A stretch of 40,554 nt of DNA from assembly GCA_013204045.1 (NCBI GenBank), contig JABMOQ010000146.1, positions 1 to 40,554 of the forward strand, in the 5' to 3' direction. Origin of the DNA: Rhodospirillaceae bacterium (GTDB taxonomy: Bacteria; Pseudomonadota; Alphaproteobacteria; Rhodospirillales; JABHCV01). Below, one piece after another: positions 1-40,554 of the stretch; position 1 is the first letter of the stretch; every line of letters begins with the position of its first letter. The position numbers were made by a program, and so were the translations under genes. The notes beneath the pieces were generated by a model. That model made no database searches. It was given only the letters and a program-made list of their open reading frames with translations, and was not told where the DNA came from.

Positions 1-952
1 TGCCGAGCTTCTTGCTCTGCTCGACGACGGCCTTGTAAAGTTTGTCAGAACACAGGACGGCGCCGATGGGAATATCCGCCGATGACAATTGTTTGGCGCA
101 GGTCAGCAGGTCGGGCTGGATGTTATAGGTATCGCACCCCCACATATTGCCGGTGCGGCCAAAACCGTTGATGACTTCATCGGCGATGAGCAGCACGTCG
201 TGTTTCTTCAGTACCTTCTGAATCTTCTCGAAATAGGTTTTCGGCGGCACCAGGACGCCACCTGCGCCCATCACCGGCTCGGCGATGAAACCGCCAACCG
301 TGTCCGGGCCTTCAGCGATGATTTGCGCATCCAGGGCCTCGGCCAGACGGGTGGCGAAATCTTCTTCCGACTCACCTTCTTGGCCGTAGCGGTAATAACA
401 CGGCGTGTCGCAGTGAATGACCCGGTCAATGGGCAGATCGAAGCCATTCTGGGCATAGGCCAGGGCGGTCAGGCTGCCGGCGGCAATGGTAACACCGTGA
501 TAGGCGCGCAGGCGCGAAATGATTTTCTTCTTGTCCGGCTTTCCGATGGCATTGTGGTAGTACCAGACCAGCTTCATGGCGGTGTCGACGGCTTCCGATC
601 CCGAATTGACCAGATAGACTTTCGACAGTGACTTTGGCGCGATAGAAATCAGTTTTTCCGACAGATCAATAACCGGTTCCGATGCCCGGTGGGCGAAGGA
701 ATGGTTGAAGGGCAGGACGCTCATCTGCTTGGTTGCCGCTTCGACCAGCCGCGGCTGGCTGTAGCCCAGGCCGGTGCACCACAGGCCGGACAACCCTTCG
801 ATATATTTGTTGTCCTGATCGTCATAGACATAGATGCCTTCGCCGCGGACGATGACCAGCGGCCCCTTTTCCTCGTGCACGGCAAGGTTCGTGTAGGGGT
901 GCAGCGAATAGGCCAGGTCTCTGGCGGCGAGCGAGTTTGGTGCGTGGCTCAT
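1..952 (-). CDS. tpa: Class III PLP aminotransferase, probable taurine:pyruvate aminotransferase (partial, C-terminus outside window)
   Basis: The frame runs open from the ATG at 952 to the window edge (317 codons), so the C-terminal quarter or so is missing. Fold-type I class III features are visible: a glycine-rich start of the cofactor domain, an NSGSEAVDTA phosphate-cup segment, AYHGVT, the DEVINGFGRTG segment whose Asp contacts the PLP pyridine nitrogen, and a TCAKQLSSADIP segment with the likely Schiff-base Lys at residue 287. The family transfers omega-amino groups to pyruvate or 2-oxoglutarate. The gene lies 141 bp downstream of xsc, in the same direction as ald and xsc, which fits the Tpa-Ald-Xsc taurine route: taurine plus pyruvate gives sulfoacetaldehyde plus alanine. 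The substrate is inferred from this context; a beta-alanine, polyamine or hypotaurine aminotransferase cannot be excluded. Confidence 0.8.
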   Translation of the reverse strand, partial: MSHAPNSLAARDLAYSLHPYTNLAVHEEKGPLVIVRGEGIYVYDDQDNKYIEGLSGLWCTGLGYSQPRLVEAATKQMSVLPFNHSFAHRASEPVIDLSEKLISIAPKSLSKVYLVNSGSEAVDTAMKLVWYYHNAIGKPDKKKIISRLRAYHGVTIAAGSLTALAYAQNGFDLPIDRVIHCDTPCYYRYGQEGESEEDFATRLAEALDAQIIAEGPDTVGGFIAEPVMGAGGVLVPPKTYFEKIQKVLKKHDVLLIADEVINGFGRTGNMWGCDTYNIQPDLLTCAKQLSSADIPIGAVLCSDKLYKAVVEQSKKLG

Positions 953-1033
953 GGTTGGTTTCTCCCTTTTAGGATTGGTTCTTTGAATTTGATCGGATGG
1001 TAAAGGACTTCCCTTATCCGGCACAAGGTGAAA

Positions 1034-1062
1034 GGGCCGATCGAATTTTCTTCGTTCGGCCC
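1034..1062 (-). terminator. Hairpin between xsc and the downstream aminotransferase gene
   Basis: Read on the minus strand, GGGCCGA pairs with TCGGCCC, and a further CGAA/TTCG pair follows after one mismatch. The hairpin is followed by TTTC rather than a long U-run. It sits just past the xsc stop codon and could be a weak terminator or a processing element that lowers expression of the downstream aminotransferase gene. Confidence 0.45.
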
Positions 1063-1093
1063 CATCGTCAGTATTCAACGTAATTTACGCAGA

Positions 1094-2863
1094 TTACTGC
1101 GGTCGCATATCTTTGGCGTCGATGCCGGCGACGGCGACCGGTTTTTTCATGGCATCCCGGCGGAACGGCTCGCCCAACTCCTGATTGAGCACTATTTCGA
1201 TGAAAGTCGTCACCCCGTCGTCCTGGGCCTTGCAGGCGGTTTGCAGGGCGGCGGTCAGCTCTGCCGGGGTTTTAACCTCAACACCTTTCAGGCCGCAGCC
1301 TTCGGCGACACGGGCAAAACTAAGTTCCGGGTTCAGTTCCGTACCGACAAAGTTATTATCGTACCACAGGATGGAATTGCGCTTTTCCGCCCCCCACTGG
1401 AAATTGCGGAAAATAACCATGGTGATGGCCGGCCATTCGTCACGGCCACATGAAATCATTTCATTCATGGAAATGCCGAAGGCGCCGTCGCCAGCGAAGC
1501 CCACGACAGGCACATCCGGGCAGCCAATCTTGGCCCCCAGAATAGACGGAAAACCGTATCCGCAAGGCCCGAACAGGCCGGGGGCCAGGTATTTCCGACC
1601 CTGCTCGAAGGTCGGGTAGGCATTGCCGATGGCGCAGTTGTTGCCGATATCGCTGGAAATAATCGCCTCTTTGGGCAGGCCGGCCTGAATGGCACGCCAG
1701 GCCTGACGGGGTGACATCAGGTCGGCATCGCGTTCCCTGGAATCGGCATTCCACGAGGTACCGGCATCGTCATCTTCGTGATCCATGCTGGACAGTGCCT
1801 GCAACCACGACGACTTGGCCTGATGGATGGTCGCCTTGCGGTCGTCGCGGCCAGCGTCACCGGCGGTCGGTGAAAGCTGATCGAGAATTTGCTCGGCGAC
1901 CATTTTTGCATCGCCGCAAATGCCGACGGTGACATTCTTGGTTAGGCCGATGCGGTCGGAGTTGATATCGACCTGAATGATGCTGGCATCTTTCGGCCAG
2001 TAATCGATTCCATATCCAGGAAGTGTCGAGAACGGATTAAGCCGTGTTCCCAACGCCAGAACCACGTCGGCCTGGGCGATCAATTCCATGGCCGCTTTCG
2101 AGCCGTTATAGCCGAGCGGTCCGGCGGCCAGCGGATGGCTGCCGGGGAAGCTGTCATTGTGCTGGTAGCCACTGCAAACCGCTGCATCAAGACGCTCGGC
2201 AATGGCCTGGCATTCGGCGATGGCGCCGCCGATGACGACACCGGCGCCGGAAAGGATGACCGGGAACTTGGCGCCCGATAACAGTTTGGCGGCTTCGGCG
2301 ATGGCCGCCGCCCCGCCGCGGGGACGTTCCAGACGGACGATCTGCGGCAGGTCGATATCAACCACCTGGGTCCAGAAATCCCGGGGCACGTTGATTTGCG
2401 CCGGAGCCGAACCGCGGATCGCTTTTTCAATCACCCGGTTCAGGACTTCCGCCATGCGCGACGCATCGCGGACCTCTTCCTGGTAACAGACCATGTCCTT
2501 GAACAAAGCCATTTGCTCGACTTCCTGGAAGCCGCCCTGACCGATGGTTTTGTTGGCGGCCTGTGGGGTGACCAGCAGCATGGGCGTGTGGTTCCAGTAC
2601 GCCGTCTTGATCGGCGTCACGAAACCGGTAATGCCCGGCCCGTTCTGGGCGATGGCCATGGCCATTTTCCCGGTCGCCCGGGTGTAGCCGTCACAGATCA
2701 GGCCGCCGTTGGTTTCGTGGGCGACATCCCAAAAAGTGATGCCGGCTTTCGGAAAAAGATCGGAAATCGGCATGAAGGCCGATCCGATAATCCCGAACGC
2801 ATGCTCGATACCATGCATCTGCAAGACTTTTACGAAGGCCTCTTCGGTTGTCATCTTGGTCAT
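1094..2863 (-). CDS. xsc: Sulfoacetaldehyde acetyltransferase (thiamine diphosphate enzyme)
   Basis: Xsc cleaves sulfoacetaldehyde with phosphate to acetyl phosphate and sulfite, the desulfonation step of taurine breakdown. The 589-residue product has the three-domain ThDP-enzyme layout: an N-terminal pyrimidine-binding domain with the conserved AHETNGG (Glu50, the cofactor-activating Glu), a central nucleotide-fold domain, and a C-terminal diphosphate domain with GFAGDGAFGISMNE near residue 455 followed by the Xsc-typical FRNFQWGAEKRN. I start it at the ATG at 2863 rather than at upstream in-frame codons, because Xsc proteins begin at about the MTTEEAF segment and AAGGAA lies 7 bases upstream. 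It follows ald by 16 bp, so the two are surely co-transcribed. The sulfite produced must be exported or oxidised; no gene for this is visible in the window. Confidence 0.95.
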   Translation of the reverse strand: MTKMTTEEAFVKVLQMHGIEHAFGIIGSAFMPISDLFPKAGITFWDVAHETNGGLICDGYTRATGKMAMAIAQNGPGITGFVTPIKTAYWNHTPMLLVTPQAANKTIGQGGFQEVEQMALFKDMVCYQEEVRDASRMAEVLNRVIEKAIRGSAPAQINVPRDFWTQVVDIDLPQIVRLERPRGGAAAIAEAAKLLSGAKFPVILSGAGVVIGGAIAECQAIAERLDAAVCSGYQHNDSFPGSHPLAAGPLGYNGSKAAMELIAQADVVLALGTRLNPFSTLPGYGIDYWPKDASIIQVDINSDRIGLTKNVTVGICGDAKMVAEQILDQLSPTAGDAGRDDRKATIHQAKSSWLQALSSMDHEDDDAGTSWNADSRERDADLMSPRQAWRAIQAGLPKEAIISSDIGNNCAIGNAYPTFEQGRKYLAPGLFGPCGYGFPSILGAKIGCPDVPVVGFAGDGAFGISMNEMISCGRDEWPAITMVIFRNFQWGAEKRNSILWYDNNFVGTELNPELSFARVAEGCGLKGVEVKTPAELTAALQTACKAQDDGVTTFIEIVLNQELGEPFRRDAMKKPVAVAGIDAKDMRPQ

Positions 2864-2879
2864 CGGGGTGTTCCTTGGT

Positions 2880-3998
2880 TTAGAGTCCAAGAGCTTTCGT
2901 CGGCTCAACGAAATCGTAGCCGAGATCATCGGCAACGGCCTTGTAGGTGATTTTTCCTTCGCAGACGTTCAGGCCTTCGAGGAAATGCGGGCTGTCGGCG
3001 AGCGCCTGTTTGTAGCCCTTGTCGGCCAGGGCCAGGGCATAGGGCAGGGTGACGTTGTTCAGCGCATAGGTGGACGTGCGCGGCACCGCCCCCGGCATAT
3101 TGGCGACGCAGTAGTGGACGACATCATCGACCACATAGGTCGGGTCGGCGTGGGTCGTCGCCTTTGATGTTTCAAAGCAGCCGCCCTGATCGATGGCCAC
3201 ATCGACCACGACGGAACCGGGTGTCATTGCCTTGATCATAGCCTTGGTCACCAGCTTCGGTGCCTCGGCGCCCTTGATCAGCACCCCGCCGACAACCAGA
3301 TCGGCATTCAGCACGTATTTTTCCAGTGCAGCCTGGGTCGAATAGACGGTGGTCAGGGCGGCGCCAAAACGGTCGGTCAGGTTGCGCAGCACGTCGACGT
3401 TGCGGTCTAGCACGGTGACATGAGCGGCCATACCCAAGGCCATATAAATGGCATTCTCGCCGACCACACCGCCGCCGATGACAACCACATTGGCGGGAGC
3501 GACGCCGGGCACGCCGCCCAGCAAAATACCCTTGCCGCCCTGGGCGCGTTCCAGACAATGGGCACCGGCCTGAATCGACATACGACCGGCGACCTGGCTC
3601 ATGGGGGCCAGCAGCGGCAGGCCGCCGTGTCTGTCGGTCACGGTTTCATAGGCAATGCAGATGGCGCCGCTGGCGACCAGATCCTTGGTCTGCTCGGGAT
3701 CCGGGGCAAGATGCAGATAGGTGAACAGGATTTGCCCTTGGCGCAGCATCTTGCGTTCGACCGCCTGCGGTTCCTTGACCTTCACGATCATGTCGGCTTC
3801 TTTGAAAATATCGCTGGCGGTTCCTGCGATGCGCCCACCGGCGGCCTCGTAATCAGCATCGGCACAGCCGATGCCGATTCCGGCGTTGGTTTCTACGACG
3901 ACCGAATGGCCGTGGGCGACGGCTTCCTGGACGCTGGTTGGCGTCATGCCGACACGATACTCGTTATTCTTTATTTCCCTGGGAACACCGATCAACAT
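2880..3998 (-). CDS. ald: Alanine dehydrogenase
   Basis: This NAD-dependent enzyme deaminates L-alanine to pyruvate and ammonium. Next to xsc its likely job is to regenerate the pyruvate consumed by the taurine aminotransferase. The 372-residue length matches the family. The substrate-binding Arg15, the Lys75 in VKVKEP and the His96 in LHLAP sit where alanine dehydrogenases have them, and the Rossmann motif GGGVVG is at 175-180. The ATG at 3998 has AAGGA 7 bases upstream and gives the standard N-terminus MLIGVPRE; an ATG five codons earlier lacks a comparable ribosome-binding site. It lies 124 bp downstream of the regulator gene and immediately upstream of xsc. Confidence 0.96.
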
Positions 3999-4122
3999 TT
4001 TTTCGTCCTTCATATCAATATTAAGCAAGCATTGAGGCAGTGATAGGAGGTTGCCTGGGCACGGCATAGGGCCAGTTGAGGGGTTTTACCCATGCCAGCG
4101 CGAAAGCGCAGAAATAAAGGAA

Positions 4123-5607
4123 TTATCGCCCGTGAATCAGCTTTGCCAGAAGCCGGATGCCGGGCTCGATCTGCTCGATCGAGATGGATGAAAATCCGAG
4201 CCTGAAATAGTTGGCGGGGGCCTTGTCGGAAATAAAATGAACCCGGCCCGGCTCGATAATCAAGCCTTCATCGCGGGCCCTTTCGGCCAGCCTGTCGGCG
4301 TCCAGTCCTTCGGGGCCGCAGACCCAGAAGCTGGTACCGCCGATGCTCGGCGCCGTCGCCGAATCGGGAAGATGGCGGTTCAGGGAATCCCCCAACCGCT
4401 CCCAGCGCGCCCGGTAGGCCCGGTGCAGCCGGTGTACCAATGCGTCGTGATGACCAAGGGACATGAACAGGGCCGTCGTACGCTGGTTGTTGGTCGGGGA
4501 ATGGCGGTACATCAGGCGGCGGATGGCGCGGGCCTCGGCGATCAGCTCACTTGGCCCCACCATGTAACCAAGGCGCAGCCCCGGGAACATAGTCTTCGAC
4601 ATGCTGCCCACATAGATAACCCGGCCGTTCCGATCCAGGGATTTCAGGGCCGGCGTCGGTTCCCTGATGTAGCTGGCTTCCGGTTCGTAATCGTCTTCGA
4701 TAATCAGAAAGTCTTTTTCGACGGCCATGCCGAGAAGTTGCTGGCGACGCGCCATGGACATTGTCGCCGTTGTCGGGAACTGGTGGCTGGGCGTCACATA
4801 GACCATGTTGACATCGCTTAAACGCCCATCGACGACCATGCCCTCGCCGTCGACCGGGATCGGCTTCAGGCGTGTCGTCTTCAGGCTGAAAATGTTTCGC
4901 ATGTCCGGATAGCCGGGGTCTTCAATGGCGATGGTCGACTTGTCGCCGATCAGCAGGGATGTCAGCATATAAAGGGCATTCTGGGCACCCATTGTGATCA
5001 GGATTTCATCGTTGGACGCCATAACGCCGCGGCGTGGCAGCAGCCGGGTGCGGATTTGTTCAATCAGCAACGGATCATCTTCGCCGTGGGCATCACAGGT
5101 CCAGGACTCCATCGCCTTGGTGCCTTGCGCCTGGCGTGAGCATTCCCGCCAGGCGGCAATGGGGAATAGGGTGTGATCGACCTGCCCGTATATGAAGGGG
5201 TAAGGATAGGATTTCCAGTCGGCGGGCTTGAGGATATTGTGCTGGCGCGACGGGCGGACGCGAAATATTTTTTCCCAGTCCGGCGCGTTGGCCGGTTCGG
5301 CCATATCTTCTGTATCTGAAACCGGTTTTAAGGCCGGGCTTTTCGGGCGGTCATCCTGAATTTCCGGGCTCACGTAAAAACCGCTGCGCTCGCGGGATGT
5401 CAGGTAACCGTCATCGACCAGCCCTTGATAGGCGAGAACCACCGTATTGCGCGATACTTTCAATGTTTTTGCCATCTGCCGGCACGATGGCAGCGGCTCG
5501 CCGCCGGGCAATTGCCCTTCAAGGATGGCCGAAACCAGCATCTGGCGAATTTGCACCTGAATACTGATATTGGCTTGCCGCCTTAAATGAAATAGTGAGT
5601 CGCGCAT
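4123..5607 (-). CDS. MocR/TauR-like transcriptional regulator (GntR HTH plus aminotransferase-fold domain)
   Basis: The 494-residue protein has an N-terminal GntR winged helix (about 13-80, with LPSCRQMAKTLKVSRNTV as the recognition region) joined by a linker to a class I aminotransferase-fold domain. That domain keeps the PLP pocket: TPSHQFPTT at 272-280, EDDYEPE at 304-310 and the Schiff-base Lys338 in GSMSKTMFPG. MocR regulators use the PLP-amino acid adduct as a signal; TauR senses taurine and activates tpa-ald-xsc in Rhodobacter. The gene sits between ald-xsc on its own strand and divergent bauA-like genes, so it can plausibly control both wings. The signal could be taurine, beta-alanine or both, and I cannot decide from the sequence. 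I leave the symbol blank because GabR-, PdxR- and TauR-type members look alike. Confidence 0.88.
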   Translation of the reverse strand: MRDSLFHLRRQANISIQVQIRQMLVSAILEGQLPGGEPLPSCRQMAKTLKVSRNTVVLAYQGLVDDGYLTSRERSGFYVSPEIQDDRPKSPALKPVSDTEDMAEPANAPDWEKIFRVRPSRQHNILKPADWKSYPYPFIYGQVDHTLFPIAAWRECSRQAQGTKAMESWTCDAHGEDDPLLIEQIRTRLLPRRGVMASNDEILITMGAQNALYMLTSLLIGDKSTIAIEDPGYPDMRNIFSLKTTRLKPIPVDGEGMVVDGRLSDVNMVYVTPSHQFPTTATMSMARRQQLLGMAVEKDFLIIEDDYEPEASYIREPTPALKSLDRNGRVIYVGSMSKTMFPGLRLGYMVGPSELIAEARAIRRLMYRHSPTNNQRTTALFMSLGHHDALVHRLHRAYRARWERLGDSLNRHLPDSATAPSIGGTSFWVCGPEGLDADRLAERARDEGLIIEPGRVHFISDKAPANYFRLGFSSISIEQIEPGIRLLAKLIHGR

Positions 5608-5743
5608 GTTGTTGGCCTAGGCAAAATGCGGGAATTGGCACTAGGGATGCCGGGGCCAAAAGATTACGGTGTTTGCACAATTGGGGCAAGTGCGCCAAGT
5701 ATGTTGTCATGCCCGAACGGGCAGGATTCAAGGAGCTAAAGCG
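5608..5743. promoter_or_regulatory. Divergent intergenic region between the MocR regulator and the bauA-like gene
   Basis: This 136-bp spacer must hold promoters for the regulator (leftward) and the aminotransferase operon (rightward). It contains several TTGG/CCAA-type half sites, including TTGCACAATTGGGGCAA near 5671-5687 and GCGCCAAG near 5691-5698, which could be part of a regulator operator. I do not see a clear consensus -35/-10 pair. AAGGAG at 5730-5735 is the ribosome-binding site for the ATG at 5744. Confidence 0.4.
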
Positions 5744-7054
5744 ATGCAGTACACGACCAACACCCTCGAACAACACTGGATGCCATTTACCGCCAACCGT
5801 GACTTCAAGGCCGACCCCCGGCTGGTCGTCAAGGGCGAGGGCATGAACTATACCAATCACAAGGGTGAACGGGTCATCGATGGCGCATCCGGCCTGTTTT
5901 GCTGCGCCGCCGGACACGGCCGCAAGGAAATTGCCGATGCCGTCGCCAAACAGTTGATGGAAATCGACTATAGCCCGCATTTCCAGATCGGTTCGCCGCC
6001 GTCCTTCGAGCTGGCCAGCCGCGTCGCCAAGTTGACGCCGGATGACATCAACCATGTGTTTTTCACCAACTCGGGCTCGGAAAGCATCGACACCGCCCTG
6101 AAAATCGCCATGGCCTATCACAGCGCCCGCGGCGAAGGCTATCGCAGCAAGTTTGTATCGCGGGAACGCGCCTATCATGGCGTTAACATCGGCGGCACGT
6201 CGCTGTCCGGGTTAATGAAAAACCGCGAGATTTTCGGCTCGGTCATGCCGGGCGTCGTTCACATGCGTCACACCTGGTCAGCGGATCACCGGTTCCAGCG
6301 CGGCCAGCCGACTGTCGGCGCCGAGCTGGCCGATGATCTGGAACGCTTCGCTCAGTTGCTGGGCGGCAAGAATATTGCGGCGTGTTTCGTCGAGCCGGTC
6401 GCCGGTTCGACCGGCTGCCTGGTGCCGCCGAAGGGATACCTGGAACGCCTGCGCGAAATCTGTGACACCTATGGCATCCTGCTGGTGTTCGACGAGGTCA
6501 TCTGCGGCTTTGGCCGTCTCGGCACGCCGTTCGCGGCCCAGGCCTTCGGCGTCACCCCGGACATCATGACCATGGCCAAAGCGCTGACCAATGGCGTACT
6601 GCCCATGGGCGCCGTCGCCGTCAAGGACAGCATCTACGATACCGTCGTCGATGCCGCCCCCGATGGCGCCGTCGAGTTCTTCCACGGCTATACCTATTCC
6701 GGCAACCCGGCGTCATGTGCCGCCGCCCTGGCGACACTTGATATCTATGAAAAAGAAGGTCTGTTTGACAAGGCCGCCGCCATGTCGGATCACTTCCTCG
6801 ATGCCATTTTCGACTTGCAGGATCTGGACATCGTCACCGATGTACGCGGCTATGGCATGCTGGCCGGTTTCGATCTGGCCGGCGGATCAGCCCCCGGTGC
6901 CACCGGTGCCCAGGCGTTGAAAAAGCTCTATGCGGCGGGCCTGCACGTCAAGCTGACCGGCGACTGCGTCCTTGTCGCGCCGCCGCTGATCGCAAGCAAG
7001 GGCGATATCGACGAAATCGGCGGCATTCTGCGCGACGTTCTCGCCAACATGTGA
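5744..7054 (+). CDS. bauA: Beta-alanine/omega-amino acid:pyruvate aminotransferase (class III, BauA-like)
   Basis: The 436-residue protein belongs to the class III omega-amino acid:pyruvate transaminases. The N-terminus EQHWMPFTANRDF is characteristic of the BauA group. The phosphate cup TNSGSES is at 108-114, AYHGVN at 143-148, Asp250 in the VFDEVICGFGR segment binds the PLP ring nitrogen, and Lys279 in TMAKALTNG is the Schiff-base lysine. I start at the ATG at 5744, which has AAGGAG 8 bases upstream; an upstream in-frame ATG would add 25 unrelated residues. BauA makes malonate semialdehyde and alanine from beta-alanine and pyruvate, and the next gene encodes a semialdehyde dehydrogenase, so the pair forms a beta-alanine route. 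Taurine is a structural analogue, so some activity on it is possible. Confidence 0.88.
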   Translation: MQYTTNTLEQHWMPFTANRDFKADPRLVVKGEGMNYTNHKGERVIDGASGLFCCAAGHGRKEIADAVAKQLMEIDYSPHFQIGSPPSFELASRVAKLTPDDINHVFFTNSGSESIDTALKIAMAYHSARGEGYRSKFVSRERAYHGVNIGGTSLSGLMKNREIFGSVMPGVVHMRHTWSADHRFQRGQPTVGAELADDLERFAQLLGGKNIAACFVEPVAGSTGCLVPPKGYLERLREICDTYGILLVFDEVICGFGRLGTPFAAQAFGVTPDIMTMAKALTNGVLPMGAVAVKDSIYDTVVDAAPDGAVEFFHGYTYSGNPASCAAALATLDIYEKEGLFDKAAAMSDHFLDAIFDLQDLDIVTDVRGYGMLAGFDLAGGSAPGATGAQALKKLYAAGLHVKLTGDCVLVAPPLIASKGDIDEIGGILRDVLANM

Positions 7055-7107
7055 TAGGAAGTCGGCAATATCATCATATTTCAAAGACCCAAGGAGACTC
7101 CTGATCC

Positions 7108-8613
<1,506 letters not shown>

Positions 8614-8635
8614 CCCACAAATAAGGGGGCATATT

Positions 8636-11092
8636 ATGGCCAAACCTTTTCCGACCCATGCCCGGGTCGTCATCATCGGTGGTGGTGTCGTCGGCTGTTC
8701 GCTGGCCTATCATCTGACCAAGCGCGGCTGCAAGGACGTGGTGCTGCTGGAACGCAAGCAGTTGACGTCGGGCACCACCTGGCACGCCGCCGGCCTTGTC
8801 GGGCAGTTGCGCGCCACCCGCAACATGACGCGCCTGGCCCAATACACCACCGGCCTTTTTGAATCCCTGGAACAGGAAACAGGACAGGCGACCGGCTTCG
8901 CCCAACGGGGCTCGCTGGCCCTTGCGACGTCGGAGGAACGCTTCGAAGAGTTGAAGCGCGGCGCCTCCATGGCGCGCTGCTTCGGGCTCGAGGTGGACGT
9001 GATTTCGGCATCGGAAGCCCAGGCCAAGTGGCCGTTGATCAACATCGACGATGTGGTCGGTGCGGTGTTCCTTCCGAAAGACGGTCAGGTCAATCCCATC
9101 GACGTGACGCAGGCACTGGCCAAGGGGGCGAAAACCGGCGGCGCGCAGATTTTTGAAGACACCAAAGTCACCGCCATCCATCAAAAGGACGGCCGGGCCA
9201 CCGGCGTCGCCACCGACAAGGGCGATATTTCTGCCGAATTCGTCGTCAATGCCGCCGGTATGTGGGGGCAGGAAGTCGGGCACATGGCCGGGGTCAACGT
9301 GCCCCTGCACGCCGCCGAGCATTTTTACATCGTCACCGAGGCGTTCGATGGCATGACCCCCGACCTGCCGGTGATGCGCGATCCGGATAACTGCGCTTAT
9401 TACAAGGAAGATGCCGGAAAACTGCTGCTCGGCGCCTTCGAGCCGGTGTCCAAACCGTGGGGCATGAAGAGCATGGGCGGCATCCCCGAAGATTTTACCT
9501 TCGGCCAGTTGCCCGACGATTTCGACCATTTCGAACCGGTGCTGGAAGCCGCCATGAAGCGTCTGCCGGCGTTGGAAAATGCCGGTATCCAGTTGTTCTT
9601 CAACGGCCCGGAAAGTTTCACCCCGGATGATCGCTACCTGCTCGGCCCGGCGCCGGAGCTGGAGAATTTCTTTGTCGCCGCCGGTTTCAATTCGGTCGGC
9701 ATCCAGTCGTCGGGCGGCGCCGGCAAGGTGCTGGCCGACTGGATTCTCGATGGCCGTCCGCCCATGGATTTGTGGGATGTGGATATCCGCCGCATGTTGC
9801 CGTTCCAGGGCAACGCCAAATACCTGCACGATCGTACGGTCGAAGGGCTGGGGCTGCTGTACGCCATGCACTGGCCGTTCCGCCAGTTCGAAACCGCCCG
9901 CCCGGCGCGCATGTCGGTGCTGCATGACCGCTTGCAGGCAAAAGGCGCCTGCTTCGGCGAGGCCGGTGGCTGGGAACGGGCCAACTGGTACGCGCCTGAA
10001 GGCGTCGAACCTAAGTATGAATATTCCTACAAACGCCAGAACTGGTTCGAGCATTCCGCCGCCGAACATATGGCGGTACGCGAGAGCGTCGGCCTGCTCG
10101 ATCAGTCATCGTTCGCCAAGTTCCTGTTGAAAGGCCCGGATGCGGAGAAAGTCCTCAATAACGTCTGCGCCAACAACGTCGCGGTCGCCCCGGGGCGCAT
10201 CATCTATACCCAGTGGCTGAATGAGCGCGGCGGCATCGAATCCGACCTGACCGTGACCCGCATCGCCGATGACTGTTACATGGTGGTTACCGCGTTCTCG
10301 TCGCAAACCCGCGACTTCCACTGGCTCGAAAGCCATATCCCTTCAGGGGCCAACTGCCAGCTGGTCGATGTGACATCGGGCATGGCGATGATCGGCGTCA
10401 TGGGGCCGAATGCCCGCGACCTGCTGCAATCACTGACCCCGAACGATATGTCAAATACGGCCTTCCCCTTCGCCCACAGCCGCGAGATCGAGCTTGGTTA
10501 TGCCAAGGTGCGGGCATCGCGCATCACCTATGTGGGGGAACTGGGATGGGAGCTTTATATCCCGACCGAATTCGCCGCCGGGGTTTACGATACCATCGTC
10601 GCCGCCGGGGGCGATTTCGGGCTCAAACACACCGGCATGCACGCCATGAATTCCCTACGCACGGAAAAGGCCTACCGCCACTGGGGTCACGATATCTCCG
10701 ACGAGGACACGCCGGTCGAGGCGGGCCTCGGTTTTGCCGTCGCCTGGGATAAGCCCGGCGGCTTCATCGGCCGCGACGCGCTTTTGCGGCAGCGTGAAAA
10801 CGGCGTTACCCGGCGGCTTGTGCAATTCGCCCTGGAAGACCCGGAGCCGTTGCTTCAACACAACGAGCCGATCTGGCGCGACGGCGTCATCGTCGGCGAC
10901 ATTACGTCGGGCATGTTCGGCCATGCCCTGGGAAAATCCCTGGGCATGGGTTACGTGGAAAACGACGGCGGCGTCGATGCGGATTTTATCAATGCCGGTA
11001 CTTACGAAATAGAAGTCGCGTGCCAGCGCTACCCGGCGACCGCGTCGCTGAAACCCTTTTACGATCCGAAAAGCGAACGGATAAAGGCCTGA
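8636..11092 (+). CDS. FAD-dependent oxidoreductase with C-terminal GcvT fold (dimethylglycine/sarcosine dehydrogenase family)
   Basis: The 818-residue protein starts with a DAO-type FAD domain: the dinucleotide motif VVIIGGGVVG at 11-20 and TWHAAGL at 48-54, whose His50 aligns with the histidine that binds FAD covalently in dimethylglycine and sarcosine dehydrogenases. From about residue 430 it continues into a GcvT/aminomethyltransferase fold, normally a tetrahydrofolate site that captures the formaldehyde-level carbon. Family members oxidatively demethylate N-methylated amino acids. The gene begins 22 bp after mmsA with AAGGGGG upstream, so it is in the bauA operon. That raises the possibility of an N-methylated omega-amino acid or N-methyltaurine as substrate; the sequence alone does not show which. 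Confidence 0.88.
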   Translation: MAKPFPTHARVVIIGGGVVGCSLAYHLTKRGCKDVVLLERKQLTSGTTWHAAGLVGQLRATRNMTRLAQYTTGLFESLEQETGQATGFAQRGSLALATSEERFEELKRGASMARCFGLEVDVISASEAQAKWPLINIDDVVGAVFLPKDGQVNPIDVTQALAKGAKTGGAQIFEDTKVTAIHQKDGRATGVATDKGDISAEFVVNAAGMWGQEVGHMAGVNVPLHAAEHFYIVTEAFDGMTPDLPVMRDPDNCAYYKEDAGKLLLGAFEPVSKPWGMKSMGGIPEDFTFGQLPDDFDHFEPVLEAAMKRLPALENAGIQLFFNGPESFTPDDRYLLGPAPELENFFVAAGFNSVGIQSSGGAGKVLADWILDGRPPMDLWDVDIRRMLPFQGNAKYLHDRTVEGLGLLYAMHWPFRQFETARPARMSVLHDRLQAKGACFGEAGGWERANWYAPEGVEPKYEYSYKRQNWFEHSAAEHMAVRESVGLLDQSSFAKFLLKGPDAEKVLNNVCANNVAVAPGRIIYTQWLNERGGIESDLTVTRIADDCYMVVTAFSSQTRDFHWLESHIPSGANCQLVDVTSGMAMIGVMGPNARDLLQSLTPNDMSNTAFPFAHSREIELGYAKVRASRITYVGELGWELYIPTEFAAGVYDTIVAAGGDFGLKHTGMHAMNSLRTEKAYRHWGHDISDEDTPVEAGLGFAVAWDKPGGFIGRDALLRQRENGVTRRLVQFALEDPEPLLQHNEPIWRDGVIVGDITSGMFGHALGKSLGMGYVENDGGVDADFINAGTYEIEVACQRYPATASLKPFYDPKSERIKA

Positions 11093-11107
11093 ACCTTTAA
11101 GCCGGCT

Positions 11108-11578
11108 TCAGATGTGATGGCTGAAGCTGGCATGGTCGGCCGCCGCCATCAATTTTTCGAATTCCTGGTCCTTGATGTGGACAAGGGTCCGGTGATCGCC
11201 GGCCTCGAAATAAATCTCCGGCTGCCCGGCAAGTGCGTCATCCATCAGCACCTTCATGCCATAGGCGCCGCCCACCGGCGGCACGGCTCCTGGATCGCAG
11301 TCCTCGAACAGGACATTAATTTCGCCCTCGCTCGCCAGTTCGAAGTTACGGTCGAAGCAGAGCCTCATTTTATCAAGGTCGATCATATGGGTGCTCGGCA
11401 GGACAGCGACCGTATAGGATTTATCGTCGCGTAACAGAACGCCCTTGGCCAGACAGTCGCCGGCAATATGGGCGCTGTTGGCGGTGTTCAGGGACGTTGC
11501 CTCGTAATCGTGTTCGATAACATCGAAAGCAATGTCACAGTCCTTGAGGTATTCTTTGAGTGTGATTGCCATTCCCAT
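11108..11578 (-). CDS. YbaK/EbsC-family aminoacyl-tRNA deacylase
   Basis: The 156-residue single-domain protein matches the YbaK/ProX editing fold. Members hydrolyse mischarged tRNAs such as Cys-tRNA(Pro) or Ala-tRNA(Pro). Visible features are the central LLRDDKSYTVAVLPS strand pair, the LASEGEINVLFEDCDPGAVPPVG-type loop (cut here to key residues: Glu in LASEGE and the GAVPPVGG turn), and a short C-terminal helix. The ATG at 11578 has AAGGAG 6 bases upstream. It is convergent with the FAD/GcvT gene, with only 15 bp between the stops, and has its own likely promoter further right. Which mischarged tRNA it acts on is unknown. Confidence 0.85.
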   Translation of the reverse strand: MGMAITLKEYLKDCDIAFDVIEHDYEATSLNTANSAHIAGDCLAKGVLLRDDKSYTVAVLPSTHMIDLDKMRLCFDRNFELASEGEINVLFEDCDPGAVPPVGGAYGMKVLMDDALAGQPEIYFEAGDHRTLVHIKDQEFEKLMAAADHASFSHHI

Positions 11579-11663
11579 GACCGTCTCCTTTTCTCCATTG
11601 AACGGAAAGGACGGGCAAGAGCCAATCCCCGCCGTCCGGGCAGGGGATATTTCCTAGGCGGTT

Positions 11664-11692
11664 ATTATACACGAAATAATGTGTTAATTCCA
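11664..11692 (-). promoter_or_regulatory. Candidate sigma70 promoter for the ybaK-like gene
   Basis: On the minus strand a perfect TATAAT (-10) lies 17 bp after TGGAAT (a 3-of-6 match to the -35 consensus). The predicted start is about 80 bases upstream of the ATG at 11578. The same AT-rich patch contains a small inverted repeat, ATTAT/AATAAT. Confidence 0.45.
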
Positions 11693-11781
11693 GCTATCCC
11701 CTATGCCCAATGTTGATGTTGGTGTTGACCGTGTCGCTGATTGGGATAAACAGGAAGGGTCGCCGGAGAAAATGAATCACC

Positions 11782-12273
11782 ATGAGCCGTTTCAAAGATT
11801 GCATCACCCCCCAAGGCTTCGCCGCCTTGCAGGCGGAAATCAGCCAGTTGTGGGAAATCGAGCGGCCCCAGGTGGTGCAAACCGTGCAATGGGCCGCCGG
11901 CAATGGGGATCGTTCGGAAAACGGCGACTATATTTACGGCAAAAAGCGCCTGCGCCAGATCGACAGCCGGGTGCGTTACCTGCGCAAGCGCCTGGAAAAC
12001 CTGACAGTCGTCGATCCGGCCCGGCAGGCCAACCGGGATCAGGTGTTTTTCGGTGCCACGGTTCGCTATCAACGGGAGAACGGCAGGGAACAGACCGTCA
12101 CCATCGTCGGCAAGGACGAGACGGAAGCCGGACTGGGCCGCATCAGCCTGGACTCGCCCATCGGCCGGGCGCTGATGAACAAGGCGGCCGGCGACCTGGT
12201 CGGTGTGCAAACGCCGGGCGGCGAGGAAGAGCTTGAGGTTATGGGCATTTCCTACCCGGACCATAGCGGTTGA
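11782..12273 (+). CDS. greB: Transcription elongation factor GreB
   Basis: GreB enters the secondary channel of stalled RNA polymerase and stimulates cleavage of backtracked RNA. The 163-residue length and layout match: an N-terminal antiparallel coiled coil (about 1-78) with the acidic hairpin tip GDRSENGDY at 42-50, where Asp43 and Glu46 are the expected catalytic acidic pair, and a C-terminal FKBP-like domain with the DSPIGRALMNKAAGD segment. The KKRLRQIDSRVRYLRKRL helix is more GreB- than GreA-like. It stands alone with about 200 bp of leader between it and the divergent ybaK-like gene. Confidence 0.93.
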   Translation: MSRFKDCITPQGFAALQAEISQLWEIERPQVVQTVQWAAGNGDRSENGDYIYGKKRLRQIDSRVRYLRKRLENLTVVDPARQANRDQVFFGATVRYQRENGREQTVTIVGKDETEAGLGRISLDSPIGRALMNKAAGDLVGVQTPGGEEELEVMGISYPDHSG

Positions 12274-12324
12274 AATAAACAGCCATCATCATCATATGGG
12301 TTTCTTGACCTTATACTGAAAGAG

Positions 12325-12621
12325 ATGACCATGGATTTGCAGGTAGATAACGAAGGATTTTTGCTGAACCGGGACGACTGGACTCCGGAAATCGCCGCCC
12401 AGATTGCGGCCGGCGATAGCCGTGAGCTGACCGACGAGCATATGTCTTACATTGTCGCCGCCCGCCAGATGTTCGCCGATGATGGCGTGGTGCCGCCCTT
12501 ACGCCGGTTTTGTAAGGACCAGAATGTTTCCAAGGCCGATATGTTCGCCTCGTTCGAAGCCGGGCCCATGAAACTGATTTGCAAGTGGGGCGGCCTGCCC
12601 AAGCCGACTGGCTGCGTTTAG
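12325..12621 (+). CDS. DsrC/TusE-family sulfur-carrier protein with both conserved cysteines
   Basis: The 98-residue protein has the DsrC/TusE fold signatures: an N-terminal DNEGFLLNRDDW, a middle helix-rich stretch, and the C-terminal arm ending LPKPTGCV. The penultimate Cys97 is the sulfur-carrying residue shared by the family. A second Cys86, exactly 11 residues earlier, is also present; TusE of the tRNA 2-thiolation relay has only the penultimate one, whereas DsrC of dissimilatory sulfur metabolism has both and forms an intramolecular disulfide or trisulfide. An alternative ATG at 12331 has AAAGAG at a better spacing and would shorten the protein by two residues. No dsrAB or tusBCD genes are in view. 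It is followed convergently by arfB. Confidence 0.85.
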   Translation: MTMDLQVDNEGFLLNRDDWTPEIAAQIAAGDSRELTDEHMSYIVAARQMFADDGVVPPLRRFCKDQNVSKADMFASFEAGPMKLICKWGGLPKPTGCV

Positions 12622-12630
12622 GCCTGAATT

Positions 12631-13053
12631 CTAATCGTCACGGCTGACCTTGCCGCGGTCTTTTTTAAGGCCGCTTTGACGGCGTTTGCCATCGAGGCGG
12701 CGTTGTTTGGCGCCCATTGAGGGCTTCGTCGGCCGCCGGTATTTCGGCGGCACGGCGGCTTTGCGGATAAGCTCAATCAGGCGGTCCAGCGCGTCAGTCC
12801 GGTTGCGTTCCTGGAGGCGGAAGCGTTTGGCCTCGATGATCAGCACGCCGTCCGCCGTCATCCGCCGTCCGGCAAGTGTTTTCAGTCTCTTTTTTATGGA
12901 CTCTGAAAGTCCAGATGATGACGCCACGTCAAAGCGTAACTGCACGGCGGTCGATACCTTGTTGACGTTCTGGCCGCCCGGGCCGCCGGCGCGGATGAAG
13001 CGTTCGGTGATCTCTTTCTCGTCGATGGAAATGGTGTCTGTGATGGGGATCAT
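12631..13053 (-). CDS. arfB: Ribosome-rescue peptidyl-tRNA hydrolase ArfB (YaeJ)
   Basis: ArfB releases peptides from ribosomes stalled on non-stop mRNA, as a backup to tmRNA. The 140-residue product has the RF-type catalytic domain with the GGQ motif at 26-28 (in AGGPGGQNVNK) and the basic, disordered C-terminal tail that enters the empty mRNA channel (KKDRGKVSRDD and preceding Lys/Arg-rich stretch). I start at the ATG at 13053, which aligns with the known ArfB N-terminus; the longer frame to 13074 overlaps the upstream gene. The stop of the upstream HExxH gene is only 5 bases away, so translation is probably coupled. The main rescue RNA, ssrA, is at the right edge of this same window. Confidence 0.93.
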   Translation of the reverse strand: MIPITDTISIDEKEITERFIRAGGPGGQNVNKVSTAVQLRFDVASSSGLSESIKKRLKTLAGRRMTADGVLIIEAKRFRLQERNRTDALDRLIELIRKAAVPPKYRRPTKPSMGAKQRRLDGKRRQSGLKKDRGKVSRDD

Positions 13054-13058
13054 CCGGA

Positions 13059-13754
13059 TCACCAGTTTCGGCACTGTTTTTGAATCTTGCGGTAGCTTTC
13101 CGGCGTGTCGATGCGGGCGTTGGCCGTATCGGCATCGCGGCTAAGACTGTCGATTAGCGGCGTCATTTTGTCCTGCATGGCCTTCTGGATCAATTTAACT
13201 CCGTCGTTCGGCGTTCTGACAATAATTGGCTTGATGCGCCGGGCCGCCGTTTGCGCCTGATGGCGAAGATTCGGCAGGTGCCGCTCCAGTTGTTTGCGGT
13301 ACAGAACCACATGGGTGTATTCGTGCCGGTTGACGGCTTTGTACTCGCAACTGCCGCGCTTGTAACGGCGGTCTATATAAACAAGGAAATCTGAAAACCG
13401 GATATCCAAATCGAAGGATGCCGGATAGGCGCAATAACGACCCGCCGACAGTTGCCGGATATTGACGCCGGTCTCAATGGAATAACGGAAATCGGTCAGG
13501 GTCAGGCCCAGTGGATATCCATTTTTATTGGGAACCGAGGCATTGTTGGTGGCTTGCAGGCGGATCAGGTCATCACGGCTGCTCCCCCGTTTTAAGATGA
13601 TCTGGCCGGGGCTGGTGGTCACCGTCACCGTCGGCGAGGCGGGATTTTCCGGGCACCCGGCAGCCATGACCGGGCCTGAGGATAGCACGGCCATGGCTGG
13701 TAACAGGGCCAGCAATCGGAAGTTCCTAAGTATGATTTTTTTCAATGTAACCAT
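13059..13754 (-). CDS. Exported protein with HExxH metallopeptidase-like motif
   Basis: The 231-residue product begins with a classic export signal (basic MVTLKKIILRN, a hydrophobic core, then VMAAGC around residue 34). The signal may be cleaved by signal peptidase I or, less clearly, lipidated at Cys34, since the residue at -3 is Ala rather than Leu. Mid-protein, HEYTH at 144-148 matches the HExxH zinc signature, in the context VNRHEYTHVVLYRKQLERH. The rest is a beta-rich N-terminal part and a helical C-terminus. I do not recognise a named family with certainty; DUF922-type secreted Zn-protease-like proteins are possible. A longer open frame upstream reads antisense into the cyclase gene and is not real. 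It runs into arfB. Confidence 0.75.
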   Translation of the reverse strand: MVTLKKIILRNFRLLALLPAMAVLSSGPVMAAGCPENPASPTVTVTTSPGQIILKRGSSRDDLIRLQATNNASVPNKNGYPLGLTLTDFRYSIETGVNIRQLSAGRYCAYPASFDLDIRFSDFLVYIDRRYKRGSCEYKAVNRHEYTHVVLYRKQLERHLPNLRHQAQTAARRIKPIIVRTPNDGVKLIQKAMQDKMTPLIDSLSRDADTANARIDTPESYRKIQKQCRNW

Positions 13755-13779
13755 TGGGGGCCATTTAAGTCCGGCAGGC

Positions 13780-15762
13780 TCAGGTCGCCTGCGGGGCGTC
13801 ATCTTCTTCGGCGGCGGCAACGGCTTCTGCCGGGTCTGTTGCCGTTTCCGGCACCGTTTCGGCGGCAGCCTCAGGCAGCGGCGCGGGGGCATTTCCTTCG
13901 GCGGCAATGGGCTCTGTCGATTCTGCTGCGGCTTCTGGCTCATCAGGCGCGCCTGCGACAATCGCTTGTTTTATTTCGGGCTCTTGCATCGGCTGTTCCG
14001 GCATCGGAGCGTTCACGTCCCAGATCAGTTCATACAGGCGGATGCCTTCGTCGAAGCCCTTCATGTCGAACGAGCCGACCCTGGAGAAACGATAGTTCTT
14101 GCCGCTGCAGATGCCTTGCACGGTTTCTGAAAGATAAATTTGTCCGGCCTGCGCCTTGTCAACAATGCGTGCGGCAAGTTGTACGGTAGTGCCGAACAGG
14201 TCATTGTCCTCGGCAATCGGCTCGCCGGCATTGATACCGATTTTCAGGCCGAGCGGCAGGCCAGGATTTTCTGTGTTATGTTTGACGGTACCCGTTTGCA
14301 TGTCGGCGGCCGCATCGACACCGTTGGACGTGTTCGAGAACGAGGCCATGATGCCGTCGCCGGTATGTTTGATTTCCTTGCCCTGGAATTTCATCAGGGC
14401 TTCGCGGACAATCTTGTTATGGGCGCGCACAACCTGTTGGGCGACGGCATCGCCCAAGGTCTGGGTCATGTTGGTGGATCCGGCAATATCGGTGAACAGG
14501 ACGGTAACTGGGCCGCCGGTTGGGGCCGCTTTTGACTTCGGTGAATTCCATTCGGCCATTGCCCGTTTCATATGGTTCAGACTGTCGAGATCGCTTTCCA
14601 TATAAGATGTCATCGCCACGCGGCCAGCCTGGAACATCTGCATATACCTAGAATCGGCTAGCAGATATCCCTGAATCTTGTCCGAGAACGATTCCGTATC
14701 ACCGCCCTTGAAGCCCAATTGTTTAACCGGCTCGCTGACAACCTTGGCCATCATCTGGCCGTCCAGATTGCGTTCCTGGGAAAGAGTTTCGCAGGCCCCG
14801 GCCATGAACAGGCTGACTCCGAACTTGTTGAAGTTGTCCATGGAAAGGCGGCTGATATTGGCATGGCCCATGGAAGATTCCATGAAATCCATGACGTACT
14901 CTTTTTGCATCTTTAACTTGGGGTCTTCTTCCATGGGGACGACAGCCTCGAACCCGACCTTGGGGGCGGAACCGGGGGTGGCCTCGGTTTCGGGGGTGTC
15001 TTCATTTTCACGGGTGTCCGGCCCTTCTTCCAGCCGCGCCGCTTCTTCCGTTCCGGGTTTATGGTCGTCGCTGTCGTCGGGGCCACCAAGTTTGGGCTTA
15101 AAATCTTCCAGGCTTGGCGTCAGGTTGGGTTTTTTTGCCCTGGTCGGAACCGGTACCGCTCTGGGCGTGGTCAGGATTTTCGCCTTTGACAGCATGGACC
15201 AGCCCATGGATACGACACAGATGGCAAACGTACCGATGAACATGCCGAAGATGATGTTGGATTGGGTGTTCACGCCGAAGGCGGATTCCCGAAGCCAGAC
15301 CGTCGCGACACCGGTAACAAACATCGAAATAATGGCGCTGAACAGCATCACCATCAGAATTTTAATGAGAAACCCCAAGACAGAGAATGCTGGCGCGTCG
15401 GCAGCATCCGGATTGTAGTTCTCCAGGTCTTTGGCAATGGCGGCATTGGGGTTCTTTTCCTTCGCCGGCTTCGCCATGGCCTTGGCTTTTTCCTTCGCCT
15501 TACGAGCTTCCTGCAAGCCCTTCGGCTGTTCGTCCGTCAGGTTTTTTGTCGCGTAGACGTTATTTTCCTTGGATTTGCCGTTCTTGGTGTTGAGTTCTTC
15601 GCGGATCACCTTGACGCCGGTGATGGTCGAGATGTTTTCAAGTGCCTTGGCATCGCGAATCGCCGCCGCCTGCTTGTCCTGGGTATAGGTACCCTGTAGC
15701 TCCCAGCGTCCTTGCTGCAGAACGTGAACCTCAAACGTAATTTTAGTACCCGGGTCGTTCAT
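13780..15762 (-). CDS. Membrane-anchored class III adenylate/guanylate cyclase
   Basis: The 660-residue protein has a small N-terminal domain (about 5-56, an ITFEVHVLQQGRWELQGTY-type beta segment), a Lys/Ala-rich linker, two transmembrane helices (about 128-153 and 169-191), a long acidic linker, a helical region (about 280-405) and a class III cyclase domain (about 416-580). Catalytic features include the metal-binding Asp425 in LFTDIAGST and Asp469 in KHTGDG; the substrate-specifying Lys before TGDG and Asp521 in EDNDLFG favour ATP. The usual transition-state Asn is Gln in TTVQLAARI, which is common in this subgroup, and the Arg is retained. An Ala/Glu/Pro-rich tail (585-660) follows. It probably makes cAMP in response to a membrane or N-terminal signal. 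Confidence 0.9.
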   Translation of the reverse strand: MNDPGTKITFEVHVLQQGRWELQGTYTQDKQAAAIRDAKALENISTITGVKVIREELNTKNGKSKENNVYATKNLTDEQPKGLQEARKAKEKAKAMAKPAKEKNPNAAIAKDLENYNPDAADAPAFSVLGFLIKILMVMLFSAIISMFVTGVATVWLRESAFGVNTQSNIIFGMFIGTFAICVVSMGWSMLSKAKILTTPRAVPVPTRAKKPNLTPSLEDFKPKLGGPDDSDDHKPGTEEAARLEEGPDTRENEDTPETEATPGSAPKVGFEAVVPMEEDPKLKMQKEYVMDFMESSMGHANISRLSMDNFNKFGVSLFMAGACETLSQERNLDGQMMAKVVSEPVKQLGFKGGDTESFSDKIQGYLLADSRYMQMFQAGRVAMTSYMESDLDSLNHMKRAMAEWNSPKSKAAPTGGPVTVLFTDIAGSTNMTQTLGDAVAQQVVRAHNKIVREALMKFQGKEIKHTGDGIMASFSNTSNGVDAAADMQTGTVKHNTENPGLPLGLKIGINAGEPIAEDNDLFGTTVQLAARIVDKAQAGQIYLSETVQGICSGKNYRFSRVGSFDMKGFDEGIRLYELIWDVNAPMPEQPMQEPEIKQAIVAGAPDEPEAAAESTEPIAAEGNAPAPLPEAAAETVPETATDPAEAVAAAEEDDAPQAT

Positions 15763-15980
15763 CGCGATATTAACCGTCTGTAACCCTTGAAAGAGAGGCG
15801 CACTAAAATCAGGTCATCATCGTCATATGATGACATCGGGGCGCGCATTTACCTAAATCCTCTAATTGCGGGGGAAAAGTAACACACCATGGGGCATTCC
15901 CCCAAGCATGAGATAGCGAGGCGAAAATTCAGGAAATTGCCGTGGATGCCCTGAGCTGTGAGTTTACGGATGGCGTCGGA

Positions 15981-16667
15981 CTATTTTGCAGGTTTTCTGA
16001 GCAGGTTGACCCGCATAGGCTGATCAAATTCGTAGCCCTTTGGCCCTTTGCGGCCAAGTGTGGAAAAGGCCTGTTCCAGTTCCGCTCGCACCGCATCAAG
16101 CCTGTCTTCAAGGCCCGGGTTGATGGCGACCATGCGATCGGCAAATGCCTTGAAGTTTTCGTAAGTTGCCGGGTGAATATAGGTTATTTCCTTCTCTTCG
16201 GTCAGCCCGTTGTCTTCGGCATTCCTGATATGTTTGTGAGCCGCCGCACGAACATCCGTTTCATCATGAACCGGCTGCATCAATTCAAAATGGGCTCCCT
16301 CGGCGACGGGCTCGCAGACATAGGCGATTCCACCTGGCTTTAAAACCCTGGCGGCCTGGTCAAGGGCGACGCCCTGATGGGCCGGGGCCACATGATGCAG
16401 GCTATTGAAAAACACAACCACGTCGAGACGTCCGTCTTCAAACGGTAGGTTCTCGGCGACCCCCTGGTAATAAATTTCGTCTCCTGCCGGCTTGGCGGCG
16501 CGGGCGCGTTCCAGCATTTGGGAGTTGCACTCAACACCGAACACCTTGGCACCTTGGCGGGTCATCAGGCGGGTCATCGATCCATCGCCGCAACCGACAT
16601 CAGCGACTTTCTTGCCCTTCAGCTCTATCAATGACGGCAGGACATCGGCGTTCTGTCGATTTTTCAT
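15981..16667 (-). CDS. Class I SAM-dependent methyltransferase
   Basis: The 228-residue protein carries the Rossmann-type methyltransferase signature: VADVGCGDGS (motif I, about 20-29), an acidic residue at the end of strand 2 in GVECNSQ, AENLPFEDGRLDVVV (motifs II/III) and VLKPGGIAYV (post III). The fold is of the UbiE/Methyltransf_11 type, but the substrate cannot be told. It is flanked by intergenic gaps of about 220 bp towards the cyclase gene and about 120 bp towards the transglycosylase gene, so it is probably transcribed on its own. Confidence 0.85.
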   Translation of the reverse strand: MKNRQNADVLPSLIELKGKKVADVGCGDGSMTRLMTRQGAKVFGVECNSQMLERARAAKPAGDEIYYQGVAENLPFEDGRLDVVVFFNSLHHVAPAHQGVALDQAARVLKPGGIAYVCEPVAEGAHFELMQPVHDETDVRAAAHKHIRNAEDNGLTEEKEITYIHPATYENFKAFADRMVAINPGLEDRLDAVRAELEQAFSTLGRKGPKGYEFDQPMRVNLLRKPAK

Positions 16668-16789
16668 CAGCTTAAATGGTTCCTTAGCTGGTTATGCCCC
16701 AAGCAGCGAGGGCATCTTTTACCCGCTTGCGGCGGGCGAAGATAGGCCTATTTTTTAAAGAATCAGGTCTTTGACCTGGCCAACAAGAA

Positions 16790-17653
16790 TCAGCTGGCGC
16801 CGGATTGTGACAGGCGCCATTTTTTGAGTTGCATACGCCTTTTTTCGGCGAAGGTATCGGTCTTGCTACCAGCCTCGCGTCCGTAGGTTATTTGCCATTC
16901 TGCCTTGGCCTTGGCGCGGCGCATGGCGGCCAGGGTCGTCATGTCCAGGCCGCCATTTCTGTTTTGGCGCCACGATGCGAGCTGGCCGCCAGGAGCATCG
17001 GCGGCGGCTTTTTCCATGGCTTCCTTGTGGTTGTTGTTGAGTTTCTCCATGCGGGTGTAATCGATGGATTTACCGCCGGGCGATGCTGCCTGGCGGCGTT
17101 CCTGATTCCAGTATTTAAGAACCTTCATCTTGTAGGCCTTGGCCCGGTCGGGTGTTGTCGAATGATAATAGGCCGCGGCCTGGGTCCATGACCGGGTGCT
17201 TTGGTAAAGACCGGTCAGGTAATCGGCGGCGTATTCAATATTGCTGGCCGGATCAATGGCCTGCTCAAGATTGGCGAAGGCGCCGCCGTGGTAGTAAAGA
17301 TTTATCTGCATGCAGCCGACATCTATATTGTTGATGCCGCGAGCCTTTAAGTCGCGGACAAAATCCAACGCCGATTGCCGGTCGGGGAAATAATTGCCTT
17401 TGCCAAGCGCCGTGATCGTCCATGGCCAGGTAATATTTGCCTGTTCTGCCTTGTCCCAGCGGCCTGTTTCGGCCAATGAAATGGCTTTCAGTAAATGGCT
17501 CGGAATGGCCCTGGAATTTTCCATTCGGGCAGTCTCCGCATCACATAAAATTGAAGCGTTTCCAAGGGCTTGCTCTGAGCTGGCGGCGGCGTCCCCGTGG
17601 CCGGCCAAAAGCCCGGCAAAGGCCAGAAATACCGCTAGGACACGTTTTCTCAT
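16790..17653 (-). CDS. Exported lytic transglycosylase (SLT fold)
   Basis: The 287-residue product has an N-terminal signal peptide (about 1-24, ending AAA) and then a lysozyme-like SLT domain. The likely catalytic Glu62 is in KAISLAETGRW, followed by the family-typical DVGCMQINLYYHG and an AADYLTGLYQ...AAAYYH block. Such enzymes cleave peptidoglycan between MurNAc and GlcNAc with formation of an anhydro product, for cell-wall turnover or for insertion of trans-envelope machines. The C-terminal 90 residues are Arg/Lys-rich and of unknown role. The flagellar genes 3 kb away make a flagellar role thinkable but unproven. Confidence 0.88.
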   Translation of the reverse strand: MRKRVLAVFLAFAGLLAGHGDAAASSEQALGNASILCDAETARMENSRAIPSHLLKAISLAETGRWDKAEQANITWPWTITALGKGNYFPDRQSALDFVRDLKARGINNIDVGCMQINLYYHGGAFANLEQAIDPASNIEYAADYLTGLYQSTRSWTQAAAYYHSTTPDRAKAYKMKVLKYWNQERRQAASPGGKSIDYTRMEKLNNNHKEAMEKAAADAPGGQLASWRQNRNGGLDMTTLAAMRRAKAKAEWQITYGREAGSKTDTFAEKRRMQLKKWRLSQSGAS

Positions 17654-17713
17654 GACTTAATCACTCCCATTCCCGAAAGATAAGGAGCAAATGTCGTGCC
17701 AAAACCTTGAAAA

Positions 17714-18256
17714 TCAGGGCAGGGAGCCGTCGCCTGGGCCTAATGCCAGTTGCATAATCACCGAATCGACCCAGCGCCCGTGCTTGAAGCCGGCGGCGCG
17801 GATGGTGCCAATGTGGGTGAAGCCTAAGCGGCTGTGTAGATTAATCGACGGCTTATTGTCGGAATCGCCAATAACGGCGATCATTTGCCGGAGGCCTTTC
17901 TCGCTACAGATGTCGATCAGGTCTTCGAGCAGCTTTTTGCCGATGCCCTGACCGGTTGAGCCAAGATCGACATAAATGCTGTTTTCCACCATGTAGCGAT
18001 AGGCCGGGCGTGTCCGGTACGGCCCGGCATAGGCAAAGCCCAGGATCTTGCCGTCAATTTCGGCAACGCGGAAAGGAAAACCGCTATCTTGAATGGCGCT
18101 TAGCCGCCGGTCCATTTCGGCGACGGCGGGGGGAACTTCTTCGAAACTGGCCAGCCCATCCAGCACATGGGGGGCGTAAATCGCCTGTACGGCTTCCATA
18201 TCTTTTGCATTGGCATCGCGGATGGTGATGGTTTCTGTCTTGGTGGGATCAATCAT
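17714..18256 (-). CDS. GNAT-family N-acetyltransferase (phosphinothricin acetyltransferase-like)
   Basis: The 180-residue protein has the GNAT layout, with TIRDANAKDMEAVQAIYAPHV at the start cut here to its key features, a KILGFAYAGPYRTRPAYR segment and the acetyl-CoA pyrophosphate loop STGQGIGKKLL near residue 100. The ENSIYVD and GFTHIGTIRAAGFKHGRW segments are typical of the Pat/Bar/MddA subgroup, which acetylates phosphinothricin, methionine sulfoximine or related amino acids. Its start overlaps the stop of the N-formylglutamate amidohydrolase gene by 4 bases (ATGA), so the two are translationally coupled. The natural substrate is likely an amino-acid-like compound. Confidence 0.87.
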   Translation of the reverse strand: MIDPTKTETITIRDANAKDMEAVQAIYAPHVLDGLASFEEVPPAVAEMDRRLSAIQDSGFPFRVAEIDGKILGFAYAGPYRTRPAYRYMVENSIYVDLGSTGQGIGKKLLEDLIDICSEKGLRQMIAVIGDSDNKPSINLHSRLGFTHIGTIRAAGFKHGRWVDSVIMQLALGPGDGSLP

Positions 18257-19140
18257 GGCGAGGCCAGCATCTCAGGATCAATTGCCGCGAGGGCCTCAAT
18301 TAGGGATTCCATGTTTGCGACCAGGGCGGCCATTCCATCGCTGCGGCTGATGTTGGTTTCATTCATGTAAAGGGCGCGATTTATTTCAATCTGCAGGGCA
18401 TGGCGACCGGTCGCCGGTTTGCCGTAATGCTCGGTGGTGAAGCCGCCGGCATAGGGGCTGTTCAGGGTGACCACATATCCCATCCCGGTCAGGGTATCTT
18501 TTGCCAGCCGGGTAATGGCCGGCGCACAGGAAATGCCGCGGCGGTCGCCCAACACAAAATCGACACGCCGGAAACCGGGATCACGGTCCATGGGTCCGCC
18601 GACCGATGGCATGGAATGACAGTCGATCAACAGGCAGCCACCGAAACGCGTGGCAGTCTCGGTGATCAGTTCTTCAAGCGCCGCATGATAGGGCAGATAT
18701 AAAGACTCGATGGCCTGCTTCGCTTCCTGGAAATCCAGTTTGCCGAGATAGATGTTTTCGCCATTGGTGACGACCCGGGCGATGGTGCCAAGGCCGGCCG
18801 ATACCCGCGGCGACAGGGTATTGACGTAATCGGGCAGGGGGCCTTGGAACATGTCCGGGTCGAGCTCATAGGGCTCGCGGTTGGGATCGATATAGGCTCT
18901 TGGAAAATTGGCTTTAAGCAATGGCGCGCCGAGACGGGGCGCAGATGCAAATATTTCATCGACGAAGGCGTCTTCCGAGCGACGAAGGCTGACCGCATCG
19001 AGACGCGAAGCGGCGACGAATGCATCCGGGTAATCGCAGCCACTGTGCGGGGATGCGAATACCACCGGCGTTCGCCAGTCTTCCGGACGGACGACATCGA
19101 AGGGCTCCAGCCCCTTTGTTATCAGCATATTCTTGTCCAC
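18253..19140 (-). CDS. N-formylglutamate amidohydrolase family protein
   Basis: Members hydrolyse N-formylglutamate to formate and glutamate, the last step of one histidine degradation route, or act on related N-acyl amino acids. The 295-residue protein shows the expected metal-site segments: FASPHSGCDYPD near 28-39, NREPYELDPDMF, LLIDCHSMPSVGG, and a C-terminal EHYGKPATGRHALQIEINRALYM region cut here to its pattern of His and Glu ligands. No other hut genes lie nearby. The 4-base overlap with the acetyltransferase gene suggests a common amino-acid-derived substrate or detoxification role rather than histidine use. Confidence 0.87.
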   Translation of the reverse strand: MDKNMLITKGLEPFDVVRPEDWRTPVVFASPHSGCDYPDAFVAASRLDAVSLRRSEDAFVDEIFASAPRLGAPLLKANFPRAYIDPNREPYELDPDMFQGPLPDYVNTLSPRVSAGLGTIARVVTNGENIYLGKLDFQEAKQAIESLYLPYHAALEELITETATRFGGCLLIDCHSMPSVGGPMDRDPGFRRVDFVLGDRRGISCAPAITRLAKDTLTGMGYVVTLNSPYAGGFTTEHYGKPATGRHALQIEINRALYMNETNISRSDGMAALVANMESLIEALAAIDPEMLASP

Positions 19141-19221
19141 AGGTGTTCAGTTAGCGCGCCAAGAAGGTGGGCGCAACGGATATTTGCCGGATTCTGTGCC
19201 CACAAGCCGAACAGGCAAGGC

Positions 19222-19250
19222 TTGCCAATTTACCCGGTTCGGATTAAAAC
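19222..19250 (+). promoter_or_regulatory. Candidate promoter for tRNA-Val
   Basis: TTGCCA and TAAAAC are separated by 17 bp and would start transcription about 33 bases before the mature tRNA. The -35 box is good and the -10 is weak. A TATATA directly next to the tRNA 5' end is too close to act as its -10. Confidence 0.35.
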
Positions 19251-19289
19251 GCCATTCCCTGGCCCCGCTTACGGGCGGCAGGCTATATA

Positions 19290-19364
19290 GGGCGCGTAGC
19301 TCAGCGGGAGAGCACCTCGTTGACATCGAGGGGGTCACTGGTTCAATCCCAGTCGTGCCCACCA
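19290..19364 (+). tRNA. tRNA-Val (anticodon GAC)
   Basis: The sequence folds into a full cloverleaf. The 7-bp acceptor stem GGGCGCG/CGTGCCC contains one G-T pair, the D arm has GCTC/GAGC, the anticodon stem CCTCG/CGAGG encloses TTGACAT with anticodon GAC at 19322-19324, and the T arm ACTGG/CCAGT encloses TTCAATC. The discriminator A and CCA are encoded (19361-19364). GAC reads GUC and GUU valine codons. A strong terminator begins 7 bases downstream, so it is a single-gene unit. Confidence 0.97.
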
Positions 19365-19370
19365 TCATCA

Positions 19371-19394
19371 CCCCCCGGGAAACCGGGGGGTTTT
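19371..19394 (+). terminator. Rho-independent terminator after tRNA-Val
   Basis: CCCCCCGG and CCGGGGGG form an 8-bp all-GC stem with a GAAA loop, followed by TTTT. It ends the tRNA-Val transcript. In the other direction the hairpin also lies 18 bp past the stop of the coiled-coil gene at 19412 but lacks a U-run on that strand. Confidence 0.9.
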
Positions 19395-19411
19395 GTGGTT
19401 CTGGCACGCTG

Positions 19412-19918
19412 CTATTTCAGTGATTTGGCGAATTCGGGCCAGTAGACAACGACCCCATAGATCAGGCCGCCGAGTATGCATAGATAAAACAGGGGTACCA
19501 CGAATCCCATGACCCACTTGAACATTTCCTTGCGGAGCTTGGCGCGGCGTTTTTTTGCTTGCACCCTTTTTTTGGCTTCGGCCTCGCGCTCTTGCAGGCG
19601 CTGCTGCTTGCGCAATTTCTTCTCGTCCAGCTTCTTGTCTTCTTCTTCTTTCAGAATCTGTTCGCGGCGGCCCTGAATTTTACGGCGCTCCTGTTCGCGG
19701 CGATCCTTATTCTGGCGGTCGAGTTGCTTTTTCCGCTCGACAGCTTGTTCCTCGGATTCTTCAACCTTCTTGAGTATATCGTCGGTATCGGTGGTTCCCG
19801 GGCCGGCCTCAGCCGCGCGCCGTTCAGGTGCATCGCGGCGCTCGTCAGCGCGTCGCTCAGGCTTTGCCTCGCCTGTCGGGGATGCAGGAGGGGCCTTGTT
19901 TTCGGGCTCTTCGCTCAT
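19412..19918 (-). CDS. Tail-anchored, highly charged coiled-coil protein of unknown function
   Basis: I do not recognise a family. The 168-residue product has an acidic and Pro-rich N-terminus (1-45), a long Lys/Arg/Glu/Gln-rich helix without helix breakers (about 48-133), strongly predicted to be a coiled coil, and one hydrophobic segment near the C-terminus (about 136-160) followed by a short WPEFAKSLK tail. The N-terminus should stay in the cytoplasm. Good codon structure and AAGGAGAGG upstream of the ATG at 19918 support it as real. A stem CCTTGA/TCAAGG immediately upstream would pair part of this ribosome-binding site. It lies downstream of flaF and could be part of the flagellar unit, but that is only position. 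Confidence 0.72.
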   Translation of the reverse strand: MSEEPENKAPPASPTGEAKPERRADERRDAPERRAAEAGPGTTDTDDILKKVEESEEQAVERKKQLDRQNKDRREQERRKIQGRREQILKEEEDKKLDEKKLRKQQRLQEREAEAKKRVQAKKRRAKLRKEMFKWVMGFVVPLFYLCILGGLIYGVVVYWPEFAKSLK

Positions 19919-20041
19919 ATATTCCTCTCCTTGAAATCACTCAAGGAACTCTGTTCACACGATTTGCATAACAGATATGTAGATAATCCTATGATAAGGT
20001 TACCATAATCCTAACGCGGGCGCCCGGTAAACCCGTAACAA

Positions 20042-20533
20042 TTATCCAGTGCGAGAATGGCGCGGCGGTAAAATTTCAATAGTTCCAGATGGATGCAGAG
20101 GATGGAAGGATTCAGGCGCGGCCCCTGAACGGGACCCTGCAGGGCCATTGTCAGGGGCAAAAAAACCGCCCGCCAGGGTCTTGTTAATTTCGATCAGCGG
20201 TTCAAGATTCGCCGAGCTCGGCGCCGACAGCGCCTTGATCGTCTGACGGTCAACGTAGAGGCTGAGTTCCAGCAGCCGGGCCTTGCTGCTGCCGGCAATG
20301 CGGCCCGTGTCTTCGATCATGTTTATCTGGATCGCCGACCATATCTTTCGGTGATAGGTCAGGGCGGCGACGTAAGATTTGTGATCGCCGACATTCCGGG
20401 CCGCCTGCTCAAGCTCGCGAATGGCACGAATCATCACCGCCTGTTCCATCTGCCGGATCGACATGGCCGACTGCTGTGTTCGGTCATAGGCGGCGTAGGG
20501 GTTATCGCGGTGCATTGTCTGGTGCATTATCAT
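20042..20533 (-). CDS. flaF: Flagellar biosynthesis regulator FlaF
   Basis: FlaF is an alphaproteobacterial helper of flagellin synthesis and secretion that acts with the translation regulator FlbT. The 163-residue product has the typical NPYAAYDRTQQSA-type N-terminus, an ALTYHRKIWSAIQ segment matching the family's core helix, and the LSLYVDRQTIKAL...LEPLIEINKTLAGG block. The C-terminal 35 residues (Pro/Ser/Gly-rich) are an extension beyond the usual length of about 115-130. It starts 21 bp after the flagellin stop, so the two are co-transcribed. No flbT is visible here. The ATG at 20533 has only a weak ribosome-binding site; the ATG two codons later is equally possible. Confidence 0.85.
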   Translation of the reverse strand: MIMHQTMHRDNPYAAYDRTQQSAMSIRQMEQAVMIRAIRELEQAARNVGDHKSYVAALTYHRKIWSAIQINMIEDTGRIAGSSKARLLELSLYVDRQTIKALSAPSSANLEPLIEINKTLAGGFFAPDNGPAGSRSGAAPESFHPLHPSGTIEILPPRHSRTG

Positions 20534-20554
20534 GGCTTTGATCTTTCAAGATTA

Positions 20555-21718
20555 CTATCTGTACGTCAGCATCGAGGTCAGGGCGGTCCCGTTCTTGAAC
20601 GAAAACCCGAGACCGGTAACCGAAATATCATGACGGGTCTGCAAGGCCAGCAGGTTCGCCGACTGCTGGTTGATATCGGCGCCCACCAGCTTGCTGACAC
20701 CATCGTCCAGGTTCTGGATGAGAGCATCGGCAAAATTAAGCCGGGCATTAATTATTTCATCGTAGGTCTGAAAGGATGCCTTGGTCTGGGCGATCGTTGT
20801 CAGTGCCGCCTCGATCTCGGCGACGGCGGCTTCGATTCCGGCATCGGTGGCGAAGCTGTCGGCGGCATCGACGGCGGTGATGCTGAGCGACGAAGCCGAC
20901 GTTTCGACCCCGGTGATGGTGATGGTGCTGCCGCCGTTTTCGTCAAAATAGATGGTAATTTCGTCGGGGGCGCTTTTCACCAGGTTGACGCCTAAAATGG
21001 TCGCATCGCCAGCCAGGGTGTCGATCTGCGAACGCAGCAGGTCATAGGATGTTTCGGCATTTTTCCGGGATGCCGAATGGTCGATGGTGCCGTTGGTCGA
21101 TGATGACAGACCCAAATCTGCGGCCAGGGTGCCGGTGCCGTCGGTGATGGTGATGTCCTTGCCGGCGTCGTCGGTGATGACGATCGGGTTGCCGTCGGTT
21201 ACGGTCGCCGTCAACCCGGTAATGGCCGAGATCTGGCCCGCGATTGAAGTGAATGTCGATCCGTTGGTGTTGGTAATGGTGGTGGTGGTGCCGTTGTAGG
21301 TGATGTCAAAGGCGTCGCCATCGACGGCACCGGCGATTTCCGTTGTGACAACATTGCTCGCGGCGGTCGCTGAATAGGTGCCCGTCGCGGTGGTCGTAAC
21401 GAGCCCGGAAACCGTATCGCCCTTGGGCGAGTTGGCGGTCGCCTTCATCTGCTCCAGGGTCGAAATAATGGCGTCGAGGGCGGCAATGGCCCCACCCTGG
21501 ATGGTCGCCGCCCGGGCAACACTGTCTTTAATATCAAGCAACCGACTCGACTGATACGAAAGACTGATGGCATCGAAGAAGGCGCTCGGTGAATCGAGCG
21601 GACTTGATACAACCAGCCCCGTCGCCAGGCTTTTGTTTATGGAATCGATACGCAGCCGCGCTTTTTGCAGCTCGATGATCGACGTTCTTGTCGATGCTGA
21701 AATATTGATGTCAGCCAT
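20555..21718 (-). CDS. Flagellin
   Basis: The 387-residue protein forms the flagellar filament. The conserved N-terminal D0/D1 helices (1-105, with ELQKARLRIDSINKSLATG) and the C-terminal D1/D0 part (about 300-387, ending in DINQQSANLLALQTRHDISVT-type sequence and a hydrophobic tail) are typical of alphaproteobacterial flagellins. The middle is a Thr/Gly/Asp-rich variable region (about 108-270) that will be surface exposed. GGGAG lies 9 bases upstream of the ATG. Flagellin is exported through the flagellar type III system without a cleaved signal. FlaF follows directly. No other structural flagellar genes are in the window. Confidence 0.9.
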   Translation of the reverse strand: MADINISASTRTSIIELQKARLRIDSINKSLATGLVVSSPLDSPSAFFDAISLSYQSSRLLDIKDSVARAATIQGGAIAALDAIISTLEQMKATANSPKGDTVSGLVTTTATGTYSATAASNVVTTEIAGAVDGDAFDITYNGTTTTITNTNGSTFTSIAGQISAITGLTATVTDGNPIVITDDAGKDITITDGTGTLAADLGLSSSTNGTIDHSASRKNAETSYDLLRSQIDTLAGDATILGVNLVKSAPDEITIYFDENGGSTITITGVETSASSLSITAVDAADSFATDAGIEAAVAEIEAALTTIAQTKASFQTYDEIINARLNFADALIQNLDDGVSKLVGADINQQSANLLALQTRHDISVTGLGFSFKNGTALTSMLTYR

Positions 21719-22143
21719 TCTAGGTGCTCCCGTTGTGGCCTAAGCCGTTCACGGGTGCTTCCATGCTTCTGTCAGTTGTTATTTTTGCTTTTATGGCACA
21801 CAAACACCCGGCACCCCTGCCATTGTTTCTTGGCCGGAGGCGCTACTCCCAAATGCCCATCCCCAAAGGAATTCTGCCATTTAATGGAAGGTGTGTTTCT
21901 GCCACTTTGATGGGACGCCTGATTCTAGCATTTTGAATGGAAATGGAAAAATCAAATAACAGGTGTGTTTTCAGTGCTTTAAGTAGGTATGGTTAATGGC
22001 GAAATGCTATTTTTTTGACTAGCCATCATCGGCATTTAACCGGAAAACGGATCGTCACTTGACCCCTGTCAGAGATTTGCATGGCATATCATCGTAGTCT
22101 GGCATAATGGGTCTGATGTATAAACGCAGGCAGGGGTGGTGAG
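21719..22143. other. 425-bp AT-richer intergenic region upstream of flagellin and hemerythrin-like genes
   Basis: This is the only long gene-free stretch. It must hold the leftward flagellin promoter and the rightward promoter for the hemerythrin-like gene. Two imperfect direct copies, TTCTGCCATTTAATGG (21872-21887) and TTCTGCCACTTTGATGG (21897-21913), lie 9 bp apart. I looked for a sigma54 -24/-12 pair and a sigma28 box on the minus strand and found no match good enough to call. CATAAT at 22103-22108 is a possible -10 for the rightward gene. AGGGGTGGTGAG just before 22144 is the ribosome-binding region. Confidence 0.5.
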
Positions 22144-22542
22144 ATGATCAAGATCCAATGGTTGGAAAGCTTTGCCATCGGCAATGAAAAGATCGACCGA
22201 GATCACAAAGACATCATCGCTATCATGCAGGATGTCCGTTCGGCGGTTGAGGATGATAATCGTCCGCGCTGCTCGGCGCTGCTGCAAGACCTGATTGTCC
22301 GGGCCCAGGAACATTTCACGGATGAAGAGGAAATTCTTGAATCCGTGCATTATCCCGATCTGGCGGAACATATTCGCTACCATCAGGATCTCCTGCTCAA
22401 GGCCAGGGCTATGAATGCCATTTGCCATGGGGCGTCGGCCAATGGCAATTTGGAACAGTGTTTCACCGTTATGGCCGAATTTCTGATCGATGATATCATC
22501 GCCGGCGACCTGAAATTCAAATCCTTCATCAAAGAAATTTAA
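22144..22542 (+). CDS. Hemerythrin-like protein with one altered iron ligand
   Basis: Bacterial hemerythrins bind O2 or NO at a non-haem di-iron site, in sensing, delivery or protection. The 132-residue single-domain protein has the four-helix pattern: His21 in DRDH, His57 and Glu61 in EHFTDEE, and His76 and His80 in HIRYH. The final motif is normally HxxxxD, but here it reads DIIAGD (117-122), so the expected fifth histidine is Asp117 while Asp122 is kept. The remaining ligand set is intact, so a metal site with changed chemistry is likely. It lies 42 bp before a methyltransferase-like gene and across from flagellin, a common place for hemerythrins that guide aerotaxis. Confidence 0.88.
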   Translation: MIKIQWLESFAIGNEKIDRDHKDIIAIMQDVRSAVEDDNRPRCSALLQDLIVRAQEHFTDEEEILESVHYPDLAEHIRYHQDLLLKARAMNAICHGASANGNLEQCFTVMAEFLIDDIIAGDLKFKSFIKEI

Positions 22543-22584
22543 TATTTCTGATATAGAAGTATAATCGAATCGATACAATTTTCA

Positions 22585-23577
22585 TTGTTGTCGCAATGGG
22601 CGGTTAGGTGGAGGATTAACATTAGCCGCGAAAAATCTATCAATCGGGATGGCAGGACTTCCCTGCCGCGCAGGTTGCTGGGCTGGCTTTTCCATCCATT
22701 CCGCCGCCGCCATAGTATTGAGCCCCCCCCCGAACCCGCTGAGCCGGAATTGTTCCCACCCGAGCCGGAGTCCCCGGCCGTCGATGCCGCCCCGCTGGTG
22801 TGGCCGCCTGAACGGGTCAATATCGTCGAAAAATTATGGGGCGACGGCTATATCACTGCCGGTGGTGCCAAATATGTGCTCGGCTTCATGCCGTTGCTGG
22901 CGTTGTCGGAAAAGAAAAGCCTGCTGCTGTTGGGGGCCGGGCTGGGCGGTATCGCCCGTACCATGGTGGATGAAACCGGCGTCTGGATCAGCGGTTATGA
23001 AAGCGATGGGGAACTGGCGGCCCTTGGCATGGAAAAATCTGTCATGGCCGGCAAACAGAAGCGCGCCCCGGTCAAACTGGCGGATTATACTTCCTTGCAA
23101 CTGAAGTCGAAATATTTTGACGCGGCGGTATCGCTGGAAAACTTTTATCAGGTAGAGAACAAGGAGGACCTGTTCGCCGCCGTTGCCGAGTCCTTGCGCG
23201 TCGATGGCGACCTGATATTTACGGACTTTGTTCTGGTCCCTTCGGACGCGCCGGACCCGGCGGTTCGCGACTGGATCAAAAGCGAACCCTATACGCCGCA
23301 TCCATGGACAGCCGACAAAATACAGTCCTGCTTAAGCGGGCTGAACCTGAACGTACGCCCCTATGAAGACATCACCCGCCAATACCGGAGCCAACTGTTC
23401 ATGGGATTGTTGAAGTTTTTGGCCGGCACGACCAAGGGGGAACTTCTGGAAATCGTCGACGACCTTTTTGAGGAGTGTAAATACTTGGGAAAACGGATCG
23501 CCGCGATCGACAGCGGCGGGTTGAAGGTCCATCAATTTCATGCCATCAAGCTGCCCGATAAGCGCGGCGGGCTCTAA
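22585..23577 (+). CDS. SAM-methyltransferase-like protein with uncertain start codon
   Basis: The product (330 residues from the TTG at 22585) has a basic N-terminus, a Pro/Glu-rich linker (about 44-68) and a Rossmann methyltransferase-like core from about 75: LLLLGAGLGGIAR resembles motif I, GYESDGE the acidic strand-2 end, and KYFDAAVSLENFYQV and RVDGDLIFTDFVL motifs II/III and post-II. The GDG/GCG of motif I is altered to GAGLGG, and I cannot name a substrate. There is no in-frame ATG early in the gene. The TTG lacks a ribosome-binding site, whereas GGAGG at 22610-22614 is placed ideally for an ATT at 22621, which would give 318 residues. It probably shares a transcript with the hemerythrin-like gene. 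Confidence 0.78.
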   Translation: MLSQWAVRWRINISREKSINRDGRTSLPRRLLGWLFHPFRRRHSIEPPPEPAEPELFPPEPESPAVDAAPLVWPPERVNIVEKLWGDGYITAGGAKYVLGFMPLLALSEKKSLLLLGAGLGGIARTMVDETGVWISGYESDGELAALGMEKSVMAGKQKRAPVKLADYTSLQLKSKYFDAAVSLENFYQVENKEDLFAAVAESLRVDGDLIFTDFVLVPSDAPDPAVRDWIKSEPYTPHPWTADKIQSCLSGLNLNVRPYEDITRQYRSQLFMGLLKFLAGTTKGELLEIVDDLFEECKYLGKRIAAIDSGGLKVHQFHAIKLPDKRGGL

Positions 23578-23624
23578 AAAGGCTGATTTAGGGCCTTTTG
23601 TGTGAATTCTTTGGCCGGGGGCCA

Positions 23625-23653
23625 TTGACAGATCGTCCCTGACCCCCTACTTT
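23625..23653 (+). promoter_or_regulatory. Sigma70-type promoter for rpmJ
   Basis: A consensus TTGACA (-35) is followed after exactly 17 bp by TACTTT (-10). The predicted start lies about 52 bases upstream of the rpmJ ATG, and no other gene lies between. The perfect -35 box fits the high expression needed for a ribosomal protein. Confidence 0.7.
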
Positions 23654-23711
23654 CCGCGCCTTCCGGAGGCTCAATCTGGCCGTCGGCGTTAAAAACCAAG
23701 GATTCGGGATC

Positions 23712-23837
23712 ATGAAGGTATTAAATTCGCTCAAGTCGGCCAAATCGCGTGACAAAAACTGCCGTATTGTCCGCCGCAAGGGCCGCGTTTACGTTATTAA
23801 CAAGGTCAATCCCCGTTTCAAGGCGCGCCAAGGTTAA
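23712..23837 (+). CDS. rpmJ: Ribosomal protein bL36
   Basis: A 41-residue reading frame starts [20 protein letters not shown] and ends [12 protein letters not shown], matching the longer alphaproteobacterial form of bL36 of the large ribosomal subunit. Only one cysteine (Cys17) remains of the CxxC/CH zinc site, so this is the zinc-independent (C-minus) type. The product is strongly basic. It stands alone between a good promoter and a clear terminator, as usual for this gene in Alphaproteobacteria. Its shortness makes it easy to miss in automatic gene calling. Confidence 0.95.
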
Positions 23838-23907
23838 AGGCTGAGGCTGAGGCTAATCGAAGCCTGCCTGGTTCAAGGGCGCTTCCCGCCAATTGGGAAA
23901 CCATCAC

Positions 23908-23933
23908 AAAACCGCGCCATCAGGCGCGGTTTT
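23908..23933 (+). terminator. Rho-independent terminator after rpmJ
   Basis: AAAACCGCGCC pairs with GGCGCGGTTTT around an ATCA loop; the 3' arm ends in a T-run followed by GC and more Ts. It closes the rpmJ transcript and insulates it from glcD 64 bp downstream. The A/T-flanked stem is symmetric, so it would also work on the other strand. Confidence 0.9.
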
Positions 23934-23996
23934 GCTTTATAGGCAGCCTGTCAGGTCATACATTCATGGTTTCCTGTTATTTGGGAGACTGCGGCT

Positions 23997-25484
23997 GTGA
24001 AAATGCCGATACCCGATGCCGCCATCATCGCCCGCCGCGCCGACATTATCGCCGCGCTTAAGGGATTGGTGCCGTCCGATAACGTGATCACCGACGAAGA
24101 CGCCTTGCGCGTCTATGAATGCGACGGCCTGTCCGCCTATCGCCAACTGCCGATGGTGGTGGCGTTGCCGGAAACCACGGCCCAGGTTGCCGAAATTCTC
24201 AAATACTGCAAGGCGGAAGGCATCAAGGTTGTACCGCGCGGTTCCGGCACCTCGCTTTCTGGCGGCGCCTTGCCGCTGGCCGATGCCGTCATCCTGGGTT
24301 TGGCCAAGTTCAACCGCATTCTCGAGATTGATTTTGACAACCGCTGCGTCGTCGCCCAGCCGGGAGTCACCAATTTGGGAATTACCCATGCGGTGCAGCA
24401 CCGGAACTTTTATTATGCCCCCGATCCGTCAAGCCAGATCGCGTGCTCCATCGGCGGCAACGTGGCCGAAAACGCCGGCGGCGTGCATTGCCTGAAATAC
24501 GGGCTGACCACCAACAACGTGCTCGGCATCGAACTGGTGACCATGGACGGTGAAACGGTACGCCTCGGCGGCAAGCATCTGGACAGTGAAGGCTATGACC
24601 TGCTCGGCCTGCTGACCGGGTCGGAAGGGTTGCTCGGTGTCGTCACCGAGGTCACCGTCAGGATATTAAGAAGCCCCGATACGGCGCGCGCCATGCTGGT
24701 CGGATTTCCGTCTAATGAAGCCGCCGGCGACTGCGTCGGTGCCGTCATTAATGCCGGTATTATTCCGGGCGGCATGGAAATGATGGACCGGCTGGCCATA
24801 CAGGCGGCGGAAGATTTCGCCCATGCGGGATACCCCCTCGATGTGGAATCCCTGCTGATCATCGAACTGGACGGGCCGGAAGCCGAAGTCACGTATTTAA
24901 TCGACCGGATCGAGGCGATTGCCAGTGACACCGGTGCCACGTACGTGCGGATCAGCCAGAACGAAGAAGAACGGCTGAAATTCTGGGCCGGCCGCAAGGC
25001 CGCATTCCCGGCTATCGGACGCCTGTCGCCGGATTACTACTGCATGGACGGCACCATCCCGCGTTCCCAGTTGCCGACAGTGCTTAAGCGTATCACCGAG
25101 CTGTCGGCCCATTATGGGCTGCGCGTCGCCAACGTATTCCATGCCGGGGACGGCAACCTGCATCCGCTGATCCTTTATGACGCCAACATTTCCGGCGAGT
25201 TGGCCAAGACCGAAGAATTCGGTGCTGAAATACTGAAACTATGTGTCCAGGTCGGCGGCGTTTTGACCGGCGAACACGGGGTCGGTGTCGAAAAACGCGA
25301 CCTCATGGGGGAGATGTTTACCGAAGACGATCTGAATCAGCAGCTGCGGGTTAAATGCGCCTTCGACCCGGACGGGTTGCTCAATCCCGGCAAGGTCTTT
25401 CCGCAATTGCACCGCTGCGCCGAACAGGGGCGCGTTCATGTCCACGACGGGCGCACCCGCTTTCCCGACATCCCCCGGTTTTAA
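23997..25484 (+). CDS. glcD: Glycolate oxidase FAD subunit GlcD
   Basis: GlcD is the catalytic flavin subunit of the membrane-linked GlcDEF complex that oxidises glycolate to glyoxylate and passes electrons to quinone. The 495-residue protein matches the E. coli length. Features are the PCMH-type FAD domain (VVPRGSGTSLSGGALP near 75-95; GGNVAENAGGVHCLKYG near 155-171) and the C-terminal FAD-linked oxidase domain ending with GEHGVGVEKRDLM near 425. I accept the GTG start at 23997 because GGGAG lies 9 bases upstream, while the ATG two codons later would be 15 bases away. It is the first gene of a four-gene operon. Confidence 0.95.
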   Translation: MKMPIPDAAIIARRADIIAALKGLVPSDNVITDEDALRVYECDGLSAYRQLPMVVALPETTAQVAEILKYCKAEGIKVVPRGSGTSLSGGALPLADAVILGLAKFNRILEIDFDNRCVVAQPGVTNLGITHAVQHRNFYYAPDPSSQIACSIGGNVAENAGGVHCLKYGLTTNNVLGIELVTMDGETVRLGGKHLDSEGYDLLGLLTGSEGLLGVVTEVTVRILRSPDTARAMLVGFPSNEAAGDCVGAVINAGIIPGGMEMMDRLAIQAAEDFAHAGYPLDVESLLIIELDGPEAEVTYLIDRIEAIASDTGATYVRISQNEEERLKFWAGRKAAFPAIGRLSPDYYCMDGTIPRSQLPTVLKRITELSAHYGLRVANVFHAGDGNLHPLILYDANISGELAKTEEFGAEILKLCVQVGGVLTGEHGVGVEKRDLMGEMFTEDDLNQQLRVKCAFDPDGLLNPGKVFPQLHRCAEQGRVHVHDGRTRFPDIPRF

Positions 25485-25496
25485 GCGGGTTTTGAT

Positions 25497-26711
25497 ATGA
25501 CCGAGAGATTAAAACCGGAAACACCCGAACAGGTACTGGAAGCTGTCCAATGGGGATTGGCCGAGGGCCATACCTATGAGGTGACGGGACAGGGCAGCAA
25601 GCGAGGTTATGGCGCGCCGCCTGCGGCCACCCACGGCCTCGACCTGACAGGGCTTTCGGGCATCCAGCTTTACGAGCCCGGCGAACTGGTGATGAGCGCG
25701 GGGTGCGCGACACCGCTGGCCGACATCGCGGCGGCCCTGAATGAGCACCGGCAGCGGTTGGCCTTCGAGCCGCCCAATCTCGGCCCCCTGCTGGCCAGCG
25801 GCACTATGGGCGGCGGTTCCATCGGTGGCCTGTTTGCCTGCAATTTGGCCGGACCCCGGCGTATCCAGGCCGGGGCGGCACGCGACCACCTGCTCGGCTT
25901 TCACGGCGTTAGCGGCCTGGGAGAGCAGTTCAAGTCCGGTGGCCGGGTCGTCAAAAATGTCACCGGTTTTGATCTTTGCAAGCTGATGGCCGGTTCCTTC
26001 GGTACCCTTGCGGTGCTGACCGATGTGACCTTCAAGGTGCTGCCGATGCCTGAAAAAACGCGCACGGTCCTGGTGCTGGGACTCTCCGATGATGACGCCG
26101 TCGTCGCCCTGACCCGCGCCCTGCACGGGGCCTATGATGTTTCCGGTGCCGTCCATCTGCCCGCCGACATTGCCGCGGAAAGCGGTGTTTCCTATGTGGT
26201 TGACGCCGGATGTTCGGTGACCGCGATTCGCATTGAGGGGCCGGGGCCGTCCGTCGATGTCCGGTGCCGGGCGTTGCGGGATGATCTGGCCGGTTTCGGC
26301 GATACCGAGGAACTGCACAGCAGCAATTCACACTCCCTGTGGCGGGAAGTTCGCGATGTTGATTTTTTCATCGGTGATGACAAACAGGTCTGGCGTCTGT
26401 CGGTGGCCCCCGCTGACGGCCCCGCCGTTGCCCGGGCCATCCAGGGTGAAATCGGTGGGCGGGTTTTCTATGATTGGGGCGGTGGCCTGATTTGGCTGGC
26501 CATCAAGGAACGCCCCGACGCCGATCACCAATCCGTCCGCGCCGTGGTCGATGCCGCCGGTGGCCATGCCACCCTGATCCGGGCATCAGAACCTGTGCGG
26601 GCGGCGGTTCCGGTGTTCCATCCCCAGGCCCCGGCGCTGGCCGCGATCACCCAAAGGGTCAAGGAAAGCTTCGATCCGAAAGGCCTGTTTAACCCCGGGC
26701 GCATGGGCTGA
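25497..26711 (+). CDS. glcE: Glycolate oxidase FAD-binding subunit GlcE
   Basis: GlcE is a second, shorter flavin-domain subunit of glycolate oxidase. The 404-residue protein shows the FAD-domain segments GQGSKRGYG near 32-40, GTMGGGSIGGLFACNLAGPRR near 102-120 (cut at its key glycines) and VKNVTGFDLCKLMAGSFGTLAV near 150-172. The C-terminus ends in DPKGLFNPGRMG, the usual family ending. It starts 12 bp after glcD and ends 3 bp before glcF, so assembly and translation are coupled. It is some 50 residues longer than the E. coli protein. Confidence 0.93.
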   Translation: MTERLKPETPEQVLEAVQWGLAEGHTYEVTGQGSKRGYGAPPAATHGLDLTGLSGIQLYEPGELVMSAGCATPLADIAAALNEHRQRLAFEPPNLGPLLASGTMGGGSIGGLFACNLAGPRRIQAGAARDHLLGFHGVSGLGEQFKSGGRVVKNVTGFDLCKLMAGSFGTLAVLTDVTFKVLPMPEKTRTVLVLGLSDDDAVVALTRALHGAYDVSGAVHLPADIAAESGVSYVVDAGCSVTAIRIEGPGPSVDVRCRALRDDLAGFGDTEELHSSNSHSLWREVRDVDFFIGDDKQVWRLSVAPADGPAVARAIQGEIGGRVFYDWGGGLIWLAIKERPDADHQSVRAVVDAAGGHATLIRASEPVRAAVPVFHPQAPALAAITQRVKESFDPKGLFNPGRMG

Positions 26712-26714
26712 GAT

Positions 26715-28001
26715 ATGGAAACAAGTTTTAGCCCCGAACAAATGCAAGACCCGGCGATCGTTATCGCCAACGATATTTTGCGCAAGTGCGTGCATTGCGG
26801 ATTCTGCACCGCTACCTGTCCGACCTATGTGCTGCTTGGCGACGAAGCCGACAGCCCGCGCGGCCGCATCTACATGATCAAGGATATGCTGGAGCATGAC
26901 AAACCGGCCTCAAAGCGTGTCGTCAAACATATCGACCGCTGCCTGTCCTGCCTGTCCTGCACCACCACGTGTCCGTCCGGGGTCGATTATATGCACTTGG
27001 TCGATCATGCCCGCGTCCATATTGAATCCACGTTCATCCGGCCATTGGGGGACCGCCTGCTTCGCAAGCTGCTGGCCAGGGTCGTGCCAAACCCGGCCCT
27101 GTTCCGCCTGTCCTTATGGGGCGCTCGGTTGGGAAGGCCGTTTAAGGGGCTGATGCCGGGGCGCCTGAAGGGGATGATCGCCATGGCCCCGGACAGCATG
27201 GAAAAGGCCGCTCCTTGCGACAAGCCACAGGTATTCAACGCCGAGGGTAAAAAAATAAAGCGCATCGCCCTGATGACCGGTTGCGCCCAAAAGGTGCTGC
27301 GCCCGGCCATCAACCAGGCGACGGTGCGGCTGCTCACCCGGCACGGCTGTGAAGTGGTTATCGCCAAGGGTGCGGGGTGCTGCGGCGCACTTGTTCATCA
27401 CATGGGCAAGGAAGATGAGGCCCTGGCCGCGGCCCGCACCAACGTCGCCGCCTGGATGGCCGAAATTGAGAACGGCGGCCTCGACGCCATTGTCATCAAC
27501 GCGTCCGGTTGCGGCACCACGGTCAAGGATTACGGCTTCATGCTCAGGAACGATCCGGTTTGGGGCAAGCCAGCAGCGACAGTGGCGGCGCTTGCCCGTG
27601 ATGTCACCGAGGTTGTCTGCGACCTGCAACTGGTGACCGGGGGCGCGCTTCCGCCAATGGTCGTCGCCTATCATTCGGCGTGTTCCATGCAGCATGGCCA
27701 GAAGCTGGTATCCGGTCCCAAGCGGCTTTTGGAACATGCCGGGTTCAGCGTTCGCGAACCGGCAGAGGGCCACCTGTGCTGCGGTTCGGCCGGTACCTAC
27801 AACCTGTTACAGCCGGAACTGGCCGGGAAACTTAAAAATCGCAAGATTATTAATCTGGAAGAACAGTTCCCCGAGGTCATCGCAACGGGTAATATCGGTT
27901 GCCTGGTGCAGATCGCCAGCGGCACAGATATTCCCGTCGTTCACACGGTCGAGCTTCTTGACTGGGCCAGTGGCGGGCCGAAACCGAAGAACATTTCATG
28001 A
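26715..28001 (+). CDS. glcF: Glycolate oxidase iron-sulfur subunit GlcF
   Basis: GlcF carries electrons from the flavin subunits to the quinone pool. The 428-residue protein has two ferredoxin-type [4Fe-4S] motifs near the N-terminus (CVHCGFCTATCP and CLSCLSCTTTCP), followed by two CCG-type cysteine-rich domains, with GCCGALVHH and LCCGSAGTYN as the conserved cores; these bind further cofactor or quinone-linked clusters in the heterodisulfide-reductase-like family. Its stop overlaps the start of the next FAD oxidase gene by 4 bases (ATGA). Confidence 0.95.
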   Translation: METSFSPEQMQDPAIVIANDILRKCVHCGFCTATCPTYVLLGDEADSPRGRIYMIKDMLEHDKPASKRVVKHIDRCLSCLSCTTTCPSGVDYMHLVDHARVHIESTFIRPLGDRLLRKLLARVVPNPALFRLSLWGARLGRPFKGLMPGRLKGMIAMAPDSMEKAAPCDKPQVFNAEGKKIKRIALMTGCAQKVLRPAINQATVRLLTRHGCEVVIAKGAGCCGALVHHMGKEDEALAAARTNVAAWMAEIENGGLDAIVINASGCGTTVKDYGFMLRNDPVWGKPAATVAALARDVTEVVCDLQLVTGGALPPMVVAYHSACSMQHGQKLVSGPKRLLEHAGFSVREPAEGHLCCGSAGTYNLLQPELAGKLKNRKIINLEEQFPEVIATGNIGCLVQIASGTDIPVVHTVELLDWASGGPKPKNIS

Positions 28002-29386
28002 GCCAACCGATGGGATGCATTGATGAAAACTTGCTGGCCGAGCTCGCCGCCATTGTCGGCGACCGGCTGACGACCGGGCAATCGGTGCGTGAGCAACACG
28101 GCCAGGATCTGTCCTATCACCAGGGCCATGCGCCGGATGTGGTCGTTTATCCCAAATCCACAGACGAGGTCTCGGGTATTGTCAAAGTGTGTGCGGCCGG
28201 GCGTGTTCCGGTCATACCCTATGGCGCCGGAACGTCGCTGGAGGGGCATCTGGCGGCGCTTCGGGGCGGCGTCAGCATCGATCTCGGGCAGATGAACGAA
28301 ATCGTCTCGGTCAATATAGATGATATGGACGCCACCGTGCAGGCGGGTGTTACCCGCCAACAGCTGAATCGCAACCTGCACAACACCGGCCTGTTTTTCT
28401 CCGTCGATCCGGGCGCCGATGCGACCCTTGGTGGAATGGCGGCGACGCGGGCGTCGGGCACCAATGCGGTGCGCTACGGAACCATGCGTGAAAACGTGCT
28501 GGCACTGACCGTGGTGCTTGCCGATGGGCGCATCGTGCATACGGGCAGCCGGGCCCGCAAATCATCGTCCGGGTATGATCTGACCCGGCTGATGGTCGGT
28601 TCGGAAGGAACGCTGGGCGTCATCACCCAGGTCACGGTCAGGCTGCATGGAATTCCTGAAAGCACCCTGGCGGCGGTGGTATCGTTCCCGGCCCTTGATC
28701 AAGCGGTGAAAACGGTCATCGAAACCATCCAGCACGGGGTACCGATCGCCCGCATTGAACTTTTGGACCAAGTGCAAATGGCCGCCGTTAATTCTTATTC
28801 CGGGCTCGACTACCCTGAGCAGCCAACCTTGTTCATGGAATTTCAGGGCACGCCCACCGCCGTCAGGGAGCAGACGGAAATCGTCGGTGAAATTTCGACC
28901 GCCAACAACGGCAGCGATTTTCGCTGGGCCGAGCATCAGGAAGACCGTGACAAGTTGTGGCAGGCCCGTCATGACGCCGCTTATGCGGCGTTGGCGCTCA
29001 GGCCAGGCGCCAAGGCGTGGTTTACGGATGTCTGTGTGCCGATTTCCGGTCTAATCGACTGCATCACCGAAACCCGGCGCGACATTGATGCAAGCGGGTT
29101 GATCGCGCCGATCGTCGGCCACGTAGGCGATGGCAATTTTCACCTTACCCTGTTGATTGATCCGGACGATGCCGGGGAACTGAAAAAAGCGTGCAGTATC
29201 AACGAACGCATGGTACTGCGTGCAATAAATATGAGCGGTACCTGTTCCGGTGAACACGGCATCGGCTACGGCAAAATCGAATTCATGGAGGCCGAGCATG
29301 GCGAGGGGGTCAATGTCATGGCAGACATTAAAAAGGCACTTGATCCCCTGAACATCATGAATCCCGGGAAAATCATCAACATCTAG
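27998..29386 (+). CDS. FAD-linked oxidase, D-lactate dehydrogenase (cytochrome/quinone) type
   Basis: The 462-residue protein is a paralogue of GlcD with the same two domains. IPYGAGTSLEGHL near 73-85 and the MAATRASGTNAVRYGTM segment near 147-163 are typical of the eukaryotic-type D-lactate dehydrogenase (DLD) branch, and GEHGIGYGKIEFME near 420 is the flavin-domain ending. Likely substrates are D-lactate or D-2-hydroxy acids such as D-2-hydroxyglutarate. The ATGA overlap with glcF means it is translated with the glycolate oxidase genes, so it may share GlcF as electron acceptor or widen the substrate range. Which acid it oxidises cannot be read from the sequence. Confidence 0.88.
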   Translation: MSQPMGCIDENLLAELAAIVGDRLTTGQSVREQHGQDLSYHQGHAPDVVVYPKSTDEVSGIVKVCAAGRVPVIPYGAGTSLEGHLAALRGGVSIDLGQMNEIVSVNIDDMDATVQAGVTRQQLNRNLHNTGLFFSVDPGADATLGGMAATRASGTNAVRYGTMRENVLALTVVLADGRIVHTGSRARKSSSGYDLTRLMVGSEGTLGVITQVTVRLHGIPESTLAAVVSFPALDQAVKTVIETIQHGVPIARIELLDQVQMAAVNSYSGLDYPEQPTLFMEFQGTPTAVREQTEIVGEISTANNGSDFRWAEHQEDRDKLWQARHDAAYAALALRPGAKAWFTDVCVPISGLIDCITETRRDIDASGLIAPIVGHVGDGNFHLTLLIDPDDAGELKKACSINERMVLRAINMSGTCSGEHGIGYGKIEFMEAEHGEGVNVMADIKKALDPLNIMNPGKIINI

Positions 29387-29451
29387 ACCCATCCGCCGTT
29401 AACAACTATTATCGGCCAACTATTAAAGAAATTAATTCAGGGCAGAATCTT

Positions 29452-32400
29452 TTGAAAAAATTACTAATCGGGTTGGGTGGGCTTGTTGCCGTTCTGGTGG
29501 TTGGCGTGCTGGTCGTTCCGGGGCTTATTGACTGGAATAACTACAAGACCGAAATAACCGAGCAGGCCAAGGCCTTTACCGGCCGCGATCTCGTTATCAA
29601 CGGCGACATCAAACTGACCATTTTGCCGGCCCCGGCGCTGATCGTCGGCGACGTGCACCTTGCCAATATGGAAGGGGCATCGGCCACCGATATGGTCAGC
29701 CTTAAATCGCTGGAGGTACGTATCGCCTTCGGACCATTGTTGACAGGACAGGTTCAGGTCAAGACGGTGCGGCTGGTCGAACCGGTCATCGAGCTGGAAC
29801 GTATGGCCGACGGTCGGGCCAACTGGCAGTTCGAAGCAGAGCAGCCAGATGCGGCAGCGGCCATGGACACGCAAGAAAATGCGGGTGCCGGGGATGCTCC
29901 GGATATTCGTCTCGACAGTTTCATTATTGAAAAAGGCACGCTGATCTTCCGCGATGTCGCCGCCGGAACGACGGAACGCGTTGAATCAATCAATGCCAGC
30001 ATCGCCGCCGCTTCCATAAACGGGCCGTTCGAAAGTGACGGCAACGTGACGGTGCGCGGTATTCCTCTCGGCTTCGGCGTTACCATCGGAAAAATTATTG
30101 AATCCCGCACGGCAACTCTGGATCTGCGGATCAATCTCAGGCCTGGCGCATCGCAGATCATCGCGACGGGGGCGGTGACCGAACTTGAAAGCGCGCCGAA
30201 GTTCAAGGGCAAGGTTTCGGCAAAAGGGGAAAGCCTGTCTGAACTTCTTGCTGGCGCCGGTGTCAGCGAGATGTCGGGATTGCTGGCACAGGAATTTTCC
30301 GTGGCCGCAGAGGCCACGGCATCGGCGACAAGTGCCGATTTATCCGACCTGTCGGTCAATCTTGGCGCTATTGCTCTTGCCGGCGCGGCCAGCCTCGATC
30401 TTGATCCGATGCTGGCCATTAACGTCGACCTGACGGCGACGTCTATCGACCTTGACAAGTTGCTGGCAGCGGTCACGCATGTGTCGGCGCCGGCGGCGGC
30501 TGGCGGGGAGAGCACGGCCGCCGGCATGGTCGGCAACGCCCCCACGGCGGCTGCTGTCGATGGCGCACTATTCCCGCAGAACATAAACGTTGCCGTCAAT
30601 CTGGCCGCAGAGTCCGTGTCCTATCGCGGTGGGTTGATCCGTCAGGCCCGGTTGAGCACCGAACTGGTCAATGGCGAAATCACCCTCAACCAGCTTTCGG
30701 CACAACTGCCCGGCAGCACCGACGTGGCGCTGTTCGGGTTTGTCGTACCTGAAAAGGGCCAGCCGCTTTTTGACGGGGGGCTGGAAGTCAGCATTGGCGA
30801 TTTACACGGGGTGCTCGGGTGGCTCGACCTGCCGCCACTCCCGGTGCCGCCTGATCGCCTGCGTAAGATGACCCTTGCCAGCACCATACAGGCGACGCCA
30901 ACCAGGATCGGCTTTAACAAAGTCGACATGCAGTTTGACAGTTCCCGATTGACCGGGACGGCGAGCGCCAGCCTGGGCACGAACACAAGCATCGACATGG
31001 ATTTGAAGTTGGACAGAATCAATCTGGATGCTTACTTGCTGGGCCAGGCGGAGAAAAAGAAGGCGGCAGATTCCCCGGGCGCATCGGATGCGGATAACCC
31101 GCTTGCCGGAATTATGGGTGCCCAGAACGCCATCAAGGGGCTGGCGGTTAACCTCAAGGCGCAAATCAAGAAGCTGGTGTATGGGGGCAACTCGATCGCT
31201 AATATTCAGATTGATACCGACTTGGCCAATAATGCCTTGAACATAAATAATATCGCCATCGCCGATCTGGTCGGCTCGACCGTCAAGGCGAAGGGGCAGA
31301 TCAACGGACTGGATGGTATTCCGGGTTTCAAGAATTTGCGCCTCGACGCCACGATCAAGGATCTGGCACGGGTGTTCCGTCTTGCCGGGGTTGAACCGCC
31401 AGCTAATGCCAAGGCAATGGGGTCGGTGAATATCGCCGGACAGATCGATGGTACGGCCCTGAAACCCAATATCGACATCAGGCTGTCGGGCGCCGGGGCT
31501 TCCATTGCCAGCACCGGTTCGCTGTCGTTCCTGCCGATCGGCAGTGGTTATGCCGGCACCTTGCAAGTCAAACACCCGAGCATGATCAAACTGATGGCGG
31601 CCCTTGGCGTGGCCTATCGTCCGGTCGGCAACCTGGGTGGGCTGACCTTAAACACATCGCTCCAAGCGGACACCAAGGGCATCGTCATGAAGGGGCTGTC
31701 AGGCAGTGTTGGCCCGCTTGCCATTTCCGGCGACGGTGCACTGGCTCTGGACGGTCCCCGACCACGAATTGTCGCCGATCTGCAAACCGGCGATCTGGCC
31801 ATCGATGGGTTCCTGCCCGCCGCCCAAGGCGCGGCGCTGGCAAGTCCCGCCGGTCCCGTGCCGGCGGCTTTTACCGTGCCTCGCGTAGGGCAGCCTGATT
31901 TCCGCCGTCTCGTCGCCATGGCGACCGGCCATTGGCCAACCGATCCGATCGACCTGATGGCGTTAAAATCCGCCGACGCCGATATCCGCATCAAATCGAG
32001 CGCCATCATTTATGACAAGTACCGCATCGATAATGCCGACCTGATGGCGAAACTGGATGCCGGGGTGCTGACGGTTAAAAGTTTCCGAGGCACCCTGTTT
32101 GGCGGCACCCTGGATGCCAACGCTGTGGTGACGGCCTCGACACCGCCAAGCGTGCAAACTTCGGTTGCCGTTAAAGATGCCGATGTGGGGCGCGCCCTCG
32201 TTGCGGTCACTGGCGAGAAGCTGGCCAAGGGTATGGCGGCAATGACGGTAAAGCTGGGGGCGACAGGTTTTAGTGTTTCCGATATGATCGCCAATCTTGC
32301 CGGTAACGGTTCGGTGGCGCTCAGCAGCCTCGACGTAAAATCCGGTGCCAAGGGAACCGCCATGTCGGCCGCTCTCGGCCTGGTCGCCGGGCTCAATGAT

Positions 32401-32943
32401 CTGGGCAGCGTGCTTTCGGGCAAGAAAAGCGGTGCCGGGCTGGCCGATATTTCTGGCAGCTTCACTATCGATAAGGGCATTGGCCGCAGCAGCGACCTGA
32501 AACTGACTTCTTCCATAGGCAATGGTCAGGCCAGCGGCGCCGTTGATTTGCCCCGGTGGCTGATCGATATCGGCGGCGACGTGCGCATGTCGCAGAATTT
32601 TCTTGGCCAGATCCTCGGTCAGGGATCGGCGGAACAGATATTGCCGTTCACCATCAAGGGTGTCCTCGATGCCCCCAACGTCAAGCTTGATACCAGCCGC
32701 CTGCAAAGCGCCGGGCTTCCTATTCCGGGGCTCGAAAATGTGCTGAAGAAAAAGGGTGTCGGCCAGCTCCTTGATCAGTTGCTGCCGGGTCTTGGCGGCG
32801 CCGCGACGACGACACCACAACCGGCCCCGAGCCAACCTTCCGGCGGCAGCGAGCCGCCGCCGCCGCCTTCTTCACAACAGCAACCGCAAAAGATAAAGCC
32901 GCAGGATCTGTTGAAGGGGCTGTTAAAAGGGCTCGGAAACTAG
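29452..32943 (+). CDS. Large AsmA-family envelope protein
   Basis: AsmA-like proteins are inner-membrane-anchored, periplasm-spanning bridge proteins now linked to phospholipid transport to the outer membrane. The 1163-residue product starts (TTG at 29452) with a single transmembrane anchor (about 4-25), then the family's N-terminal IDWNNYKTEITEQAKAFTGR-type segment shown by IDWNNYK and GRDLVINGDI, then long stretches of repeating beta-strand pattern with few cysteines, the AsmA_2 region (about 900-1060), and a Pro/Ser/Gln-rich tail (1115-1150) before a short helical end. The TTG start has only a moderate ribosome-binding site. It ends on a CTAG shared with the stop of the convergent kinase gene. 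Confidence 0.88.
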   Translation: MKKLLIGLGGLVAVLVVGVLVVPGLIDWNNYKTEITEQAKAFTGRDLVINGDIKLTILPAPALIVGDVHLANMEGASATDMVSLKSLEVRIAFGPLLTGQVQVKTVRLVEPVIELERMADGRANWQFEAEQPDAAAAMDTQENAGAGDAPDIRLDSFIIEKGTLIFRDVAAGTTERVESINASIAAASINGPFESDGNVTVRGIPLGFGVTIGKIIESRTATLDLRINLRPGASQIIATGAVTELESAPKFKGKVSAKGESLSELLAGAGVSEMSGLLAQEFSVAAEATASATSADLSDLSVNLGAIALAGAASLDLDPMLAINVDLTATSIDLDKLLAAVTHVSAPAAAGGESTAAGMVGNAPTAAAVDGALFPQNINVAVNLAAESVSYRGGLIRQARLSTELVNGEITLNQLSAQLPGSTDVALFGFVVPEKGQPLFDGGLEVSIGDLHGVLGWLDLPPLPVPPDRLRKMTLASTIQATPTRIGFNKVDMQFDSSRLTGTASASLGTNTSIDMDLKLDRINLDAYLLGQAEKKKAADSPGASDADNPLAGIMGAQNAIKGLAVNLKAQIKKLVYGGNSIANIQIDTDLANNALNINNIAIADLVGSTVKAKGQINGLDGIPGFKNLRLDATIKDLARVFRLAGVEPPANAKAMGSVNIAGQIDGTALKPNIDIRLSGAGASIASTGSLSFLPIGSGYAGTLQVKHPSMIKLMAALGVAYRPVGNLGGLTLNTSLQADTKGIVMKGLSGSVGPLAISGDGALALDGPRPRIVADLQTGDLAIDGFLPAAQGAALASPAGPVPAAFTVPRVGQPDFRRLVAMATGHWPTDPIDLMALKSADADIRIKSSAIIYDKYRIDNADLMAKLDAGVLTVKSFRGTLFGGTLDANAVVTASTPPSVQTSVAVKDADVGRALVAVTGEKLAKGMAAMTVKLGATGFSVSDMIANLAGNGSVALSSLDVKSGAKGTAMSAALGLVAGLNDLGSVLSGKKSGAGLADISGSFTIDKGIGRSSDLKLTSSIGNGQASGAVDLPRWLIDIGGDVRMSQNFLGQILGQGSAEQILPFTIKGVLDAPNVKLDTSRLQSAGLPIPGLENVLKKKGVGQLLDQLLPGLGGAATTTPQPAPSQPSGGSEPPPPPSSQQQPQKIKPQDLLKGLLKGLGN

Positions 32944-34958
32944 CCGATGACCCTATCGGCCGGAAACCGGATGGTGATGGTTGTGCCGACGCCGGACTGG
33001 CTTTCAATATCCAGCGTTCCGCCGTGCAACTCGACCAACGAAATTGTCAGGGGCAGGCCAAGGCCGGTCCCTTCGTTCTTGCGGTTAAGGCCACTGTCGA
33101 CCTGACCGAACTTGTCGATGGCGCGCGCTATATCTTCCTTGCTCATGCCGATGCCCGTATCGGAAATGGCAATCATCAAACCGTCAGTTTTGGAAACACT
33201 GGCTTTGAGGTCTACCCGGCCGCCCCTTTTCGTAAATTTGACGGCGTTGGACAGAAGATTCAGCAAAATTTGTTTAATCCGGCGTTCGTCACCGGAAAGA
33301 TGCGGCAATTCATTATCTGCTTCAAACGTGATGGAAATGCCGTCTTTCGAAGCGCGGGCAGTGACGAGTCGGCGCATTGCCTCGATTGTCCGTTTCAGGT
33401 CGATGGAGTCTTCATTCAGTTCCAGCTTGCCGGCCTCGATCGCCGATACATCCAGAATGTCGTTGATCAGCTCCAACAGGTGGGCGCTCGACGTATTGAT
33501 GTCCATGGCATATTCAAGATATTTATCATGCCCCAGCGGACCATAGATCTGCCCCAGGAACATCTGTGAAAACCCGATTACCGCATTCAATGGCGTCCGC
33601 AGTTCGTGGCTCATGTTGGCCAACAATTCGGATTTGGCGCGGTTGGCGGTTTCGGCCTGTTCCCTGGCCTGTAAAACGCCTTTTTCAGAATTCTTGCGAT
33701 CGCTAATGTCGTGCAGGATGCCGATAAATTTGGTCTGGCCCTTCAGGGGCATTCTCGACACATTAAGCTCCATGGGAAACAACGTGCCATTTTTGTGCCG
33801 CCCATACAGGTCGCGGACCTTGTTGATGATCCTGGATGCGTGCAGATCGGATTTATTGACATATTCGTCGTGGTGGAGGCGTTCTTCTTCGGGGAGCAGT
33901 ATGGATACGTTGTTGCCGATCGCTTCTTCCGCTTTGTAGCCGAAAATCCTCTGCGCCGCCGGATTGAATGTTTCAATCACTCCCTTGTCGTCGATGGTGA
34001 TCATGCCCTCGGCGGTGTTTTCAACCATACCCTCGGCGTATCCCTTGGTTTCGCTCAAGGCCACTTCCGTCAGTCGACGTTTTTCAATTTCCGAGCCCAA
34101 TTCCCGGGTCTGCTCGTTGACCAGCCGTTCCAGTTCATCCCGGGAATGGCGAAGTTTATCCTGGACGGTTTTCAGGTCGGTAATGTCCAGCAGGATTCCC
34201 ACATGGGCGACGGGGTTTCCGGCTTCGTCGTACTCGACCTCGCCATGCTCCTTAAGGCAACGGACGCGTCCTTCATCATCGATAACACGGTATTCCACAT
34301 CGAAATCACTGGGGCCGATATCGGATGCGTTGTATACGGCGATCACCTTTTCCTTGTCGTCCGGGTGCACCGGGGCCAGCATATCTTCATACGATTCCGG
34401 AATACTGTCGCCATAGGCGTTGATGTCCTGATAGTTCGGGGACCAGTCGGTCATTTTTCCTTCGCTGAATGTCCAGCGCCAGAAAGCGAGCTTGGCCTGT
34501 TGGGCGGCGACCTGGTGTAATTTTTCTGATTTTCTGAGGGCCTCTTCCAGCTTTTTCGTTTTCGTCAGGTCATGACCGGAAAACAGCAGGTAGGTTTCGG
34601 TACCTGTGGCGAGCCGGGAAGCGGATATATCGCAATAGATGGGCGCACCTGTTTTGCTGAGCAGCGTCGCCTGGAAGTTTCTGATAAAACCTTCTTTTTC
34701 GAGCCTTGTAGCAAGTTCTTTCCGGTCTTCCAGGTCGGCCCAAATATTCATTTCCTCGACGTTTTTGCCGATCACCTCCTCGCGGGTATAGCCAAATGCT
34801 TGCAGCCACGCGTCATTGACATCCACATGACGGCCTTCCTTCAGGGTAGAGATCGCCATCAGGCTGATGCTGCTGTCGAAGCAGGCCCGGAAAAGTTCGG
34901 CAGCGTCGAAAGATTGCAGGTCGTCTTCGCTATCGGAAGGTGGGGGGGGGCCAGTCAT
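32940..34958 (-). CDS. Soluble multi-PAS sensor histidine kinase
   Basis: The 672-residue protein lacks transmembrane segments. It has three PAS domains (about 22-140, 150-275 and 310-430) separated by a coiled coil (about 275-310), then a HisKA dimerisation domain with phospho-acceptor His451 in ANMSHELRTPLN, and an HATPase domain with the N box (LLNLLSNAVKFT), G1 (DTGIGM) and G2 (GTGLGLPLT). It autophosphorylates in response to a cytoplasmic signal, possibly redox or a ligand bound in PAS. There is no receiver domain and no response regulator next to it. The C-terminal half resembles that of the kinase at 36665, suggesting paralogues. Confidence 0.92.
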   Translation of the reverse strand: MTGPPPPSDSEDDLQSFDAAELFRACFDSSISLMAISTLKEGRHVDVNDAWLQAFGYTREEVIGKNVEEMNIWADLEDRKELATRLEKEGFIRNFQATLLSKTGAPIYCDISASRLATGTETYLLFSGHDLTKTKKLEEALRKSEKLHQVAAQQAKLAFWRWTFSEGKMTDWSPNYQDINAYGDSIPESYEDMLAPVHPDDKEKVIAVYNASDIGPSDFDVEYRVIDDEGRVRCLKEHGEVEYDEAGNPVAHVGILLDITDLKTVQDKLRHSRDELERLVNEQTRELGSEIEKRRLTEVALSETKGYAEGMVENTAEGMITIDDKGVIETFNPAAQRIFGYKAEEAIGNNVSILLPEEERLHHDEYVNKSDLHASRIINKVRDLYGRHKNGTLFPMELNVSRMPLKGQTKFIGILHDISDRKNSEKGVLQAREQAETANRAKSELLANMSHELRTPLNAVIGFSQMFLGQIYGPLGHDKYLEYAMDINTSSAHLLELINDILDVSAIEAGKLELNEDSIDLKRTIEAMRRLVTARASKDGISITFEADNELPHLSGDERRIKQILLNLLSNAVKFTKRGGRVDLKASVSKTDGLMIAISDTGIGMSKEDIARAIDKFGQVDSGLNRKNEGTGLGLPLTISLVELHGGTLDIESQSGVGTTITIRFPADRVIG

Positions 34959-35052
34959 ATATAATTTTCTATTTTATAATTTTAATTATTCGTTGAGCGG
35001 CAATGATAGCGAGAAGATAGGAATTGTGTCAATTTATGACGGCTTGGCACTC

Positions 35053-35283
35053 TTAACCGTGGCGCAGGGATTGCAGCACGAACACCCGAATGGCGCTGGA
35101 AAGGTTGCCGCTGTCGCTGCCTGGTCGGGCGCTGTCAATTTCGGTAATCAGGGCGTTAACGGATGTGCCGCGGGCGCTGGCCATAGTCTTCAGGGTGTCC
35201 CAGAATGCGCCTTCCAGCGAAACGCTGGTCTGGTGACCGGCGATCAGGACCGAACGCTTTCGTATGCGGGCATCGTTGGTCAT
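35053..35283 (-). CDS. Ribbon-helix-helix domain protein (RHH_4 type)
   Basis: The 76-residue protein has one basic ribbon-helix-helix domain: a beta-strand in VLIAGHQTSVSLEGAFW, then helix-turn-helix in LKTMASARGTSVNALITEI, followed by a short helix SSAIRVFVLQSL. Proteins of this type bind DNA as dimers and are abundant in Alphaproteobacteria, mostly of unknown target. Its start lies only 4 bp after the LysE-type gene, so it belongs to the hydrolase-exporter operon and could control it. Confidence 0.82.
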   Translation of the reverse strand: MTNDARIRKRSVLIAGHQTSVSLEGAFWDTLKTMASARGTSVNALITEIDSARPGSDSGNLSSAIRVFVLQSLRHG

Positions 35284-35287
35284 GGCG

Positions 35288-35920
35288 TCACCTCAATATA
35301 TTGTCGTAAATCATCAGCCCGGCGAAGCCCAGCAGGATAATGCCAGAAATGCGAGACACGGCGCGGGTGACGGATGGCGTCGTCAACCAGCCGCGCACCT
35401 TCTCGGCGGCCCATGCCAGCGGTGCTTGCCACAGGGAATTGAGGATAATAAGGGTGGCGGCAAAGGTGATCAGCTGGGCCGATGTATTGTCGCGCTCAGG
35501 TTCGATAAAATTCGGAATCAGGGCCAGGAACAGCAGAATGACTTTGGGGTTGAGAAGATTGCACAGCGCCCCGTCACGCAGCGCCTTGGCCGCCGTCACC
35601 GAGGCGCCGCCGCCAAATTTCAACGCCCCGCCACCCCGGAATCCTTGCAGGCCAAGCCACCCCAGATAAAGCGCCCCCAATGTGGCCACCGCCTTGAACA
35701 ATATTGGCGACGAGGCGATGATCAGGGAAATACCGGCAACGGCCAGGGTGGTGTGGATGACCAATCCCATTTGCACGCCTGCGACGGCGGCAAGGCCGAC
35801 CCGGCGCCCTGAAGCAAGGGTGTAGCGAATGATCAATATCGTATCGGGCCCCGGCGAGATAACCAGCGCCGTGGCGGCGACAATAAAAGCACTTAAGGTG
35901 GCGATATCGACAGGCATCAT
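35288..35920 (-). CDS. LysE/RhtB-family amino-acid exporter
   Basis: The 210-residue, strongly hydrophobic protein has about six transmembrane segments and the family's signature SPGPDTILIIRYTLASGRR-type N-terminus (SPGPD at 23-27), with a second conserved region around NLLNPKVILLFLALIP in the middle. Members export amino acids and analogues such as threonine, homoserine lactone or cysteine metabolites by proton antiport. It lies 2 bp after the hydrolase gene and 4 bp before the RHH gene, which makes a tight three-gene unit. The exported substrate is unknown. Confidence 0.9.
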   Translation of the reverse strand: MMPVDIATLSAFIVAATALVISPGPDTILIIRYTLASGRRVGLAAVAGVQMGLVIHTTLAVAGISLIIASSPILFKAVATLGALYLGWLGLQGFRGGGALKFGGGASVTAAKALRDGALCNLLNPKVILLFLALIPNFIEPERDNTSAQLITFAATLIILNSLWQAPLAWAAEKVRGWLTTPSVTRAVSRISGIILLGFAGLMIYDNILR

Positions 35921-35922
35921 CT

Positions 35923-36543
35923 TTATAGACTCATCGCGAAGGTGGCGAAGGCGGCGATGGCTTCATCCCAATTTTGCTGTTCGCTACGCCCGGATTTTTT
36001 GCGCGGCTTGAATCCGTGGTCGCCGTCTTCAAGCCATTTCAAGCGGATGGATCCGGATAATTTATAGCCGGCGACATCTTCGGGGTTGCCAAGGCTGTCG
36101 CGGGTGCCTTGCAGAAACAAAGCCGGTGTTTTCAAATCGAGAAGATGTTCGGTGCGCACCTTTTCAGGCCTGCCGGAAGGGTGGAACGGATAGCCCAGGC
36201 AGACCAGCCCTTTTACCGCCGCGTCATCGGCAACCATGCTGGCAATGCGCCCACCCATGGACTTGCCGCCAATGACCAGATTTTCCGGGCCCAGTTCATC
36301 AATAACCGCCGCCCATGTTTCAATCAGCACCGTGGCTGAATTGGGCGGGCGTTTTTTGCCCGTATTACGCCGTTCGGCCATGTAGGGAAATTCAAAGCGG
36401 GCGACCCGCAAGCCGTGTTTGCCAAGTCCTGACGCGAAGGCATCCATGAACGGCGTATCCATGGGCGCGCCTGCGCCGTGGGCCAGGGCGATGGTTAGCG
36501 GCGTGTCATGGGGGCCGTCGAAGATAAATTCCGGAGAGTGCAT
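35923..36543 (-). CDS. Alpha/beta-hydrolase of the KANSL3/Tex30 type
   Basis: The 206-residue protein has a compact alpha/beta-hydrolase fold: an oxyanion-type LAHGAGAPMD near 19-28, the nucleophile elbow GGKSMGGR near 92-99 (Ser in GKSMGG), a likely catalytic Asp in LQGTRDSLG and His in DGDHGF near the C-terminus. Uncharacterised bacterial members are annotated as dienelactone-hydrolase-like. The first gene of the operon that continues with an exporter and an RHH protein, it may hydrolyse a precursor of what the exporter removes; that is inference. Confidence 0.85.
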   Translation of the reverse strand: MHSPEFIFDGPHDTPLTIALAHGAGAPMDTPFMDAFASGLGKHGLRVARFEFPYMAERRNTGKKRPPNSATVLIETWAAVIDELGPENLVIGGKSMGGRIASMVADDAAVKGLVCLGYPFHPSGRPEKVRTEHLLDLKTPALFLQGTRDSLGNPEDVAGYKLSGSIRLKWLEDGDHGFKPRKKSGRSEQQNWDEAIAAFATFAMSL

Positions 36544-36593
36544 CTCGTGGCCCTTATTATTGCTTGGTGCATGGCTCTGTTTCAGGGAGCTGC

Positions 36594-36621
36594 TTGATAT
36601 ATGTCAAGAAAACACTATAGC
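36594..36621 (+). promoter_or_regulatory. Candidate promoter of the membrane histidine kinase gene
   Basis: TTGATA and TATAGC are 16 bp apart, about 45 bases upstream of the kinase ATG. The -35 is inside an inverted repeat CTTGA-TATATG-TCAAG (36593-36608), a possible operator. Confidence 0.35.
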
Positions 36622-36664
36622 CTGTATGGTTATCTAAGAAAAAATATACCATTGAGAGACCTGG

Positions 36665-38146
36665 ATGACGGAAGAAATAGTTATAGATTCAGAGAAGAAG
36701 GCCCACCACGTTCTTCCGGGGGTTGCGGCTGCGTGTTTGGCTGTCCTGGTGCTGGGTTTCGACCTGAATATGCCGCTGGGGGTCGCCGGTGGCGTTCCGT
36801 ATGCGGCCATGGTCATGATCGGGCTTTGGCTGCCGAGACGAGAGCATGTCATCTACCTGGCTTTGATCGGTACCATGCTGACGCTGGTCGGGTATTACTA
36901 TTCCCCGCAGGGGGGGACCGTCTGGGTGGTATACACCAACCGGGTGCTGGCGATATTCGTGATCTGGGCGACTGCAATCCTTATCTATAGCTATTCCGGC
37001 GTTGTCGAGGACCGCCGCAAACTTGCCCGCGCCGTCGAGCAAAGCTCCATCGGCATCATCATCACAAACGTCAAGGGCACTATCGAATATGCCAACCGGA
37101 AGATTCTTGATACATCCGGATACGAACTGACCGAGGTGCTTGGGAATACGCCTCGTGTGTTCAAGTCCGGATATACATCGCCGGAAACCTATACGGATCT
37201 GTGGAAGACAATCTCTTCAGGCCATGAATGGCAGGGCGAGTTGGTAAACAAGAAAAAAAATGGCAACCTGTACTGGGAAGAAGTCCATATATCACCGATG
37301 TTCGCCAGAACCGGAAAGATCAGAAATTATGTTTCCTTCAAGGAGGACATAACCGAACGCAAGTGCAAAGAAGAAGAATTGGTTACCGCCCGCCAGCAGG
37401 CGGAAATAGCCAACGTGGCTAAATCTGCATTCCTTGCCAACATGAGCCACGAATTGCGGACACCGCTGAATGCGATCATCGGTTTTTCGGAATCCATGGC
37501 CTTGCAGATTATGGGACCGCTCGAAAATAAAAAATATTTAGATTATTCCCGTATCATCCACGAATCGGGTGCCCACTTACGCACCCTGATTAATGATATT
37601 CTTGATCTTGCCAAGGTCGAGGCAGGCAAGGAAGAACTGCACGAGGAAAACGTGATTATTAAAGGCCTGATTCTGGAAAGCGTATCGATGATTAACGGGC
37701 TAGCAACGAAAAACGGCATTGCTATCGAACGCCATAAGGTTCCAGACTTTAATCGCGTATATGCGGACAAACAAAAAATGAAACAGGTTTTATTGAACCT
37801 GCTGTCGAACGCGATCAAATTTACCCCGGCGGGCGGGACGGTTTCGGTGCGGACTTATCTGGCCGACGACGGCAGCGGCGTGATAACGGTGTCGGACACC
37901 GGAATCGGAATTTCAAAGCAGGATTTTGAAAAGGTTTTCACCAAGTTCGAACAAATTAAAAACGACATGACCGGTTCGTTAAAGGGAACCGGCCTGGGCC
38001 TGGCATTGAGCCGCCGTTTGATGGAAATGCATGGTGGAAAGCTGGAACTTGAAAGCGTTCCGGGATCCGGCACGACGGTCAGCATGATCATCCCGGAGGA
38101 GCGCATCTTGCCCCGAAAGGTCCCGACAGCTTCCCTGGCGGTCTAG
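36665..38146 (+). CDS. Membrane PAS sensor histidine kinase
   Basis: The 493-residue protein has about four N-terminal transmembrane segments within residues 17-115, a PAS domain with PAC motif (about 125-240), a HisKA domain with phospho-acceptor His262 in ANMSHELRTPLN, and an HATPase domain with LLNLLSNAIKFT, DTGIGI and GTGLGLALS. There is no periplasmic sensor domain, so the signal is sensed in the membrane or by PAS. No response regulator or receiver domain is nearby. Its kinase core is closely similar to that of the kinase at 32940. It is divergent from the hydrolase operon. Its stop codon abuts the stop codon of the convergent fumarase gene with no spacer. Confidence 0.92.
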   Translation: MTEEIVIDSEKKAHHVLPGVAAACLAVLVLGFDLNMPLGVAGGVPYAAMVMIGLWLPRREHVIYLALIGTMLTLVGYYYSPQGGTVWVVYTNRVLAIFVIWATAILIYSYSGVVEDRRKLARAVEQSSIGIIITNVKGTIEYANRKILDTSGYELTEVLGNTPRVFKSGYTSPETYTDLWKTISSGHEWQGELVNKKKNGNLYWEEVHISPMFARTGKIRNYVSFKEDITERKCKEEELVTARQQAEIANVAKSAFLANMSHELRTPLNAIIGFSESMALQIMGPLENKKYLDYSRIIHESGAHLRTLINDILDLAKVEAGKEELHEENVIIKGLILESVSMINGLATKNGIAIERHKVPDFNRVYADKQKMKQVLLNLLSNAIKFTPAGGTVSVRTYLADDGSGVITVSDTGIGISKQDFEKVFTKFEQIKNDMTGSLKGTGLGLALSRRLMEMHGGKLELESVPGSGTTVSMIIPEERILPRKVPTASLAV

Positions 38147-39778
<1,632 letters not shown>

Positions 39779-39793
39779 ACGCCGTGCCTGAAA

Positions 39794-40321
39794 TTATTTT
39801 TTGCGGAAAGCATCAAGGGTGATGACCTCGCCCATTTTTTCGTCATCTGCCGCCCCGTCATCGTCGCCGGGGGCAAGGTCTGTCTCAGCTATGTCTGTGT
39901 TATCGGTGACCGGGGCCGGCTGCGGGGCCGCACCGTTACTGGTTTTGTCAAAGTCGGTAACATCGGCAGACATTTTCAGTTGCAGGACGAAATTGACCGC
40001 CGGATCGGCAAAGGTGGTGACGGCGGCATACGGAATGACCAGTCGAGACGGGCGGCCGTTAAAGCTGAGGGTGACGGCAAAACCGTCTTCGTCGACAACC
40101 AGATCATGGAACTGGTGCTGCAGCACGATGGTCATTTCATCAGGATGCTCGGCCAGCAATGGGGCCGGAATATTGACGCCCTCAAATGTCGTCTGGAAAG
40201 TAATAAAAAAATGATGATCGCCCTTGAGTCCCTGTGCGTGGGTCTGTTCCAGGGCGCGGTGAATAACCTTGCGCAGGGCTTCTTCCACCCAGGTCTCGTA
40301 AGTAAATAAATCAGACTCCAT
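39794..40321 (-). CDS. sspB: ClpXP adaptor SspB (alpha type)
   Basis: SspB binds ssrA-tagged polypeptides and hands them to the ClpXP protease. The 175-residue protein has the alphaproteobacterial layout: a substrate-binding beta-domain (about 1-118, with HHFFITFQTTFEGV, the MTIVLQHQFHDLVV strand pair and FSLTLSFNG-like turn seen here as FAVTLSFNGRPS), an acidic and Ala/Pro-rich flexible linker (about 125-160), and a C-terminal ClpX-binding peptide GEVITLDAFRKK. The ATG at 40321 has GGAG 9 bases upstream. It is directly downstream of the ssrA coding piece and upstream of fumarase, on the same strand. Confidence 0.93.
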   Translation of the reverse strand: MESDLFTYETWVEEALRKVIHRALEQTHAQGLKGDHHFFITFQTTFEGVNIPAPLLAEHPDEMTIVLQHQFHDLVVDEDGFAVTLSFNGRPSRLVIPYAAVTTFADPAVNFVLQLKMSADVTDFDKTSNGAAPQPAPVTDNTDIAETDLAPGDDDGAADDEKMGEVITLDAFRKK

Positions 40322-40366
40322 CGAAGCGGGCTCCGGCCAGTTTCCGGCAAAATCGCCGGGACGAGT

Positions 40367-40554
40367 GGGGGGCTTCTGTTGCCAGGTGCCCCCCGAACCC
40401 CGTGGTTACTTAGCCGTTAGGCGGCAACCGCAAATGCTTCATTATCGTTAGCATTTGTAGTGTTTGGCCCGATAACGGTGGGTACCATGCCGGACGAAAG
40501 TTATGCCTTTACCACGTACGTCGATCCTGTTTCGCCCCCATTGCAAACCCTAAA
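40367..40554 (-). ncRNA. ssrA: tmRNA, coding piece of a permuted two-piece ssrA (partial; acceptor piece outside window)
   Basis: Read on the minus strand, GGGGGCGAAACAGGATCGACG starts at 40539 (20 bases here given only in part: key elements are GGGGGCGA and GGATCGACG), the alanyl-tRNA-like 5' half. A pseudoknot-like stretch follows, then a tag reading frame at 40452-40417 that encodes ANDNEAFAVAA and a TAA stop. A GC-rich hairpin (40394-40367) closes the piece. No tRNA-like 3' half with CCA follows before sspB, so the acceptor piece should lie upstream, beyond 40554, as in the circularly permuted genes of Alphaproteobacteria. tmRNA rescues stalled ribosomes and adds a degradation tag. The exact 3' end is a guess. 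Confidence 0.9.

Follow-up and report, generated by a model that had tools for sequence, protein, structure and literature searches.

The contig analysed here, 40,554 nt from a Rhodospirillaceae bacterium and called the window throughout, ends inside a tmRNA gene (ssrA), and the gene of the adaptor SspB follows directly on the same strand. The degradation tag is written by the RNA and read by the adaptor, and both tag and adaptor serve ClpXP, according to a review (PMC3985003). This neighbourhood raises the question of whether the two genes share a transcript or only a locus, and of whether their order is as uncommon as the sequence-only reading of this DNA had supposed.

The RNA gene was identified using cmscan. 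The model RF01849 (alpha_tmRNA) matched positions 40554-40364 of the minus strand with 133.8 bits (gathering threshold 50), covering model positions 133-355 of 355, and RF04321 (tmRNA_permuted) matched the same tmRNA with 71.1 bits. The window is the whole contig (G000:C115), whose end cuts the tmRNA on the 5' side. In the RF01849 alignment, the last bases of the intervening segment between the acceptor and coding pieces occupy 40540..40554 (minus strand), and the two models together predict the coding piece at 40364..40539 (minus strand). A tag reading frame, ANDNEAFAVAA plus stop, was read directly and found by pattern match at 40417..40452 (minus strand). Furthermore, RNA folding placed a G+C-rich terminal hairpin of the coding piece at 40367..40394 (minus strand), with no T-run in the sequence after it. 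Both models thus identify the window RNA as the coding piece of an alphaproteobacterial tmRNA with a permuted gene, predicted to be of the two-piece kind. ARAGORN called no tmRNA in the window, which may be expected because only half of the gene is present; it likewise missed L102, L237 and L238, and its call in L239 was doubtful, although RF01849 does match L102, L237 and the genomes of L238 and L239. The tag ANDNEAFAVAA was found by ARAGORN in four complete same-family relatives as well. All 26 tags read in relatives from the same order start with ANDN, of which AND was fixed by the search pattern itself, and the middle and end vary (for example, ANDNRMALAA, ANDNKMALAA and ANDNVVALAA).

In the same-family relative L011, a complete ssrA, with the acceptor and coding pieces in one gene, lies upstream of sspB. 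A same-family query for the acceptor half against the rest of the window's own assembly gave nothing convincing (best E 0.387), and the RF01849 searches of the same genome, which missed the cut window piece too, are blind to partial copies. The gene thyA, the neighbour of ssrA in L011, likewise had no match in the assembly. A missing, unassembled stretch may explain both absences, and a true absence of thyA is possible. Contigs break in or beside the tmRNA gene in the window (40554), L087, L119, G230:C288 and G483:C11; the breaks of L087 and L119 fall at model positions 93 and 92, in the acceptor T-arm by alignment. Repeats from islands integrating in ssrA could be the cause. In addition, G007 holds a second, partial tmRNA match at a contig end (C67:3140-3393, model positions 40-271) besides a complete one.

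The protein gene, sspB, lies at 39794..40321 (minus strand) and encodes an intact product of 175 aa, assigned to the alphaproteobacterial-type ClpXP adaptors by PF04386, PDB relatives and alignment. The product matched the Pfam SspB family PF04386 with 138.9 bits (cut-off 27; E 1.9e-40), and its solved relatives were 2qas (4.8e-32), 2qaz (1.2e-31) and 2nys (4.2e-31), the first two of which are titled 'SspB Protein'. With the NCBIfam model NF008765 (ClpXP protease specificity-enhancing factor), which we take to describe the E. coli-type SspB, the score was 19.7 bits (E 0.00067), far below the cut-off of 249 bits. The family is settled by the sequence matches to solved SspB. An alignment of 24 sequences, with G021 and the contig-cut G028 outside it, showed a conserved C-terminal motif, VITLDAFRKK (39797..39826, minus strand), after a variable linker; F172 and R173 are invariant and L169, D170, K174 and K175 nearly so. 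This is likely a ClpX-binding motif of the XB type, a name and a role that we assume for it. Some genomes have unusual SspB matches. G458 in family f78 carries two with similar scores (C33 and C30; 193.1 and 191.7 bits), G456:C1 in the same family carries a strong and a weak one side by side, and the match in the class genome G099 (C12:23962-24447) contains one in-frame TAA. Downstream, 15 nt past the sspB stop, lies a class I fumarate hydratase gene (fumA; 38147..39778, minus strand; TTG start as listed), so that a transcript might span ssrA-sspB-fumA.

The gap between ssrA and sspB is 42 nt long (40322..40363, minus strand), and neither the site scan nor the flank sequence showed a promoter-like or a minus-strand terminator-like site in it. 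A fold gave a small hairpin without a U-tract at 40344..40359 (minus strand), whose sequence, judged by eye, is not kept in four same-family relatives. The coding piece had been described as standing just upstream of sspB on the same strand, with about 45 bp between them. With both genes identified, the adjacency stands, and the boundary at 40367 does not, being the end of the terminal hairpin; the real gap runs from 40363 to 40322. It was also rightly seen that the tag-writing RNA and the tag-reading adaptor sit at one locus. One might suspect chance or an assembly artefact, a contig end joining unrelated pieces, in view of a tmRNA that is cut at the contig end and for whose acceptor half the assembly gave no match. 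However, the junction is internal to the contig and is seen again in many assemblies made independently, and chance would give about 0.02 cases of same-strand adjacency in 113 genomes, assuming 2,500 genes and an independence that kin do not have. The recurrence refutes this suspicion, to which we attach practically no weight.

The gene order was counted in several samples of genomes that share ancestry and are not independent. The order sample had 31 genomes, the window's own and relatives, and 27 of them had both matches. In 24 of these, a same-strand tmRNA ended within 250 nt of the SspB domain, on its upstream side; the exceptions were one at 287 nt, one 2.8 Mb away and one on another contig. 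G000, whose cut tmRNA was uncalled, G005, G011 and G027 stand outside the 27 because one match or both are missing. The class search covered 241 genomes, of which 229 had a tmRNA and 222 an SspB, and the best 150 matches of each were listed. Among the 113 genomes with both genes among the matches listed, the tmRNA was within 250 nt upstream of SspB and on its strand in 78; for the other 35, the distance was 250-1000 nt in 10 and 1-5 kb in 13, and in 12 the genes were separated by more than 5 kb, lay on different contigs or had opposite strands. These 113 are a subset biased to strong matches, and 78 is a lower bound for the 241. In both samples, distances were measured to the start of the Pfam domain, not to the start codon. 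Among the named loci, which are the 80 best of 577 confirmed relatives with flanks of up to 3 kb (shorter at contig ends), a same-strand tmRNA was present in this upstream flank in 56 and within 250 nt in 48; L054 was counted as a miss though its contig starts 26 nt before sspB. Seven loci named as or looking like Sphingomonadales (L081, L105, L108, L113, L116, L121 and L122) have no tmRNA in the upstream flank, nor have four Acidocella loci (L055, L079, L090 and L099), which keep fumA downstream. The link between ssrA and sspB thus seems, from these loci, to have been lost in whole lineages, and the counts as a whole look like an ancient order that some lineages have lost.

The same order was found in the family taken to include Caulobacter, for which the two genes had been described as apart. 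A fragment of the solved SspB 2qas, which we take to be the Caulobacter crescentus protein, led to family f78, and because the SspB of this family resembles 2qas, we infer that f78 is the Caulobacteraceae. The comparison was made through the nearest genomes, with an SspB 98% identical to 2qas. Among the 99 genomes of f78, 96 had a tmRNA, 97 an SspB and 95 both. Of these 95, the same-strand distance was within 300 nt in 66, 300-1000 nt in 10 and 1-5 kb in 11, which places the tmRNA within 5 kb of sspB in 87; in the rest, the genes were on different contigs (six) or opposite strands (two). In the genus group g308, the tmRNA was upstream of sspB on the same strand at less than 3 kb in 12 of 13 genomes, seven of them at less than 300 nt, and in the 13th it was at a contig end. 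This group includes the two genomes with the 98% identical SspB, G478 and G497, in which the tmRNA lies 279 and 125 nt, respectively, from the matched SspB stretch. Locus L240 (the same genome as G478) has the tag ANDNFAEEFAVAA, presumably the Caulobacter tag, and a gap of 258 nt to the sspB reading-frame start. This gap (1222-1479 of L240) contains a repeated unit, seen as a repeated peptide in minus-strand frames. Moreover, in two named Caulobacteraceae, the gap was 92 nt (Brevundimonas locus L102) and 174 nt (Phenylobacterium locus L124). In the nearest genomes compared, a separation of the genes in Caulobacter therefore finds no support, and the order, which the sequence-only reading did not know as a general arrangement, was the majority order in every sample (24/27, 78 of the 113 with both genes among the matches listed, 48 of the 80 best of 577, and 66/95). 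That reading had itself taken a common order as an argument against surprise, and most of the surprise is accordingly removed. The window locus is one ordinary instance of a gene order conserved in the Alphaproteobacteria, and both genes and their roles are already known. A literature search, in which primary papers were covered in part, found this order stated nowhere in the text available, and we make no claim that it is unpublished.

Conservation of the pair could be a by-product of a larger block, folA/thyA-ssrA-sspB-fumA, in which the two genes hitch-hike and their contact means nothing by itself. L011 has exactly this order, with folA/thyA divergent upstream and fumA downstream, and in the named loci (the 80 best of 577) a same-strand fumA followed sspB in 35, and thyA was present in 15. 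The four Acidocella loci, which retain fumA and have no tmRNA nearby, fit a block as well, and because of them the ssrA-sspB junction is, at least in these loci, not always the most durable one. However, among the 48 adjacent named loci (again from the 80 best of 577), thyA was seen in 14 and fumA in 21, and a hand count gave 23 with neither gene in the flanks; some genomes may lack these genes altogether, and the counts should be taken as indicative and not as rates. In the Caulobacter-like L240, the pair is flanked by other reading frames on either side. Since 23 of the 48 have neither neighbour, the pair appears independent of the larger block, and hitch-hiking is disfavoured as very improbable.

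Of the 25 complete order relatives, 21 have a TATAWT word just before the acceptor piece, always at offset 27 of the RF01849 match, and 23 have a -10-like hexamer among the first 45 nt of that match, compared with 1.8 in shuffles. In the ssrA-sspB gaps, such hexamers showed no excess (13 of 91 gaps, compared with 10.0 in shuffles); loci without an ATG candidate are outside the 91, and G019 is outside both the hexamer and the gap-length counts. Within 39700-40554, a scan of low power found no promoter-like site on either strand, where chance alone would give 0.5; its single terminator-like site was on the plus strand inside sspB, and the minus strand had none. The gap to the chosen sspB start was at most 60 nt in 42 of 102 loci and at most 40 nt in 22, and by chosen start the gap was as short as 19 nt among the order relatives and 8 nt among the class genomes, which leaves little room for a separate sspB promoter outside ssrA. 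Shine-Dalgarno-like words preceded 54 of the 102 sspB starts, compared with 37 when these stretches were shuffled once, which is weak support at best. A shared ssrA-sspB transcript is plausible and mildly supported by the lack of promoter-like or terminator-like sites in the gap, the lack of a hexamer excess and the short gaps, which together make the ssrA promoter the likelier source of sspB transcripts.

T-run terminators were also considered as a mark of separation, with the expectation that they would be commoner where ssrA is parted from sspB. This was rejected. At least five T in a row within 20 nt were found after ssrA in 7 of the 78 genomes with adjacent genes and in 3 of the 34 without, G230, whose contig ends at the tmRNA, being outside the comparison. 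The mean T counts, given as descriptive means, were 5.58 and 6.82, respectively. Because T-runs are about as rare in non-adjacent genomes, a missing terminator cannot be read as a sign of co-transcription.

The main rival to a shared transcript is that the two genes are neighbours by ancestry and separate units, with ssrA ending at its terminal hairpin by Rho or by processing and sspB having a promoter of its own. The G+C-rich hairpin at the end of the coding piece, the longer gaps or parted genes of many genomes and the T-run comparison without a difference all agree with separate units. So do published blots. In Orientia, Northern blots showed a tmRNA precursor of 372 nt and two pieces, with no longer product reported there (PMC7335160), and in Sinorhizobium meliloti, stable tmRNA pieces of 82 and 214 nt and an unstable premature form were described (PMC2873474). 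However, separate units fit poorly with the empty promoter scan, for all its low power, with the 91 gaps without hexamer excess and with gaps too short to hold a promoter outside ssrA. They would need an sspB promoter that departs from the consensus or is placed within the coding piece of ssrA, and a scan of this power does leave room for one within that piece or of another sigma type. We consider separate units rather unlikely, at something under one chance in three.

The reading that we regard as fairly probable is an ordinary ssrA-sspB locus in which part of the sspB message comes from read-through of ssrA and the two-piece tmRNA is set free by RNases. A promoter immediately before the acceptor piece would drive a permuted precursor consisting of the acceptor piece, the intervening segment and the coding piece. 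Much of the RNA would end at the hairpin that closes the coding piece, or be trimmed back to it, and RNases, probably RNase P and tRNase Z, would excise the intervening segment to give the stable two-piece tmRNA, with pieces like those of 82 and 214 nt in S. meliloti. The precursor and two pieces seen in Orientia fit this reading too. Both enzymes were suggested for this processing in a review (PMC3985003). A share of transcription would read past ssrA and supply the sspB message, since there is no intrinsic terminator after ssrA and no recognisable sspB promoter in the 42-nt gap. Overall, ssrA transcription would be strong and its products mostly short, some of them extended by read-through, and the tag-writing RNA and the tag-reading adaptor would be inherited, and probably expressed, together. 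For this organism, we infer the ssrA promoter (beyond the contig end), the read-through and the processing. A wider proposal, to which we give slightly less than even chances, is that in much of the class one promoter and one precursor yield both the stable two-piece tmRNA and the adaptor mRNA, with cutting or stopping at the 3' hairpin setting the ratio of writer to reader.

As a single locus, the window pair matters little, as its genes and their roles are known. If the wider proposal were true, the pair would represent an operon, spread through the class, in which a structured housekeeping RNA is joined to its protein partner. Co-transcription would then explain how tag and adaptor stay in step. 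Moreover, the 3' end formation of the two-piece tmRNA, which would require separation from the downstream message, would be directly testable in laboratory strains, Caulobacter among them.

Compared with known systems, the window locus is closest to the Caulobacter type. It has the same permuted gene, order, strand and SspB family, with sspB downstream in the nearest genomes, and its tag likewise starts with ANDN and ends with AVAA. The two differ in the gap, which is 42 nt in the window and 258 nt (to the reading-frame start) in the Caulobacter-like L240, and in the tag, that of the window being two residues shorter than that of L240. In E. coli, ssrA is a one-piece gene, and sspB is in an operon with sspA, away from ssrA; the SspB family is nevertheless shared, for PF04386 also matches the E. 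coli control. With Sinorhizobium meliloti and Orientia, the window would have in common a permuted precursor cut into an acceptor and a coding piece; the RNAs of those two were measured, whereas the window tmRNA is predicted from its sequence.
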